Of a stretch of 64,000 nucleotides of DNA, positions 1-64,000 are shown in pieces. This DNA is from Bacteroidota bacterium (GTDB taxonomy: Bacteria > Bacteroidota > Bacteroidia > Chitinophagales > LD1). The stretch covers positions 1 through 64,000 of the forward strand of contig JAFDYN010000006.1 of NCBI GenBank assembly GCA_018267385.1. The letters are read 5' to 3'. A model generated the notes under the pieces. It was not told where the DNA came from. It made no database searches and saw only the letters and a list, made by a program, of their open reading frames with translations. The position numbers and the translations under genes were made by a program. How positions within the stretch are numbered: position 1 is the first letter of the stretch; every line of letters starts with the position of its first letter.

Positions 1-153
1 TAGTTGGAGGCAAACTAAAGGAAACATAGAGACATAGAAAATATAGATGCCTTGGCAGAGAAGCAAACTGTTTTGACGGTGTTGTAGGTGACGCTGCGCT
101 AAACACCAATAACGGCTAAAAAAGGGGAGATTTAGAGGGGCATACATGAGGGG

Positions 154-1482
154 CTACTCCATCTCGTACTCCTTCAGCTTGCGGTAGAGCGTAGCGAGTG
201 CGATATTGAGCAGGCGGGCGGCTTCGGTCTTATTCCCGCGGGTATGCTCCAGGACGAGCTGTATGTGGCGGCGCTCCATCTCTGCGAGGTCATAGGTGAG
301 CGGCTGCGCAGTATCATGTTTGAAATCAAAAGGAAGCACAGCGGTGGTCAGCTCACTCTGAGAGAGAATGACAGCACGCTCTATCACATTCTTCAGCTCG
401 CGGATATTACCGCGCCAGCGGTGGCCTTGCAGCGCTTTGAGAAAGTCTGCCTGCATCACCGGCGGCACCTTATTCACCTTATCAGCAAAGACGCGGATGA
501 AGTGTTTCGCCAGTACCTCTATATCACCTCGTCTCTCATCGAGAGAGGGTATATTGATCTGAAACACCGAGAGCCGGTAGTAAAGGTCCGCGCGAAAAAG
601 CCCCTGGTCACTCTCTGCTTTCAGGTCGCGGTTGGTCGCTGCTATCACGCGTACATTGACACTGGTCGTCCTCGTATCTCCCACGCGGATGTACTCGCCC
701 GTCTCCAGCACGCGCAGCAGCTTGGCCTGCAGGTCGAGGCTCATCTCCCCTATCTCATCCAGGAAGATCGTACCACCATTGGCCTCCTCCAGCAGTCCCT
801 TTTTATCCCGCATAGCACCGGTAAAGGCACCTGCTTTATGCCCGAATAACTCACTCTCCAGTATCTCACGGCCCAGTGCACTACAGTTGACCGCCAGAAA
901 AGTGTTGCGCCTGCGCTCACTGGCCTCATGTATACTCTGCGCAAAGACCTCCTTGCCCGTACCCGTCTCTCCCAGCAGCAGCACAGTGGCATCTGTAGGC
1001 GCTACCCGCTGCGCCAGGTCTTTGGCAGTGAGTATGGCAGGTGAGCTGCCGAGTATATTTGAGAAATTGTATTTGTCAGCTACCCGCTTTTCCAGCTGGA
1101 GGACGCGCTTTTGCAGTCGTGCCTTCTCCAGTGCTTTGCTCAGCACGGGTAGTATCTTTTCATTGTCATCCCCCTTCACCAGATAGTCAAATGCGCCGTT
1201 CTTGATAGCGCGCACCCCATCTGCTATGGTACCGAATGCAGTGAGTACGATCACCTCTATGCAGGGATATTTCTCACGGATAGTGCGGCTCAGGTCCACG
1301 CCATTGCTATCGGGCAGTTTCACATCACTGATCACCACCTGTATGTCCTCGCGCTCCAGCAGCCGCATACCGGCAGCGGCAGTAGATGCCTCATGCACCT
1401 GGTAGCCCTCCAGGCTGATGATGCGCGAGAGCAGGCTGCGCAGTTTCTCCTCATCATCTATGATCAGTATGGACTGTTTCAT
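154..1482 (-). CDS. sigma-54-dependent response regulator (NtrC family)
   Basis: Two-component response regulator that would activate sigma-54 promoters once phosphorylated. Start taken at the internal ATG (442 aa), because the upstream in-frame extension has no receiver-like sequence. The receiver domain covers about residues 4-120, with the phospho-acceptor Asp53 in ISDVKLPDSNG. The AAA+ domain has Walker A GETGTGKE (171-178), the sigma-54 contact loop GAFTGA (218-223) and Walker B GTIFLDEIGE (237-246). The C-terminal Fis-type helix-turn-helix holds NKTEAARLLNIALATLYRKL. All key residues are present. No histidine kinase partner is visible; it could lie beyond the left edge, downstream on this strand. 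Confidence 0.96.
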   Translation of the reverse strand: MKQSILIIDDEEKLRSLLSRIISLEGYQVHEASTAAAGMRLLEREDIQVVISDVKLPDSNGVDLSRTIREKYPCIEVIVLTAFGTIADGVRAIKNGAFDYLVKGDDNEKILPVLSKALEKARLQKRVLQLEKRVADKYNFSNILGSSPAILTAKDLAQRVAPTDATVLLLGETGTGKEVFAQSIHEASERRRNTFLAVNCSALGREILESELFGHKAGAFTGAMRDKKGLLEEANGGTIFLDEIGEMSLDLQAKLLRVLETGEYIRVGDTRTTSVNVRVIAATNRDLKAESDQGLFRADLYYRLSVFQINIPSLDERRGDIEVLAKHFIRVFADKVNKVPPVMQADFLKALQGHRWRGNIRELKNVIERAVILSQSELTTAVLPFDFKHDTAQPLTYDLAEMERRHIQLVLEHTRGNKTEAARLLNIALATLYRKLKEYEME

Positions 1483-1557
1483 GCTACGAAAGTAGGAAAG
1501 TAATCTGCGGCAGATAAAGTTTCCATCACAATATGCCTTTGCGACCACCTGGCAGGC

Positions 1558-2487
1558 CTACTCACGGCCATTCACCCGCAGCAGGTAGTCTGCTATATCC
1601 TCGCCGCTCTGGCCCTCCTGCTCCATCACCGTGCTCACAGACATCTGTATGATATCGCCCAGGGCATAGGCCCGCTGCCGCCACACGTCATACGCGCCAT
1701 GGTCGGGATAGCACATCGCCTTGCGGCCACGCAGCACCGCTATACGCTCGCGCGTCAGGCCATCCTTGCCGCCGGTGGCCATCCAGAGGTACTGCGGCAT
1801 ATACATGCTGGCTATCACCGCCGTCTTCTCACTCTCTACGATGGCTACCTGCGCCTCCTCATCCCACCATTGCAGCAGGTGCTCGCCAAATAAACACTGC
1901 CCGAGCTGAAACTCCTCTCCCAGCTGCGTATGCACCCACGCTATGTGGCTGTGCGGCTGCTTGACACGGTGTCCCCTGTGGTCGTAGAGCATGACCTTGC
2001 CGGTGCGGTAGCGCTGCTCTTTATCTTTCTGCCACCAGATGCTGGCACCGGGCCAGCGGTCAGAGGTGCCGATGCGGTATTGTAGAATGCGCCTATTCAC
2101 CAGCGCACGCTCAAAGCCCAGCGTGTAGAGATACTGCACGAAGTTGTTATCGCGGAAGTGGACAAAACTCGCCGTGGCCATCCACTCGGGTATATAGGAT
2201 ACCTGCCGCTGCGCGGCGACCTCCGGCACCACGCGCACAGGCGGCGGTGAGGGCCGCGCCACGGTGAAGGTGCTGCGCTGTATGCCCTGCTGGCGCAGGT
2301 AGTCCCACGGGCGGAGGTGATAGCCGCAGCTATCCTGCCTGTCGCACCGGCCCACATGGTCGGCCACATGCTGCTGCGTATCGGTATAGACATACCTGGT
2401 AAATCTGCGCTGCTGCCCACACTGCGGACACCTGTACCGTGTAGCCGGGCCTTTATACTTTTCAAACTGAAATGGGTATTGGTTCAT
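1558..2487 (-). CDS. primase-like zinc-ribbon/toprim protein (DUF6371-like)
   Basis: 309-aa protein resembling the primase-like proteins carried by Bacteroidota plasmids and integrative elements. The N-terminus has a zinc ribbon with Cys20, Cys23, Cys48 and Cys54 (RCPQCGQQ, then GRCDRQDSCGYH). The C-terminal half has a toprim-like signature: VAIVESEKTAVI supplies the acidic Glu, and YPDHGAYDVW stands where the DxD motif is expected. Priming or nucleotidyl-transfer activity is inferred from fold. The RecA-fold ATPase at 4406-5587 lies on the same strand upstream and is the usual partner of such proteins; the two are now separated by a repeat-rich insertion. Probably the remnant or core of a replication module rather than a chromosomal dnaG. 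Confidence 0.75.
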   Translation of the reverse strand: MNQYPFQFEKYKGPATRYRCPQCGQQRRFTRYVYTDTQQHVADHVGRCDRQDSCGYHLRPWDYLRQQGIQRSTFTVARPSPPPVRVVPEVAAQRQVSYIPEWMATASFVHFRDNNFVQYLYTLGFERALVNRRILQYRIGTSDRWPGASIWWQKDKEQRYRTGKVMLYDHRGHRVKQPHSHIAWVHTQLGEEFQLGQCLFGEHLLQWWDEEAQVAIVESEKTAVIASMYMPQYLWMATGGKDGLTRERIAVLRGRKAMCYPDHGAYDVWRQRAYALGDIIQMSVSTVMEQEGQSGEDIADYLLRVNGRE

Positions 2488-2684
2488 GTTTTAGAGAATA
2501 ATGATTAGTGAATAGAGAATAATGAAAGGCATAATGCACCCTCCAGACCTCTCCCGACTGCATCGGGATCTCCGACCTAAAGGGGGGCTTTAACAGCCGC
2601 ATGCGTGTATTCAGGTCTCCCTTTGTGGAGATGTAGAGGGTAGATAGCAGTGTACAAACTCGCCGTCATGGCACCACACAGATC

Positions 2685-2860
2685 CGTCATTCCGAAAAAA
2701 ATCCCGTGAAAAATAAGTGTGATATTTTTGAAGGAATCCCAGCCTCACCGGGGCCGATACCTCACTTATTGCCATTGTTGAGTTCGGGGTTCCTTCTGTT
2801 TATGCCGCTCGTTTTTTACTGTTTGAAACCCCGAGGCTTCGGGACGGGATGAGGTGCGTG
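2685..2860. repeat. MITE-like repeat element, copy 1 (degenerate right end)
   Basis: Begins with CGTCATTCCGAAA and matches copy 2 (3300-3461) almost base for base over the first 60 bases, up to AAGGAATCCCAGCC. The middle then diverges, but both copies keep a TTCCTTC..GTTTAT core and end near GTGCGTG. The right inverted terminal repeat seen in copy 2 is replaced here by a CCCGAGGCTTCGGGACG hairpin (2830-2846), a 17-mer that recurs at 59148-59164. Confidence 0.7.
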
Positions 2861-2873
2861 AGTGGGCTAAGGC

Positions 2874-2915
2874 TGTTTCCTGTTTCCGTTTCCTACCTAA
2901 CGGAAACAGGAAACA
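2874..2915. repeat. perfect hairpin repeat 1 (TGTTTCC words)
   Basis: 17-bp perfect stem TGTTTCCTGTTTCCGTT (2874-2890) with its reverse complement at 2899-2915 and an 8-nt loop. There is no T-run, so it is unlikely to be a plain terminator. It shares its GTTTCC/GTTCCC word structure with hairpins at 3478-3523 and 4358-4399, and more loosely with 42718-42764. Confidence 0.85.
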
Positions 2916-2967
2916 TATCCGAGGGCGATAGAGTACATAAACGCGGATAGTATTATATATTCATAAA

Positions 2968-3261
2968 GTGAAAAGAGGTGGCTATACATATATTATTACC
3001 AATAAAAGACACTCGGTGCTCTACACAGGTGTCACAGCTGACCTGCGCAGCAGAATGCACGATTACAAGACTAAGCGTAACCCCAAGAGCTTTGCTACCA
3101 GATATAACTGTGATATACTAGTATATTATATACACTTCACACATATCGAAGAAGCGATCGCTGAAGAAAACCGTATCAAGCAATTAAGCAGAGCAAAGAA
3201 GCTGGATCTCATTTTTGCGATGAATCCCCTTTGGAAAGACCTATACGACACCCTGGATTGA
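2968..3261 (+). CDS. small single-domain GIY-YIG endonuclease
   Basis: 97-aa protein with a GTG start. The GIY-YIG core is clear: GGYTYIITN (first motif, GGY-YII form), LYTGVTADLRSRM (second motif with the catalytic Arg), and later the Glu-containing helix EEAIAEENRIKQL. It is the length of stand-alone GIY-YIG proteins (UPF0213/YhbQ-like). It sits alone, opposite in strand to its neighbours and exactly between two composite repeats (2685-2915 and 3300-3523). Its target is unknown. Association with the repeats suggests a role in their mobility, which is inference only. Confidence 0.9.
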   Translation: MKRGGYTYIITNKRHSVLYTGVTADLRSRMHDYKTKRNPKSFATRYNCDILVYYIHFTHIEEAIAEENRIKQLSRAKKLDLIFAMNPLWKDLYDTLD

Positions 3262-3299
3262 AGTACAAACAAGTTCGTTTTTTCTCCAAAAAAAGAGAT

Positions 3300-3461
3300 C
3301 GTCATTCCGAAAAAATTCCCGTGAAAATAAGTGTGATATTTTTGAAGGAATCCCAGCCACAAAAAAGGCAGGTATACCGCTCTTACACATTCTTGAGGTT
3401 TGGGATTCCTTCAGTTTTATATCGCATATTTTTTATTGATTGAAAAACTTTCGGAATGACG
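3300..3461. repeat. MITE-like repeat element, copy 2 (intact inverted ends)
   Basis: 162-bp element with 13-bp perfect terminal inverted repeats: CGTCATTCCGAAA (3300-3312) and TTTCGGAATGACG (3449-3461). The first 59 bases repeat those of copy 1 at 2685. No open reading frame of its own. Followed, as in copy 1, by about 16 bases and then a hairpin. Confidence 0.8.
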
Positions 3462-3477
3462 TGCGTGGATGGGATTT

Positions 3478-3523
3478 CTTGTTCCCCGTTCCTGTTTCCT
3501 AGTAAACGGGAACAGGGAACAAG
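3478..3523. repeat. hairpin repeat 2 (GTTCCC words)
   Basis: 20-bp stem, CTTGTTCCCCGTTCCTGTTT (3478-3497) against 3504-3523, with two G-U pairs in RNA and a 6-nt loop. It lies 13 bases beyond the stop codon of the unknown gene at 3537-4325. Hairpin 3 at 4358-4399 stands on that gene's other side with the same arm sequence. Confidence 0.85.
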
Positions 3524-3536
3524 GTTTGCGAAGGCG

Positions 3537-4325
3537 TCAGAGCTGATAGAAAGACATAATGCGGCCAGTAATTTCAATTTCAATCGCAAATTTGTCTCCG
3601 TTGTATTCAATAGCAGGTCTACCTTTTTTTCCTCGCAAGTACTTTGATAAGGTGCCATATCTACCACTGGTTGATTGTGCAATTCTTACTTCTAGAAAAT
3701 GATTTTTTATATGCTCCTCTTCTTGGAGCAAAACCTTTTTAAGAAGTTGAAAAATCAATTCGTGTTTATAACTAAAAAAGGTTCGTGGTTTGTTATTCGG
3801 ATTTCCAAATTTAGTTTCTTCGACATGTCTAACATAGATATGAATATATCTTTCAAAGTCGAGGAATATGCACACAAACCAATGTATAAATGTGACTTGG
3901 TCAAATTCTGCTGCTATTTTTAGGAGCGTTTTGTAATCAGATATATAATGGCTGTTGATCCTCTTTTCGTTATCTACTGTCCGGAGTATCTCTTTACGGA
4001 TTATTGCTTTTCTTGCTTGATGGCGTAACGATAGCCAGTTGAAATAATATTCAGCTTCTTCATCTGAGACGGCAATACCTAAATCAAATTTGAAATGAAC
4101 AACTAATGCGTAGACTGAAGGTATGCTTACTAGTTCCTCTAAATATTCTTGTAATGATTCTTGATTCAAAACGTACTTAGCAGCCAAATACCTGTACAAA
4201 TCTTCTTTAGTTATTTCGTAAGATTCTTTGATGTTTCTATCAATAAGGTAGATATGTGCGCACAGCGCCATTTCGACATCATATTTGAGTCGACTGGGGA
4301 TTGAAAAAGGAAGATTTTTCTTCAT
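3537..4325 (-). CDS. AT-rich unknown protein in hairpin-flanked cassette
   Basis: 262-aa protein that I do not recognise. It is predicted mostly helical and soluble, with no signal peptide or membrane segment. It is rich in aromatic residues and charge, with a stretch FIHWFVCIFLDFERYIHIYV near residues 145-164 and a basic C-terminal section (TLSKYLRGKKGRPAIEY). Its DNA is visibly more AT-rich than the primase and ATPase genes on either side, which suggests recent acquisition. It is bracketed by hairpins 2 and 3. No catalytic motif was found; a selfish or defence-type cargo is possible but unsupported. Confidence 0.75.
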   Translation of the reverse strand: MKKNLPFSIPSRLKYDVEMALCAHIYLIDRNIKESYEITKEDLYRYLAAKYVLNQESLQEYLEELVSIPSVYALVVHFKFDLGIAVSDEEAEYYFNWLSLRHQARKAIIRKEILRTVDNEKRINSHYISDYKTLLKIAAEFDQVTFIHWFVCIFLDFERYIHIYVRHVEETKFGNPNNKPRTFFSYKHELIFQLLKKVLLQEEEHIKNHFLEVRIAQSTSGRYGTLSKYLRGKKGRPAIEYNGDKFAIEIEITGRIMSFYQL

Positions 4326-4357
4326 TACGGTTCTTTATATAAAGATATAATAAGTTC

Positions 4358-4399
4358 TGTTCCCTGTTCCCGTTTATCAGCAAACAGGAACAGGGAACA
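4358..4399. repeat. hairpin repeat 3 (GTTCCC words)
   Basis: 18-bp stem TGTTCCCTGTTCCCGTTT (4358-4375) with 4382-4399, one mismatch, 6-nt loop. It lies between the ATPase stop codon (4406) and the start of the unknown gene (4325). Its right arm AACAGGGAACAAG is identical to that of hairpin 2. Confidence 0.85.
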
Positions 4400-4405
4400 A
4401 GAAGA

Positions 4406-5587
4406 TTACTCCTCACTTTCAGGTTGAGGATTGTCCCAGCCGTTCTTTTTTGCCTTTTCAAACAATTTAGCAACAGCGCTGCGATGCGCATAACCTAGCA
4501 TTTCTGCTATCTCATCGTACTTCTTACCAGAGTTGTGTAGCTCCTTTGCCTGCTCCCATTTCGCCCGGCTCTCCTCCTGCTCGTAGCCGCGCGATAGCTG
4601 GGTGAAGTCTACCCGCTCGCCGGTCACGGTGAAGGTCAGCGTGTCGGGGCAGAAGGCGAGGACGTGGCTGTGCGTCTTGTCCAGGTCGGGCAGGTAGTTG
4701 CCCTTGACCAGGCAGAGGTGGCGGTGATGCGGGCGGTGATGGTCGCGGCGCAGCTCTATGCCGAGCCGCATCTTGGCCTCAAAGCCCTGCCCGCCCAGAA
4801 AGTTATTCTTGCTCGGCAGCAGCTCCTCGGTCCGCTTGCCCGTATGGTGCAGGAAGAGGATGAGGCACTTCAGCTCGTTTGCCAGCAGGTAGTACGGCTT
4901 TAGAAACTCGCGGATCTTGTGCGTGTCCTTCAGGTCGTGCGGATAGAGATCTGAGAAGCAGTCTATGATCACGAGGTCGGCAGGCTTCACAGACAGGTTT
5001 CTGCGCAGAGTGGTGAGCAGGTCCTCATAGTGGAAGATGAAGCGCAGGCCGTGCAGCTTCTGATCTCCATAGCGCCGTGTCTGGCGGCGCAGTACGGTGC
5101 GTGTGGCGTCGCGGCTATCCTCCGTAGAGACGTAGACCACGCTGCGGTGCTGCGCGTGTATAGGGTAGTGCAGGAAGTGGCCGGAGCCTGCGCAGATATC
5201 CTCTGCCAGCTGGCGGAGTATGGCACTCTTGCCGGTGTCTGAGCTGCCCGCCAGGCAGGCCAGCCCCTGCGAGTGCAGCAGCCCCTCTATCAGAAACTGC
5301 ATATCCTCCTCACTCTCTCCCAGCAGGTCGGGCGCGGTGACCTCATGCTCCAGCTGCTGCGCCTCACGGCTGCACTGCTCGAGGTCATCCAGTAGCTTTT
5401 GCGGTACAAAGGGTGCCGGGCGCTCACCGCCGGGCATAGCATCATAGTGTTCCATTTTCATGAAATTATTTTGGGTGTGATAAATGTGCCGTGCTGCCTG
5501 TATGGAGCCGTGCGTGTGTGTGAAATAGTGGTCCGGATTGTCCTCTGGCCAGAGGTGCTGATCAGCTGTAGCGGGATCGGAGTCCAT
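4406..5587 (-). CDS. RecA-fold AAA family ATPase (RepA/DnaB-like helicase type)
   Basis: 393 aa as drawn; an internal ATG at 5461 (residue 43) is an equally possible start, since conserved sequence begins only after about residue 60. The RecA fold has Walker A GSSDTGKS (114-121), Walker B DLVIIDCFSD (about 200) and a LILFLHHTGK sensor segment. This is the layout of hexameric replicative helicases of the RepA/KaiC type found on Bacteroidota mobile elements. A C-terminal helix-turn-helix (KKYDEIAEMLGYAHRSAVAKL) suggests DNA binding. Same strand as the toprim protein at 1558-2487, its likely functional partner. Confidence 0.82.
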   Translation of the reverse strand: MDSDPATADQHLWPEDNPDHYFTHTHGSIQAARHIYHTQNNFMKMEHYDAMPGGERPAPFVPQKLLDDLEQCSREAQQLEHEVTAPDLLGESEEDMQFLIEGLLHSQGLACLAGSSDTGKSAILRQLAEDICAGSGHFLHYPIHAQHRSVVYVSTEDSRDATRTVLRRQTRRYGDQKLHGLRFIFHYEDLLTTLRRNLSVKPADLVIIDCFSDLYPHDLKDTHKIREFLKPYYLLANELKCLILFLHHTGKRTEELLPSKNNFLGGQGFEAKMRLGIELRRDHHRPHHRHLCLVKGNYLPDLDKTHSHVLAFCPDTLTFTVTGERVDFTQLSRGYEQEESRAKWEQAKELHNSGKKYDEIAEMLGYAHRSAVAKLFEKAKKNGWDNPQPESEE

Positions 5588-5785
5588 AGGTCCCGTTTAC
5601 AATGGCAAATCAAAGTAAATTTTGCTGCAAAGCCTAGTTTTAGCACATGGAGTTATCCTCAAAGATGTGCATAGAAAAAGTGCTGTACTGCGCATGTACA
5701 TTGCGTTGTGGGGTATTCGCTTTGATACAGAAGAAGATGTATAAGGGTGGTCATCGGGTGGTCACCACATTACCGCCCGCATCAT

Positions 5786-5816
5786 AAAAAAAGAGCCACA
5801 CCCACAGGTGCAGCTC
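5786..5816 (-). terminator. rho-independent terminator of the TPR regulator gene
   Basis: Read on the minus strand: GAGC..CACC / GGTG..GCTC stem with a small internal loop, followed by seven T. It lies 40 bases after the stop codon of the gene ending at 5857. Confidence 0.65.
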
Positions 5817-5856
5817 CTTGTATTTCTTGATCAGTACCGGCTCATAGATAGGTGCA

Positions 5857-7584
5857 TCAGGCGGGCCTCTCTACCTCAGTGCCGCGTGTGCTGAGCTCCA
5901 TGAGGTGCTTCACCAGATTGTCGGCACGGGTCAGTTGCATTTTCTTTTTGATGCGGTGCCGTAGCTGCTCATAGCCGCGCGCTCCTGACCCGAAGAGGCG
6001 CGACAGCTCCTTGTCTGTGAGGCCAGTTTTGATCAGGCCGCAGGCATGTACCTCGCGAGGTGTCAGCGCAGGATACAGGTCTGCCACGGTCTGGAAGAGG
6101 CCGTGATTGCCCTCATCTATCTTCTGCTGCAGCACGGCTTTCTCCTGCTCGGTGATGCGGGTAGTCCCTATCTTCTGCATGATGGCGGGTATGGTGGTCT
6201 GGGCGCTGCCCTTCTGCTTTTTCAGCCCCTCGAGAAAGGCCTTCAACTCATCCAGCAGTTTTACTTTCTCGTGCAGATTGATAGCAGTGAGCTGCATCTC
6301 CTTATTCATAGCCTCTACCTGCTGCTGCAGCAGCCTGCGTGTCAGCTCCTCCTGCTCCAGCGTATGCCTGGTGCGGGCAGCCTCCATCTTCTGCAGGTGA
6401 GACTGCATGCTCTGCGCCTCCAGCATCTCTCCCTCTGCGTGCTTCAGCTCGTAGGCTTTCATGAGCTTTTTGGCATCGCCGGTGGCCCTGCCCCAGGCAT
6501 AGTAGATCTCGTGTGCCAGGCGGTAGCAGTTTCGCACAGAGGTGCTGTGCTGCATCCTGACATACTCCGGCATACAGCGGTCGAGTAGTTTTATGGCTCT
6601 CTGGTAGTGCCCCTCCTGATAGGCCACGGTAGCTGAGGCATACTGATACTGTAGATAGGCGCCTGATGTGGTATCCGTACCGATGTGCTGCGCAGCCTCC
6701 CTCAGGTACAGCTGCTGCCTGGTGGCTATGTCTTTGCGCTCGCGGGCTGTCAGTGCCTTGGCCCGATAGAGCAGGTGGTAGTGTACGGTGGCTATCAGGT
6801 AGGACTGCAGCAGATAGGCGCGGTGCGTCTCATCTCCCCGGAGCAGCGCTATGATCTTCTCATACCAGGCGGTAGAGCTGCGGTAGTCTTTCTGCTCCTC
6901 GTGGTAGACGGTGAAGTAGCTGTAGACATTGAACCTATTGTAGGTAGAGACACCGGGCATCTCAGTGATGGCGAGTGACCGCTCCAGGTATGGCAGTGCA
7001 TTGTCAAAATCCGCATTGGCCATATAGGTATTGGCTATCTGGGTGTAGAATACGGTGATGATATTGCGGTGCCATATATCAGGCTCGCCCATGGCTTTGA
7101 GCTTGTCCAGCGCCAGCAGGCTCACCTTCATCTTCTCATCGTACTGATTTTTTTTGCCGTGTATAAAGGCCATACGCGTCAGGTACACCACCTGCACGCG
7201 GAGCGATACCCTATCCAGCAGCTGGTCACGCACCTGCAGCACGATCTCCTCTCCCTCTGCTATGTTGCCATTCATAAAGAAATGGCGGGCCCGCGCCAGC
7301 ATGACCTGCGCCGCCTCGTCGTATTGCTCCGTTTTGAGAAAGTAGGTGGTGAGCTTTTTGTGGTCTATGCCCTGCCGGTCAAAATCATTGCGGATAGAGG
7401 CTATGAGCAGTGTGAGCAGGTCTGCCATGGCCCTGATACGCTGCGGTGCTGCGGCGTAGTATTGCTTTTTGAAAGCATCCAGCTCCTGCGCAGCCGCCGT
7501 AGTATCCTGAGAGATCAGCTCAGAGATACCTGACAGCCGGTGCTGTAGTATATCAGCATATCTCAGCGTCCTGGCAGTGGGCAT
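5857..7584 (-). CDS. TPR / coiled-coil transcriptional regulator with LuxR-type HTH
   Basis: 575-aa cytoplasmic protein without signal peptide or membrane segment. Residues about 20-350 are helical repeats of TPR type (for example ALPYLERSLAITEMPGVSTY). A coiled coil follows (about 390-470, rich in Glu, Gln and Leu), and then a C-terminal LuxR/GerE-like helix-turn-helix with PALTPREVHACGLIKTGLTD. This architecture is common in Bacteroidota as a signal-responsive regulator. It is divergent from the collagen-like surface gene at 7683, with under 100 bases between the starts, so that gene is the natural candidate target. No ligand is predictable. Confidence 0.85.
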   Translation of the reverse strand: MPTARTLRYADILQHRLSGISELISQDTTAAAQELDAFKKQYYAAAPQRIRAMADLLTLLIASIRNDFDRQGIDHKKLTTYFLKTEQYDEAAQVMLARARHFFMNGNIAEGEEIVLQVRDQLLDRVSLRVQVVYLTRMAFIHGKKNQYDEKMKVSLLALDKLKAMGEPDIWHRNIITVFYTQIANTYMANADFDNALPYLERSLAITEMPGVSTYNRFNVYSYFTVYHEEQKDYRSSTAWYEKIIALLRGDETHRAYLLQSYLIATVHYHLLYRAKALTARERKDIATRQQLYLREAAQHIGTDTTSGAYLQYQYASATVAYQEGHYQRAIKLLDRCMPEYVRMQHSTSVRNCYRLAHEIYYAWGRATGDAKKLMKAYELKHAEGEMLEAQSMQSHLQKMEAARTRHTLEQEELTRRLLQQQVEAMNKEMQLTAINLHEKVKLLDELKAFLEGLKKQKGSAQTTIPAIMQKIGTTRITEQEKAVLQQKIDEGNHGLFQTVADLYPALTPREVHACGLIKTGLTDKELSRLFGSGARGYEQLRHRIKKKMQLTRADNLVKHLMELSTRGTEVERPA

Positions 7585-7682
7585 GGGTGGGAGTTGTCGT
7601 GTTTTTGTCGTGAAGGTAAATATACGTCATAGCATACTTTTGATGCGATCAATTTTCACATAAATAAACCCAACCCGCCAAC

Positions 7683-10600
7683 ATGACAAAGCACTCTACT
7701 CCCATCAAGATGTACCTGCTGGTACTCGTGCTGCTATCGCTCTGCACAGCCTATGCACAGGCTCCGCAGCGGATCAACTATCAGGCCGTAGTGCGCGATG
7801 CGACGGGCGCAGTGAGCGCCAATGCGCAGGTCTCAGTGCGGTTTTCCATACATGATGGCAGCCCCGGAGGTACCATCGTCTATCAGGAGGTGCACAGTGT
7901 CACTACCAATCAGTTTGGCCTCATGACCGTGGCCATAGGCAGCGGACAGACAGGAGGCAGCCTCAGCCAGGTGGCCTGGGGCAGTGGTGATAAATACCTG
8001 GAGACAGATGTAGACCCTGCAGGCGGGAGCAACTATATTATCATGGGTACCTCGCAGCTGATGAGTGTGCCTTATGCGCTCTTTGCCGGCAGCGCGATCA
8101 ATGCTGCTACCGGGCCGACAGGTGCCACGGGTGCCACCGGCGCAGCAGGAGCGCAGGGAGCGACAGGAGCCGACGGGCCTACAGGAGCTACAGGTAGTAC
8201 AGGCGCTACAGGTAGTGCCGGCCCTGCCGGAGCCACAGGTGCCACAGGCAATGATGGCGCTACAGGCCCACAGGGCAGCACCGGCGCCACAGGAGCTACG
8301 GGTGCAGGCGTGACCGGGCCTACGGGTAGTATCGGTGCCACCGGCAGTGATGGTGCTACGGGACCCCAGGGTGCTACCGGACCCACAGGGCTGGCAGCAG
8401 CAGACGGCGCGACAGGAGCTACAGGCCCTACAGGAAATGATGGACCTACAGGTGCACAAGGTGCCACTGGCAATAACGGTGCAACAGGTTTACAAGGTAT
8501 AACAGGACCTACAGGCGCACAGGGTGCCACAGGTTTGCAAGGTGCAACGGGTTTACAAGGTATAACAGGACCTACAGGTGCGCAAGGAGCTACAGGTGCT
8601 ACCGGGAATAATGGCGCGACAGGTCTTCAAGGCGCAACGGGAGCTACGGGTCTGCAAGGTTTAACAGGACCTACAGGTGCCCAAGGCGCTACAGGTGCGC
8701 AGGGAGCTACTGGCAATGACGGTGCCACAGGTCTGCAAGGTGCAACGGGCAATGATGGTGCAACGGGTTTACAAGGTATAACAGGACCTACAGGAGCAAC
8801 TGGTGCACAAGGAGCTACAGGTCTGCAAGGTATAACAGGTCCTACAGGAGCACAAGGCGCTACAGGTGCGCAGGGAGCTACTGGCAATGACGGCGGTGCT
8901 GGACCTATAGGCGCACCGGGACCTACCGGCAATGACGGACCTGCAGGAGCCACAGGACCGCAAGGTGCAAGGGGTGCCACAGGAGCTACAGGTGCCACCG
9001 GTACAGGTACTACAGGCCCGGCAGGTAGTACAGGACCTACCGGACCGATCGGTCTCACAGGGCCTACAGGCGCCGCTGTCACCGGTCCTACGGGGGCTAC
9101 AGGCCTCACAGGGCCTACAGGCAGCCTGGATAGCGGCACTGCCATAGGCAATACGACCTACTGGGATGGTACCAGGTGGGTGGTCAACTCCAATAACATT
9201 TTCAATAAAGGTGATAGCGTAGGTATCGGCACATCCACTCCTCACGCCAAACTGGAAATAGCCAATGCAGATATGCTGGTCAATGGCATCACCGTAGGCA
9301 AAGGGCACTATACCGCGACCTTTAATACGCAATACAGCACTGCGGTAGGCCTGCAGGCGCTGGCCGTCAATAATAACGGCACACTCAATACGGCTGTAGG
9401 GTATATAGCTCTGGGTGCAAACAGGGATGGATTTCAGAACGTAGGCGTAGGGCCATATGCGCTCAGCCAGAACTCCGATGGCTACAGCAATGTATCTATA
9501 GGCGCCTATACGATGGTGAATAATTTCATAGGACGTGAGAATACGGCAGTAGGTACAGGCGCACTCTACTACAACTATAACGCTATAGGCAACACAGCCA
9601 TAGGCAGCAGGACCATGCAGGCCAACTACAACGGACTCGTGAATACGGCTGTAGGCGCGGGCGCACTCATGAACAATGTAGACGGCATAGGCAATACCGC
9701 CGTAGGTGTCAATGCTGCTGACTCATCGACCAATGGCTGGTATATCACCTCCATAGGCTATGAGTCCGGCCCCGGTGCAGACAATCTTTTCAACGCGACT
9801 GCTATCGGAGCCTTCGCTACGGTCAATACAGACAATAGCCTCGTACTGGGCAATAATGTCAATGTAGGCATCGGCACCAGTGAGCCATCATCACTGCTGG
9901 ATGTAGCAGGCAATATCAAAGCACAAACTCTGCAACTGACCAATGGCGCCACGGACGGCTACCTGCTCACCAGTGATACCAGCGGCAATGCCACCTGGCA
10001 AAAGAGCAAACTGCCTGATGGTACCAATCCGGGAGAGATGCTCTACTGGGATGGCAGCCAGTGGGTCACCATACCGGTGGGTGCCAGCGGCGCTACGCTG
10101 ACCTTCTGCTATGGCATACCTACCTGGGGCACCTGTCCTGCCCACATACCTATCCTGCAGACAGGCAGCATGTCTGCCATCTCTATGACGGGAGCTACCG
10201 CCGCCGGTACTGTGGTGTATGATGGTACAGTATCTGTCACCGTCCGCGGTGTCTGCTACAGCACCTCGCCCAATCCTACCATAGCTGACCTGCATACCAC
10301 CAATGGTACCGGCACGGGGACATTCAGTAGTCCTATCACCGGCCTGGCCGGCAATACGACCTACTATGTGCGCGCCTATGCCACCAATAGCCAGGGTACA
10401 GGCTATGGCGACCAGGTCAGCTTTGTGACGGCCAATCCCGTGGTACCTACTCTGGTGTATGCTTCATCAGCTACTACTACGAGTACTACGGTAGCCTACA
10501 CAGCAAAAATATCCAGCGATGGTGGCGCTGCGATCACAGCACGCGGCCTATGCTATGGCACCTCTGCCAATCCTACGATAACAGGATCTCACACTACCGC

Positions 10601-11267
10601 CGGCTCAGGTACGGGTTCATTTACCTCGCTGATCGCCGGCCTGACAGTCAATACCACCTATCACATCAGGCCCTATGCTACCAATAGTGTGGGCACAGGC
10701 TATGGTCCGGATTCTATTGTGACCACTCCATATTTCTGGCTGGGTGAGGCATATGGCGGCGGAGTGGTATTCTACATAGATGGCTCCGGCCAGCATGGCC
10801 TGATAGCCGCCGCCGCAGACCAGTCTGCAGGATCACCATGGCAGTCTGCTACAGGTGCTTATGGCTATGGCATCAATGCTAATAACACGGCCACCGGTGC
10901 AGCCAATACGAGCGCTATCATGGCATTCTGGAGTACAGCTACTGATACCTTTGCCGCTAAGGTGGCGAGCAACTACCGCGGCGGAGGATACACAGACTGG
11001 TACCTGCCTGCGAGCATAGAGCTGCAGAATCTGATGAAAGTAAAAGCTGTGGTCGGAGGGTTCGCTACAGGCACTTACTACTGGAGCTCCAGCAAGGAGC
11101 CTGCTACAGTGGCCTACGGCAATATCAATACCACGAGCCTTACGATATACGAAGCTATCTGTATCGCCACCGAGCCCAGGCGCCCCGGTACCAGAGGTAC
11201 ACCTACCAGTGTATTTGTCGGTTCGCCGTCTACGTCTTATCGCATCAGGGCCATCAGGGCCTTCTAG
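7683..11267 (+). CDS. collagen-like / beta-roll surface protein with DUF1566-type C-terminus
   Basis: 1194-aa exported protein. Domains in order: signal peptide (1-25, ending TAYAQ); an N-terminal module of about 115 residues ([29 protein letters not shown]) shared with the giant at 24409; a collagen-like Gly-X-Thr/Ala/Gln array (about 144-481); YadA-head-like beta-roll repeats (about 550-690, [10 protein letters not shown] and NTAIGSRTM types); two fibronectin-like modules (about 823-1015, [13 protein letters not shown] and [13 protein letters not shown]); and a DUF1566/Lcl-like C-terminal domain ([34 protein letters not shown]). No T9SS sorting domain is visible. Probably a trimeric cell-surface fibre or adhesin. 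Divergent from the TPR regulator; a -7-like TACTTTTG lies at 7635-7642. Confidence 0.9.
8112..9124 (+). repeat. collagen-like GXY coding repeat array
   Basis: About 1 kb of in-frame glycine-triplet repeats inside the surface protein gene. The central part has near-identical DNA blocks, including three exact 29-bp copies (8487-8515, 8550-8578, 8766-8794) and a 41-bp perfect direct repeat (8682-8722 and 8853-8893). Spacings of 63, 216 and 171 bases are all multiples of three. Confidence 0.9.
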
Positions 11268-11291
11268 GCGGCCCTGCCTCAGTGATCAGAC

Positions 11292-11325
11292 GGCCTTCTG
11301 CCCCATGCAGAGGGCTGTTTGTTTT
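11292..11325 (+). terminator. terminator after the collagen-like gene
   Basis: Stem GGCCTTCTGC / GCAGAGGGCT with a 5-nt loop, followed by GTTTGTTTT; 25 bases past the stop codon. Confidence 0.6.
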
Positions 11326-11506
11326 CATACACCCCCATCATATCAGCGTGTGATACCATTCATTTTATCCATGCTAAATGTTTAATGAGCTGAAGCAGTG
11401 TATAGTATCAGTGTTGTGATTTTTTACCTTTTGTCGTAGGGCGATGCGTGCTAGTTTTACCCATAGGTGGCAATATTTGCGGCTCGGATTTTGAAACACT
11501 ACGATC

Positions 11507-12715
11507 ATGGCAGAAAGCATCAAGACGACCATAGATACTGCGCAGTACCTGGACTGCCTGCAGTATATAGAGCAGTACTGGGAGCGCATCACGTGCCACT
11601 ACCCGCGGGATAAGTATGCACACTTTGGCTTGCCCAAAGACTTCGTATGTCCGAGCGAGGGCATTTATAAAAATGACCAGTTCTACTGGGATAGCTACTT
11701 CACCATCCTCGGGCTGGTACGCTGTGGCCGCACGCCATTGGCGCAGGGTATGGTAGACAATTTCATCTTCATGCAAAAGCGCTTTGGCATCATACCGATG
11801 CGCAACAGGTGGTTCAATCTCGGTGGCTCGCAGATACCTTTTCTCACCTCTATGATCATGGAGGTGTACCACTCCCGGCCCAATAAGGCATGGCTGCGCA
11901 AGGCCATGACCGCCGCAGAGCAGGAGCTGAAGAGCTACTGGATGAATCCTGACCTCACAGAGCTGCACCTGGTGTACCAGGGCCTCTCCCGCTACTGTGA
12001 TCACTACATCACCCACCTGGCCGCAGAGCATGAGTCCGGCTGGGACATGACATCGCGCTTTCGCGATCAGTGCCTCTACTACCTGCCGGTAGACCTGAAT
12101 AGTGCCCTCTTCAAATACGAGACCGACCTGGCCGAGTACTACCGTATAGCAGGCAATACGCAGCGCTACAAGCAGTACCTGGCTGCCGCAGAGGCGCGTA
12201 CGTACGCTATGAATGAGCTGATGTGGAATCAGTCTCAGGGCTTCTTCTTTGACTATAACTTTAAGACTAAAAAGCGCAGCAGGTTTCACTCGCTGGCGGG
12301 CTTCTACCCGATGTGGGCCAAGATGGCCACTCACCTCCAGGCCAAGAAGATGAAGGACAACCTCCACCTCTTTGAGTATGACTACGGCCTGGCCAACTCA
12401 CAGGCTACCGGCCTGATGAAGGACTACCGCCAGCACGACTACCCTAATGGGTGGGCACCCCAGCACTGGATCGTGATCAAGGGGCTGATGAATTACGGCT
12501 TTGTAGAAGATGCGATGCGTATCGCAAAGAAATACCTCGACCTGAATAACCGCATCTTTACCGAGACGGGTGTGCTCTGGGAGAAATACGATGTGGTGAA
12601 AGGTATCGTGAGTACCTCTGAGCGCTATGCCACACAGTCAGGCTTTGGCTGGACCAATGCGGTCTTCGTACGCCTAATCAGCAAGTTTGGCAATAACGGT
12701 GAGCCCGTGGTGTGA
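11507..12715 (+). CDS. trehalase-family glycoside hydrolase (GH37), cytoplasmic
   Basis: 402-aa protein that should hydrolyse trehalose to two glucose molecules. Family signatures: YKNDQFYWDSYF (equivalent of the REFYYWDTYF signature), RNRWFNLGGSQIP, HESGWDMTSRF (catalytic acid Asp), YDYGLANSQATGL, and QHDYPNGWAPQ (equivalent of the QWDYPNGWAP signature). The C-terminus is EKYDV..SGFGWTNAVF with the expected catalytic Glu. No signal peptide, so cytoplasmic, unlike periplasmic TreA. Shorter than typical trehalases (about 540-560 aa) because the N-terminal part is reduced. Substrate not certain: related inverting (alpha/alpha)6 enzymes exist. Convergent with tesB, 10 bases apart. Confidence 0.85.
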   Translation: MAESIKTTIDTAQYLDCLQYIEQYWERITCHYPRDKYAHFGLPKDFVCPSEGIYKNDQFYWDSYFTILGLVRCGRTPLAQGMVDNFIFMQKRFGIIPMRNRWFNLGGSQIPFLTSMIMEVYHSRPNKAWLRKAMTAAEQELKSYWMNPDLTELHLVYQGLSRYCDHYITHLAAEHESGWDMTSRFRDQCLYYLPVDLNSALFKYETDLAEYYRIAGNTQRYKQYLAAAEARTYAMNELMWNQSQGFFFDYNFKTKKRSRFHSLAGFYPMWAKMATHLQAKKMKDNLHLFEYDYGLANSQATGLMKDYRQHDYPNGWAPQHWIVIKGLMNYGFVEDAMRIAKKYLDLNNRIFTETGVLWEKYDVVKGIVSTSERYATQSGFGWTNAVFVRLISKFGNNGEPVV

Positions 12716-12725
12716 AATGATGGGA

Positions 12726-13595
12726 TCAGGGCTGCTTCGTTCTCGGGCGCATGAGCCCCTCCTGCGATACTGTGGCTACCAGCCGGCCATCTCTCGTGAA
12801 AATATGACCTGTGGTGAGCCCACGTGCCCCTGAGGCGATGGGTGATACGAGGTCAAACAGCAGCCAGTCACTCAGGTCTACCTCCTGGTGAAACCAGATG
12901 GCATGATCCAGACTCGCGAGCTGCGTATTGAGTATGTTAGCGTTCTTGGTATGCGGACGTAGTGCCGTAGAGAGCACATTGTAGTCAGAGGCGTAGGCTA
13001 TGAGCTGCTGTACGGTGCGCCACTCCAGTGCTGCGGGCACCTCCTTAAATTTGAACCATACACGCGTATACGGGCTGGCCTCCTCCCCTTGCTTGATCTC
13101 CGGCTGGCAGGAGCGCATCTCCAGCGGGCGGGCTATATTTAGGTAGGCCTTCATCAGCCCGGCTATCTGCGGGTGTGTATTTTCATCTACGTGTATCCAC
13201 TGAGATAGCTCCTCGGGCAGAGGCACTCCCTCAGGCATCGGCACCTGGTGAAAAAATCCTTCCTCCTTTTTCTGAAAAGACGCCGCCATCACAAAGATCG
13301 GCACATCATTCTGCTTGGCCTGTATGAAGCGGGTGGTAAAGCTGCCGCCGTCGCGTATCTCCATGACATGGTACATGATGGGCAGGCTGAGATTGCCGGG
13401 GAGGATAAAGTAGCAGTGCAGCGAGTGGCAGATGCGCTCTGCAGGCACGGTGCGTGTAGCGGCATTCAGCGCCTGCGCCACCACCTGCCCTCCAAACACG
13501 TTGGGGCTGCCCATGAAATTGCTCGTGCCTTGAAACACGGTCTCAGAAAGTTGCTTTAGCTCTATAAGGTCCAGTAGCTCTGATGTGGTCTGCAT
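12726..13595 (-). CDS. tesB: acyl-CoA thioesterase II
   Basis: Double-hotdog thioesterase hydrolysing medium- and long-chain acyl-CoA. Start set at the internal ATG (289 aa), which matches the roughly 286-aa E. coli TesB; the ORF extends 33 codons further upstream without homology. N-terminal hotdog: NVFGGQVVAQAL and HSLHCYFILPG. C-terminal hotdog: LASLDHAIWFHQ (active-site Asp of the LDHA motif) with LFDLVSPIASGARGLTTGHI. Cytoplasmic. Divergent from the lipoprotein gene at 13722. Confidence 0.93.
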   Translation of the reverse strand: MQTTSELLDLIELKQLSETVFQGTSNFMGSPNVFGGQVVAQALNAATRTVPAERICHSLHCYFILPGNLSLPIMYHVMEIRDGGSFTTRFIQAKQNDVPIFVMAASFQKKEEGFFHQVPMPEGVPLPEELSQWIHVDENTHPQIAGLMKAYLNIARPLEMRSCQPEIKQGEEASPYTRVWFKFKEVPAALEWRTVQQLIAYASDYNVLSTALRPHTKNANILNTQLASLDHAIWFHQEVDLSDWLLFDLVSPIASGARGLTTGHIFTRDGRLVATVSQEGLMRPRTKQP

Positions 13596-13694
13596 ATGCG
13601 TGCAAGGTAATTGATAATCTGCAATCTGCCGCCGGCAATGATGCGGCACAGCATAGAGGCTGACAGATGTCATCCGTAGCCTCTGCTCCGGCAT

Positions 13695-13720
13695 TTATAT
13701 TTGCCATAGATCAAATATAA
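13695..13720. promoter_or_regulatory. symmetrical divergent -7 boxes / possible operator
   Basis: Perfect 9-bp inverted repeat TTATATTTG (13695-13703) and CAAATATAA (13712-13720), 8-nt spacer, immediately before the ATG at 13722. Each arm contains a TAnnTTTG -7 box for its own strand, one reading toward the lipoprotein gene and one toward tesB. No matching -33 TTTG was identified. Confidence 0.4.
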
Positions 13721-13721
13721 C

Positions 13722-14315
13722 ATGAAGCGTATATCTAAACTAGCTTTTGTAGCACTTATCTCCCTGGTAGCCCTGGCCTCATGCAAAAAGAACACGGACG
13801 CCGGTGCGTATGGCTACTCCTACTGGACGGGTGCCATACCCAACTCTTACTATATGTACAATATCATGGGTGAGCCTGGCCGCACAGTGACCGGCAAGCC
13901 CTTTCTGGTCATGAAATATGACAAGGTGACGCTGCAGGTGATAGACTGTGAGTTTGGCCTCAGTGAGGTGACTCAGACCGGCTACAGCACCCCTAGCGGT
14001 ATAGGTGTAGCGCCTGAGCCTACGCTGAATGCCTCGACCATAGACTATCAGAGCAAACTGGGCCTCGTATCGCCCGTAGACCTCCTCGTAGAGTGGGATA
14101 TCAGCGGCTATACTACCAAAGACAGCGTCATCAATGGCTACCAGTCCTTTTCTTTCCACCGCAAAAGCAGTGGCATAGGCGGCATACAGTATGACGATGC
14201 ATTCCACTTCACCTACGATAATGGGTCCCTGCATGGCACTATGCAAAATATAGACACGGTCTACTACCTGGGCAACCAGTCTGACAGCGTGGGCTTCAAT
14301 CTGCTGAAGCTCTGA
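13722..14315 (+). CDS. hypothetical lipoprotein
   Basis: 197-aa envelope lipoprotein. The signal peptide ends in a lipobox, LVALASC with Cys21, followed by KKNTDAG. The mature part is beta-rich, with many Tyr, Ser and Gly residues (AYGYSYWTGAIPNSYYMYN) and no recognisable domain. A -7-like TATATTTG lies 18 bases before the start. Followed 41 bases later by the sialidase gene on the same strand; co-transcription is possible but unproven. Confidence 0.8.
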   Translation: MKRISKLAFVALISLVALASCKKNTDAGAYGYSYWTGAIPNSYYMYNIMGEPGRTVTGKPFLVMKYDKVTLQVIDCEFGLSEVTQTGYSTPSGIGVAPEPTLNASTIDYQSKLGLVSPVDLLVEWDISGYTTKDSVINGYQSFSFHRKSSGIGGIQYDDAFHFTYDNGSLHGTMQNIDTVYYLGNQSDSVGFNLLKL

Positions 14316-14356
14316 GCGCCACAGCCATTTTGTGCAGATTTACCGATATTTAGCGC

Positions 14357-15430
14357 ATGAGATCTGTATCCAGGATTGGTGTTTCATTGCTTATCATCCT
14401 GCTCTCGCACTGTGCCCTCAGGGCAGTGCACGAGCCTCTCCGGTACATCTTCCGCAATGGTCAGGAGGGCTACCGCATGTACCGCATACCGGCTGTAGCT
14501 GTGATGCCTGACGGGCGCATAGTAGCCTTTGCCGAAGGCAGGCAGAGCCTCTTTGACCATGGCAAGATAGACATAGTGATGAAGAGCTCAGCAGACAGTG
14601 GCCGTACCTGGAGCCCGCTGCGCATCGTATGGAGCGAGCCATCAGGCACCTGCGGCAATCCCGCTCCCGTACTGGACACGAGGACCGGCCATCTACTACT
14701 GCTCTGCACCTACAATAACCAGAAAGTGATCTGCCTCTCCTCTGCCGATCAAGGGCGCACCTGGTCTGCACCCCGCGATATCACCCCTCAGGTCAGGCCG
14801 GATATATGGGCGTGGTATGCCACCGGGCCCGGCCACAGCATACAGGTAGAGGAGGGTGTGTACCAGGGCCGCCTCGTCATAGCGTGCAATCATACAGTGC
14901 GCGGGTCTGCGGAGCACATCTCCCACGTGATACTATCTGACGATGACGGCGCTACATGGCGGGCAGGAGGCAGCGTGCCCTGTGCCGGTAGTGACGAGTG
15001 TACCGTAGCAGAAACACCGGGCGGTACCCTGCTGCTCAATATGCGCAATGAACAGCGCAAGGTACCAAACCGCAAAGTAGCATACAGCCGCGACGGCGGC
15101 GGAAGCTGGACGGGATGCACCTATGACTCTACACTCATAGAACCCATGTGCGAGGGTACCCTGTGCAGGCTGCATGGTACATCTGGTGTGATGCTCTTTT
15201 GCAATCCGGCCCATCGCAACAGGCGGTGCAGGCTGACCCTACGCGTGAGCCATGACTATGGCTCTACCTGGAGCCGCTCAGTCCTGCTGCACAGCGGCCC
15301 CTCTGCCTATAGCGACCTGGCCGAACTGCCCGGTGGTGATATCCTCTGCATCTACGAGGCGGGACGCCTATGGCCCTATGGCGGTATAGCCATACTCAGC
15401 ATACCGGCAGCAGAGATGAGCCAGCCCTGA
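14357..15430 (+). CDS. exo-alpha-sialidase (GH33, BNR/Asp-box)
   Basis: 357-aa exported sialidase/neuraminidase-type beta-propeller. N-terminal signal peptide (about 22 aa). The RIP motif YRMYRIPAVAV supplies the first catalytic arginine. Five Asp-boxes of S-x-D-x-G-x-T-W form occur along the chain: SADSGRTWS, SADQGRTWS, SDDDGATWR, SRDGGGSWT and SHDYGSTWS. FAEGRQ, LNMRNEQRK and CEGTLCRL resemble conserved active-site segments, with CEGTL supplying the nucleophile-assisting Glu. It would release terminal sialic acids from host or environmental glycans. No sialic-acid catabolic genes adjoin it. Confidence 0.9.
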   Translation: MRSVSRIGVSLLIILLSHCALRAVHEPLRYIFRNGQEGYRMYRIPAVAVMPDGRIVAFAEGRQSLFDHGKIDIVMKSSADSGRTWSPLRIVWSEPSGTCGNPAPVLDTRTGHLLLLCTYNNQKVICLSSADQGRTWSAPRDITPQVRPDIWAWYATGPGHSIQVEEGVYQGRLVIACNHTVRGSAEHISHVILSDDDGATWRAGGSVPCAGSDECTVAETPGGTLLLNMRNEQRKVPNRKVAYSRDGGGSWTGCTYDSTLIEPMCEGTLCRLHGTSGVMLFCNPAHRNRRCRLTLRVSHDYGSTWSRSVLLHSGPSAYSDLAELPGGDILCIYEAGRLWPYGGIAILSIPAAEMSQP

Positions 15431-15496
15431 CGTCATGACAAAAGTCAGTTTCTGCGCCCTGCGGGAAAAGTTATTTTCGCAGGCTTAAATCAGGAT

Positions 15497-16075
15497 ATGA
15501 GTGTAGAAAAGATGCTGCATGAGCGCAGCAGCGGCCAGTGTGAGCTTTGCAAAAGTACAACAGACCTGAGCCTCTATGAGGTGCCACCACACTCTGACGG
15601 CACGGTAGATGATACCCTGCTGATCTGCGGCAAATGCAGCCGCCAGCTCAATAAGAAAGAGGAAACAGACCAGACTCACTGGCAGTGCCTGAATGAGAGC
15701 ATGTGGAGCGAGGTGCCTGCCGTGCAGGTGGTGAGCTGGCGCATGCTAAACCGACTGCGCAATGAGAGCTGGGCCTCTGAGGCGCTGGATATGATGTACC
15801 TGGACGATCAGACCCTGGCCTGGGCCAAAGCCACCGGGGATCATGAGAATAGCACCGAGGTACAACTACACCGCGATAGCAACGGCAACCTGCTGGAGAA
15901 CGGCGATAACGTGGTCCTGATCAAAACACTCGATGTGAAAGGCTCTACCATCAGCGCCAAGCTGGGCACCGTAGTGAAAGGTATACGCCTCGTAGCGGAC
16001 AATCACGAGCAGATAGAAGGCAAAGTAGATGGCCAGACCATCGTGATCCTGACCAAATACCTGAGGAAGGGATAA
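15497..16075 (+). CDS. PhnA/YjdM-family zinc-ribbon protein
   Basis: 192-aa cytoplasmic protein of the PhnA family. The N-terminal zinc ribbon uses CELCKSTTD and ICGKCSRQL. The C-terminal PhnA domain is recognisable by DSNGNLLENGDNVVLIKTLD and VVKGIRLVADNHEQIEGKVDG. Despite the historical name, phosphonate use is not established for the family, and no phn genes are nearby. It precedes the sulfur module but is separated from it by about 110 bases containing that module's own promoter, so it is probably an independent unit. Confidence 0.93.
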   Translation: MSVEKMLHERSSGQCELCKSTTDLSLYEVPPHSDGTVDDTLLICGKCSRQLNKKEETDQTHWQCLNESMWSEVPAVQVVSWRMLNRLRNESWASEALDMMYLDDQTLAWAKATGDHENSTEVQLHRDSNGNLLENGDNVVLIKTLDVKGSTISAKLGTVVKGIRLVADNHEQIEGKVDGQTIVILTKYLRKG

Positions 16076-16121
16076 ACCCCTCTCCTGCTTTCCTACATTT
16101 TTTCTCTCCGTAGCGGGGGTA

Positions 16122-16166
16122 TGTAACATTTGTTCCGCACTACGTTTTTGCGCTGCCGCATCTTTG
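16122..16166 (+). promoter_or_regulatory. Crp/Fnr-like site plus -7 box of the rhodanese operon
   Basis: TGTAACATTTGTTCCG (16122-16137), then 21 bases, then CATCTTTG (16159-16166), a near match to the TAnnTTTG -7 box. The site differs at one base of 16 from the one before the CoADR gene, with identical 21-base spacing. It resembles half-palindromic Crp/Fnr operators (TGTAAC-N4-GTTACA). Its distance from the -7 box fits class II activation, with the site overlapping the -33 region. Confidence 0.6.
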
Positions 16167-16188
16167 TATTGCAATAAGCAAAGAAGAG

Positions 16189-16404
16189 GTGACAGCACTA
16201 CTCAAAAAATACAGACTGGAGATCATAGGCGTGATCGTAGGCGCTATAGGCGGCTATATGTATTACCACTTTGTAGGCTGTGCCACAGGCACCTGCCCCA
16301 TTACCTCAAAGCCACTGAATAGTACCCTCTATGGCGCCCTGCTCGGCGGCCTGCTCTTCAGTAGCTTTGAGCCCTCACAGAAACATTTAGAAACAGAAAA
16401 ATAA
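16189..16404 (+). CDS. small membrane protein, DUF6132-like
   Basis: 71-aa protein with a GTG start. Two glycine-rich transmembrane helices (IIGVIVGAIGGYMYYHFV and STLYGALLGGLLF) flank a loop with a cysteine pair, GCATGTCPIT. The cysteine motif matches GCASGACYTG in the small membrane protein at 17007. First gene of the rhodanese operon, 11 bases before the next start. Probably delivers or anchors sulfur-transfer chemistry at the inner membrane; that role is inference. Confidence 0.75.
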   Translation: MTALLKKYRLEIIGVIVGAIGGYMYYHFVGCATGTCPITSKPLNSTLYGALLGGLLFSSFEPSQKHLETEK

Positions 16405-16415
16405 AACAAGCAAAC

Positions 16416-16661
16416 ATGAAAAAGACGATCATCGATGTCAGGACACCCGGAGAGTTTTATGGCGGGCATGTAGAGGGCAGCATCAATATCCCGCTGGGCG
16501 AGCTGCAAGGGCGTGTAGATGAGATACGCGCTATGAAGGGACCTATCGTACTCTGCTGCGCCAGCGGTGGCCGCAGCGGCCAGGCTACAGGCTACCTGCA
16601 GAGCCTGGGTATAGAGTGTAGCAATGGCGGCAGCTGGATAGCCCTGCTGAACAACAATTAA
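16416..16661 (+). CDS. minimal single-domain rhodanese (81 aa)
   Basis: Sulfurtransferase that would carry a persulfide on its active-site cysteine. DVRTPGEFYGGHVEGSINIP is the standard N-terminal rhodanese motif; the active loop is CCASGGRSG, with the second Cys as nucleophile. At 81 aa it is a very compact form without the C-terminal helix of GlpE. Cytoplasmic, no signal peptide. Second gene of the operon, 29 bases before the next rhodanese; the two are diverged paralogues. Confidence 0.92.
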   Translation: MKKTIIDVRTPGEFYGGHVEGSINIPLGELQGRVDEIRAMKGPIVLCCASGGRSGQATGYLQSLGIECSNGGSWIALLNNN

Positions 16662-16690
16662 TTTATCATTACCAAATAGAGAAAGAATAC

Positions 16691-17002
16691 ATGATACAGA
16701 TGCTGAAAAACCTCTTTGGCCTGGGCCCGGGAGTAGACTACAATGAGCTGATGGCCAAAGGTGCCGTGATAGTAGACGTACGCACCAAAGGCGAGTACGC
16801 AGGCGGCCATATCAAAGGCTCCGTGAATATCCCGCTCAATAACCTGCAGAGCCAGCTGAAGCAGATCAAGAAAGACCGTCCGGTCATCACCTGCTGCGCC
16901 TCAGGCATGCGCAGTGCCTCTGCCAAGGGGATCCTGCAAAGTGCAGGCTACGAAGCCTACAACGGCGGCGGATGGATGAGCCTCAAAAGCAAACTGAACT
17001 AA
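16691..17002 (+). CDS. single-domain rhodanese (103 aa)
   Basis: Rhodanese-like sulfurtransferase. DVRTKGEYAGGHIKGSVNIP is followed by the active loop CCASGMRSA. It has an additional N-terminal helix (IQMLKNLFGLGPGVDYNELM) compared with the preceding 81-aa protein, giving GlpE/PspE-like length, but lacks a signal peptide. It ends 4 bases before the next start, which supports tight co-expression. Confidence 0.93.
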   Translation: MIQMLKNLFGLGPGVDYNELMAKGAVIVDVRTKGEYAGGHIKGSVNIPLNNLQSQLKQIKKDRPVITCCASGMRSASAKGILQSAGYEAYNGGGWMSLKSKLN

Positions 17003-17006
17003 GCAC

Positions 17007-17273
17007 ATGAACACAACCCTTATCAACAGGATCACTACCGGCTGGACCTTTGTCCGTGCGCTGTACCTCATCATGGGCATCATCTTTATGGTGCAGGCTA
17101 TAGGTGAGCGCCAGTGGATGATGCTGGCCTTTGGCGCCTACTTTGGCTCTATGGGTCTCTTCAACTATGGCTGCGCCTCCGGTGCCTGCTATACAGGCAT
17201 GACCGACACACGCAGTCAGTATGCAGACAAGACCGTAGAGACAGAGTACGAAGAGGTGCAAGGCCGCCAGTGA
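17007..17273 (+). CDS. small two-helix membrane protein with Cys pair
   Basis: 88-aa inner-membrane protein with two hydrophobic segments (VRALYLIMGIIFMVQAI and WMMLAFGAYFGSMGLF). The second is followed by YGCASGACYTG and a polar acidic tail. The layout recalls the DUF2892 membrane portion of YgaP-type proteins that partner rhodaneses. The GCA-S-G-A-C pair mirrors that of the gene at 16189. It starts 4 bases after the second rhodanese. Function unproven. Confidence 0.75.
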   Translation: MNTTLINRITTGWTFVRALYLIMGIIFMVQAIGERQWMMLAFGAYFGSMGLFNYGCASGACYTGMTDTRSQYADKTVETEYEEVQGRQ

Positions 17274-17353
17274 TACCATCATAAGACATGGCCCGCAGTA
17301 TCAGCATGAGGGATACTGTGGGCTTTTATTATTTACCATCAAAAACATATCGT

Positions 17354-18067
17354 ATGAAAAAGACCTTTTGGTTTCTCACCATCCTGACGGGCATCCTGCT
17401 CTATAGCTGCTCCCAGAGCCAGGCCACGGGCAGTGGCGGCCAGCTCAATGTGACTGACTTTGCCGCCAAGGTGAAGCAACTGCCCGATGCTCCCATACTG
17501 GATGTACGCACGCCAGGCGAATTTGACAAAGGACACCTGGATCAGGCAAAGAATGTAGACTGGAATGGCAGCGACTTTGACGCACAGGTAGCCAGCCTGG
17601 ATAAATCAAAACCGGTACTCGTCTATTGTCTGAGCGGTGGCCGTAGCGGAGCCGCAGCAGCACACATGCGCGCTGAGGGCTTCAAAGAAGTGTATGAAAT
17701 GGAGGGCGGCATCATGAAGTGGCGCGCTGCTGATTTGCCACTCACCACCGGCAGCACCGCAGCCAAACCTGCTGGCATGACGCAGGAGCAGTTTGCCGCT
17801 ATGGTGAAGTCTGACAAGCTGGTGCTGGTAGACTTTTACGCTGACTGGTGCGCTCCCTGCCAAAAGATGAAACCCTACCTGATGGAGATCAAAGACGACA
17901 TGAAAGATAAAGTAGAAGTAGTGCGTATCAATGCCGACGACAACCAGACCCTCTGCAAGGATCTGAAGATAGACGCACTACCGGTACTACAGCTCTATCG
18001 TGGCGGCCAGCTCTCGTGGACCAATCAGGGATACATCAGTAAGGAAGAAGTAGTAAAGAAACTCTAA
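17354..18067 (+). CDS. rhodanese-thioredoxin fusion lipoprotein
   Basis: 237 aa from the internal ATG that begins the signal peptide (MKKTFWFLTILTGILLYSC); the lipobox cysteine anchors it in the periplasm-facing envelope. The first domain is a rhodanese (LDVRTPGEFDKGHLDQA, active loop YCLSGGRSG). The second is a thioredoxin fold with redox motif FYADWCAPCQKM and the conserved cis-Pro in DALPVLQL. The fusion suggests a persulfide formed on the rhodanese Cys is reduced or passed on by the WCAPC site. Last gene of the operon, followed by a strong terminator. The ORF extends 22 codons upstream without signal character. Confidence 0.93.
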   Translation: MKKTFWFLTILTGILLYSCSQSQATGSGGQLNVTDFAAKVKQLPDAPILDVRTPGEFDKGHLDQAKNVDWNGSDFDAQVASLDKSKPVLVYCLSGGRSGAAAAHMRAEGFKEVYEMEGGIMKWRAADLPLTTGSTAAKPAGMTQEQFAAMVKSDKLVLVDFYADWCAPCQKMKPYLMEIKDDMKDKVEVVRINADDNQTLCKDLKIDALPVLQLYRGGQLSWTNQGYISKEEVVKKL

Positions 18068-18101
18068 TAGAGGACAACTCGTTTCCTTTGTTTTAGAATG
18101 G

Positions 18102-18135
18102 CCCGGTCAGCATAGCGCTGACCGGGTTTCTTTTT
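18102..18135 (+). terminator. rho-independent terminator of the rhodanese operon
   Basis: Perfect 10-bp stem CCCGGTCAGC / GCTGACCGGG with a 5-nt loop, followed by TTTCTTTTT; 35 bases past the stop codon. Confidence 0.9.
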
Positions 18136-18209
18136 GTGAAGATCATAGCAAAGGAAAAGCCCCGGCGGTTTGAGGGCCAGGGCTCTTATCAGTAAAACGA
18201 TTATAAACA

Positions 18210-19895
18210 TCAGGCCATCGCTGCCTGCGCAGGCTGGCTCAGCTTCATTTCTGCATCGCAGCTACTCCATGTATTGTAGCCACCTGAGACATTCTTCACG
18301 CCTGTGTAGCCGTTTTGCAGCAGTATCTGCTGCGCCAGATAGCCGCGGAGGCCTACCTGGCAGAATACATTTACCTCGCTGCCTGCCGGTACCTCTGAGA
18401 GCCTGCTGCGCAGCGAGTCTACCGGTATATTGATCGCTCCGGGTATACTGCCACGGCCAAACTCCTCAGGAGTGCGCACATCTATGAGCATGGTACCTGC
18501 CGGCTGCGTAGCCACCTGGTCCCAGTATATCACATTATGCTTGCCCGTCAGGATATTATCTGCTACAAATCCCGCCATATTGACCGGGTCTTTGGCAGAA
18601 GAGTATGGCGGTGCATATGCATGCTCAAACTCCATGAGATCATATATGGTGCCCTCCTTGCGGATCAGCGAGGCTATCACGTCCAGACGCTTGTCAGCAC
18701 CATCATAGCCAGCTACCTGCGCGCCATACAGCCTGCCGGTATCCGGTGCAAAGGTGATCTGTATCGTCATCTGCTGCGAGCCGGGATAGTAGCCTGCGTG
18801 AGAGCCGCTGTGCGTGGTAGATACATGATGAGGGATATTGGCTGCGCGGAGGTGTTTGGATGCCATACCTGTCACGCCGGTGGTCATATCAAACACTTTC
18901 ACGATAGCTGTATTGATAGCGCCATGATATTTTTCTTTATTGCCCAGTACGATGTTGTTAGCACAGATGCGGCCTTGCTTATTGGCAGGGCCTGCGAGGT
19001 AGGTATTCATAGATACCCCGGTGAAAGGATTGGCAAACTCTATCGCATCACCTACAGCGTAGATATCCGGATCAGAGGTCTGGAGGTATTCATTGACATA
19101 GATACCTTTGGCGGTACCGAGCCTGAGCCCTGCACTCACTGCCAGGCGCGTATCAGGACGCACTCCTATGGAGAGGATCACTACATCAGCATCTATAGGC
19201 TCCTGATCTTTCAGCAGCACCTTGAGGCCTGCATCTGTTTTTTCGAAGCCTGCCACAGCCGTATTGAGTTTCAGCTTGACACCCTTGGAGCGGATGTGGC
19301 TTTGCACCTTGGCCGCTACGGCAAAATCCAGCGGAGCCAGTACCTGCCCTATCATCTCTATCACAGTCACATCCATGCCCAGTGCGTGAAGGTTCTCTGC
19401 CATCTCCAGGCCTATGAAACCAGCACCTACGATCACCGCCTTGCCGGATTTGTGTTTGTCCACGTAGGCTTTGATATAGTCGGTATCGTTCACATTGCGC
19501 AGGGTAAAGATCCCCTCTGAGGCGATACCCGGCAGTGGTGGCCGCACAGGATCTGCTCCCGGAGAGAGCACCAGTTTGTCATAGCTCTCCTCATATTTTT
19601 TGCCGGTATTCAGGTCTATGGCCTGTACTACTTTGCGGGCTGCGTCTATCCCGGTCACTTCAGACCTGACACGCACATCTATATTGAAGCGGGCATTGAA
19701 TGCTGCTGCTGTCTGCACAAAGAGCTTATTGCGCTCCTGGATCACCTCTCCTATATAGTACGGCAGGCCACAGTTGGCATAGGAGATATACTCTCCCTTT
19801 TCAAAAATGATGATCTCGGCTTTTTCGTCCATTCTCCTCAGACGGGCTGCGGTACTCGCCCCACCAGCCACGGCACCTACGATGATGTATTTCAT
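18210..19895 (-). CDS. CoA-disulfide reductase-like flavoprotein with C-terminal rhodanese
   Basis: 561-aa FAD/NAD(P)H persulfide or polysulfide reductase (CoADR-rhodanese family). N-terminal FAD-binding Rossmann motif IIVGAVAGGASTAARLRR; active cysteine in YANCGLPYY (about 43). A second dinucleotide-binding motif AVIVGAGFIGLEMAENL and the DIYAVGDAIEF FAD motif follow. The last 100 residues are a rhodanese domain (IDVRTPEEFGRGSIPGAINI) with active loop FCQVGLRGY. The rhodanese would bring persulfide sulfur to the flavin-linked active site, releasing sulfide. Convergent with the rhodanese operon, with a promoter carrying the same regulatory site. Confidence 0.95.
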   Translation of the reverse strand: MKYIIVGAVAGGASTAARLRRMDEKAEIIIFEKGEYISYANCGLPYYIGEVIQERNKLFVQTAAAFNARFNIDVRVRSEVTGIDAARKVVQAIDLNTGKKYEESYDKLVLSPGADPVRPPLPGIASEGIFTLRNVNDTDYIKAYVDKHKSGKAVIVGAGFIGLEMAENLHALGMDVTVIEMIGQVLAPLDFAVAAKVQSHIRSKGVKLKLNTAVAGFEKTDAGLKVLLKDQEPIDADVVILSIGVRPDTRLAVSAGLRLGTAKGIYVNEYLQTSDPDIYAVGDAIEFANPFTGVSMNTYLAGPANKQGRICANNIVLGNKEKYHGAINTAIVKVFDMTTGVTGMASKHLRAANIPHHVSTTHSGSHAGYYPGSQQMTIQITFAPDTGRLYGAQVAGYDGADKRLDVIASLIRKEGTIYDLMEFEHAYAPPYSSAKDPVNMAGFVADNILTGKHNVIYWDQVATQPAGTMLIDVRTPEEFGRGSIPGAINIPVDSLRSRLSEVPAGSEVNVFCQVGLRGYLAQQILLQNGYTGVKNVSGGYNTWSSCDAEMKLSQPAQAAMA

Positions 19896-19916
19896 GTTGT
19901 ATCAGTATTGTGACTG

Positions 19917-19961
19917 CAAAGGTAGCGCAGCCATCAGCGGTACATCGGTACAAATGTTACA
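19917..19961 (-). promoter_or_regulatory. Crp/Fnr-like site plus -7 box of the CoADR gene
   Basis: On the minus strand: TGTAACATTTGTACCG (19961-19946), 21 bases, then TACCTTTG (19924-19917), a full TAnnTTTG -7 box 21 bases before the ATG. The same motif and the same 21-base spacing occur in front of the rhodanese operon at 16122-16166. A shared activator of the Crp/Fnr type is the simplest reading; no such regulator gene is in the window. Confidence 0.65.
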
Positions 19962-20073
19962 GACACCTCACCTATCTGCCTTCGGCATCTTTCCTCTCCA
20001 AAGGAGATGAAAAAGAACCGCTGGGTTAATTCGAGCTTATAAGTGGAGGGCTGTCACTTCCTGGAAAGTGCAA

Positions 20074-20577
20074 TCAATCATACCGGTAAGGCTCCTCATG
20101 ATAGGCCATCTGGCGGATATTCTCTAGTACGCGCCCCATATAAATGCGCCAGAAGGTATTGGCAAAAAGCCAGTTGAGCGGATACAAGACAGGCACATCA
20201 GCATGCAATGTATAAGTATAATCTATCCTGACCTGGCCGGGCGCTACCTCTGTGGTCTGCCACTCTCCTACGAATCGGCTAAAGCCGATCATATTCATTT
20301 TGAAATCTGCTACCTGTATCTTCCAGTACTGATTCTCCACGCGCTCCAGCACTGTATCACTGGACACCTCTCCACCGCCAAACAGCAGGGACTTTGAAGC
20401 AAAACAGATCTTGCTATAGCCGGGCTTGCCCCAATGCTTATCCTCTGTGCAATGCGTGATAGCAGGCATGATGATAAATCCTGTATGCACCTTTGATATA
20501 TCGCAGAGCATAGGCGTTTTGAAAGCCCGCTCCAGCGAACATGCATAAATAGTACTGACTTTGACCTTAAACTCCAT
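20074..20577 (-). CDS. SRPBCC/START-fold protein
   Basis: 167-aa cytoplasmic protein. The N-terminus (FKVKVSTIYACSLERAFKTP) is the usual start of SRPBCC polyketide-cyclase/START-like proteins. The GFSRFVGEWQTTEVAPGQVRIDYTYT strand region and the C-terminal helix (FANTFWRIYMGRVLENIRQM) complete the helix-grip fold. The ligand is unknown. It begins 13 bases after the stop codon of acetyl-CoA synthetase on the same strand, so it probably shares its transcript. Confidence 0.8.
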   Translation of the reverse strand: MEFKVKVSTIYACSLERAFKTPMLCDISKVHTGFIIMPAITHCTEDKHWGKPGYSKICFASKSLLFGGGEVSSDTVLERVENQYWKIQVADFKMNMIGFSRFVGEWQTTEVAPGQVRIDYTYTLHADVPVLYPLNWLFANTFWRIYMGRVLENIRQMAYHEEPYRYD

Positions 20578-20590
20578 ACGCCTTCTTACA

Positions 20591-22489
20591 TCAATGTATG
20601 GCTTCAGCTTTGATCGTGTCCACCACAGATGGATCTATCAGCGTAGAGGTATCGCCCAGATTGCCGGTATCGCCTTCTGCTATCTTGCGCAGGATGCGGC
20701 GCATGATCTTGCCGCTGCGGGTGCGTGGCAGCCCGGGTACGATCTGTATCTTGTCCGGCCGGGCAAAGGCTCCGATCACCTGTGTCACATGGTCGCGGAT
20801 GTCTTTATACAATACATCCTTATTCTCGATATGCTTGTCACAGATCACATAGGCATAGATAGCCTGCCCCTTCACATCATGCGGATAGGCCACCACAGCA
20901 CTTTCTATCACCTCACCGTGCATACTGATGGCGTCTTCCAGCTCGCCGGTGCCTATACGGTGGCCGGACACATTGATCACATCATCCACGCGGCCTGTGA
21001 TACGGTAGTAGCCATCCTCATCCCTGCGGCAGCCGTCTCCGGTGAAGTACAGGCCCGGATAGGTACTGAAATAGGTCTGCTTGAATCTCGGGTGGTCGCC
21101 GTACACGCTGCGGGCCATACCCGGCCATGGATGGCGGATGCAGAGATTACCTTCTACGCCATTGCCTTTGATCTCGTTGCCCTTCTCATCTACCAGCAGC
21201 AGCTCTACACCCGGCAGCGGCAGCGTAGCAAAGGCCGGCTTCAGCGGAGTGATACCTGCCAGTGGTGATATCATCACACCGCCGGTCTCGGTCTGCCACC
21301 AGGTATCTACTATAGGGCATTTGCCTTTGCCTACATTGTCATGGTACCAGTGCCATGCTTCTTCATTGATCGGCTCACCCACAGATCCGAGCACCCGCAG
21401 GGATGAGAGGTCTTTATCTGCAAAAATATCCTCACCAAAAGCCTGCAGCGAGCGGATAGCAGTAGGTGCCGTGTAAAAAATATTGACCTTGTGCTTGTCT
21501 ATCAACTCCCAGAAGCGGCCATGATCCGGATAGGTAGGTACACCCTCAAACATGATGGTCGTAGCACCATTGAGCAGCGGGCCATAGACGATATAAGAGT
21601 GCCCCGTCACCCAGCCGATATCTGCCGTACAGCAAAACACTTCACCCTCCTGATACTGGAAGACATTCTTGAAGGTATAGGCTGCAAATACCATATAGCC
21701 TGCCGTAGTGTGTAGCACACCTTTAGGCTTGCCCGTAGATCCGGATGTATAGAGTATGAACAGCGGGTCCTCGGCCTCCACGGTAGCAGCCTTATTTTCC
21801 GCATCAGCTTTTTGCCATTCTTCATGCCACCAAAGGTCCCGGCCCGCCTCCATTTTCACAGGGAGGTTTCGATGATTAAATACGATACATTTCTCTATGG
21901 TAGGTGTAGACTGCAGCGCTGCAGCTACTATCCCCTTGAGCTCAAACTTCTTTTCGCCGCGATAGAAACCATCAGCTGTGATGATCATGCGGCAGCCGGA
22001 GTCATTGACCCGGTCTGAGATAGACTGTGCGCTAAAGCCTGCAAAGACGACAGAGTGCACCGCTCCTATACGCGCGCAGGCCAGCATCGCTACTGCGGCC
22101 TCCGGTATCATAGGCAGGTAGATGCACACACGGTCTCCTTTCTTCACTCCGTTATTGAGCAGCACATTGGCAAAACGCTGCACAGACGCGTGCAGCTCAC
22201 CATAGGTGATATGCCTGGCTGCCTCCTTTGGATCATTAGGCTCCCAGATGATCGCTACCTGATCAGCACGTGCCGGCAGGTGGCGATCCAGGCAGTTCTC
22301 GGTGATATTGAGCTGGGCGCCGTCATACCATTTGATGGACGGGTCCTGAAAGTTCCAGTCGAGAACTTTATCCCATTTGCGTTGCCAATTGAAGTGTGCA
22401 CCTATATTGGCCCAAAACTGCTGCGGGTCATCTACACTGGCCTGATATTGCTGGCGGTATTCGTCGAGGGTCTTGATCTGCGGTAGCAT
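20591..22489 (-). CDS. acs: acetyl-CoA synthetase (AMP-forming)
   Basis: 632-aa ligase activating acetate to acetyl-CoA by way of acetyl-AMP. The P-loop-like A3 motif is LYTSGSTGKPKGVLHT. Other core motifs are WWQTETGG, YFTGDGCRRDEDGYY and GRVDDVINVSGHRIG. The C-terminal PRTRSGKIMRRILRKIA carries the catalytic lysine that is acetylated in regulated Acs enzymes. Length and order are those of full-length Acs. A TAnnTTTG box (TATATTTG, minus strand 22515-22508) lies 18 bases upstream of the start. The SRPBCC gene follows on the same transcript. Confidence 0.97.
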   Translation of the reverse strand: MLPQIKTLDEYRQQYQASVDDPQQFWANIGAHFNWQRKWDKVLDWNFQDPSIKWYDGAQLNITENCLDRHLPARADQVAIIWEPNDPKEAARHITYGELHASVQRFANVLLNNGVKKGDRVCIYLPMIPEAAVAMLACARIGAVHSVVFAGFSAQSISDRVNDSGCRMIITADGFYRGEKKFELKGIVAAALQSTPTIEKCIVFNHRNLPVKMEAGRDLWWHEEWQKADAENKAATVEAEDPLFILYTSGSTGKPKGVLHTTAGYMVFAAYTFKNVFQYQEGEVFCCTADIGWVTGHSYIVYGPLLNGATTIMFEGVPTYPDHGRFWELIDKHKVNIFYTAPTAIRSLQAFGEDIFADKDLSSLRVLGSVGEPINEEAWHWYHDNVGKGKCPIVDTWWQTETGGVMISPLAGITPLKPAFATLPLPGVELLLVDEKGNEIKGNGVEGNLCIRHPWPGMARSVYGDHPRFKQTYFSTYPGLYFTGDGCRRDEDGYYRITGRVDDVINVSGHRIGTGELEDAISMHGEVIESAVVAYPHDVKGQAIYAYVICDKHIENKDVLYKDIRDHVTQVIGAFARPDKIQIVPGLPRTRSGKIMRRILRKIAEGDTGNLGDTSTLIDPSVVDTIKAEAIH

Positions 22490-22507
22490 CTACTTAGCAC
22501 TTTCTTT

Positions 22508-22515
22508 CAAATATA
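22508..22515 (-). promoter_or_regulatory. -7 promoter box of acs
   Basis: TATATTTG on the minus strand, matching the Bacteroidota -7 consensus TAnnTTTG, 18 bases before the acs start. No clear -33 TTTG at the usual 19-21 spacing. Confidence 0.4.
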
Positions 22516-22720
22516 GGGGTATGGATGTAAAATCCAGCGTGGCTCAGGCCGCAAAAAAACTGATTTTGGACAGCAAATTTCTCTCTGCGTCGAACTTTTT
22601 TCCTTTCCGGAGGTTAAATATGCAGCATTGCGCAATCCGGTAAATATGTAAATCTCGTATATCGGGTAAACAGGCCTGATCAGGACAGGCAATGTTTGTT
22701 TTCATGTGTGTATGGTTAAA

Positions 22721-22750
22721 AGAGGGAATCTCCGAGAGGGGGTTCCCTCT
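22721..22750 (-). terminator. possible terminator after the outer-membrane barrel gene
   Basis: Minus-strand stem AGAGGGAA / TTCCCTCT with a 14-nt loop followed by TTTTAA, 14 bases past the stop codon at 22764. Confidence 0.5.
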
Positions 22751-22763
22751 ATAAATTTTATGG

Positions 22764-24287
22764 CTAGGGTGCCAGCACGTCGGGAGTGCCTGCTTGCTTG
22801 GCGGCTTTGAGCGGCAGGCCAAATAGCGCACTGGAGAAATTAGTATACCCGAGCACAAATGAGATACCATGCGAACTGAGGCCCATATCATAGCGCTGCG
22901 GCCCGGCGAGGTAATAGACATCAGACGGTTCAGCGAAATTAGCAAAGGCAGTATGGTAGTTTGAAAAGCCGTATTTATATGTGAAGCCCAGGAATATCTT
23001 GCTGTGGGGCCGGGCTATGGACACACCGGTAGAGAAGTGAATGTAGTTCCAATACTCCGGATCAGCCGCCACGATATAATCTTTGTAATGATCACTCAGC
23101 AGCGGGACTTTATTATTGAAGTCTGTACGAAAGCCACCCAGCAGGGATATCTTTTGAGACAGGCGTATATCGTAGCCCGCTCCGGCATTGATCACCTGCC
23201 GGGCACCTGTACGTATCCTCATAAAGTCAGGTATGGGATCTGTACCATACACAGCACTGGGCAGCGCATATACATTATTGCTGCCCCGCAGCAGGTCATA
23301 TTCTTTGACGGCAAAGAAATATTCAGCAGTGACCGCCACCCTAAACTTATCATTGCCGTACTCCAGCCCCAGAGATATACTGGCGGGTAGCTTGTACTGC
23401 GTATGGATATTGTGCTGGTCTCCTACGATGGTCAGATTAGGATACCTGTGGAATACGCTCAGCGTATCACCGGCAGGGAGATTGACGGCATCTACAGACT
23501 GGTACATTTTGCCGGCGCTAAACAGTTTGACAGATGGCAACATAGCAGCGAGGCCGATCTTATAGTTTCCAAACTTCAGCTCCATACCGGGCTTGAAAAG
23601 GATGTACACGTGATTGACAGCATATTTGTAGCGCGAGGTCATAGAGGCGGAGTAGGGAGTGGCACTGGGGTCTATCACATCAGCCGTAGCCTGCTGGAAG
23701 AGCTCACCCTGCATGCCAATATAGCCGCCATAGTGACCCAGACCGAGTGAGAGGTGTTCATTGACCTGATAGGCTGCGGCTATACCGCCCCAGTACTCCA
23801 CATAGCTATAGCTCTGGTCATACTTGGCTCGAAAATGCTCCGGGCCGGGAGAGGCGGAGATCACATCATAGCTCATGTCTGCCTGTGTCTCAAAATCAAA
23901 CTTTGTAAAGTTTCTCAGGACGTAGCCGTAGATCATCCTCAGCTTGGGTATCTTCTTGAATGAGATAGTACCGGATAGCACCTGTGCATTGAGGTTGAGT
24001 TTATTGGAGGTCAGGTCGTAGCCCGGACCGGCTCCGTTCTTCAGGCTGAGGTGGTCGAGGCCATATAGGTTTGCACTGATATTGACATTGAGCGTATCGA
24101 GAAATCCGATCGCACCCGGATTGTATACAAAGACACTATTATCAGAGGCGCAGGTCATACACGTGCCTCCTGTCAGGATAGAGTAGGCGCTGTAGGCTTG
24201 TGTCCAGTAGTTGTTCTGTGCAGGGAGGGCACCGGCCCGGCTCAGGCAGATCCATATGAGCGCGATCGTAAAATATCTCTGTGGCAT
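22764..24287 (-). CDS. outer-membrane beta-barrel protein, FadL/OmpP1-like
   Basis: 507-aa protein with signal peptide (ending SRAGALPAQ) and long alternating amphipathic strands throughout. The N-terminal segment TGGTCMTCASDNSVFVYNPG resembles the conserved start of OmpP1/FadL/TodX barrels, in which NPA or NPG closes the first strands. Three cysteine-bearing residues near the N-terminus (GGTCMTCAS) are unusual for a barrel. It could be a hydrophobic-substrate channel or a Bacteroidota-specific barrel; substrate not predictable. It lies downstream of, and on the same strand as, the collagen-like giant, with a hairpin between them. Confidence 0.7.
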   Translation of the reverse strand: MPQRYFTIALIWICLSRAGALPAQNNYWTQAYSAYSILTGGTCMTCASDNSVFVYNPGAIGFLDTLNVNISANLYGLDHLSLKNGAGPGYDLTSNKLNLNAQVLSGTISFKKIPKLRMIYGYVLRNFTKFDFETQADMSYDVISASPGPEHFRAKYDQSYSYVEYWGGIAAAYQVNEHLSLGLGHYGGYIGMQGELFQQATADVIDPSATPYSASMTSRYKYAVNHVYILFKPGMELKFGNYKIGLAAMLPSVKLFSAGKMYQSVDAVNLPAGDTLSVFHRYPNLTIVGDQHNIHTQYKLPASISLGLEYGNDKFRVAVTAEYFFAVKEYDLLRGSNNVYALPSAVYGTDPIPDFMRIRTGARQVINAGAGYDIRLSQKISLLGGFRTDFNNKVPLLSDHYKDYIVAADPEYWNYIHFSTGVSIARPHSKIFLGFTYKYGFSNYHTAFANFAEPSDVYYLAGPQRYDMGLSSHGISFVLGYTNFSSALFGLPLKAAKQAGTPDVLAP

Positions 24288-24344
24288 GCGTGGGTATCGT
24301 ATGACACATGTTGCAAAGCAGATACCAAAGTATGCAATGCCCCA

Positions 24345-24373
24345 AAAGAGAGCGGCACCATGTCTGGTGCCGC
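24345..24373 (-). terminator. terminator after the collagen/beta-roll giant
   Basis: Perfect 9-bp stem GCGGCACCA / TGGTGCCGC (24352-24360, 24365-24373), 4-nt loop, followed on the minus strand by TCTCTTTT; 36 bases past the stop codon. Confidence 0.65.
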
Positions 24374-24408
24374 CCCGTAAACCCTGGTCAAATAATGAAA
24401 AATCTTTA

Positions 24409-27400
24409 TCAGTTTATTTTGCGCCACACTGTACCGTCAGACATGACCTGTACTGAGGTGCCCGTAGCTACAGACGTAGCAGTAGTGGCGTTGCCTAGAG
24501 TATAGCTGCTGGTGGTCAGCGCGGCGGTGCCGTGATTTGTGATAATGTACATACGCCCCTGAGAGGTACTGGCAGATGGCAGTGTCACTGTGCTACCGCT
24601 ACCGCCGGTGTAGATCACACAGTAGTGCGTATCACCCAGCGTGAGTGAAGCGGCCGTAGTAGTGATAGCAGCGGCAAAGGAACCATTCACGGTGAGCTGT
24701 GAGGTGGCATTGCCTGTATTGATACCGGTGAAACCTGTGCTGCGCTTGATCACTATAGGTTGGCTTTGGAAGGTACCCGCATCATTATAGCGGTTTATAA
24801 AAAAGTCAGACCCCACGTCACTACCTGTCTCGCTGCCATTACTTTTGCCGAAGGACCACCTCTGCACACCATTGCTATAGGTAGCGATGCTTGCCTCATA
24901 GCCTGAGGCACCCGCCTGCAGGTTCAGATAGGCATTGCCTGTGGCACTTTGCACAGCTTCGTTGGCGGTACCTGAGGCATTGTATATGTGCAGGAGTGCT
25001 GTAGGTGATGATATACCTATACCTACATTGCCGGAGGTGTTTTTATAAATGTTATTGCCGGAGGTGGTCCACTGACTGGTACTGACAGATGATGGGCTGA
25101 CCCAGCTCGCCTTGCCATTGGCATCGCTTTGCAGAATGTAGCCGCTCGACTGTGTACCATCCTGGTATTTTAATTTACCTACCAGCACCAGCGTGGTATC
25201 AGGCGTGGTAGTACCTATGCCCGTATAGCCGCTTTTCAGGATGGTCAGCGCATTGCTCCTAGCAGCTGCCGAGCTGCCATTACCCACGCTGAATATGCGG
25301 TCTGATGAGTTGAAAGAACCTGTAGAAGACGGGGTGTAAGTTTTGGCATACAAGCCGGCTACGGCCTCCCCATAGGATGGGGCTTCGTTGCCATAGCCTA
25401 TAGCTGCAGAGGCGGTGCCTGATGCATTATTGCGGCTGCCAAAGGCTACAGCATAGGTACCGGTGGCAGAGTCTACCTCCCCCACCGCTATAGCCGACCT
25501 GCCGCTGGCAGTATTGCGATAGCCCATGGCCATACCGAAGTTGCCGCTGGCGTAGTTATTGGCACCTGTAGTAAAGGACTCATCGCCAGAAGCAGTATCT
25601 GCATATCCCAGGGCGACCGCGTATTGTCCTGAGACCACGTTGCCGTATCCAAAAGTAGCAGATGCTGTGCCGGTAAGCACATTGCTGGTACCAGCCATGA
25701 AGCCATAATCACCCGTCAAAGTATTATTGTGACCTGTCATGGCAGCAGAGATACCTGTGAGCGTATTGCCATCGCCACCCAGTATGACACCACCCTGCGC
25801 TACCTCTGTATTATTCTGACCACCTACTACAGCGCTATAGTATCCTGTGATCGTATTGCCGGTACCCGCTATGACAGCCGCATAGGAGGATACTGCTGAA
25901 TTTTTGTAGCCGCCCAGTATTATGCTATACTGACCGCTGTTAGTACTATTGTGACCGGCTATGATAGCTGCATTTTGAGATACGATACTGTTGGAATCCC
26001 CTCCGGTTATTATGGAATTATCGCCGCTGACGCTATTGCCCTGGCCTGCCAGTACTGCGCCCTTGGCAGAGGAGATCGTATTGCCGATGCCGGATATGGC
26101 TGCGGAATAGCTGCCTGACACAGTCTGCTGAGTGCCCATTGCGACCCCTGCATTGCCCCTGACCGTATTTGCGTAGCCACTGGTAAAGGCATCGTCTGAA
26201 GTGACTGTCAGCGACTCGCCCAGCGCCGCGGAGCGGAGGCCCGATACAGTATCAGCATATCCTGCGGCAAAGGAATTGTATCCGCTCACGTAGCCCCGCT
26301 CGCCAAAAATGGCTACATGATTTGCTGTACACGTATTGTCTTCACCGAAAACTACAGAGGCGGCTCCGCCGGCTTTATTGTTGTGGCCGGCAGCAAAGGA
26401 ATACGTGCCTGTGACGGATAGATTGGTACCGCAGGCAAAAGCATATCCACTAGTGACGGTATCAAGATAGCCCGTGGCCATAGAGTTGATGCCTGACACA
26501 ATATTATGATCGCCAAAGACAGCGGTATGATCTGCTGAGGAGGTATTGTCGCTGCCAAATACAGCCGCGCTATTCTGGCTTACAATATTACTGGTACCGC
26601 TCACGATGTTATTATCACCGCCCACCTGATTATTGCTGCCATTGGCAAAGGAATAATTGCCTGTGAGTGTATTGTTCGTGCCAGTAGAAACCGAAGCTGT
26701 ATTGGTGTTATAAATATTATTGCCTGAGGTTGCCCAATAGCCAGAGGTGCCAGAGAGCGAAGAAGGATTCACCCAGCTCGCATTGCCACTCGCATCACTT
26801 TGCAGTACATAGCCACTGGAGGCTCCATTGGTCATCTGGAAATATTTTGCAGACAGGCTATCATTGACAGACAGTTTTTTATTATTGAAATCACCGTATA
26901 CCAACGGGCTGGTGGTACTAGTATTGGCTATGTATAGCTTATTGCTGGTCGTATCATTATAGCCTGCCTGCGAACCGATGAAGACATTGTAGGAGCCGGT
27001 ATTATTGCGACCTGCGTCACGCCCTACTATCACATTGTAGCTACCCGTATTCAAATATCCGGCTCCCGCTCCGAGGTAAGTATTATACATACCGTTTGCT
27101 ATGATGCCTGCACTGACGCCGACAGCTGTATTGCCCAGGCCACTGGTGATACCACGGAGGGCATAGACCCCCACGGCAGTATTATATGATCCGGATGTAT
27201 TGCTCTGCATGCTTTGCTTGCCTATGGCTATATTGAGAAATCCAGTAGTAGAACTCTGCATGGCATCAGTACCGACACCTATATTATCGGACCACGCGAA
27301 GTTGTCACTATCTCCGGCGGCATTTCCGATATAGACCGAGCCATTGGTATTACTTACGCTCAGCTTCCCCTTCTTCATCACAAAATATTCCTTACCACCT

Positions 27401-29349
27401 GTAGTGAAGTGTATAGCGCTATCACTGCTCTGCTGCGTCTCTATGCGGGTAGCTCTATTGCTACTGGCTATGAGGCTCATGGTGTCACCAGTCAGTGCAG
27501 AAGGGCTGACCCAGCTACCATTGCCGCTGGCATCGCTCTGGAGAATGTAGCCACTGGCAGCACCACTGGTCACCTGGAGGCTAGTCGTCTTTGTCTTGCC
27601 GCTGATATCGAGCTGCTCGGCAGGATTGGAATTGTTGATGCCCAGTTTATTGCGATTGATGTAGATCACATTGCTGGCAGTAGGCGTGTGTACTACTATC
27701 GGATCTATGTCTACACCCTCCTCATGGAGGTAAAAATCATTGCCATTGCCATCTATACTCCACTGACGCCCGGCGGTGGTCAGAGCCAGCCTGGCATCAG
27801 AGGCAGATGAGTCACTATTGATGGTCACGACGTCATAGCTATTACTGCCTGCTGTGGTCTTAAAGCTGGCATTGCCATAGCTATCAAAACTTAAACCGTT
27901 ATTGCTAGCACCATTAGAAATATAGTGGCTGCCCAGATTGATATTTTGTGTGGCGGTATGATTGCCCAGGTTGTCGCCTGTGCTGCTCAGTACGACTGAA
28001 TTGCCGCCAGATATACTGAGTGTATCACCCGAGATGGACAGCGTCTGTGCATCCGCACCGGTAGGACCGGTAGCACCTGTAGCACCATTAGTACCGTTTG
28101 TACCATTGCTCCCTGTAGGCCCCGTGGCACCAGTAGCGCCGTTTGTTCCGTTCGTTCCATTGGCGCCTGTAGGGCCGGTAGCTCCGGTAGCACCTGTACT
28201 ACCATTGCTGCCTGCTGTACCCGTAGGACCGGTCGGGCCCGTGGCACCATTTGTACCATTGCTTCCTGTAGGGCCCGTGGCGCCCGTAGCACCTGTAGCC
28301 CCATTGCTGCCGGTGACTCCTGTAGGACCCGTAGCACCATTCGACCCATTTGATCCCGTAGCTCCGGTGGCACCGGTGGCACCTGCTGATCCGTTGCTAC
28401 CCGCTGCACCCGTAGGGCCGGTAGGGCCCGTGGCACCATTTGTACCATTGGTACCATTAGCGCCATTGCTGCCAGTGGCACCTGTAGGTCCGGTGGCACC
28501 ATTTGCTCCTGTAGCGCCTGTAGCACCACCGCCAGATCCGGTAGGGCCAGTAGGTCCGGTAGGACCGGTAGCGCCTCCTCCGGTGCCCGTCGGTCCTGTA
28601 GCGCCAGTGGCACCGGTGACCCCGGTAGCGCCGGCTGTGCCTGTAGGGCCTGTAGGGCCCGCTGCACCATTCGTGCCATTGGTACCATTGCTGCCATCTG
28701 CGCCTGCCGGACCGGTAGGACCTGTGGCACCCGGGGTGCCATTCAGACCATTGGCGCCTGTAGCGCCTGTAGGACCTGTGGCACCATCATTACCATTCAG
28801 CCCGTTGCTTCCTGTAGCGCCTGTGGCACCGGTGGTACCATTACTTCCGGTAGCACCTGTGGCCCCGTCAGCACCAGTAGCGCCAGCGATACCTGTAGGT
28901 CCGGTCGCTCCTGTACTACCTGTAGCACCAGTAGCGCCGGTAGCTCCTGTAGCCCCCGCAGGCGCATTGGCTGCATAGAGTGCATACGGCACACTCATCA
29001 GCTGTGAGGTGCCCATATCAGTATAGTTGGTACCGCCTGCTGGGTCTATTTCTACCTGCAGGTACTTATTGCCGTTGCCCCAGCTCACCGCCGAGAGATT
29101 GGCCACATGGCCGATGGTGAGCGTGAAGAGCCCGAACTGGTTGGTAGTTGCATTCTGCACCTCCTGGAAAACGATGGCACCCGTAGGTGACGCATCGTGA
29201 ATACTAAAGCGTACGGAGACACCGGCATTGGCTACTACCTGGCCCTGCGCGTTTCGCAGCACTGACTGATAGCTGATGCCCTCAGGAGCCTGGGCAGAGA
29301 GCTGCCATGCAGACATGGCAATGAGAATAACGAGTAGATACTTTTTCAT
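24409..29349 (-). CDS. giant collagen-like / beta-roll surface protein (1646 aa)
   Basis: Exported surface protein. Order: signal peptide (1-19, LSAQ); an N-terminal module of about 105 residues ([34 protein letters not shown]) homologous to that of the 1194-aa protein at 7683; collagen-like Gly-X-Thr/Asn/Ala array (about 128-431); a short beta-roll of YadA-head type (about 690-820, [11 protein letters not shown]); and a very long head-like array (about 890-1320) of 14-residue-period repeats such as [13 protein letters not shown] and [13 protein letters not shown]. The C-terminus ([20 protein letters not shown]) recalls phage tail-fibre tips. No T9SS CTD or YadA membrane anchor is visible. 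Linker segments [17 protein letters not shown] recur four times or more. Probably a trimeric fibre. Confidence 0.9.
28056..28965 (-). repeat. collagen-like GXY coding repeat array
   Basis: About 900 bases of in-frame Gly-X-Thr/Asn/Ala triplets within the giant surface gene. Many short DNA words recur (for example GGTCCTACAGG and AATGGTACAAATGG on the coding strand). Confidence 0.85.
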
Positions 29350-29589
29350 TTTGACGGGTTTACGTTTGAAAAAACTTTGAGCATAAGACGCCCGTCATCC
29401 CTCCGTTCCTTTTGGCTGCATATGACATAATAGAGCGCCCTGTGTATCTAAATCTCTCAATTTAAACCTCTCATAAAATCACATTACCAATTGATAAACA
29501 AATAATTAAAAACAACCTTAAACAGACCTATGTGTCACATAACTACTTTTGTCCGCGCAGCAGTTATCACGATATGCAGCACAAAAACC

Positions 29590-29597
29590 TACATTTG
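29590..29597 (+). promoter_or_regulatory. -7 box just upstream of the unknown 486-aa gene
   Basis: TACATTTG matches TAnnTTTG and ends 4 bases before the preferred ATG at 29602. If used, the transcript would be leaderless or nearly so. A second match, TACTTTTG, lies at 29544-29551. Neither has a clean -33 TTTG. Confidence 0.35.
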
Positions 29598-29601
29598 CCC
29601 C

Positions 29602-31062
29602 ATGCGTACGCTGGAACTTATCAAAGCATTATCTGACAGTGAGGTAAAGGAGGTAGAGCGCCTGCTATCCGGTGGCAAGAGGGAGGGATTACTGCGTCTT
29701 TTCAAAGAACTGAAAAAGTACGCCTCCAAAACTGAGAAGCCCAGCCACGAGGAGCTCTTCTCACGCGTGATGGATGAGCCTTACAAAAAAGATAAAGACT
29801 ACCTGCTCAGAAACAGAATGCGCCAGGTCAATGAAGTACTGTATGAATACCTGGCAGTAGAAACCTTCCGGCAGACCATCAGCAGTGACCTGACCACATT
29901 CCACTACTGGCTGAGCAAAGCCTACTATGACCGCCGCCAGAAAGGCCTCTTTGAAAGCGATATCGACGAATTTATAAGTGAAGCCACAGCAGAGATCACA
30001 AGATCTCCTACAAACCTACCCGATGCCGGCAGCAATATGTACGCACTGAAAACACTGTGGATGATCAACCATGAACCGCGCATACCTGAGAATACTGAAA
30101 ACCAGATAGCAATCATAGATGAATGGATGGCCGAACTGAAACGCCGCACGCTGTACAAGGTGCGCGAGATAGAGGCCAGGAAAGCATTTCTGGAGATGCT
30201 CCTGCTCCATATGAAAAATGCAGAACCCACCGGACACTCGGAGGGACTAGCCGCACTGGATCTCACAGGGCCGCAGTCTGACTGGTTTGCCAGGTACCTA
30301 GTGCTAAAAAAACATGTGTACCAGACTACGGGTATCGATAAAATAGCCGTGCTGGAAGAGATGCTGCAGATAGGAGATATACCGGAGCACCGAGCCATAC
30401 TGGGCCTGTCTGACGCTACTACCAATCTGACCAACCTGGCCACTGAGCTGATCACCGCCGGAAACTATGACCGCGGCAATGAAACGCTGGAGCGGCTACT
30501 GCTGCTGTGCAAAAAAGAACAGCAGCAGGTACCCATCGCCGCTATACAGAGCTATATAGCCAATCAGATCAACCGTGGCCAATACGAAAAAGGCTTTCAG
30601 GCCTATAAGCTATATCACAAAGAAATAACGAGCAGCCGGTCTGCACGCGGCATAGCCATACTAGCCAGCTATCTCTGGCTGCTGCTGGGCCGCGAGGAGG
30701 ATGCGATACAGCAGCTACCCGACTCATCAGAGCTATCTGCACAGCACCAGATACACCACCGCTTTGTGTATCTCATTTCATTTATCATCAGGCAGGACTA
30801 TGACCTCGCTCGCACTGAGGCTGGCAATCTGAGAAGACAGATCAAACGTACGCCTGATATTGACCCTGCACTGCACCTGAGCATCATGGGGCTGTATGAC
30901 AAATACCTAAAGGCACTATCCGCTCCAAAAACGGAAAAAGAAAAAAGTCTGGCAGTACTGGGACAGAAGATTGAGGCTGAAAATAAATACTGGCAGCAGA
31001 TAGCCATCAGGGAGATCCCGCTCAGATGGCTCATGGTACAGCTCAAAATAAAAGCGGCCTGA
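29602..31062 (+). CDS. helical repeat protein of unknown function
   Basis: 486-aa cytoplasmic protein that I do not recognise. Start taken at the ATG of MRTLELIKALSDSEVKEVERLL; the upstream extension is non-homologous and contains promoter-like sequence. Predicted entirely alpha-helical, with TPR-like helix pairs in the second half (for example AAIQSYIANQINRGQYEKGF) and no signal peptide, cysteine motif or catalytic signature. It lies between two giant surface-protein genes, divergent from the collagen giant and convergent with the SprB giant. A scaffold or regulator role is conceivable but unsupported. Confidence 0.8.
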   Translation: MRTLELIKALSDSEVKEVERLLSGGKREGLLRLFKELKKYASKTEKPSHEELFSRVMDEPYKKDKDYLLRNRMRQVNEVLYEYLAVETFRQTISSDLTTFHYWLSKAYYDRRQKGLFESDIDEFISEATAEITRSPTNLPDAGSNMYALKTLWMINHEPRIPENTENQIAIIDEWMAELKRRTLYKVREIEARKAFLEMLLLHMKNAEPTGHSEGLAALDLTGPQSDWFARYLVLKKHVYQTTGIDKIAVLEEMLQIGDIPEHRAILGLSDATTNLTNLATELITAGNYDRGNETLERLLLLCKKEQQQVPIAAIQSYIANQINRGQYEKGFQAYKLYHKEITSSRSARGIAILASYLWLLLGREEDAIQQLPDSSELSAQHQIHHRFVYLISFIIRQDYDLARTEAGNLRRQIKRTPDIDPALHLSIMGLYDKYLKALSAPKTEKEKSLAVLGQKIEAENKYWQQIAIREIPLRWLMVQLKIKAA

Positions 31063-31077
31063 ATAACTCAGGCCGCT
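31053..31077. terminator. palindrome over the stop codon between convergent genes
   Basis: Perfect 10-bp stem AGCGGCCTGA / TCAGGCCGCT with 5-nt loop. The TGA stop of the 29602 gene lies in the left arm. No T-run follows on the plus strand, so intrinsic termination would be weak; it is shared between two convergent genes. Confidence 0.5.
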
Positions 31078-31095
31078 GCTTATCGCTAGATCTTT

Positions 31096-34000
31096 TCATC
31101 TGATCAGGGTCAGGCTGCCGTCTTTCACCTTCTTCTGACCATCGAGGTATGTCAGCTCTACCACGTAGGTATAGACAGCAGGTGGCTGCAGCACTCCTTT
31201 GTAGGTGCCATCCCACGAGGCCCATTGATTATCTCCCGAGTCAAATACCTTCTCACCCCAGCGGTTGAATATCCGCATGGTCACTGTCTTGAGCCCCGAA
31301 CCGTAAACGGTGAATTCATCATTGGTGCCGTCGCCGTTTGGCGTGAAAGCATTTGGTATATAAGTATCAGGTCCGTGGTTGACACGCACTGTGGCACTGG
31401 CGGTAGCCGTACAGTTTTTGCCATAGGTCACCACTACTGTGTAGTCCTGGCGCTGGTATGGCGTAGCTATCGGAGTAGGGCAGTCTATACAGGTCAGGCC
31501 TGCAGATGGCGACCAGGCATAGGTACTGATGGTCTGCCCACCCGGATTGTCTACCAGCAGATTCAGCGTGATGCTGCTACCCAGATCCAGTGTAGTGTCC
31601 ATAGGATTGATGCCTACAGTGATCGGTAGGGGCGCATCTATTGTCACTGATGTATCCAGATGGCAGCCCTGGCCGTCAGTGGCTACGAGCTGGTACACTC
31701 CTGCTGCCAGGTCATAGAAGCTACCGCTCTCTTGCGGCGTACCGCCATTGATAGCATAAGTATAGGCTGGGCTGAGACCAGGTGTACCACCTGTCACGGT
31801 GATCTGTGCCTTGCCGTCTGTAGAGCCTACGCAGCTGACGCTATCTGCCTCCAGAAGGGTGACCGATATCGGCGGCGGAGCTACCAGCGTCACGGTAGTA
31901 GCTACTGTACATGCATGGGCATCGGTCACGGTCACCGAGTATGAACCCGGCGCCAGGCCGGTGACGGCATTGCTGGCAGACGATACAGGAGACCAGCTAT
32001 AGGTATAGCCTGGCGTGCCTCCTACCCCATTGGCAGTGATCGCCCCATCCAGTGCGTTGGCACAGGTGATCTGGGTCACAGTGGTATCTATAGTCAGCAT
32101 CGTAGGATCATGTAGCGTGACGGCTACATTTTCTGAGCAGCCCTTGCTATCATACACGACTACCAGATACGGATTGGGCAAAGCAGCCAACCCGGTAACA
32201 GTATCTGTCATCTGATAGGTCAAACCATTATAGCTATAGTAGTATGGTCCCTGTCCCCCACTGGCACTGAACCACATTTTACCATTGGCATCGCCATGAC
32301 ACAAAGGATCTCTCCAGTCAGATACCGCTACCAGCTGTGTAGGTTCATCTACCAGTACACTGGTCTCAGCAGTACAGCCATTGGCATCTGTCACACTCAC
32401 CGAGTAGATATCAGACATGAGGTTTGTAGCAGGATTAGTGGTAGTGTTGCCGGGATCAGACCATGCATAGCTGACCACAGGAGCGCCATTCAGCGCAGTG
32501 ACCGTAGCGGTGCCATCATTGCCATCATGGCAGCTGGTAGGTGTGCTAGTGATATCCAGATGCAGCACATAGATGGTATCTACGCGGAATGAATCAGATA
32601 CTACACAGTTATAAGAGTCTGTCACAACTAGCAAGTGTACGCCCGCCGAGAGGTTATTCTCTGTAGTGCCACCAAAGCTATTGTCCCAGTTGTAGCTGTA
32701 CGGTGCAGTGCCACCATTTACCAGCACAGTCGCAGAGCCATCATCACTGTTCTCGCAGTTTGCCGCTGTAGGGCTGATGCTGGTCACTATCTGCTGTGGC
32801 TGCGTGATGGTAGCCGCTACGGTAGTAGAGCAGCCATGTGCATCTGTGATCGTGGCAGTATGGCTGCCCGCATCGAGATCATTGGCTACGGTGGTGGTAG
32901 AGTTGCTACCGGACCATGTGATGTCATATGGAGGTGTGCCACCCGATACCGTGATCCACGCTGTACCATCTGCAGTGCCATAGCACCTGGTAGGATGCAC
33001 AGAGTCGAGCACAGCCACGAGCTGCGGCGGCTCACCAAGTGATGCCTGATCATTCAGTATACAGCCGTTGGCATCTGTGATCTGCACGGCATAGGTGCCG
33101 GGGCCGAGGGCAGAGAGCGGATCAGCTCCGCCCGGAGTCCAGGTGATAGTATATGGTGCTGTACCGCCGTAGGCGCTATCGTGCAGCGCGCCATCGGCAG
33201 CGCCATAGCAGGTGATCAGCGTAGAGTCTATCTGGCTGCCCAGTGCAGGCGGTGCTGTGACAGGGTATGTATTGCTCACGGAAATGCCATTGGCATCTGT
33301 GGTCGTCACGGTATAGCTGCCCGCGCAGAGGTTATTGATAGATGGACCGGTGCTCTGTGGCGTCGTATTCCATACGAATGTATACGGCGCTACACCGCCT
33401 GAGGCGGATACAGATATCTGGCCTGTGCACTGGCCGTAGCAGGTATTGTTAGTGATCACTGCCACTACATTGATAGGTGGCGGACCGGAGATATGAGCTG
33501 TATCACGCACACAGCAGTTATTGGCATCGCATACCGTGATGATATAGGTGCCTGTGTCGAGGTTGGTCGCATTAGGCAGGCCGCTGACCGCGGGTACACT
33601 GGTGTAGGTATATCCCGGCGTACCACCTGTGGTAGTGACCGTGATAGTACCGTCATGCGTGCCTGCACCCGTAAGGCTGGTAGTAGCCGCAGTAGAAACT
33701 ACCTGGGTAGGCTGCGTGATGTGCGTCGTACCTGTGATGCTGCATCCTGTATTGTCATAGACCTGCACGGTGTAGGTGCCGGCAGGCTGGTTGGTCAGGG
33801 TGCTGCCCGAGCCGGATGGATTCCAGACATAGGTATAGCCTGGCCTGCCACCGCCTACTGTAGCAGTGACTGAGCCTGTGCCGCCGCCGAAGCATGGTAT
33901 ATTGACAGAGTCCAGTCGGAGTGTGAGTGGTAGCGGAGCGTTGAGTATGGTCGTATCACGTCCCACACAGCCCTGGGCATCTGTGACTGATACTGTATAG

Positions 34001-36987
34001 GTACCGGGCCCAAGGTTGATCGCACTATCCACATTGCCAGCCACAGCAGATGACCAGACGTATGTATATGGCGCCACTCCGGCATTCATATGGAGGTATA
34101 TACGCCCGTCCGTCTGACCGGCGCATGTGATAGAGTCCACCAGCTTTGGTACCGGCAGGCCATTCCCTACTGTGACCGTCATAGAGTCCACCAGCGTACA
34201 TCTGCTGCCACCGGTCACCACTACAGTATACGTAGTAGTCTGCGTAGGTGATACGATAGGAGTAGCAAAGCTCAGGCCTGTGCCGCTAGGTGGTGCAGTA
34301 CCATGGCTGGCCGTCCATGTATAGGTAGCGGCAGCCGGATGGGCAGAGTCTCCTGTCAGGGCGGCATTGAGCTGTATAGGCTGTATGCTGCATATGAAGG
34401 TATCCGGGTTCAGGGTCAGCTTAGCCGAGGTATCCACATTAACTACAGCGTAGGCATAGTTGATACAGCCATTAGGAGAGGTCAGCGCTACCTGATAGGT
34501 GGTACTGGATACCGGATGAGGGTACACCGTATCTCCGGTAGTCGGCGTAGGGGCATTAGGCCCGATAGCTGGTGTCCACTGGAGGTTGGCGTTATTGAGG
34601 TCGGTGATACACATATTCAGCCTCATATTAGGACGCTGGAAAAGGCTGGCATAGGTGGTGCTTGTGTTTTGCTGTACACCTATGATACTGCACTGGCCCT
34701 GCGGGTCATTGCCGTAGGTACACCATACAGATTTGAACGGTGTGGTGGTGTACTTCATCTTCGGATTGGTATTGCCGCCGTTTGCATTATTGAAGCAGAC
34801 ATCCACTACCAGGTTTGACACGCCATCCCAGTCATATGCCGTCTGGAAGGTATGTGTATTCCATCCGTTCACCGGCGTGAAGCTGGCAGCGGTGTATACC
34901 GTAGTAGCAGACCCCCGCGCCAGAAAAGCCTGATCCAGCGAGTCATTGCCCACGCAGGCCAGTTTGATGGTCAGATCCGTCAGCGTAGCACCGCTATTCA
35001 GCGTACCTACCTGAAAGCTCAGCGACTTGATCTGGCCGCCGGTAGGTACCTGGCCTATGATCTCACTGGCATGTATCAGAAACTGGTGGTGAGACGACTT
35101 GTAGTACGCTCCGTATGGAGCAGGATAGACGAAACCTGTACCTCCCTGTGTGGTGGTACCGGTGCCCAGGTTGACCGTGGTGCCTGCAGCGGTACAGGTC
35201 GTGGTGGCCGGGCCGCAGCTATTAGGATTGGCCAGTGCTACCAGCGTGACGGGGTCTCCCGGGCATATCACATTAGGCACTGCTGTAGCACGTACGTTAG
35301 TACCTACGTTAGATGAGGTATTGACCAGTACACTATCTGTCAGTTTACAACCGTCTGCAGAGGTGACCTGTACCTTAAACCATGTACTCGCGGCCAGCGC
35401 ATTGATCAGCGTGGTAGCCGACGTAGGGCTTTGCACCAGGGATGGCTGAAGCCACTGATAGGTAAATGGTCCGAGGTTAGATGTGCTCGGCGTGACGGTC
35501 ACTGTAGTATTGGAGTATTGGCAGACTGTGGCGCTGGACGTGGAGGTAGCCAGGTCAAAGAAAGGGATATTGACAGCCATCGTATCACTGCATCCTGACC
35601 CTGTGGTCCAGACGAAATGATACACCCCTCCCGTGTCAAATCCCGTGATCATGCTGTGATTGACCGTAGGCGAATCGATGACCGTAGCGTGAGGATTATC
35701 TGGCAGGGCAGACCAGGTACCCGTGCCATAGGCATGCATAAAGGTCGTATCATACCGGCATTTATTCTGGTCAGGACCTGCATCCGGCCGCTGCGTCACA
35801 AATACGGTGAGCGTATCCGTACAGACCCCTGACGACCAGGAGAACAGATAGGTACCCGCCTGCGAAAATCCGGTGATGGTGGCCGTGGGCGACGTAGGTG
35901 GTATGATCGTGGTACTGGCCGGACCTTGTATCTGGGTCCATGTACCGGTGCCTGTCGCATTGGTAGTGATAGAGGTGGTCGCGGATGGGCAGCTGACGTA
36001 CTGTGAGCCGCCTGCGTTTTGCAGTACATGCACGGTCACATCATCGCTGATAGAGATCGGATTGCCACAGCCATTGTAGGTAGCCACAGCTGTGTAGGTC
36101 GTAGTGTGGTTATTGGGCGGGCATACATTCACAGTAGCGCCCGTACCGATGTGGGTATTGCCCTGGTACCAGTCCACATTCACTATCGAGTTGCCCGATG
36201 GGCTCCAGCGGTAGCCGTCATTTACCGCAGACCAGACACTATTGTTTCGGCCCGGCACGGGATAGCCTGTGCTACCTGTGGCATTCTGTATCCCCTCTAT
36301 AGCCAGGCCACCGTTCCAGCCTGCGCAGGATTGCTTATTGCCGATGTAGATCTCGATGACGTTTGTGGTCTCATAGAGTACTATCTGGCTGGTGAGGTTC
36401 GTGTTCGGGCAGGTTCCTGAGTTGTAAAACGGTACCTGGTAATAAGACACCACAAACTTGCGGCAAGGAGCCGTGCCAAACGTGGCATAGTTCACATAGT
36501 TAGAGTCCTGCACACTGAGCAGGAAGGGAGCAATATCCATATAAGGCCCCATGATACTATTGAGCTGCTGCGAGGGAGATGGGATGCCAGATGCTGCGGT
36601 CAGCGGCCAGGGATTGCTACCGCTGGCATAGGCAGTATTAAATGAGATCATACTGTTATTGCCTATCACGCACTGGTTGTAGGCATTGCCGAAAAAGCAG
36701 AATGTAAAAGGAAGATTGATCACGCCGCTGTAGTAGTCATCCTGCGTATAAAACGGTGCCGGTGGTGCTACGCCAGACAGATAGTTGTATGGTGTATAGG
36801 AGATAGCAGAGAGGTTATAGGACGTAGTAGCAAAGGCCGGCAGCCAGGTAGCGGTCAGGTTGGTACAGTTGGTGCCGCACGGGAGGTTTTGATCAGGGCC
36901 TGCATCTACGAAAGGACAAGGATATTGCTGCGCACTCGCCACAAGCGAAAATATCACCAGGCCCAGGGAGAATAGAATTTTCTTCAT
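31096..36987 (-). CDS. giant SprB-repeat adhesin with T9SS type B sorting domain
   Basis: 1963-aa secreted surface protein. Signal peptide (1-19, ending SLVASAQ). The N-terminal third contains Ig/PKD-like repeats, opening with FVDAGPDQNLPCGTNC. About 950-1790 holds roughly eleven SprB-type repeats, each with a Cys, a TDG or NDG turn, the PYTYxW motif and the closing GTYTVxVTDxxGC motif. The final 85 residues are a gliding-motility-associated type B CTD: NAFTPNGDGTNDEF, IFNRWGEKVFDS and WDGTYKG. Type B cargo is exported by T9SS and usually attached through a PorP/SprF-like partner, none of which adjoins. Likely adhesin or motility-related. A TACATTTG -7 box (minus strand 37036-37029) lies 41 bases upstream. 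Confidence 0.94.
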   Translation of the reverse strand: MKKILFSLGLVIFSLVASAQQYPCPFVDAGPDQNLPCGTNCTNLTATWLPAFATTSYNLSAISYTPYNYLSGVAPPAPFYTQDDYYSGVINLPFTFCFFGNAYNQCVIGNNSMISFNTAYASGSNPWPLTAASGIPSPSQQLNSIMGPYMDIAPFLLSVQDSNYVNYATFGTAPCRKFVVSYYQVPFYNSGTCPNTNLTSQIVLYETTNVIEIYIGNKQSCAGWNGGLAIEGIQNATGSTGYPVPGRNNSVWSAVNDGYRWSPSGNSIVNVDWYQGNTHIGTGATVNVCPPNNHTTTYTAVATYNGCGNPISISDDVTVHVLQNAGGSQYVSCPSATTSITTNATGTGTWTQIQGPASTTIIPPTSPTATITGFSQAGTYLFSWSSGVCTDTLTVFVTQRPDAGPDQNKCRYDTTFMHAYGTGTWSALPDNPHATVIDSPTVNHSMITGFDTGGVYHFVWTTGSGCSDTMAVNIPFFDLATSTSSATVCQYSNTTVTVTPSTSNLGPFTYQWLQPSLVQSPTSATTLINALAASTWFKVQVTSADGCKLTDSVLVNTSSNVGTNVRATAVPNVICPGDPVTLVALANPNSCGPATTTCTAAGTTVNLGTGTTTQGGTGFVYPAPYGAYYKSSHHQFLIHASEIIGQVPTGGQIKSLSFQVGTLNSGATLTDLTIKLACVGNDSLDQAFLARGSATTVYTAASFTPVNGWNTHTFQTAYDWDGVSNLVVDVCFNNANGGNTNPKMKYTTTPFKSVWCTYGNDPQGQCSIIGVQQNTSTTYASLFQRPNMRLNMCITDLNNANLQWTPAIGPNAPTPTTGDTVYPHPVSSTTYQVALTSPNGCINYAYAVVNVDTSAKLTLNPDTFICSIQPIQLNAALTGDSAHPAAATYTWTASHGTAPPSGTGLSFATPIVSPTQTTTYTVVVTGGSRCTLVDSMTVTVGNGLPVPKLVDSITCAGQTDGRIYLHMNAGVAPYTYVWSSAVAGNVDSAINLGPGTYTVSVTDAQGCVGRDTTILNAPLPLTLRLDSVNIPCFGGGTGSVTATVGGGRPGYTYVWNPSGSGSTLTNQPAGTYTVQVYDNTGCSITGTTHITQPTQVVSTAATTSLTGAGTHDGTITVTTTGGTPGYTYTSVPAVSGLPNATNLDTGTYIITVCDANNCCVRDTAHISGPPPINVVAVITNNTCYGQCTGQISVSASGGVAPYTFVWNTTPQSTGPSINNLCAGSYTVTTTDANGISVSNTYPVTAPPALGSQIDSTLITCYGAADGALHDSAYGGTAPYTITWTPGGADPLSALGPGTYAVQITDANGCILNDQASLGEPPQLVAVLDSVHPTRCYGTADGTAWITVSGGTPPYDITWSGSNSTTTVANDLDAGSHTATITDAHGCSTTVAATITQPQQIVTSISPTAANCENSDDGSATVLVNGGTAPYSYNWDNSFGGTTENNLSAGVHLLVVTDSYNCVVSDSFRVDTIYVLHLDITSTPTSCHDGNDGTATVTALNGAPVVSYAWSDPGNTTTNPATNLMSDIYSVSVTDANGCTAETSVLVDEPTQLVAVSDWRDPLCHGDANGKMWFSASGGQGPYYYSYNGLTYQMTDTVTGLAALPNPYLVVVYDSKGCSENVAVTLHDPTMLTIDTTVTQITCANALDGAITANGVGGTPGYTYSWSPVSSASNAVTGLAPGSYSVTVTDAHACTVATTVTLVAPPPISVTLLEADSVSCVGSTDGKAQITVTGGTPGLSPAYTYAINGGTPQESGSFYDLAAGVYQLVATDGQGCHLDTSVTIDAPLPITVGINPMDTTLDLGSSITLNLLVDNPGGQTISTYAWSPSAGLTCIDCPTPIATPYQRQDYTVVVTYGKNCTATASATVRVNHGPDTYIPNAFTPNGDGTNDEFTVYGSGLKTVTMRIFNRWGEKVFDSGDNQWASWDGTYKGVLQPPAVYTYVVELTYLDGQKKVKDGSLTLIR

Positions 36988-37028
36988 TTAATAATCAAGA
37001 TTTAAAAAGGACATAAGATCAGGGTCTA

Positions 37029-37036
37029 CAAATGTA
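37029..37036 (-). promoter_or_regulatory. -7 promoter box of the SprB giant
   Basis: TACATTTG on the minus strand (TAnnTTTG). A TTTG (37054-37051) lies 14 bases upstream, shorter than the usual 19-21 spacing. Confidence 0.4.
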
Positions 37037-37226
37037 GCCTGATTCCCACACAAATAAAACATAATCCCCTGTGACACACACGGATGCACGATACGCTTGC
37101 GGCGTTGCACGCTTCGGTAAATTTTCTGACAACTAGTAGATAAACAAGCAAATAGTGTGGCAACAATCGTCCCCAGCCATCCTAAACACGTAGAAAGATA
37201 ATTGTTAAAATCTGTTGAGCCAGAGC

Positions 37227-38642
37227 TTACTCCACAGGTACAGCCTCCGCATGCGTGACCAGGCTGCGCATCTGCCAGCCGTAAAAGGCCAGATAGGCAA
37301 AGCAAACTACCCCTACGATATAGCCCATCTGTATGCCCAGCAGGCCCGGGTCGGACAGCCAGCCCTGGAAGACACTCACAAACCCACCGCCCATGATCAT
37401 CATGATCAGGTAGCTCGATGCGTCATTGGTGCGGCTACCGAGGCCTGTAATACCGAGGGTAAAGATACACGGCCACAAGGTAGAGCAGAACAGGCCCACA
37501 CTGATGAAGGCATAGACACTTACGATACCATCTGCCAGCATACCGATGATCAGCGCAGCGATACCCAGTATGGAGTATAGCAGCAACTGGCGGGCAGGCT
37601 TGCCATTGGTCAGCATATTGCCGATGATAACGAGCGGAAGGATAGCAGCATAGATATAAAATGGTGAAAGATCACGCCCGGCTATGGCATTGACCAGGAG
37701 GAAGACGCCGAAGGCTGCGTATGGTAGCACGATGCCAAGTACTTTCTTAAGACCATCACTCACACCGAAAGCACCCACGGCACCCGTCCACCGGCCTATC
37801 ATGAGGCTGGCCCAGAAGAGGGACACATACGGCGACACCTGATCGGTACCGATATGCAGGTGCTGCTTGAGAAACTCAGGAAGATTGGAGGCTGTAGATA
37901 CCTCTACGCCGACATAGAGGAAGATAGCGATCATCCCCATCCAGAGCTGCCGATAGCTGAAGATGCTCCTGGTATCTTTTGCCTGCTCCTTTTCATCCGG
38001 TGCTGCACTGCCTATCTGGTCCGGCAGGGATGAGAAAAGGATCAGAGCCGCTACCGCGAGAAATGCTGCGCCGAGTATGAGGTACGGAGTTTTGACCGCG
38101 CTGAGGTCTTTCAGCGTAGCGCCCGTAGCTATACCAAAGATGGCCAGGCTCACCACTACCGGACCGATGGTGGTACCCACATTGTTGACACCGCCGGCGA
38201 GACTGAGCCGTTGCGAACCTTTGGCCGGATCACCGAGATTGACAGCGAGGGGATTGGCCGCGATCTGCTGGAGGGAAAACCCAAGGCCTACGATAAAGAG
38301 TCCCGTGATAAATAGCTCAAACGAAGATGTCTCTGCTGCGGGATAAAATAACATCGTACCTAGTGCCGAGATACCGAGGCCGAGGGCGATACCCTTCTTG
38401 TAACCCATCCTGTTCAGCAGGTCACCACCGGTCCACCGCGACACACGCTGATACCACACAGCCCCTGCGGTATACGCCACGTAGAAAGCAAACGACACCA
38501 TCTGGCTCTGCCACTGCGCCAGCTTCAGGTGCTCCTTGAAGACTGGTATCAGGATATCATTTGAGGCCGCTACAAAGCCCCAGAAAAAGAATACAAGCAC
38601 AAGTGTAGCAAAGCCGGAGTTGTTGGATTTGGGTTGGGTCAT
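37227..38642 (-). CDS. MFS sugar transporter, FucP-like
   Basis: 471-aa inner-membrane sugar:proton symporter with about 12 transmembrane segments. The first helix FFFWGFVAASNDILIPVF and the motifs SLQQIAANPLAVNLGDP and GRWTGAVGAF are typical of the FucP/GluP/NagP branch of the major facilitator superfamily in Bacteroidota. Start taken at MTQPKSNNSG; the ORF extends 16 codons upstream, overlapping the DUF4926 gene end. It is the last gene of the operon begun by the GH92 mannosidase, which predicts mannose or another N-glycan-derived sugar as substrate. Confidence 0.9.
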   Translation of the reverse strand: MTQPKSNNSGFATLVLVFFFWGFVAASNDILIPVFKEHLKLAQWQSQMVSFAFYVAYTAGAVWYQRVSRWTGGDLLNRMGYKKGIALGLGISALGTMLFYPAAETSSFELFITGLFIVGLGFSLQQIAANPLAVNLGDPAKGSQRLSLAGGVNNVGTTIGPVVVSLAIFGIATGATLKDLSAVKTPYLILGAAFLAVAALILFSSLPDQIGSAAPDEKEQAKDTRSIFSYRQLWMGMIAIFLYVGVEVSTASNLPEFLKQHLHIGTDQVSPYVSLFWASLMIGRWTGAVGAFGVSDGLKKVLGIVLPYAAFGVFLLVNAIAGRDLSPFYIYAAILPLVIIGNMLTNGKPARQLLLYSILGIAALIIGMLADGIVSVYAFISVGLFCSTLWPCIFTLGITGLGSRTNDASSYLIMMIMGGGFVSVFQGWLSDPGLLGIQMGYIVGVVCFAYLAFYGWQMRSLVTHAEAVPVE

Positions 38643-38658
38643 GGGGAATAATGAGGAG

Positions 38659-38886
38659 TTAAGCCGCAAGATTTTGAATATGCAAAACACTCTTGAGTCC
38701 CTTGCAAGACATCACTTTGTCAATAGTGACAGGCTCGACCCCAAGCGTGCTGCCATCTACGGCAAAAAACTCCAGCTCGTAACCATCATTGTCAGGATAT
38801 ATCTCTACTATGGTGGCTACGTCACCCTTTATAAAAGGCGTGCCAGGCAGGTCCTCCAATAAAACGACTCTCTCAAATAATTCCAT
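38659..38886 (-). CDS. DUF4926 domain protein
   Basis: 75-aa soluble protein with an SH3-like beta-barrel pattern: FERVVLLEDLPGTPFIKGDVATIVEIYPDN, then YELEFFAVDGSTLGV. This matches the DUF4926 family of small proteins often found directly after a DUF6883 gene, as here (3-base gap). Function unknown. It has the size and pairing of an antitoxin or immunity-like partner, but no direct evidence supports that. The MFS gene starts 16 bases after its stop. Confidence 0.8.
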   Translation of the reverse strand: MELFERVVLLEDLPGTPFIKGDVATIVEIYPDNDGYELEFFAVDGSTLGVEPVTIDKVMSCKGLKSVLHIQNLAA

Positions 38887-38889
38887 ATG

Positions 38890-39222
38890 CTATACCGGAT
38901 ATAGTGTTACGAATTTAATGATTTCCTGATTTATTTTCCGATACCACACACAGCGCAGGTTTATCGTTCTTCCCACCGGGGTCATAAGAGGTCCTTCTAT
39001 AAGATAGCGCTCTTCTTTATCGTTAAACATTACAGTCTTTGCGACCTCATTTACCAATGCGTGCTGCAGGATCGCTGCCTCCAGCTCTTCGGGGCGGTCG
39101 GGGCTAAAGCCAAAATGAATCAATAGCTTTGCTTTTGACGCACCACTTTCACTCATGGTATTCAGCAAAAATAAGGTGATCTTCTCGGGAGCTATGTACA
39201 GCTTATCCTGTTCCAGTCGCAT
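38890..39222 (-). CDS. DUF6883 domain protein
   Basis: 110-aa soluble protein with a beta-alpha-beta pattern (KLLIHFGFSPDRPEELEAAILQHALVN). The later segment, from GPLMTPVGRTINLRCVWYR onward, is the part of DUF6883 proteins that recurs across bacteria next to DUF4926. Its ATG overlaps the GH92 stop codon (TGATG at 39224-39220), so translation is probably coupled. Biochemical role unknown; members also occur as C-terminal modules of larger proteins. Confidence 0.8.
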   Translation of the reverse strand: MRLEQDKLYIAPEKITLFLLNTMSESGASKAKLLIHFGFSPDRPEELEAAILQHALVNEVAKTVMFNDKEERYLIEGPLMTPVGRTINLRCVWYRKINQEIIKFVTLYPV

Positions 39223-41411
39223 CAGTCTATCTTAGTCACCGGCACGTCAGCATCACTCGATCCCCATGCCTTATTAGGCTGTGGCCCCATCTCAAATTCT
39301 ATCTCGCCGCCTTTGGCTATGTCGTCATAGGTGATGTAAGACTTATTATAGTTGCTGCCATTCAGCTTTGCCGACTGGATGTAGACATTGCCCTTAGCGT
39401 TGTTGTTCGCTTTCACCGTAAAGGTCTTGCCATTCTCCAGGTGCATGGTCACGTGGTCTGCCAGCGGAGAGCCGATGGCGTACTGATCGCTGCCCGGGCA
39501 TACAGGATAGAAGCCCATCACGCTGAAGATATACCAGGCGCTCATCTGGCCGCAGTCCTCATTGCCGCTGAGGCCATCGGGCTGATCGCGGTACATCTCA
39601 CCGTCTATGCGGCGCACCATGGCCTGCGTCTTCCAAGGCTGGCCTGCGTAGTCATACTCATAGGCTATCTGGTGGCTAGGCTCATTGCCGTGGGCGTACT
39701 GGCCTATCATGCCGGAGATATCGGGCTGCTTGTGGCCGTGCAGTACCGGCGAGGTATTAAAGATAGAGTCCAGCTTGTCTGCCAGTTTTTCCTTGCCGCC
39801 CATCAGCTTCATCTGGCCGGAGATATCTTGCGGCACGTAGAAGGAATACTGCCAGGCATTGCCCTCGGTGTAGTTGTGATTGACCTCATATGGATCGAAT
39901 GGCGAGAGGAAGGCCGTCTCCTTTGGCCGCATGAAACCCGTAGACGGATCATAGAGGTTCTTGTAGTTTTGCGCGCGCTTGATGTAGTAGTTATAGTCGT
40001 CGGTCTTGCCGAGTTTCTTTGCCAGCATGGCTATGCACCAGTCATCATAAGCGTACTCGAGCGTACGGCTCACATTCTCATGCGCGCCGCTCATCTTGAT
40101 ATAGCCGTGGGCCTTGTAGTCGCGCAGGCCGTTGCGGTCTTCCATCGCGCTTTTCTTCATCGCCTCCAGCGCCTTATTGGCGTCAAAGTCTTTCACATCC
40201 TTCATCGCAGCCTCGGTGATCACCGGCACGGCGTGGTAGCCTATCATACAGTTGGTCTCGCAGGCAGAGAGCTCCCACACGGGCAGCAGGCCACCCTGCT
40301 CATACTGCGTGATAAAGGTATTGATGAAGTCCGAAGAGCGCTTCTTGTCTATCAGCGTCAGCAGCGGGTGCAGCGCACGGTACGTGTCCCAGAGGGAGAA
40401 CACCGTATAATAATTGAAGTCCCTGGTCTGGTGCACAGAGAGGTCGCGGCCGCGGTACTGGCCGTCTACATCCTGGTAGATGTTTGGCGGGATCATGGCG
40501 TGGTACATGGCCGAGTAGAAGGTGCGCATCACGGCAGGGTCACTGCTCTGCATGTCTATCTTGCCCAGTTCCTTGTTCCACGCTTCCTTGGCCGCTGCTA
40601 CCGTCTTGTCAAAGTCCCAGTGATTCAGCTCGGCCTCGAGGTTCTTCTTCGCTCCGTCTATACTCACCGCAGAGATGCCCACGCGCGCATAGATCACCTC
40701 ACCCTCGCCGGTCTCAAAGCTCACATACGCCTTCAGATCGGTGTCTGACATGCTGCGCATACCCTCGTGCAGCACAGGGCCATTGCTGATGCCAAACTTC
40801 TTGAACGGCTTTGAGAACTGGATCACGTAGTACACGATCTGGCTATCGGCCCATGCGTGGCTGACACGCGCGCCGGTGATCTCGTTATTACCGTTAAAGT
40901 TTACCTCGCCGTACTTCAGCTCATCGCGGTGGTTGAGGTCGAGCACGATGTCGGCCTGTGAGGACTTAGGGAAGGTATATTTATGCAGCGCCGCACGCGT
41001 GGTAGCGGTCAGCTCCACCTTCACCTTATTGGCCAGCTCTACTGAGTAGTAGCCTACAGAGGCCTTCTCATTCTTCTTGTCAAAGGCCTGCGCATACTGC
41101 GTGTTTTTAAACTTCGGCTTGCCCAGCTCAGGCACCAGCAGCACATCGCCATAGTCAGAGCAGCCGGTGCCACTCAGGTGCGTGTGCGAGAAGCCAAATA
41201 TCCGGCCATCAGAGTAGTGGTAGCCCGAGCAGCCGTCCCAGGTCTTGAGGCGCGTATCAGGCCCCACCTGCACCATGCCAAAGGGCATCGTAGGCCCAGG
41301 AAAGGTATGCCCATGCCCACCCGTCCCGACGAACGGATCTACATATTGCGTATAGTCTTTTTGTGCGAAAGCCGATGTGGCGATGAGGAGGCAGAATAGT
41401 AGTTGCTTCAT
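39222..41411 (-). CDS. GH92 alpha-1,2-mannosidase
   Basis: 729-aa exported glycoside hydrolase of family 92, calcium-dependent inverting exo-mannosidases acting on N-glycan or yeast mannan mannose. Signal peptide ends at ATSAFAQ. Hallmarks: YVDPFVGTGGHGHTFPGPTMPFGMVQVGPD at the N-terminus, DGCSGYHYSD, and GFSHTHLSGTGCSDYGDVLL. In the C-terminal (alpha/alpha)6 domain are GRDLSVHQ, ATGFMRPKE-like segments, and GNEDCGQMSAWYIFSVMGFYPVCPG, which carries the catalytic carboxylates. Length is normal. First gene of the operon with DUF6883, DUF4926 and the MFS transporter; translationally coupled to DUF6883. Confidence 0.95.
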   Translation of the reverse strand: MKQLLFCLLIATSAFAQKDYTQYVDPFVGTGGHGHTFPGPTMPFGMVQVGPDTRLKTWDGCSGYHYSDGRIFGFSHTHLSGTGCSDYGDVLLVPELGKPKFKNTQYAQAFDKKNEKASVGYYSVELANKVKVELTATTRAALHKYTFPKSSQADIVLDLNHRDELKYGEVNFNGNNEITGARVSHAWADSQIVYYVIQFSKPFKKFGISNGPVLHEGMRSMSDTDLKAYVSFETGEGEVIYARVGISAVSIDGAKKNLEAELNHWDFDKTVAAAKEAWNKELGKIDMQSSDPAVMRTFYSAMYHAMIPPNIYQDVDGQYRGRDLSVHQTRDFNYYTVFSLWDTYRALHPLLTLIDKKRSSDFINTFITQYEQGGLLPVWELSACETNCMIGYHAVPVITEAAMKDVKDFDANKALEAMKKSAMEDRNGLRDYKAHGYIKMSGAHENVSRTLEYAYDDWCIAMLAKKLGKTDDYNYYIKRAQNYKNLYDPSTGFMRPKETAFLSPFDPYEVNHNYTEGNAWQYSFYVPQDISGQMKLMGGKEKLADKLDSIFNTSPVLHGHKQPDISGMIGQYAHGNEPSHQIAYEYDYAGQPWKTQAMVRRIDGEMYRDQPDGLSGNEDCGQMSAWYIFSVMGFYPVCPGSDQYAIGSPLADHVTMHLENGKTFTVKANNNAKGNVYIQSAKLNGSNYNKSYITYDDIAKGGEIEFEMGPQPNKAWGSSDADVPVTKID

Positions 41412-41576
41412 GAATCGTGTGATATATGGTAAACATCTGCTTTTTGGATGTTAAAACCAAATGGAGTTGTTAGGGCGGAGTAGCGAGGTCTTTTTGTGTA
41501 TCACCGTTGTAAGCTTCCCCATTCTTCGGCCAGTTAAAAATCAACATGGATTTTTTAACTTTAACTATATCGAAGG

Positions 41577-41843
41577 ATGAAAAAGACACAATTCAGCGAG
41601 AGCAAAATTATTCAGGCCATTAAAGAGTTTGAAGGTGGCCGTCTGGCAGAAGATATCTGCCGGGAGTTGGGCATTGGCCGTACTACTTTCTATCAATGGC
41701 GACAGCAGTATAGTGGTATGGAGGTCTCCGAACTCAAGCGACTTAAGGAACTGGAGCAGGAGAATAACCGGCTTAAAAGTATGTATGCTAACCTGAGCCT
41801 GGTGCATGAAGCTTTAAAGGATGCCATGTCAAAAAAGCTTTAA
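41577..41843 (+). CDS. IS3-family transposase OrfA
   Basis: 88-aa DNA-binding half of the transposase. N-terminal helix-turn-helix (SESKIIQAIKEFEGGRLAED, then GIGRTTFYQWRQQY) and a C-terminal leucine-zipper coiled coil (ELKRLKELEQENNRLKSMYA). Near its end is the slippery heptamer A-AAA-AAG (41831-41837), in the correct phase for programmed -1 frameshifting into orfB, standard for the family. Confidence 0.93.
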   Translation: MKKTQFSESKIIQAIKEFEGGRLAEDICRELGIGRTTFYQWRQQYSGMEVSELKRLKELEQENNRLKSMYANLSLVHEALKDAMSKKL

Positions 41844-42660
41844 CGCCTACCGAAAAAGGCAGTCTGGTTCAATACATGGTCATACATCATGGAGTGAGCC
41901 ATCGCCAGGCGTGTCAGGCTGTGTCACTGCCCAGGAGTACACAGCAATATCAGGCAAAGGCCAAAGATGACAGTGAAGTCATTGAGGCACTAAAGGGCTT
42001 AACAGAAAAGCATCCTGCTATCGGCTTCTGGAGCTGTTATTACCGGTTACGCAGGTCGGGACACGGATGGAACCACAAGCGGGTTTACCGCGTGTATAAC
42101 GGTCTTGCACTTAATATCCGCCGCCGGTCAAAGAGAAGGCTGCCCGAACGGGTCAAACAGCCGCTGTCTATACCGGATGGACCGGATAAATGCTGGTCGA
42201 TAGACTTTATGCATGACAGTCTATGGGGAGGCAGACGGTTCAGATTATTGAATATTATAAACGATTACAGCAGGGAACTGCTGAGTATAGAAGTAGATAC
42301 TTGCCTGCCAGCATCAAGAGTGATAAGGGTGCTCGAAAGGCTCAAAGAAACAAGTTATTACCTGAAAGGCTCAGAATGGATAACGGTCCTGAGTTCATTA
42401 GTTCTCTGTTGGCACAATGGTGCATTGGCCAAGGTATAGAGCAGATCTTTACCCAACCAGGCAAGCCTACGCAGAACGCCCTGATCGAACAATGCAATGG
42501 AAGCATCAGGAGAGAACTGCTCAACGCCAATATCTTCTATACGCTCTCAGAAGTCCGAGCTATGGCAGAGGAATATATGGAAGATTATAACATCAACAGA
42601 CCTCATGAATCACTCGGATATAATACACCTAAAGAGTTCGCCGGACCTATGATAATGTAA
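41831..42660 (+). pseudogene. IS3-family transposase OrfB, frameshifted
   Basis: After the -1 slip the frame reads through SHRQACQAVSLPRSTQ and the first catalytic Asp (CWSIDFMHDS), then is lost near 42353. The conserved sequence resumes in another frame (KLLPERLRMDNGPEF, with the second Asp) and continues to the catalytic Glu (NALIEQCNGSIRRE). The break is explained by one missing A in the run AAACAAG (AAACAAAG expected). The DDE triad is therefore split, and this copy should not make a full transposase unless the gap is a sequencing error. Confidence 0.88.
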
Positions 42661-42717
42661 AAATGTTCAGTTACAGCTGGCCCGAAAATAGGGGAAGCTT
42701 ACATACCCTGCTTCAGG

Positions 42718-42764
42718 TGTTCCATAGTGTTCCACTCTGTTTCACCTGATGGAACACTGGAACA
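42718..42764. repeat. hairpin with duplicated TGTTCCA words
   Basis: TGTTCCA-TAG-TGTTCCA (42718-42734) is followed by TGGAACA-C-TGGAACA (42750-42764), a bulged stem; an alternative perfect 8-bp stem is GTGTTCCA / TGGAACAC. The word layout resembles the hairpins at 2874, 3478 and 4358, but the sequence is not identical. Confidence 0.55.
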
Positions 42765-42837
42765 GTGAAACACCCCCCAAACGAAACGAGCCCCCGGCCG
42801 CGAGGCGCAGGGGCTGTCTCAACATTCAGAACCCATC

Positions 42838-43326
42838 CTAGCGGATCGACTCTATGATCGTCTTTTCTACGTCGTAGGATTTGTACTGCGTATCGTAGTA
42901 GGGATTGTTGTGTATCAGGTAGCATTTACCCTTGGCCTGCACCAGCATTACGAAGTGCTTCTCGGTGCCCTTGCCATCGGCAGCAGGCTTGTCCAGCTTG
43001 AGGCCTATACCGTTCTTGAGCTTCAGCTCTTCGGTCACGGTCGCGCCCTGGTAGTCCACATTCTCCAGTGTGGTAGACTTCAGCACGGCGGCGTCCAGCT
43101 TGCAGTCGTCCATTTTGAGGTATTCTATGGTAAAGTCGCCCTCGCCCTTGTGCTTGCTAAAGCGGGCTGAGGTCTCCAGGTCAGTAGGTGTCTGCCAGTC
43201 GTCCGGCACATCCAGTGTGATAGGTGCCTCGGCAAAGCCGCCGGTATTGAGGGTCTTTTGTTCTATCTTGGGCGCGCAGGAGGTGAGCAGGGCTACCGCT
43301 GCGGCCATTACGATGAGTTTTTTCAT
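42838..43326 (-). CDS. hypothetical lipoprotein, PsbP-like layout
   Basis: 162-aa lipoprotein with lipobox LLTSC (Cys17). The mature domain (ITLDVPDDWQTPTDLETSARFSKH and KCYLIHNNPYYDTQYKSYDVEKTIIESI) has the alternating strand pattern with a C-terminal helix seen in PsbP-like lipoproteins; this is a weak resemblance. No enzyme motif. A GC-rich stem (AGCCCC / GGGGCT at 42789-42815) follows the gene on its strand and may terminate it. The IS element lies just beyond. Confidence 0.75.
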   Translation of the reverse strand: MKKLIVMAAAVALLTSCAPKIEQKTLNTGGFAEAPITLDVPDDWQTPTDLETSARFSKHKGEGDFTIEYLKMDDCKLDAAVLKSTTLENVDYQGATVTEELKLKNGIGLKLDKPAADGKGTEKHFVMLVQAKGKCYLIHNNPYYDTQYKSYDVEKTIIESIR

Positions 43327-43593
43327 GATGTAGATGAGTTGAAAATGTTGAATAATTTAAGTTTGGTCAGAGGGTCACGATGTCTGCAGACGTTGTCCTC
43401 GTATCGGTGGCAAAGATGTGCGGTGCCGGCCCTGCGGGCAATCACATTTTGCACCGGAAATCGGAAAGCTGGGGGCACTAAAAGGGACGCGGGACGGAGG
43501 ACGGGGGAGTCAGAATGTTAATAAATCTTTGGTATATGACTGGAACTGTGGTATTTTTATTGTGTCCAAGTATTGCAAACCAAATACATCCCG

Positions 43594-45039
43594 ATGAAAC
43601 AACTCAACACTCTCCTCACAGTCGTTTTGATGCTATGTATGGTGGCCGCCCGCGCCCAGAATAAGGAAAACCCTGTCCTGCTCGGCCTCGGTGCCCACGG
43701 CCCCAACATGACCTTTGGCGATGACAAAAAGAACTATTACAAAAACTGGAACATCACCCCTGCCCTCTCGCAGCTCAAGATGTTTGGCTACATGGGCCGG
43801 GGCCTCAGCCTGGGCTGGCAGCTCAGCCTCGGCACCGCCAAGAGGTTTGACTCTACTGACAGCAAGTTTTTCCTGCAGTGGGGCGTAGACCTGAAGTATA
43901 GCTTTGCCAATGGCTACATCCTGAAAGAGAAGAGCTGGTTTGACCCCTACTTTCTCGTAGGCGGTGGCCTCAATAAGTGGGGCAACGTACGCGGCAGTAT
44001 CAACTTTGGCGCGGGCCTCAACCTCTGGGTGGTCAAGAACTTCGGCTTCTTCGTACAGACGCAGTATGACTATATGCCTCACGGCAAAATAGCCCCTCAT
44101 GCCAATGATCCGCGCCCGAGCTTCATGCACCACTCCTTTGGCATCATGGCGCGCGTAGGCCGCGGCAAGGACACCGACCATGATGGTGTGCCTGATACCG
44201 AGGATGAGTGCCCTACCGTGCCCGGCAAAAAGGAACTGCGCGGCTGCCCCGATACAGATGGCGACGGCATAGTAGACAAAGATGACAAGTGCCCCACGGT
44301 AGCAGGCCTGCTGCAGTATATGGGCTGCCCTGATACCGATGGCGATGGTATCACTGATGCAGATGACGCCTGCCCTACACAGGCCGGCCCCGCCAGCAGC
44401 AAAGGCTGCCCTGACAAAGACGGCGACGGCATAGTGGACAATGAGGATGCCTGCCCTACAGTACCGGGTATGGCCAGCGCCCAGGGCTGCCCTGACCGAG
44501 ATGGTGATGGTGTGAAGGATGCAGATGACAAGTGCCCGGATGACAAGGGTACCGCTGCCAATGGCGGCTGCCCTGACTCTGACGGAGACGGCATACTGGA
44601 TAAAGACGACAAGTGCCCTAACGTCTACGGCCTGGCGTCAAACAATGGCTGCCCTCAGGCCGCACTCCCTGCGGAGAAGAAGGCAGAGGTGCAGGAGAAA
44701 CTGGCCGTATCTGCCAAAAACATCCTCTTTGAGACGGGTAGTGATGTGATCAAGAAGGCATCTTATAAGGAGCTGGACTCTGTCGTGTCTATCCTCAGGC
44801 AGTATGAGTTTCTGAAGGTGACCATAGACGGCCATACAGATAATGTAGGCTCTGACCGCACCAATCTGGACCTCTCTGCCAAGCGCGCTACTGCGGTGAT
44901 GAACTACCTGATAGAGCATGGCGTGAGCGGTGGCCGCCTGACCGCTACCGGCTACGGCCCATACCGCCCTGTGCAGGACAATAATACTGCCGCAGGCCGC
45001 GCCGCCAACCGCCGCGTAGAGATCAATATCAAAGAGTAA
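43594..45039 (+). CDS. OmpA-family protein with thrombospondin type 3 repeats
   Basis: 481-aa outer-membrane protein from the ATG that starts the signal peptide (MKQLNTLLTVVLMLCMVAARAQ). N-terminal beta-barrel-like domain (about 23-195), then six calcium-binding TSP3 repeats of the form DxDGDGIxDxDDxCP with CPxxxG spacers (about 200-355). The C-terminal OmpA peptidoglycan-binding domain includes NILFETGSDVI, TIDGHTDNVGSD and NRRVEINIKE. It tethers the outer membrane to peptidoglycan. A strong terminator follows. Confidence 0.95.
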   Translation: MKQLNTLLTVVLMLCMVAARAQNKENPVLLGLGAHGPNMTFGDDKKNYYKNWNITPALSQLKMFGYMGRGLSLGWQLSLGTAKRFDSTDSKFFLQWGVDLKYSFANGYILKEKSWFDPYFLVGGGLNKWGNVRGSINFGAGLNLWVVKNFGFFVQTQYDYMPHGKIAPHANDPRPSFMHHSFGIMARVGRGKDTDHDGVPDTEDECPTVPGKKELRGCPDTDGDGIVDKDDKCPTVAGLLQYMGCPDTDGDGITDADDACPTQAGPASSKGCPDKDGDGIVDNEDACPTVPGMASAQGCPDRDGDGVKDADDKCPDDKGTAANGGCPDSDGDGILDKDDKCPNVYGLASNNGCPQAALPAEKKAEVQEKLAVSAKNILFETGSDVIKKASYKELDSVVSILRQYEFLKVTIDGHTDNVGSDRTNLDLSAKRATAVMNYLIEHGVSGGRLTATGYGPYRPVQDNNTAAGRAANRRVEINIKE

Positions 45040-45068
45040 CCTCTCAAACATACATATAGCAATACAAG

Positions 45069-45100
45069 GCCGCAGGCGCACTCCGCTTGCGGCTTTTTTT
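45069..45100 (+). terminator. rho-independent terminator of the OmpA gene
   Basis: Stem GCCGCAGGCG / CGCTTGCGGC (one G-U pair), 5-nt loop, seven T; 30 bases past the stop codon. Confidence 0.9.
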
Positions 45101-45232
45101 ATTAATGAATAAGACTGTCTTTGCAGGGATAGGTCGCGACCTGTCCTACTGCACGGGGGCTATACGTTTTATGGATAAAAGGGCGCCGATACCGCCGATT
45201 ATTGCCTAAGTTTACGTCACAAAAACCAAGCA

Positions 45233-46588
45233 GTGGCAGACCATATCATCAAGAATGCAGCGATCATCAATGAGGGACGCATCACCCCGGGAGATGTACT
45301 GATCCGTCAGGGGCGCATAGAGCGCATAGACCCCTCCTTTGATGTGAAGCACAAGGTAAACGAGATCAATGCCGAGGGCCTCTACCTCATGCCGGGTATC
45401 ATAGATGACCAGGTACACTTCAGGGAGCCGGGCCTCACGCACAAGGCCAATATTTATACCGAGTCACGCGCAGCAGTGGCGGGTGGTACCACCTCCTTTA
45501 TGGAGATGCCCAATACCAATCCTCCGGCACTCAGCCGTGAGCTGCTGGAGCAGAAGTACGAGATAGGGCGCAACACGGCCCTGGCCAACTACTCCTTCTT
45601 CATGGGTGTGAGCAATGAGAACTTTGATGAGGTGATAGCTGTAGACCGTGAGCAGCGTGCCAAAGAGCTGCGCGATGTGTGCGGCATCAAGATATTTATG
45701 GGTAGCAGCACGGGTGCCATGCTGGTAGATGATCCCGGTGTGCTGGAGCAGATATTTGCAGAGGCAAAGCTCCTCATAGCCACGCACTGCGAAGATGAGG
45801 CGACGATCAAAGCCAATGCCGAACGCTACAAGGAGGAATACGGCGACAATATGGACGCATCCTTTCACCCGCTCATACGTGATGCAGAGGCCTGCTACAA
45901 GTCTTCGTCCTTTGCCATCTCGCTGGCCAGAAAGTATAACACGCGCCTGCACATCCTGCACATCTCTACGGCCATAGAGACAGACCTCTTTGAAAACAAA
46001 ACACCGCTGCGTGACAAGCGTATCACCGCCGAGGCCTGCGTGCACCATCTGTGGTTTGACGCCTCAGACTACGCCCGCCTGGGCAATAAGATCAAGTGCA
46101 ACCCTGCCATCAAAGAGAAGATGAATAAAGAAGCCGTGCTAAAGGCACTGCTCGATGACCGTATAGATATCATCGCCACAGACCACGCCCCGCATACCGC
46201 AGAGGAGAAGGCCAGGCCCTACCTCTCGGCTCCTGCCGGCCTGCCGCTCGTGCAGCACTCGCTGAATGTGATGCTGGAGCTATATCATCAGGGCAAGCTC
46301 TCTCTGGAGCGCATCATAGAGAAGATGTGCCATGCGCCTGCGGAGTGCTTTCATGTGCATGAGCGTGGCTACCTGCGCGAGGGCTACCATGCAGACATGG
46401 CGCTCTTTGATACCACTACGAGATGGACCGTAGCTCCCGACAATATCTACTACAAGGTCGGCTGGTCGCCGTTTGAGCAGTATGAGTTTACCGGTAAGGT
46501 TCACAAGACCTTCGTCAACGGCCACCTGGTATTTGACAACGGTACTTTTGATGAATCACAAAAAGGCCAGCGTATACTTTTCAAATAA
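45233..46588 (+). CDS. pyrC: dihydroorotase
   Basis: 451-aa amidohydrolase interconverting carbamoyl-aspartate and dihydroorotate in pyrimidine synthesis; GTG start. Metal ligands visible: GIIDDQVHFREPG, CGIKIFMGSSTG (the lysine that is carbamylated in class I enzymes), ATHCEDE, HILHIST and IATDHAPH. The usual HxH reads QVH here, with the first His replaced by Gln; I believe this variant is shared by other Bacteroidota dihydroorotases. A hydantoinase/allantoinase assignment is less likely given the REPGLTHK motif. Three bases before the next ABC ATPase gene. Confidence 0.9.
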   Translation: MADHIIKNAAIINEGRITPGDVLIRQGRIERIDPSFDVKHKVNEINAEGLYLMPGIIDDQVHFREPGLTHKANIYTESRAAVAGGTTSFMEMPNTNPPALSRELLEQKYEIGRNTALANYSFFMGVSNENFDEVIAVDREQRAKELRDVCGIKIFMGSSTGAMLVDDPGVLEQIFAEAKLLIATHCEDEATIKANAERYKEEYGDNMDASFHPLIRDAEACYKSSSFAISLARKYNTRLHILHISTAIETDLFENKTPLRDKRITAEACVHHLWFDASDYARLGNKIKCNPAIKEKMNKEAVLKALLDDRIDIIATDHAPHTAEEKARPYLSAPAGLPLVQHSLNVMLELYHQGKLSLERIIEKMCHAPAECFHVHERGYLREGYHADMALFDTTTRWTVAPDNIYYKVGWSPFEQYEFTGKVHKTFVNGHLVFDNGTFDESQKGQRILFK

Positions 46589-46591
46589 ACG

Positions 46592-47308
46592 ATGCTCACC
46601 GCCACCGATCTCAGCATAGGCTACCACAAGGATAAAGCGCTACTCTCCGGCATTACTTTCACCGCAGGTGCAGGGCAGCTCATACTCCTGCTCGGCATCA
46701 ATGGCATAGGCAAATCTACTCTCCTGCGCACCCTCTGCGGCCTGCTGCCACCCGTAGGCGGTCAGGTACAGATAGACGGCCGTGATACCAGCGCCCTGGT
46801 GCCACAGGACCGGGCAAAGCTGATCAGCGGCGTCTTTACCGGCAGGGATTTTGACCCGTATATCACGATCAGAGAGCTGGTCACGCTGGGCCGCTACCCC
46901 TACACCGACTGGGCTGCGCGGCTCAGCCCCACAGATACGGCCGCCATAGACCGCGCCATAGGTATAGCAGGCATAGGGCACCTGGCCGGCAAAAGGATCA
47001 ACCAGGTGAGTGATGGTGAGCGCCAGAAGGCCCTGATAGCAAAATCCATAGCGCAGGACACCCCTGTCATCATCATGGACGAGCCTACCGCCTTTCTGGA
47101 CTACAAGAATAAAGCAGAACTGCTGCGCACCATCCGTATGCTGGCCACAGATCATGGCAAAACGGTCCTCCTCTCCACTCATGATATCGCGGCAGCCTTG
47201 CCGTATAGTGACCGCGCGCTGCTCATAGCCGAGTCGGGCACCTTTCATGAGGCAGCCGGTGCAGCACTGGAGGAGGCCAGCCTCAAAAACTACATGGAGA
47301 CCCACTAA
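46592..47308 (+). CDS. ABC transporter ATPase, FecE/HmuV-like
   Basis: 238-aa cytoplasmic ATPase subunit of the iron-siderophore/haem/B12 importer type. Walker A LLGINGIGKST, Q-loop around ISGVFTGRDFDPYITIRELV, signature VSDGERQ, Walker B PVIIMDEPTAFLD, H-loop LLSTHD. The signature S-D-G-E-R-Q and the RELVTLGRYPYTDW segment are typical of FecE-like ATPases. No permease or binding-protein gene is adjacent, so its partners are encoded elsewhere. It starts 3 bases after pyrC and so is probably co-transcribed with an unrelated gene. Confidence 0.9.
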   Translation: MLTATDLSIGYHKDKALLSGITFTAGAGQLILLLGINGIGKSTLLRTLCGLLPPVGGQVQIDGRDTSALVPQDRAKLISGVFTGRDFDPYITIRELVTLGRYPYTDWAARLSPTDTAAIDRAIGIAGIGHLAGKRINQVSDGERQKALIAKSIAQDTPVIIMDEPTAFLDYKNKAELLRTIRMLATDHGKTVLLSTHDIAAALPYSDRALLIAESGTFHEAAGAALEEASLKNYMETH

Positions 47309-47424
47309 AAGCCTTTCCTCTATTGATCCTCAGCATCTGCCGTGTTAATTAACAATTCCACCAGTCCTGACAATAGTGTGACCAAATTTTTAAGCACAAA
47401 TCATAAGAGTCTTAAGTTTTTGGC

Positions 47425-47432
47425 TAAATTTG
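47425..47432 (+). promoter_or_regulatory. -7 promoter box of the T9SS cargo gene
   Basis: TAAATTTG (TAnnTTTG), 24 bases before the ATG at 47457. No clear -33 TTTG at standard spacing. Confidence 0.4.
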
Positions 47433-47456
47433 AAACCTCTTAAACAAAATTTAAAC

Positions 47457-49952
47457 ATGAAAAAACTCGCTTTACTCTCCTTGGTTTCGGTGATGGGTTT
47501 TTCTCTGGTAGCTGGCAATGACCTCTCCAGGAAGCTCAAGCCGACACCGCGTATGATAGCGCCTGGTGGCCAGCGTGCTGCCGTAGTGAATAACTCCAAT
47601 GCACCCAAAAGGGCTGCCCGCTCAGGATCTCTGCAGAAAGTAATGATAGGCAGCGCAGGCAACCTGCTCACTGTACTCAACAGCGCCAGCCGCGATATAG
47701 TATGCGACAGCGTGATCAATACGGTACTCTTCATACACAGAAATGACCAGTCTGCAGCCTGCTGCAATACCGGCAATAACAACGTGGGTATGTACCGCTT
47801 TGACTACTCTAAGGATGGAGGCAATACCTGGAACCTGAATCTGGGCGTACTCAATCCGTCTAATGACAACGGCTCTCCCGGTATCAATGGCCGCTATCCG
47901 CAGGCTATGCTGGAGCGCCAGGCATGGCAGACCAATGCTGACAGCACCTGGTTTATCTATGACGGTACATGGCACAATGGCGAGTCTATAGCAGTATGGG
48001 AAGGTAACTACTATGGTGCAGGACAGCTCGGTGGCGGCAATGCTACCTACAGCGAGGCCCGCGACACTGTAAACCATGGCGAGGTAGAGATATTTGAAAG
48101 CCTCACACGTGGTGCTGCGCATACCTACTGGAATATCACCAGGGCATACATCCAGACATCAAATACTACTGACTCTATCTATGGCCTGGTAGTGGAGAAA
48201 GGTGTATATGACACCACTACTCATGCCACTACATGGACCAGCAGGGTGCTGCCTGTAGCAGCGGCTCACTTCTACGATGCTAACAGCAATCCTGTAGGCC
48301 ATGCGCTCCTCAATCCTACTATCGCGTTTGACCCTACAGGTCAGATAGGCTGGATACTTTTCACAGCAGATATGGTAGAGGACCAGCGCTTTGTACTGCA
48401 GCCACAGGTGATGAAGACCACTGATGGTGGTGCCACTTGGGGTCCTGTAGAGACACTGGACCTAGACAATATGCCGGGTATGTTTAATACAACTGTGACT
48501 ACTGCTGGTACCGTGAAGTCTATCATGGGCGACGCTCAGATCACTGTAGACTCTGCCGGCAATCCTCACATCATAGCGATAGTAGATCAGGCAGACAGCA
48601 CTTCAAACCAATATAGCTTCTACCCGCTGTCTGTGAATGTACTCTATGACATCTATCGCAATCCATCTGTGCCTGGCTGCGACTGGCAGGCAAACTTCCT
48701 GGCACAAGTATTCTCTTACTCGGCAGACTATACTGTAGCCTCAGGATCTGACCCTGCGGCCAGCGATGGCAACCGTGTGCAGGTATCTCGCAGCGATGAC
48801 GGTACCAAGATATTCGCCTTCTGGAATGACTCAGATACTACTACTACTGCCACGCTCACTACAGCAGATCAGACCAATACCAGCCCTAACCTCTTTGGTG
48901 TCGGTATAGATATGACTACCCGCAAGGTGACCGATATCAAGAATTTCACTGAAGGTGATTCACTCTTTGGTGGTCTCACTGCCAATGCAGCAGCAGGCGC
49001 ACTGAACGGTTCACTTTTCCCTACTATCTCTTACAATCCACTGCACAAAACCAATGGCGACTGGAATATACCAGGAGTACTGACCAATCCGGACTACCGT
49101 GCAGTCGTAGGAGCCAAGTCTAGTGGTAACCCTGCCCAGTTCTACTATTGCAAAAACCTGAACTTCAGCCCGTCTGACTTTGTCAATAAGTTTGACAACG
49201 CTCCGCCTACGCTGACTGTAAATGGTGCAGATACTGTATTTGTACAGAAAGGCCACCCATATGTACAACCTACAGCTACAGCATCTGACTGCCACTATGG
49301 TGTGATACAGCCTAGCTACACTAATAATATACCTGTAGACGGCAACCAGAACACTGACTCTGTAGGTGTATTCTACGCTACATGGACAGCTACCAATCCT
49401 GAAAACAATAGCACCAGCTTCACACAGACTGTGATCGTAGCTGATGTGCCTATCGCTCACATCACTTATCAAAAGTGGACGGGCAAGACCTTCTTCTTCA
49501 AGGATAGCAGCGAAAACTTCCCTACTAATCACGTGTGGAGCTGGGGAGATGGTACTTCAAACAACTTCAATGTAACGCAATACACCAAGACATATTCATC
49601 TAACGGTACCAAGACTGTGATTCTGACTGTGTCTAACGTATTTGGCTCAGACAAGGATACAGCCTTTGTACTGGTGACTATCGGCATCAACGATCCTGAG
49701 TTTGAAAAGACGATCAGTGTTTACCCTAACCCATCTACAGGTGTGCTGAATATAGAAATGCCATCTAACGCTAATGATGAAGCTATGGCGACCATATTCA
49801 ACGCTCTGGGTGAGGTAGCCTCTGAGTCTACCGTACTCAAGGACACTAAGACTACACTCAACCTCGGCAACCTGGCTCCGGGTGTATATATCCTGAAGAT
49901 ACAGACTGCCTCCGGCAAGAATGCACTGAAGCAGATCACTGTGGTAAAGTAA
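47457..49952 (+). CDS. secreted PKD-domain protein with T9SS type A sorting domain
   Basis: 831-aa secreted protein from the ATG that begins the signal peptide (MKKLALLSLVSVMGFSLVAG). The large N-terminal region has sialidase/BNR-propeller-like features: YSKDGGNTWNLN and TTDGGATWGPV are Asp-box-like, with NPTIAFDPTGQIGWILF between them. A PKD domain follows (FKDSSENFPTNHVWSWGDGT). The last 75 residues are a T9SS type A CTD (SVYPNPSTGVLNIEMP, ending LKQITVVK). Enzymatic function unknown. Strong codon regularity and good expression signals suggest an abundant surface protein. Terminator follows. Confidence 0.92.
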   Translation: MKKLALLSLVSVMGFSLVAGNDLSRKLKPTPRMIAPGGQRAAVVNNSNAPKRAARSGSLQKVMIGSAGNLLTVLNSASRDIVCDSVINTVLFIHRNDQSAACCNTGNNNVGMYRFDYSKDGGNTWNLNLGVLNPSNDNGSPGINGRYPQAMLERQAWQTNADSTWFIYDGTWHNGESIAVWEGNYYGAGQLGGGNATYSEARDTVNHGEVEIFESLTRGAAHTYWNITRAYIQTSNTTDSIYGLVVEKGVYDTTTHATTWTSRVLPVAAAHFYDANSNPVGHALLNPTIAFDPTGQIGWILFTADMVEDQRFVLQPQVMKTTDGGATWGPVETLDLDNMPGMFNTTVTTAGTVKSIMGDAQITVDSAGNPHIIAIVDQADSTSNQYSFYPLSVNVLYDIYRNPSVPGCDWQANFLAQVFSYSADYTVASGSDPAASDGNRVQVSRSDDGTKIFAFWNDSDTTTTATLTTADQTNTSPNLFGVGIDMTTRKVTDIKNFTEGDSLFGGLTANAAAGALNGSLFPTISYNPLHKTNGDWNIPGVLTNPDYRAVVGAKSSGNPAQFYYCKNLNFSPSDFVNKFDNAPPTLTVNGADTVFVQKGHPYVQPTATASDCHYGVIQPSYTNNIPVDGNQNTDSVGVFYATWTATNPENNSTSFTQTVIVADVPIAHITYQKWTGKTFFFKDSSENFPTNHVWSWGDGTSNNFNVTQYTKTYSSNGTKTVILTVSNVFGSDKDTAFVLVTIGINDPEFEKTISVYPNPSTGVLNIEMPSNANDEAMATIFNALGEVASESTVLKDTKTTLNLGNLAPGVYILKIQTASGKNALKQITVVK

Positions 49953-49976
49953 TCCGTAATCACAATATTTGTTTAA

Positions 49977-50007
49977 GAACCCTGCTTTGCGGCAGGGTTC
50001 TTTTTTT
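49977..50007 (+). terminator. rho-independent terminator
   Basis: Perfect 9-bp stem GAACCCTGC / GCAGGGTTC, 6-nt loop, seven T; 25 bases past the stop codon at 49952. Confidence 0.93.
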
Positions 50008-50120
50008 GTGTGCAACCCTCACCACTATAGTCCCATCATAGCAAGGACATGCAGCAGGAGGCTTAATTATTTTTAACGGTATTTTGTACAGCCCCCTGCC
50101 CTTGTTAAATTAATTCTGAA

Positions 50121-50128
50121 TAGATTTG
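50121..50128 (+). promoter_or_regulatory. -7 promoter box of the TlpA-like gene
   Basis: TAGATTTG (TAnnTTTG), 24 bases before the ATG at 50153. A CTTG 16 bases upstream is a weak -33 candidate. Confidence 0.4.
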
Positions 50129-50152
50129 GCCATCAAACAAACAAAGACCAGG

Positions 50153-51631
50153 ATGAGAAAACTTTTTGCTACACTTTTTATCTCCATCATAGCCCTGTCG
50201 CTTTTTGCCGCCGGTGGCAAAGGGCACAATATCAAGATCACAGTGCGCAACCTGCCTAATACCAAGATGATCCTGGCATACTATTATGGTGACAAGCAGT
50301 ATGTGAAGGACACCGTAAACCTGGATGCCTCAGGTAGCGTGACACTCAAAGCGGACACAGACCTCCCTGCGGGTATTTACCTGGCTGTATTCCCAAAACT
50401 GGGCAACAAGTATTTTGAATTTATAGTCAATGAGCAGCACTTTACGATAGCCACGGATACCAGCGACCTGGCCAACAATGTGAAGGTCTCAGGCTCTGAG
50501 GAAAACCAGATATTCTATGACGATATGCACTTCCTCAATAAAGAGCGCAAGGAAGGCGAAGCGCTCAATAGTGCTATGAGAAATGAAAAAGACCCTGTGA
50601 AAAAGGAAGAGATCCGGCGCAATCTGCAAAAGGTAGACTCCATCGTGACCAGCGAGAGGCTGAGGATCACTAAGGATCACCCGAAGACATTCTATGCAGC
50701 GATCATCAAGGCTATGGAGCCCGTGAAGCCTAAAGAGGCCCCACGCGATGCTGTAGGGAGGCTCAAGGTAGACTCAAACTGGGTATGGCGTGACTACAAA
50801 AACCGTTATTGGGATAATGTAAACCTAAATGATGACCGCCTGCTGCGCACACCCGTATTCCACAATAAACTCAAGGAATTTTACACCCGTACCATCATAC
50901 AGATACCTGACTCCATCATAGAGGATGGTGATGCCCTGCTCAAGAAGATGCCGCCAAAGGGGGAACTCTTTAAGTACACCCTCGTGTATATGCTCAATGA
51001 GATGGCCAAGTCTAAGATCATGGGCTTTGACGCTGTATACGTACACCTGGTCAAGAACTACTACGCCAAAGGCTATACGCCGTGGGTAGACTCCGTGCAG
51101 CTGTACAAAATCACCGAGCGCGGCCGTATACTCGAGCCACTGCTCATAGGCAAGAAAGCACGCAATATCAACCTGGCAGACACTACGCTAAAGCAGATGC
51201 ACTCACTGTATGATGTCAAGAATAAGTTCACTATCCTCTGCTTCTGGGATCCGGATTGCGGCCATTGCAAAAAGGAAGTGCCTAAACTGGTAGAGGCCTA
51301 TCACAAGATGAAGAAGGAAGGTATAGACGTGGCTGTATATGCACCGTCCATCATGTCCATAGAGGAGTTTAAGAAATGGACGGACTTCATCCGTGAGCAT
51401 GACCTGGACTGGATCAATGTGGCCGACCCATACCGCCAGAATAACTTCCGCTTTGAGTGGGATATACAGAGCACACCACAGCTATACATACTGGATAGCA
51501 ATAAGGTGATCAAGGCAAAACGTATAGGCGCAGAGCAGGTAGAGGATTTCATCCGTCATGAGATAGACCCTGGCTACAAGCCTAAGTCACCTCCTATCAT
51601 CCACGATGAGAACGAGGAGGAGCCGCACTAG
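50153..51631 (+). CDS. TlpA-like thioredoxin-family protein (DUF4369/DUF5106-like N-terminus)
   Basis: 492-aa exported thiol-disulfide protein. Signal peptide MRKLFATLFISIIALSLFAA. The beta-rich N-terminal domain (INKITVRNLPNTKMILAYYYG type) and the helical middle domain resemble the DUF4369 and DUF5106 modules that precede thioredoxin folds in Bacteroidota. The C-terminal thioredoxin fold has ILCFWDPDCGHCKKEVP (redox CGHC around residues 369-372) and cis-Pro in STPQLYILD. Periplasmic disulfide reductase or isomerase, cargo unknown. The C-terminus is Glu-rich. Confidence 0.9.
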   Translation: MRKLFATLFISIIALSLFAAGGKGHNIKITVRNLPNTKMILAYYYGDKQYVKDTVNLDASGSVTLKADTDLPAGIYLAVFPKLGNKYFEFIVNEQHFTIATDTSDLANNVKVSGSEENQIFYDDMHFLNKERKEGEALNSAMRNEKDPVKKEEIRRNLQKVDSIVTSERLRITKDHPKTFYAAIIKAMEPVKPKEAPRDAVGRLKVDSNWVWRDYKNRYWDNVNLNDDRLLRTPVFHNKLKEFYTRTIIQIPDSIIEDGDALLKKMPPKGELFKYTLVYMLNEMAKSKIMGFDAVYVHLVKNYYAKGYTPWVDSVQLYKITERGRILEPLLIGKKARNINLADTTLKQMHSLYDVKNKFTILCFWDPDCGHCKKEVPKLVEAYHKMKKEGIDVAVYAPSIMSIEEFKKWTDFIREHDLDWINVADPYRQNNFRFEWDIQSTPQLYILDSNKVIKAKRIGAEQVEDFIRHEIDPGYKPKSPPIIHDENEEEPH

Positions 51632-51755
51632 TAGTGCCATTGTCTACAAATGCAAGCACTCAGCCTATCGTACGCACGCCGGCTGTGGATATTATAAAGA
51701 TGTATAACATGTGCTGCTGACTGCTGCTTGTTAGCTTTGTAGACAAATTAATTTT

Positions 51756-52235
51756 ATGTCTGACATGTACCCTACATGCAATCTGCTGATGATAGAAGAC
51801 AACCCTGCCGATGTGCGCCTGATGATAGAGGCAATACGAGAGGCCGGATTGGATGAGATGACCACCACGAGGTATGCATATGATGGGGACGAGGCTTTCT
51901 CCATACTGGAGTCCGGACATAATATGAGTGAGCCATTCAGCATGATACTACTGGATCTCAATATGCCTAAAGTAAACGGCAAAGAACTGCTGGCCAGGAT
52001 CAAAGGAGATACACGCTTTGCTACTATTCCTGTATTTATCATGACCAACTCGGACTATAAGTACGACATGATAGACTGCTACAATCTCCGTGCAGATGCC
52101 TACATACAAAAGCCTACAGATTTCAAGAGATTGATAGACTTCTTTATCTCAGTACGCCGCTCGCTCGAGATCAATCATCGCCTGTCAGTATTCCAGATAG
52201 AGAAGCGCTACGACGAGATGAGGGTGGCTGTATAG
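51756..52235 (+). CDS. single-domain response regulator (CheY/Rcp1-like)
   Basis: 159-aa receiver domain with no output domain. MIEDNPADVRLMIEAIREAG is the acidic pocket of the Rcp1-type subfamily; the phospho-acceptor Asp is in ILLDLNMPKVNGKELL; switch Thr/Ser in FIMTNSD; Lys in IQKPTDF. Such proteins usually partner bacteriophytochrome or hybrid kinases. No kinase gene is nearby. A TAGCTTTG -7 box lies at 51732-51739, 16 bases before the start. Confidence 0.93.
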   Translation: MSDMYPTCNLLMIEDNPADVRLMIEAIREAGLDEMTTTRYAYDGDEAFSILESGHNMSEPFSMILLDLNMPKVNGKELLARIKGDTRFATIPVFIMTNSDYKYDMIDCYNLRADAYIQKPTDFKRLIDFFISVRRSLEINHRLSVFQIEKRYDEMRVAV

Positions 52236-52236
52236 T

Positions 52237-52599
52237 CTAAGATTTCTCTCCTTCTTCCAGCTCTACATATACCCGTTCCACATTTCCCTTTAGCGGTGGG
52301 TTATGCTTGCTCACCCGCACTTTGATCCACACTATCTCCGGGAAGGTAGTTTTCACTGCATCCAGTATCCTTTTGCAGACGTGCTCTATGAGTTTGGAGT
52401 GGGCCTCCATCTCCACCTTGGTGATCTGGTAGATCTGCTCATAGTTGATGGTCTTATTGAGCTGGTCTGTCTCGGCAGCCTCAGACAGATTGGTACGCAG
52501 GTAGATGTCTACTACATACTTGCCGCCCAGCACCTGCTCCTCTTTGTAGTAGCCATGATGGCTGTAAAACTGTAACCCCTCTACTCCTATCAGACCCAT
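52237..52599 (-). CDS. folB: dihydroneopterin aldolase
   Basis: 120-aa folate-pathway enzyme cleaving dihydroneopterin to 6-hydroxymethyl-dihydropterin. Start at the internal ATG (MGLIGVEGLQFYSHHGYYKEE), which gives normal FolB length. Substrate-binding Glu in HHGYYKEEQVLGG, TINYEQIYQIT, and the catalytic Lys region IWIKVRVSKHNPPLKG match the family. Convergent with the response regulator, with no gap. Confidence 0.92.
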   Translation of the reverse strand: MGLIGVEGLQFYSHHGYYKEEQVLGGKYVVDIYLRTNLSEAAETDQLNKTINYEQIYQITKVEMEAHSKLIEHVCKRILDAVKTTFPEIVWIKVRVSKHNPPLKGNVERVYVELEEGEKS

Positions 52600-52728
52600 G
52601 AGATGATAATATGGAGTTAAAAATAGAACTTTATAGCTATCCACAGCGCGCGTTTTGCCACCCTGCGGCATACTCCCTACTCGCGACTATTTTTCTATCT
52701 TGCACCCGCAATAAACAGACAGAAGATC

Positions 52729-53907
52729 ATGAAACAAGACCTCTATCAACACCACGACTACTACAATATAGATGACCTGCTCACTACAGAGCACAAGCTC
52801 ATCCGCCAGAGCGTACAGGCATTTGTGAAAGAGAAAGTAAGCCCTATCATAGAGGACTACGCACAGCGCGCAGCCTTCCCCCGCCACATCGTAAAAGAAC
52901 TGGGCGAGATAGGTGCCTTTGGCCCGAGCATACCGGCGCAGTATGGCGGCGGTGGGCTGGATGAGATCAGCTACGGCATCATCATGCAGGAGCTGGAGCG
53001 TGGTGACTCAGGTATCCGCTCTACTGCGTCTGTACAGGGGTCACTCGTCATGTATCCTATCTACAAGTATGGCAGCGAGGAGCAGCGCTATAAATACCTG
53101 CCTAAACTGGCAAAAGGTGAACTCTTCGGCTGCTTCGGCCTCACGGAGCCTAATCACGGATCCAACCCGGCGGGCATGGAGACTAAGTTTGAAGACAAGG
53201 GAGACCACTATCTGCTCAATGGCGCCAAGATGTGGATCTCAAACTCACCATATGCCGATATCGCCGTAGTATGGGCCAAGAATGAGAATGGCAAGATACG
53301 CGGCCTCATCGTAGAGCGCGGCATGGAGGGCTTCACCACACCTACTACACATGGCAAATGGTCCCTGCGCGCCTCTATCACCGGCGAGCTGGTATTTGAC
53401 AATGTGAAGGTGCCAAAGGAAAACCTGCTGCCTAATGTAGAAGGTATCAAGGGCCCGCTCGGCTGTCTCTCTACAGCGCGCTATGGCATAGCCTGGGGTG
53501 CGATAGGTGCAGCACTGGACTGCTACGATACAGCTCTGCGCTACAGCAAGGAGCGCATCCAGTTTGGCAAGCCGATAGGACAGTTTCAGCTGACGCAGAA
53601 GAAACTGGCGGAGATGATCACAGAGATCACCAAGGCCCAGCTCCTGGTATGGCGCCTCGGTGTACTAAAGAACGAAGGCCGTGCTACACCAGCCCAGATA
53701 TCTATGGCCAAGCGCAATAGCTGCGAGATGGCACTCAACGTAGCCCGTACAGCCCGCCAGATACTGGGCGGCATGGGTATCACCGGAGAGTATCCTATCA
53801 TGCGCCACCTCATGAATCTGGAGACTGTGATCACCTACGAGGGTACGCACGATATACACCTGCTCATCACCGGTATGGATGTGACTGGTCTGGATGCATT
53901 CAAATAA
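52729..53907 (+). CDS. gcdH: glutaryl-CoA dehydrogenase (acyl-CoA dehydrogenase family)
   Basis: 392-aa FAD enzyme oxidising and decarboxylating glutaryl-CoA to crotonyl-CoA in lysine/tryptophan degradation. It aligns by eye through its whole length with known glutaryl-CoA dehydrogenases. Markers are SGIRSTASVQGSLVMYPI (the Arg and Ser that bind the gamma-carboxylate), FGCFGLTEPNHGSNP, MWISNSPYADI, and the catalytic base in TYEGTHDIHLL. Followed by a bidirectional terminator. Confidence 0.92.
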   Translation: MKQDLYQHHDYYNIDDLLTTEHKLIRQSVQAFVKEKVSPIIEDYAQRAAFPRHIVKELGEIGAFGPSIPAQYGGGGLDEISYGIIMQELERGDSGIRSTASVQGSLVMYPIYKYGSEEQRYKYLPKLAKGELFGCFGLTEPNHGSNPAGMETKFEDKGDHYLLNGAKMWISNSPYADIAVVWAKNENGKIRGLIVERGMEGFTTPTTHGKWSLRASITGELVFDNVKVPKENLLPNVEGIKGPLGCLSTARYGIAWGAIGAALDCYDTALRYSKERIQFGKPIGQFQLTQKKLAEMITEITKAQLLVWRLGVLKNEGRATPAQISMAKRNSCEMALNVARTARQILGGMGITGEYPIMRHLMNLETVITYEGTHDIHLLITGMDVTGLDAFK

Positions 53908-53927
53908 GCAGAAGTAAATAGTTAAAG

Positions 53928-53964
53928 TGGGTACAGGTTTATGATCTGTACCCATTTTTATTTT
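53928..53964. terminator. bidirectional terminator between convergent genes
   Basis: Stem TGGGTACAG / CTGTACCCA (53928-53936, 53946-53954), 9-nt loop, then TTTTTATTTT on the plus strand. Confidence 0.85.
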
Positions 53965-54733
53965 ATAGTGACGCTGGTGCTGCAGCTTTCTTCTTGCCAC
54001 CGAAATACCAGGAGAGGTTAAGGTTGAAATTTCTCAGCATCTGAAAAGCCTGTCCTGTGCTGGCATTTTTATTATCAGTAGTGGTAGTGGAGTTGAGGCC
54101 TGCCTGTGGGTTATCGCTACCACTATTGGAGGTAGTAGCTACCTGCCTGGCACTACCATGATTGGCTGATCCGGTGAATCCAAAGTTGCCCATGGCGCCT
54201 ATGGCCAGGTTCTTATAGAAAAAGTACTTGCAGGACAGCACTACTCCTGCTCCTGCTGATATATATGCGGGATTTGAGCTAGACACTTCAGTGGTACTAT
54301 TATAGTTGGGGGCGGTAGTGATATCTGTGATAGTGCTCTTACTCGCAGTAGTGATAGCTACAGGCACATCTACACCCAGACCGAGGTCTACATTACTTTT
54401 GATCTTGAAATGATACAGCACCATCGGCACCAGGCTGACAGAGGCACTTGTGGTGCTACTCCTATGCTCCAGCTGTGACTCCACATATCCGCTATTGGTA
54501 TACGTATTGGTAGGAGTAAAGATGGAACCCGAGGAGTGACTGTAGTTCACACCTACACTACCACCTATCTCTACTCTGTCAGAGACGTAGCCGGTGATAT
54601 AGATACTCTGGGTCACAGGGACGAAAGAAACGCCGTACCAGATACCTACGGTCCCCTTGCCGGGCTTATTGTCTTGTGCAAAGATTGTGAGTGAAGCGGC
54701 GACCAGGATCGCGGAGAGCAGTGTGTTTTTCAT
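53963..54733 (-). CDS. outer-membrane beta-barrel protein, unknown
   Basis: 256-aa protein from the ATG that starts the signal peptide (MKNTLLSAILVAASLTIFAQ). Eight or so amphipathic strands alternate with Ser/Thr/Asn-rich loops (GGSVGVNYSHSSGS, LVPMVLYHFKIKSNVDLGLGVDVPVAI). The C-terminus LRNFNLNLSWYFGGKKK ends with an aromatic strand typical of OmpA-like 8-stranded barrels (porin/OmpW-like class). No periplasmic domain. Function unknown. Confidence 0.78.
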   Translation of the reverse strand: MKNTLLSAILVAASLTIFAQDNKPGKGTVGIWYGVSFVPVTQSIYITGYVSDRVEIGGSVGVNYSHSSGSIFTPTNTYTNSGYVESQLEHRSSTTSASVSLVPMVLYHFKIKSNVDLGLGVDVPVAITTASKSTITDITTAPNYNSTTEVSSSNPAYISAGAGVVLSCKYFFYKNLAIGAMGNFGFTGSANHGSARQVATTSNSGSDNPQAGLNSTTTTDNKNASTGQAFQMLRNFNLNLSWYFGGKKKAAAPASL

Positions 54734-54953
54734 ATAGTTTAAATTTTTAGTTTTCGTAGTAACGAAGCAAAGATGCATCAGGTATATGAGTCGCCTGTGA
54801 AAATTCCTTAAAGAAGCGGAATTCTTAGGTAGCTGCACCCGCGACTCCAAAAAAACAATAACCTCTCATTTGTCATGACAACGTAATATTTCTGTCATAA
54901 TAGTATCTAAATCACCTATCTGCGTACCTTAGCCAAAGCTAAAATGAACGATT

Positions 54954-55847
54954 ATGAAACAGCTTTTTACCCTCCTTATTATCTTCTATTCTATCATGAC
55001 TGTCGGTCAGGACTGGGTGCACCAGGGTTCTATATGGAAGTACAGCTATAGTGAGATGAGTGGAATGGGGTACGTCACCTACCGTTATGAAAAAGACACC
55101 CTGCTAAGTAACGAATCCTGCCACAAGCTGTCATCAACCAACTATAGTGCAGTGGCCTTAGGCCCCACATATCACTACGACACCAGCAGCGATGCATTGT
55201 TTACCTACTCACGAAATGATAGCGTATTCTTTTATGACCAAATACATGGTGCATGGCGGGCTACTTACTTTTTTAATGTTCATACCGGCGATTCGATTGT
55301 GATACCCAATGCAAGTTGGTTTGGTGTGGATTCCCAACTTCACGCTGTAGTAGACACGACCGGCTTTACTATGATAGACACCTTTCACTTACGCTTTTAC
55401 AGATTTCACCTCACAGATAGCTGTCAGATGGGATGGTATGGGCGAGGTACAGTGATAGAGCGGATAGGCATGCAGGATAATAACATCACGCCCTACTGGC
55501 ACTGCGTGACAGATGATACATACTACGGTTTTTGCAGCTATGAGGATGACTCCTTTGCCATCTACAAGCCATATGCTCACTGTGATGAGTTACCTACCGG
55601 TATTCACGATGCGGAGAGGGATGAAGCATTAAAATTGTATCCCAATCCAGCCTCAGACCAGGTACTCATAGACTATCCATATAGCGGTGAGGTCACTCAG
55701 ACTATCACTACAGCAGGAGGACATATCGTAATGGCAGGAAAGTATAGCAAAGTCACTTCTGTTGCATCTTTGCCTGATGGTGTATATATAGTGACACTCA
55801 GCGGCTCTGACCATATGCTGAGAAACAAGCTTGTCATCAGTCGCTAG
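54954..55847 (+). CDS. secreted protein with T9SS type A sorting domain
   Basis: 297-aa secreted protein. Signal peptide MKQLFTLLIIFYSIMTVGQ. The body (about 20-215) is beta-rich with repeated Tyr/Trp and WVHQGSIWKYSY, no identifiable domain. The C-terminal 75 residues are a type A CTD (ALKLYPNPASDQVLIDYP, DGVYIVTLSG, ending LRNKLVISR). Standalone gene between an outer-membrane barrel and the deoxynucleoside kinase. Confidence 0.85.
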   Translation: MKQLFTLLIIFYSIMTVGQDWVHQGSIWKYSYSEMSGMGYVTYRYEKDTLLSNESCHKLSSTNYSAVALGPTYHYDTSSDALFTYSRNDSVFFYDQIHGAWRATYFFNVHTGDSIVIPNASWFGVDSQLHAVVDTTGFTMIDTFHLRFYRFHLTDSCQMGWYGRGTVIERIGMQDNNITPYWHCVTDDTYYGFCSYEDDSFAIYKPYAHCDELPTGIHDAERDEALKLYPNPASDQVLIDYPYSGEVTQTITTAGGHIVMAGKYSKVTSVASLPDGVYIVTLSGSDHMLRNKLVISR

Positions 55848-55882
55848 GTAATCTCAATAAGCTGTGTAGCGGAACACTTCTA

Positions 55883-56725
55883 TCAAAACAAACCATACAG
55901 CTCTGCACTGACACGCTGCACTACCTCTGCGAGGGCGTCAGGGTCTTCGGCAAAGTTGGTCTGGTCTACGTCTATCACGAGCAGGCGGCCCTCATAGGTG
56001 GCTATCCACTTCTCGTAAAACTCGTTCAGCCTTTTGAGGTAGTCCAGGCGGAGATTGTCCTCATATTCGCGGCCACGCTTCTGTATCTGATTTACCAGCG
56101 TAGGCACAGAGGCCTTGAGGTAGACCAGCAGGTCAGGTGGACGGATCAGTGAGGAGATGGTCTCGTAGAGGCGGGTATAGTTCTCAAAGTCGCGTGTGCT
56201 CATCAGGCCCATGGCATGGAGGTTGGGTGCAAAGATGCACGCATCCTCATGTATGGTACGATCCTGTATGATCACGTCTGCGCCTTTCTGTATGTCTATG
56301 ATCTGGCGGAAACGTGAGTTGAGGAAGAAGACCTGCAGGTTGAATGACCAGCGAGGCATGTCTTCATAAAAGTCATTGAGGTATGGGTTATTCTCTACAT
56401 CCTCAAAGTTTGGCGTCCAGCCAAAGTGGCGCGCCAGCAGTGAGGTGAGTGTAGACTTGCCTGCACCGATATTGCCGGCTACAGCTATGTGCTTGATCTG
56501 CCCCTTAGGGATAGGCGGTGACAACTTGTGCTGGCTCGGCTGCTCAGCTACAGCAGCAGCTTTCTTCACAGGCTCCTTAGCTTTTGCCACAGGCTTCACA
56601 GCAGCTTTTGGTGCCGGTTTAGCAGCAGCCTTCTTCACTGGAGCACTTTTCTTTACTGGTTTCTTAGCCGGAGCTTTGGCAGCAGGCTTGGCAGCCTTTG
56701 CAGGTTTCTTAGTCGTCTTTGCCAT
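55883..56725 (-). CDS. deoxynucleoside kinase with histone-H1-like tail
   Basis: 280 aa from the ATG of MAKTTKKPAK. Residues 1 to about 65 are a Lys/Ala/Pro-rich tail (AKKPVKKSAPVKKAAAKPAP) like histone H1 or bacterial H1-like proteins. The rest is a dCK/dGK-type kinase: P-loop AVAGNIGAGKS (about 82-91), the DRTIHEDACIF segment in place of the ERS motif, and a lid QKRGREYEDNLRLDYL. It phosphorylates deoxyadenosine/deoxyguanosine-like substrates for nucleotide salvage. The tail is not part of the family and is probably intrinsically disordered; whether it binds nucleic acid is open. Confidence 0.9.
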   Translation of the reverse strand: MAKTTKKPAKAAKPAAKAPAKKPVKKSAPVKKAAAKPAPKAAVKPVAKAKEPVKKAAAVAEQPSQHKLSPPIPKGQIKHIAVAGNIGAGKSTLTSLLARHFGWTPNFEDVENNPYLNDFYEDMPRWSFNLQVFFLNSRFRQIIDIQKGADVIIQDRTIHEDACIFAPNLHAMGLMSTRDFENYTRLYETISSLIRPPDLLVYLKASVPTLVNQIQKRGREYEDNLRLDYLKRLNEFYEKWIATYEGRLLVIDVDQTNFAEDPDALAEVVQRVSAELYGLF

Positions 56726-56815
56726 ATCAGAGTTTCTCACCGGCGGTAGGGGCCGCAGGCTAGCTTGGTTTAAATTGGGTTTTTCTTCGGTCTAAATATA
56801 TCAATTCTACTTTTC

Positions 56816-57868
56816 TCAGCGGCTTTTCAGTCCAATTATTTCTCTGACCTCTGTCACGGTTTTCTGAGCACTGGCGCGGGCTTTCTCGCCTCCCTCCTCC
56901 ATCACGCGGGTCAGGTATGCCTGGTCTGCACTGATCTCCCTGATACGCTCACGGATAGGCGCGAGAAATATCGTCATATCTTCTGCTATCTGTGGTTTCA
57001 TCTCGCCAAAACGCAACGTACCTTTCCTGAACTGGTCCAGATAGTGAAGATATACCTCTGGACTCGAAACGAGTGCCATGAGATCGAAAATATTGCGTAT
57101 GGATTCTGTCATCCATTTTTGCGTTTCTGCCACCGGGTTTGCCGACCGCTCTATACGCTCACGTTCATCAGGTGCCAGCGATATCAGATCAGACTCTGTC
57201 TTAGCTCTCTTGATCTTTTTCAAAATAACCTCCGGCTCATCCATCAGGTAGATCACCGTGTTCTCGCCTTTAGATTTACTCATCTTGCCCTCACCATCCA
57301 GGCTAGGTACGGAGAGCGGCACATCTCCATAGTTGAATCCTATCGGCTCTTTGAAGTACTCTACGCCGTACGTATGATTGAAGCGGTTGCCAAAGTTGCG
57401 CGTCATCTCTATGTGCTGCATCTGGTCTTTGCCCACAGGCACTTTGGAGGCATGATGAATGAGGATATCTACAGCCATCAGCACCGGATAGGTCAGCAGG
57501 CCGGCATTGACATTGTCAGGCTGGGTACGCACTTTATCCTTGAAGGTGGGCACCTTGTGCAGCTCACCGTCATAGGCAAACATATTGAAGATGAGGTACA
57601 GCTCTGATATCTGCGGCACCTGGCTTTGTACAAAGAGCGTACATTTATCAGGGTCGAGGCCGCAGGCCAGGTACTCTATGAGCGTCTGGCGCACATTGGC
57701 CTGGAGGTCTGCCGCACGCGGATGCGTGGTGAGCGAGTGCAGGTCAGCTATAAAGAAATAGCCGTCATACTCCTCCTGCATCCGCACAAAGTTCACTACA
57801 GCTCCCAGGTAGTTGCCCAGATGCTGCTTGCCCGTAGGGCGTACACCGCTGACTGCTATTTCACGCAT
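56816..57868 (-). CDS. trpS: tryptophanyl-tRNA synthetase
   Basis: 350-aa class I aminoacyl-tRNA synthetase charging tRNA-Trp. Start at MREIAVSGVRPTGKQHLGNY (the ORF is open for 70 more codons but has no homology and overlaps gatC). The HIGH-equivalent is PTGKQHLGNYLG; KMSKS is GKMSKSKGE; YPVLMAVDILIH and HIEMTRNFGNRFN form the substrate pocket. Divergent from gatC with 91 bases between starts. Confidence 0.96.
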   Translation of the reverse strand: MREIAVSGVRPTGKQHLGNYLGAVVNFVRMQEEYDGYFFIADLHSLTTHPRAADLQANVRQTLIEYLACGLDPDKCTLFVQSQVPQISELYLIFNMFAYDGELHKVPTFKDKVRTQPDNVNAGLLTYPVLMAVDILIHHASKVPVGKDQMQHIEMTRNFGNRFNHTYGVEYFKEPIGFNYGDVPLSVPSLDGEGKMSKSKGENTVIYLMDEPEVILKKIKRAKTESDLISLAPDERERIERSANPVAETQKWMTESIRNIFDLMALVSSPEVYLHYLDQFRKGTLRFGEMKPQIAEDMTIFLAPIRERIREISADQAYLTRVMEEGGEKARASAQKTVTEVREIIGLKSR

Positions 57869-57959
57869 AGATGACGACAGAAATTTTAATTTTGCGAAGT
57901 TATACCATTTCGCTACATAGACAATGGTAGCCGGATACGGCACTAAAACTGATAAGAAA

Positions 57960-58250
57960 ATGAAGATAGATAATGCACTGGTAGACCGCCTGGCTGAGTT
58001 GTCCCGCCTCGAGTTTGACGACTCGGGCAAGGAGAAGATCAAGGATGACCTGCAGAAGATATTTGACATGATGGACAAGCTGAACGACCTGAATGTGGAT
58101 GGCGTAGAGCCGCTGATCTACATGTCTGACGAGGTGAATGTACTGCGCGCCGATGAGGTGAAGGGCCAGGTCTCCCGCGAGGAGGCGCTGCTCAATGCCC
58201 CACAGCATGACTCAGATTTCTTTAAGGTGCCTAAGGTGATCAAGAAATAG
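57960..58250 (+). CDS. gatC: Asp/Glu-tRNA amidotransferase subunit C
   Basis: 96-aa bridging subunit of the GatCAB complex that amidates misacylated Glu-tRNA-Gln or Asp-tRNA-Asn. Start at MKIDNALVDRLAELSRLEFD. Family features: KDDLQKIFDMMDKLNDLNVDGVEPL and the C-terminal ALLNAPQHDSDFFKVPKVI. gatA and gatB are not in the window. Confidence 0.95.
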   Translation: MKIDNALVDRLAELSRLEFDDSGKEKIKDDLQKIFDMMDKLNDLNVDGVEPLIYMSDEVNVLRADEVKGQVSREEALLNAPQHDSDFFKVPKVIKK

Positions 58251-58263
58251 ACAATACAGGATC

Positions 58264-58368
58264 ACCGCAGAGACGCAGAGGCGGAGAGAAAATCAAAATT
58301 GCTGTGCTTTCATCACGAAAACTAATTTTTACTGTATTATCATCTCTGCGTCTCAGCGCCTCTGCGGT
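58264..58368. repeat. dispersed inverted repeat, ACCGCAGAG type
   Basis: Left arm ACCGCAGAGACGCAGAGGCG (58264-58283); right arm, reverse complemented, begins ACCGCAGAGGCGCTGAGACG (58368-58349), about 60 bases of AT-rich spacer. Words of this type are scattered in many Bacteroidota and other genomes. No coding potential. Confidence 0.75.
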
Positions 58369-58405
58369 TAAACATTAGTCAGCCACGGAGGTAAAACAAA
58401 CAACG

Positions 58406-59113
58406 ATGAACGAAGTCATCCAGATATCACACCTGCGCAAGACCTTTCGCCTCGGCGATCAGGTGATCAATGCGCTTAATGATGTGAGCCTCACGATCTC
58501 CAAAAATGAATACGTAGCGCTGATGGGCCCCTCCGGCTCGGGCAAGTCTACACTCATGAATATCCTCGGCTGCCTCGATAGCCCGTCTGCCGGCTCCTAC
58601 CGGCTCAACAATACCGAGGTGGCAAAAATGACCGATGACCAGCTGGCCTATGTGCGCAATAAGGAGATCGGCTTCGTATTCCAGACCTTCAACCTGCTAC
58701 CCCGCCTCACAGCGCTGGAGAATGTAGCCCTGCCACTGATCTACGCAGGTATGGGGGGCAAAGAGCGCCAGCAGCGGGCAGAGTACGTGATGGAGCAGGT
58801 AGGTCTCAAGGAGCGCATGGGCCACAAGCCAAACGAACTCTCCGGAGGCCAGCGCCAGCGTGTGGCTGTAGCACGTGCCCTAGTCAATAGCCCCTCTATC
58901 ATCCTGGCCGATGAGCCTACGGGCAATCTGGATACCAAGACCAGCTATGAGATCATGGGACTATTTCAGGATATCCACTCGAAAGGAAACACCGTGATAC
59001 TCGTCACGCACGAGGAGGACATAGCCAAGCACGCCCGCCGCATCATGGGCCTGCGCGATGGCCTCATAGAGTACGACAAGGCAAATGAGCCGGTCAGGGG
59101 GTTTCTGGTATAA
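58406..59113 (+). CDS. ABC transporter ATPase, LolD/MacB-like
   Basis: 235-aa ATPase subunit. Walker [12 protein letters not shown]-loop [18 protein letters not shown], signature [15 protein letters not shown], Walker [14 protein letters not shown] and H-loop LVTHE are those of the lipoprotein-releasing/macrolide-exporter class. The partner FtsX-like permease is not adjacent. It lies between two dispersed repeat elements. Confidence 0.92.
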
Positions 59114-59131
59114 AGCACTTTAGTAAAACAT

Positions 59132-59272
59132 CGTTATTGCGAGGAGTCCCGAGGCTTCGGGACGACGAAGTAATCTGGAATGTGCTCATCAGTTTGTGCC
59201 TTGCATAGTACAGACTTAATACGATGTCTTTAGATACGGATTGCTTCGTCACTATCGTTCCTCGCAATAACG
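59132..59272. repeat. MITE-like inverted-repeat element, CGTTATTGCGAGGA ends
   Basis: 141 bases with 14-bp perfect terminal inverted repeats (CGTTATTGCGAGGA at 59132-59145, TCCTCGCAATAACG at 59259-59272). Internal arms GACGAAGTAATC and GGATTGCTTCGTC are also near-complementary, so the whole folds on itself. It contains CCCGAGGCTTCGGGACG (59148-59164), shared exactly with 2830-2846. Non-coding. Confidence 0.8.
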
Positions 59273-59285
59273 TACTTTCTGAATC

Positions 59286-59798
59286 TTAGTCCACCCTGCT
59301 CACTGTCAGTGTGCCCTCTATCCCGTCATCCATCGTTTTACCGGTGATGAGGGCGGTGGCCATGGCTGCTATTTCAGCTACTTTGCCGTGCTTGGTATCC
59401 CAGTAGTAGCCTTCTCTGATGGTCACGCGGATGATGCTGACATTCGGATCGTCTGCGCCATCTTTGAACCATATCTTGGCTATCGGGTTCCATAGCTCCT
59501 TGATCTTCGCCTTGTCAAATGACAGGGCCGCATTACCACGCAGAGAGAGGAATTTGTCATTGCCCTGGCCATAGAGCAGGTCCACAGTGCTATCTGCCAG
59601 TACCTCCTTATTCTTCTCGCTGTTCTTGTCTGATAGAAACCAGATCACGCCCTGGTCGTCTACCTGCTGTGAGGACATAGGACGGGCTTTCAGTTTGCCA
59701 TTCTCGTAGGTGCAGAACATGCACGTTTTAATTTCTTCGGCCAGCTTCTGGATCTCTTTGATCGCTTCAGTGCCGGTCAGGTTTTTGTGATCTCCCAT
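59286..59798 (-). CDS. pyridoxamine 5'-phosphate oxidase-fold stress protein
   Basis: 170-aa flavin-binding split-barrel protein of the general stress protein 26 type, from the ATG of MGDHKNLTGTEAIKEIQKLA. Core: TCMFCTYENGKLKARPMSSQ, GVIWFLSDKNSEK, DLLYGQGNDKFLSLRGNA and LWNPIAKIWFKDGADDPN. Cofactor (FMN or F420-like) and reaction are unknown. The longer ORF overlaps the divergent adenosyltransferase gene and is rejected. Confidence 0.9.
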   Translation of the reverse strand: MGDHKNLTGTEAIKEIQKLAEEIKTCMFCTYENGKLKARPMSSQQVDDQGVIWFLSDKNSEKNKEVLADSTVDLLYGQGNDKFLSLRGNAALSFDKAKIKELWNPIAKIWFKDGADDPNVSIIRVTIREGYYWDTKHGKVAEIAAMATALITGKTMDDGIEGTLTVSRVD

Positions 59799-59949
59799 TG
59801 TTTTTGGTTTTAGACATAGTAGGAAGTAACAATCATGCCACCCGCCATTTCTCCACACTATGCTGACGTGTACACCGGCCTGTGGGGAAATAATACCTGC
59901 TATCGTGTATATTGCATGAACATTTCGAGCGACTACTGATTTAGATAGC

Positions 59950-60501
59950 ATGAAGATATATACCAAGACGGGAGATGTGGGCGAGACCTCACTCTTTGGC
60001 GGCAGGCGGGTGAGCAAGGCCGACCTGCGCATAGAGACCTACGGCACGACAGATGAGCTGAACTCATGGATAGGCCTCGTACGCGATGTCAATACCACCG
60101 AGGCTGAGCGTACGCTACTCAAAGACATACAAGACCGCCTCTTCACCATCGGTGCCTCACTGGCCGCCGATCCTGACAATCATAAACTGAAGACGCCAGA
60201 CCTGCACGAAGAGGATGTGACCGCATTGGAAAATGCCATAGATGAAATGGACAAGGTATTGCCGCCGCTCACACACTTCGTACTACCGGGAGGGCATCAG
60301 CACGTCTCCTACTGCCATATAGCGCGCACGGTGTGCCGCAGGGCAGAGCGCCTCACTGTAGCGCTGCACAAGGACGAAGAAGTACACCCGCTCGTGATCA
60401 AATACCTGAACAGGCTATCAGATTACCTTTTTGCGCTGTCGCGCAAAATGGCGCATGACCTCGGTGCTGAAGAAGTAAAATGGCTAGGCAGAAAGTCCTG
60501 A
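59950..60501 (+). CDS. cob(I)alamin adenosyltransferase (PduO type)
   Basis: 183-aa enzyme transferring the adenosyl group of ATP to cob(I)alamin, giving adenosylcobalamin. KIYTKTGDVGETSLFGGRRVSK is the ATP-binding P-loop-like N-terminus; YGTTDELNSWIGLVRD and FVLPGGHQHVSYCHIARTVCRRAER are the conserved helices with the ATP-contacting Arg and Glu. Divergent from the PPOX-fold gene. Confidence 0.95.
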   Translation: MKIYTKTGDVGETSLFGGRRVSKADLRIETYGTTDELNSWIGLVRDVNTTEAERTLLKDIQDRLFTIGASLAADPDNHKLKTPDLHEEDVTALENAIDEMDKVLPPLTHFVLPGGHQHVSYCHIARTVCRRAERLTVALHKDEEVHPLVIKYLNRLSDYLFALSRKMAHDLGAEEVKWLGRKS

Positions 60502-60983
60502 GTACTACGGTTTTACTATTCGCCGAAATGTATACGGATGACTTTTGTTTTCAATTGTAAGTCATATCGCGTCTTATCATTACGACGAGAGGTAAACGCA
60601 TACATAGCTAAATCTTTTGCATCATAGTCTCTGTGACAATAAAAAAAGTTGCACCGAATTTAATGATAAACTAGTTTTGCATTGTGCAAATTTGGCTTCT
60701 CATCGGGGCGATTTTATTTGTCCTAAGATATAGCTGGAATAGCCGAATGCCTTATTACAAAGTAGGGAACCAAAACGAAAATGAATGAAAATGTTCTTAC
60801 CTCCTTAGGGGCAGCCCCTTTACTCGATCACCCCCATCGTACAGTCAGCCACCTGACCTTCTATCTCATCCTGAAACAACCACCACTCACCTCTATGCCG
60901 GGATATGCCGGCACAGACGTATTGCATAGGGACAAGCCGAACACCCTGATACAAAGTAGGCGCTCATAAATACAAATGCTACT
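60502..60983. other. 482-base intergenic stretch with a possible promoter
   Basis: No supported gene; a 62-codon ORF at 60781-60969 has neither a ribosome site nor protein-like composition. A promoter-like pair occurs at GTTG (60648-60651) and TAGTTTTG (60672-60679), spacing 20, which fits the Bacteroidota -33/-7 pattern but would leave a leader of about 300 bases before the T9SS gene at 60984. Confidence 0.35.
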
Positions 60984-62834
60984 ATGAAAAATGCAAAATT
61001 TTATTTTTTCTTACTGTTATCTATGTGTTTTACCAGATTATCTGCACAGTCCTATCACTATGTCAGTGATGACTCTTGGGAGGTCACTACTACGCAGCAA
61101 ACTACCACGGCTTGGACGACGACTTCCGGGGCGTGGACTAACTCCAAATACTCAGGATTTAATAGTGATTGTCCTACCTATGCTTCTGGTGTTGCGATAG
61201 CATCGCCTATGTGGTATACCCCTATTACACTTGGATCATGTCTGACCAATCCCAATAATACGCTTCCCGCCAGTGCCAACTCGAATCAATGGGTATATTT
61301 CCGCAAGACATTTTCTCTTACAGGCACCAATGCGACTACTTTCTCTCTTCATGTGAAGGCCGATGATACGGTATTGGTATACATCAATGGTAACAGAATT
61401 ACTTCGTCAGCCCCTGGAGGAGAGGTCAATACGAGTACTATTAATCCTGCGTGGTTGACATGCGGCACTAACTATATAGCTATACAGGCAGCCAACTATA
61501 ACGGCTCGGGTAATGCTGATGCCAACACTTGCGCCTGCTGGTGGGTATCTTGCAATTTTTCTATCACTTGCGCCCCTATAGTCCTCACGCCTACCATTAA
61601 CCTTTCCTGCAATGGGACCAATAATGCCAGCATTTCTGTCACGGCATCAGGTGGTATACCGTCATACACCTACCAATGGCTCGACGGGCCTACGGGTTCT
61701 ACCCGGACTGGCCTGGCACCAGGCACCTATTATCTGGGTGTCACTGATAGCAAGGGCTGTAACACTACGGGCACCTATACCATCACTAAGCCCGCTGTAC
61801 TCAGTGCGACAGCGACCGTTACAAAAAATGTCTCATGCTACGGAGGTAGCAATGGTGCAGCGTCAATAGCCGTCAGCGGAGGTACGCCAGGCTATAACTA
61901 CACGTGGAGCCCATCAGCCTCTGGCAGCAATCCGACCGCTCTCTCAGCGGGCAGCTATAATGTAACCGTAAAGGATGCCAATAACTGCAGCCTGGTGAAA
62001 AGCGTGACTGTCACTCAGCCTGCTGCCTTCAGTGCCTCAGTGAGCGTCACGTCCTCTTCCAAGGCATGTCCTTGCAATGGTGCTGCTACTATCACTCCCT
62101 CTGGTGGTACCTGGCCCTATGCCTATAGCTGGAACGGGACCAGCGGCAGCGCTTCTATGAGTGGGCTTTGCGGCGGTTCCTATGCTGTCACTGTCACAGA
62201 TATAGCCGGTTGTACCTATCCAGTTACTGTCAGTGTACCAGGTACAGCAGCACTTAGCGTTTCAGTTAGTTCGGCATGCTTCAGTGCTAACGCCCCTAGT
62301 GCCGCCAGTCTGACAGCTACGGTTACAGGTGGCAACTCTGCATTCACATACAGTTGGTCTGCTAGCGGTCCGGCCTCTGGTACTATAGTGGGTACCACGA
62401 CCGCAGCCACTATAACGGCTTACTATCCGACTGCTAGTGGTGCAGGCAAATGTACCCGGTACAACGTGACCGTGACAGATAGCAAAGGATGTACAGTTAC
62501 TGCATACACGGATGTATGTACAGCGGATGCATGCAAGACAAACAACAGCGTCGATCTGAGCAGCCTGGGCGAGATCGCTAGTACAGACAATATACTGCAG
62601 GTATACCCTAATCCATCTTCAGACCACATATCTGTCAGCTATCATGCAGATGCACTGCAGAGCGGATCTATACGTCTCATAGATGCCCTGGGACGTGTAG
62701 TATATACGTGTGAGGTGAGTGGCGCATCTGGTGTCAAGGATGTCGATGTGGCATCTCTGGCGGTAGGCACTTACATTGTAGTACTCGATAGCGCAGGCCA
62801 TAACATAGGTATTACCAATATCGTCAAGAGATGA
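60984..62834 (+). CDS. secreted SprB-repeat protein with T9SS type A sorting domain
   Basis: 616-aa secreted protein. Signal peptide MKNAKFYFFLLLSMCFTRLSAQ. An N-terminal lectin-like jelly-roll domain (about 25-190) shows QWVYFRKTFSLTG and VLVYINGNRITSS, recalling carbohydrate-binding modules. Three to four SprB-type repeats follow (NLSCNGTNNASISVTASGG, NVSCYGGSNGAASIAVSGG, and further ones). The C-terminal type A CTD includes LQVYPNPSSDHISVSYH and VGTYIVVLDS. Base composition here is somewhat lower in GC than the neighbouring genes. Confidence 0.9.
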   Translation: MKNAKFYFFLLLSMCFTRLSAQSYHYVSDDSWEVTTTQQTTTAWTTTSGAWTNSKYSGFNSDCPTYASGVAIASPMWYTPITLGSCLTNPNNTLPASANSNQWVYFRKTFSLTGTNATTFSLHVKADDTVLVYINGNRITSSAPGGEVNTSTINPAWLTCGTNYIAIQAANYNGSGNADANTCACWWVSCNFSITCAPIVLTPTINLSCNGTNNASISVTASGGIPSYTYQWLDGPTGSTRTGLAPGTYYLGVTDSKGCNTTGTYTITKPAVLSATATVTKNVSCYGGSNGAASIAVSGGTPGYNYTWSPSASGSNPTALSAGSYNVTVKDANNCSLVKSVTVTQPAAFSASVSVTSSSKACPCNGAATITPSGGTWPYAYSWNGTSGSASMSGLCGGSYAVTVTDIAGCTYPVTVSVPGTAALSVSVSSACFSANAPSAASLTATVTGGNSAFTYSWSASGPASGTIVGTTTAATITAYYPTASGAGKCTRYNVTVTDSKGCTVTAYTDVCTADACKTNNSVDLSSLGEIASTDNILQVYPNPSSDHISVSYHADALQSGSIRLIDALGRVVYTCEVSGASGVKDVDVASLAVGTYIVVLDSAGHNIGITNIVKR

Positions 62835-62968
62835 CCATGACATTTCTATAGCATAGTCATATGCATCGGGATCACCTGCTTTCTCCGGAGGGCAGGTGAT
62901 TTTATGATATGGCGTGAGAAAAGGATCGCGATCATTCCCTTGCCGCCGGATCGGGGCAGAATTCCCGA

Positions 62969-64000
62969 CTAGAAGGTTACAGAAAACTCCTTCTTTTCTC
63001 CTCCTCTTTTTACGATCACTTTGGTGGTCTTGCCCTTGTCAAACTTATTCAGCGCGTCCACGTAGCTGTAGATATCCTTCACCGGATAATCGCCCAGCTG
63101 GATGATCACGTCGTCTGCCTTGAGGCCGGCCTTCTGTGCAGGTTTATTGTCTGACACACCGTCTACGCGCACACCCGGCTTGTCATAGGCGTAGTCCGGC
63201 ATGATGCCCATTGACACTTTGAAGGTGGACGTCTTTGACTCATGTGTAGACGTTTTCTGAAAGGCCAGCTTAGGATAATTCTGAACGGAGTCTACTACCA
63301 GCTTTGCCAGGTCTATCACTCGCTTCTCCCCTTCGTAGTTGATCTTGTCAGCTACATCGGTCGGCTTGTGATAGTCGCTATGCTGCCCGGTGAAGAAGAA
63401 CAGTACCGGAATATCCTTCAGGTAGAAGGAGGTCTGGTCTGAGGGACCTATCCCCGCAGAGTCATACTTCAGCACGACATCTGAGCGCGTATTATTCAGC
63501 ATAGGCTCCCAGATACTGCTCGTGCCTGTACCGTAGACTATCACCTTGCGCGTAGAGTCATTGAGGCGGCCTATCATATCCATATTGATCATGCAGTCGG
63601 TCTCGTACAGCGGGATAGTAGGATGGTTCACATAGTACTTGCTACCTATCAGCCCTGCCTCCTCTGCCGAGAAGCAGATGAAAAGTATGTTGTACTTCTC
63701 CGTCACACCATTGCTCGTGAAGATCCGCGCCAGCTCCAGTACGCCTGCCGTACCGGAGGCATTGTCGTCAGCGCCGTGATGTATCTTGCCCTTAGGATTT
63801 GCGTCGAGCGAGTTGCCCCGAGTGCCATCGCCCAGATGGTCATAGTGCGCTCCTATCACGATGGTATACTCTGCCTTATTGTCCAGCAGGCCTATCACAT
63901 TCGTGCCGTGGTACAGCTCACCGGTAGTAGCCTCCGCAGTATCATGTGGGTTCTTTGACATGTGATAGGTGAAGTGCTGGTAGAAGCTATTCTCCGCTGT
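62969..64000 (-). CDS. M28 family zinc peptidase with C-terminal PDZ (partial)
   Basis: The reading frame stays open to the right edge, so the N-terminus, presumably with its signal peptide, is missing. The M28 aminopeptidase core has metal ligands in GAHYDHLGDG, GADDNASGTAGVLEL, CFSAEEAGLIGSKYY (catalytic Glu-Glu) and MINMDMIGRLN. The C-terminal 90 residues form a PDZ-like domain (GVSDNKPAQKAGLKADDVIIQLGDYPVKD). Probably a periplasmic or secreted aminopeptidase. Confidence 0.93.
   Translation of the reverse strand, partial: TAENSFYQHFTYHMSKNPHDTAEATTGELYHGTNVIGLLDNKAEYTIVIGAHYDHLGDGTRGNSLDANPKGKIHHGADDNASGTAGVLELARIFTSNGVTEKYNILFICFSAEEAGLIGSKYYVNHPTIPLYETDCMINMDMIGRLNDSTRKVIVYGTGTSSIWEPMLNNTRSDVVLKYDSAGIGPSDQTSFYLKDIPVLFFFTGQHSDYHKPTDVADKINYEGEKRVIDLAKLVVDSVQNYPKLAFQKTSTHESKTSTFKVSMGIMPDYAYDKPGVRVDGVSDNKPAQKAGLKADDVIIQLGDYPVKDIYSYVDALNKFDKGKTTKVIVKRGGEKKEFSVTF

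Follow-up and report, generated by a model that had tools for sequence, protein, structure and literature searches.

A single-domain GIY-YIG nuclease gene enclosed by inverted CGTC-tagged repeats in Bacteroidota and other bacteria

Introduction

Does a small nuclease gene that lies between two similar repeats act on those repeats, or has it merely come to rest among them? The question is raised by a locus in the window, the 64,000-nucleotide stretch of Bacteroidota DNA analyzed here, which is the start of a contig in a genome of 4.55 Mb. The closest public match to this genome is Bacteroidetes bacterium UBA1941. A preliminary description of the locus proposed that a single-domain GIY-YIG gene is coupled to palindromic repeats, in a relationship resembling that of RAYT and REP.

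GIY-YIG is a known homing-endonuclease fold. The Ssn proteins of Neisseria (2025) reportedly cut single-stranded DNA site-specifically, have a cognate repeat in many genomic copies, and are said to affect natural transformation through a repeat. A superfamily of repeats is also relevant to the locus. CGTC-tagged REPs, which include dRS3 of Neisseria and RPE-4 and RPE-6 of Rickettsia, occur in several phyla and were described as having no dedicated transposase, in a paper that names no enzyme gene associated with them (Di Nocera et al. 2013, PMC3733652).

Results

The GIY-YIG gene (2968..3261, + strand) has a GTG start and encodes a single-domain protein of 97 aa, and the genes adjoining it are on the - strand. 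It is preceded by one CGTC-tagged element (copy 1, 2685..2854, + strand) and followed by another (copy 2, 3300..3461, + strand); elements at the locus are 162-170 bp long. Copy 2, of 162 bp, has the perfect 13-bp terminal inverted repeats previously attributed to it, with CGTCATTCCGAAA at 3300 (+) and at 3449-3461 (-). Copy 1 has an intact left end, CGTCATTCCGAAA at 2685 (+), and a degenerate right end, ...GGGATGAGG, with a small insertion and a CCTC tag (- strand) in place of CGTC. The two copies match far beyond chance (E 3.5e-26). Each is followed by a hairpin: a GTTTCC-word hairpin with 17-bp perfect arms (2874..2917) stands between copy 1 and the nuclease gene, and a GTTCC hairpin (3478..3523; DNA fold -15.6 kcal/mol, z -6.6) follows copy 2. 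Element, spacer and hairpin together form two direct copies, 2685-2917 and 3300-3523, which agree in 175 of 238 alignment columns (74% identity). The alignment, coordinates and strands thus bear out the description of a gene lying between two direct composite copies and oriented opposite to its neighbors.

The composite itself did not hold up as a mobile unit. In the rest of the genome, a single hairpin site (at 11.3-11.4 kb of contig C27) lies less than 500 bp from an element copy, and the hairpins otherwise stand apart from the elements. The GTTCC hairpins form strong structures but look like a separate repeat. The hairpin at 3478..3523 forms a 46-nt inverted repeat (91%) with a third GTTCC hairpin at 4358..4401, and the pair brackets an ORF of 262 aa that lacks any known domain (3537..4325, - strand). 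This ORF has no relative among 29 family genomes, and the syntenic place in UBA1941 has one hairpin and lacks the ORF; it is probably a separate insertion and not part of the nuclease unit. The bracketed interval (3478-4401) suggests a second kind of hairpin-flanked insertion. Neither the element nor the nuclease nor the 262-aa ORF had a match in searches of Rfam, PHROGs and PADLOC. Elsewhere in the window, positions 7683-11267 encode a 1194-aa protein with a long collagen-like repeat region.

A whole-genome search with copy 2 found at least five further copies of the element on contigs C26 and C27, plus fragments, none of which has a GIY-YIG gene beside it. Since the element is dispersed without the gene in its own genome, the window locus alone proves nothing, and the relatives decide.

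The 97-aa ORF matches PF01541 with E 1.7e-14 and 54 bits (cut-off 22.6), and Y8, Y19, G21, R29, E67 and N86 are invariant among 26 homologues, as expected of a member of the GIY-YIG superfamily. An AlphaFold model shows a confident GIY-YIG fold (pLDDT 94.6), with UPF0213 1zg2 as the best PDB match (Foldseek, E 8e-4), and the protein retains its catalytic residues. The fold is the same as that of UPF0213/YhbQ-like proteins and the UvrC N-terminal domain. Unlike the nuclease gene, the UvrC-type genes of the window genome, used as a negative control, lack flanking inverted repeats in so far as they can be scored, which was the case for one gene (inverted-repeat score 8, equal to the control median), the ORF of the other running off its locus.

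We turn to the relatives, of which 80 Bacteroidota loci were fetched with a profile of 11 relatives, with selection on the protein alone and flanks of up to 10 kb, and scanned for the end motif YGTCATTNCGA. Motif density is 1.8 and 1.3 per 500 bp in the bins flanking the gene, compared to approximately 0.05 elsewhere; within 500 bp of the gene, CGTC ends have 30-40 times the density seen at greater distances. The scan placed an end within 600 bp of the gene in 62 of the 80 loci. The strict motif is absent from the other 18, of which at least four (L105, L111, L143 and L144) show variants by eye. Most commonly, one end lies 50-115 bp upstream of the gene and an inverted one 45-85 bp downstream. 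The gene is thus enclosed in most relatives by one inverted CGTC pair, and the earlier picture of a gene lying between two complete elements does not generalize.

The enclosure is also evident without reference to the motif. When inverted repeats with a score of at least 12 were counted, they spanned 76% of the GIY-YIG genes, compared to 3.3% of 824 control ORFs from the same loci (p 6e-33). Spanning inverted repeats were likewise found in 20 of 28 loci from class genomes, which formed a second set. Gene and repeats are also associated at the level of whole genomes: in lists transcribed by hand, with the 12 best first-look candidates scored per genome, a strong homologue was present in 45 of 62 repeat-rich genomes (at least 20 motif copies) compared to 70 of the other 333 among 395 class genomes (odds ratio 9.9, p 8e-15). 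One class genome, G069, has 636 copies of CGTCATTNCGA and no GIY-YIG profile match; its enzyme may have been lost or may be divergent, or another mobilizer may be at work.

Homologues are found well beyond the Bacteroidota. Plasmid records searched by tblastn yielded matches in Sinorhizobium, Azospirillum, Sphingobium, Rhizobium, Shinella, Novosphingobium, Neisseria, Planktothrix, Aeromonas, Photobacterium and Spirosoma. At nearly all of the 18 plasmid-record loci, CGTC or TGTC hairpins in inverted orientation enclose the gene, with an inner sequence that varies by lineage, and spanning inverted repeats were scored in 15. Inverted repeats of the CGTC/TGTC type flank homologues in Azospirillum, Sinorhizobium, Shinella, Neorhizobium, Rhizobium, Sphingobium, Novosphingobium, Neisseria, Aeromonas, Planktothrix and Spirosoma, and the enclosed homologues span the Alpha-, Beta- and Gammaproteobacteria and one cyanobacterium. 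Repeats are weak or one-sided at some homologues, namely those of Rhizobium K1/93, R. tumorigenes and Photobacterium. The N. gonorrhoeae homologue, which we take to be a member of the Ssn family, is 37% identical to the window protein over 87 aa (E 7e-19), and its flanks carry CGTCATTCCCGC repeats.

The type of repeat follows the clade of the protein. Repeat sequence correlates with protein identity (Mantel r 0.42, p 2e-4), a result inflated by shared descent, and within the window family the repeat types, as assigned by eye, change four times on the protein tree, which is the minimum, compared to 13.1 times when shuffled. Several clades with distinct repeats can also share a single genome. 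In genome G025, three GIY-YIG clades are paired with three different repeats: CGTCATTCCGAG, TGTCAYCCTGAGCGAAAGCGAAGGRTCT, which has 33-44-bp perfect ends, and GAAGCAATCTTCAACTT. Because these clade-specific repeats occur in one genome, shared host ancestry cannot explain the differences among them. Other small GIY-YIG clades proved unsuitable as a negative control, since they too lie between TGTC-type repeats, and became evidence instead. For the same reason, the impression given by the strict motif scan, that non-RGG loci are without the motif, was dropped.

Comparison of empty and filled sites, as proposed in the preliminary description, revealed absence sites in Azospirillum, Sphingobium and Shinella. 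In Azospirillum lipoferum 4B, the nuclease unit separates sufB from sufC; in three relatives these two genes adjoin each other and the unit is absent. The whole block is present in Shinella WSC3-e, compared to Shinella H4-D48 and S. oryzae, which are without it. In neither Azospirillum nor Shinella do the absence sites contain a REP. At one Sphingobium site, strain TomTYG46 has REP-gene-REP, a solo CGTC hairpin stands in TomTYG64 and TomTYG74, and TomTYG72 has neither. Target-site duplications were not found at the compared insertion sites, where boundaries are blurred. A unit between sufB and sufC was seen both in Azospirillum and in Shinella PSBB067, in the latter with suf genes judged by sequence likeness alone, and the two insertions are apparently independent.

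Gene-less elements vary as well. The element at C26:37166 is present in genome G023 and missing in G024. The UBA1941 match of window copy 2 occupies the equivalent position but is inverted, and the element at C27:11782 is inverted in place in UBA1941 between conserved flanks. In Mucilaginibacter and kin, the nuclease gene occurs in both orientations at one syntenic place (L105 and L144 compared to L143 and L155). Some copies of the nuclease gene are broken, as would be expected if it is mobile. A different arrangement was seen at L009 (G000:C8, 2027-2793), where another single-domain GIY-YIG gene is present in two tandem copies, the second with an internal stop. Each copy is bounded by a repeated sequence resembling a tRNA 3' end (T-arm GGTCCCAAGTTCGAATCTTGGTACC), in which ARAGORN called no complete tRNA, and a tyrosine recombinase gene lies beside them.

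Discussion

Our analysis indicates that the nuclease and the CGTC repeats are very probably coupled. The preliminary description had named two observations that would refute such a coupling: wide dispersal of the repeats with no enrichment near GIY-YIG genes, and conservation of the gene at this place without the repeats. Most copies in the window genome are indeed far from the gene, but comparison across genomes shows the repeats heavily enriched next to it, and neither objection holds. The proposed RAYT/REP-like coupling is thus strongly supported by the comparative data, whereas the hairpin and two-element details are not.

The repeats themselves resemble known ones. Like the CGTC-tagged REPs (PMC3733652), the window element has a CGTC, TGTC or CCTC tag, a stem starting with AT and a CCA-like tail, forms inverted dimers and is dispersed between genes, and the two share several host genera. 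Both halves of copy 2 read CGTC-ATTCC...GGAAT-CCCA. However, the outer stem of the window element is 5 bp long and encloses approximately 40 nt, in contrast to the 8-9-bp stem and 4-5-nt loop of CGTC-tagged REPs, and the half-units of the element fold weakly (z -0.6 to -1.1). The window element is a CGTC-tagged long-loop relative that falls outside strict membership of the CGTC-tagged REPs.

The locus likewise resembles RAYT/REPtron systems, whose Y1 transposases are IS200/IS605-like: in both, inverted palindromic repeats flank the gene of a small nuclease, and further copies of the repeats are dispersed in the genome without it. The enzymes and tags differ: HUH/Y1 and GTAG REPs in the one, GIY-YIG and CGTC in the other. 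A RAYT acting in trans was considered as the mobilizer and rejected, as no CGTC ends were found near the five Y1/RAYT-type transposase genes of the window genome.

We favor as probable the explanation that the 97-aa GIY-YIG protein is the cognate enzyme of the CGTC ends and mobilizes, much as RAYT does, both its own unit and the gene-less copies. The autonomous unit would consist of a CGTC end, the nuclease gene and an inverted CGTC end. The elements of about 160 bp would be non-autonomous derivatives with both ends and no gene, like the REPs or MITEs that accompany RAYT. The nuclease probably recognizes the tagged, stem-forming end in a single-stranded state, such as replication or DNA uptake could produce, and would cut at the CGTC tag. 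Rejoining or repair could then flip the unit in place, copy it, or place it at a new intergenic site. We infer the cutting of single strands at the tag, and also that movement is due to the nuclease and not to some host process; judging from comparisons of sequence, it probably moves or flips the repeats.

Alternatively, the repeats may be recognition sites that serve the protein, as a site-specific single-strand nuclease, for another purpose, such as modulating DNA uptake, recombination or defense, while host replication slippage or another transposase multiplies them. We consider this unlikely, although it is the strongest of the competing explanations. In its favor, the Neisseria homologue, with its 37% identity and CGTCATTCCCGC flanks, is reported to affect natural transformation, and Y1-type transposases are present in the window genome. 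However, the gene is enclosed by inverted ends and is present or absent as a block, and so looks like a mobile unit, and the Y1 transposase loci are without CGTC ends.

It is less likely still that the gene encodes a homing endonuclease of the free-standing kind and invaded pre-existing REPs serving as its cleavage sites, the REPs being independent of it. The fold would fit, as would the finding of both orientations of the gene at a single syntenic place and the two Sphingobium strains with a solo hairpin exactly at the REP-gene-REP site of a third; the hairpin, however, is equally explicable as a deletion product. The absence sites without a REP in Azospirillum and Shinella argue against homing, as does the enrichment of the gene in repeat-rich genomes. 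Coincidence at tolerant intergenic regions that collect small mobile genes and repeats could account for the elements dispersed away from any GIY-YIG gene in the window genome, but it is highly improbable and already contradicted by the roughly 30-fold local enrichment, the inverted geometry, the rate of 3.3% in control ORFs and a repeat type that follows the clade.

The pairing of a GIY-YIG protein with such repeats had been thought undescribed, and this is doubtful given the 2025 report of Ssn and its cognate genomic repeat. Ssn proteins are reportedly single-domain GIY-YIG proteins of approximately 95 aa with a cognate multi-copy sequence, and the window locus shows both homology to the Neisseria protein and a repeat beside the gene. 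The role reported for Ssn is in natural transformation, whereas our analysis concerns the structure of the unit, its inversion in place and the link to the whole CGTC superfamily, which as far as we can tell are new. No papers joining GIY-YIG with REPs, MITEs, dRS3 or Rickettsia palindromes were found in the literature searched.

If the preferred explanation, a GIY-YIG enzyme that mobilizes CGTC-tagged units, is extended, single-domain GIY-YIG proteins could be the missing mobilizer of the entire CGTC-tagged REP superfamily. We put this forward tentatively, at somewhat less than even confidence, as a second, non-HUH class of "REPtron" present in several phyla, in which units would move by flipping in place and repeat specificity would evolve with the enzyme. 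A cognate GIY-YIG partner, if true, would supply the CGTC-tagged REPs with the dedicated enzyme that they were described as lacking. It would also mean two separate origins of REP-type domestication or parasitism, with unrelated nuclease folds. Finally, hundreds of natural enzyme-target pairs would, if the pairing is true, make it possible to read the sequence specificity of small nucleases.
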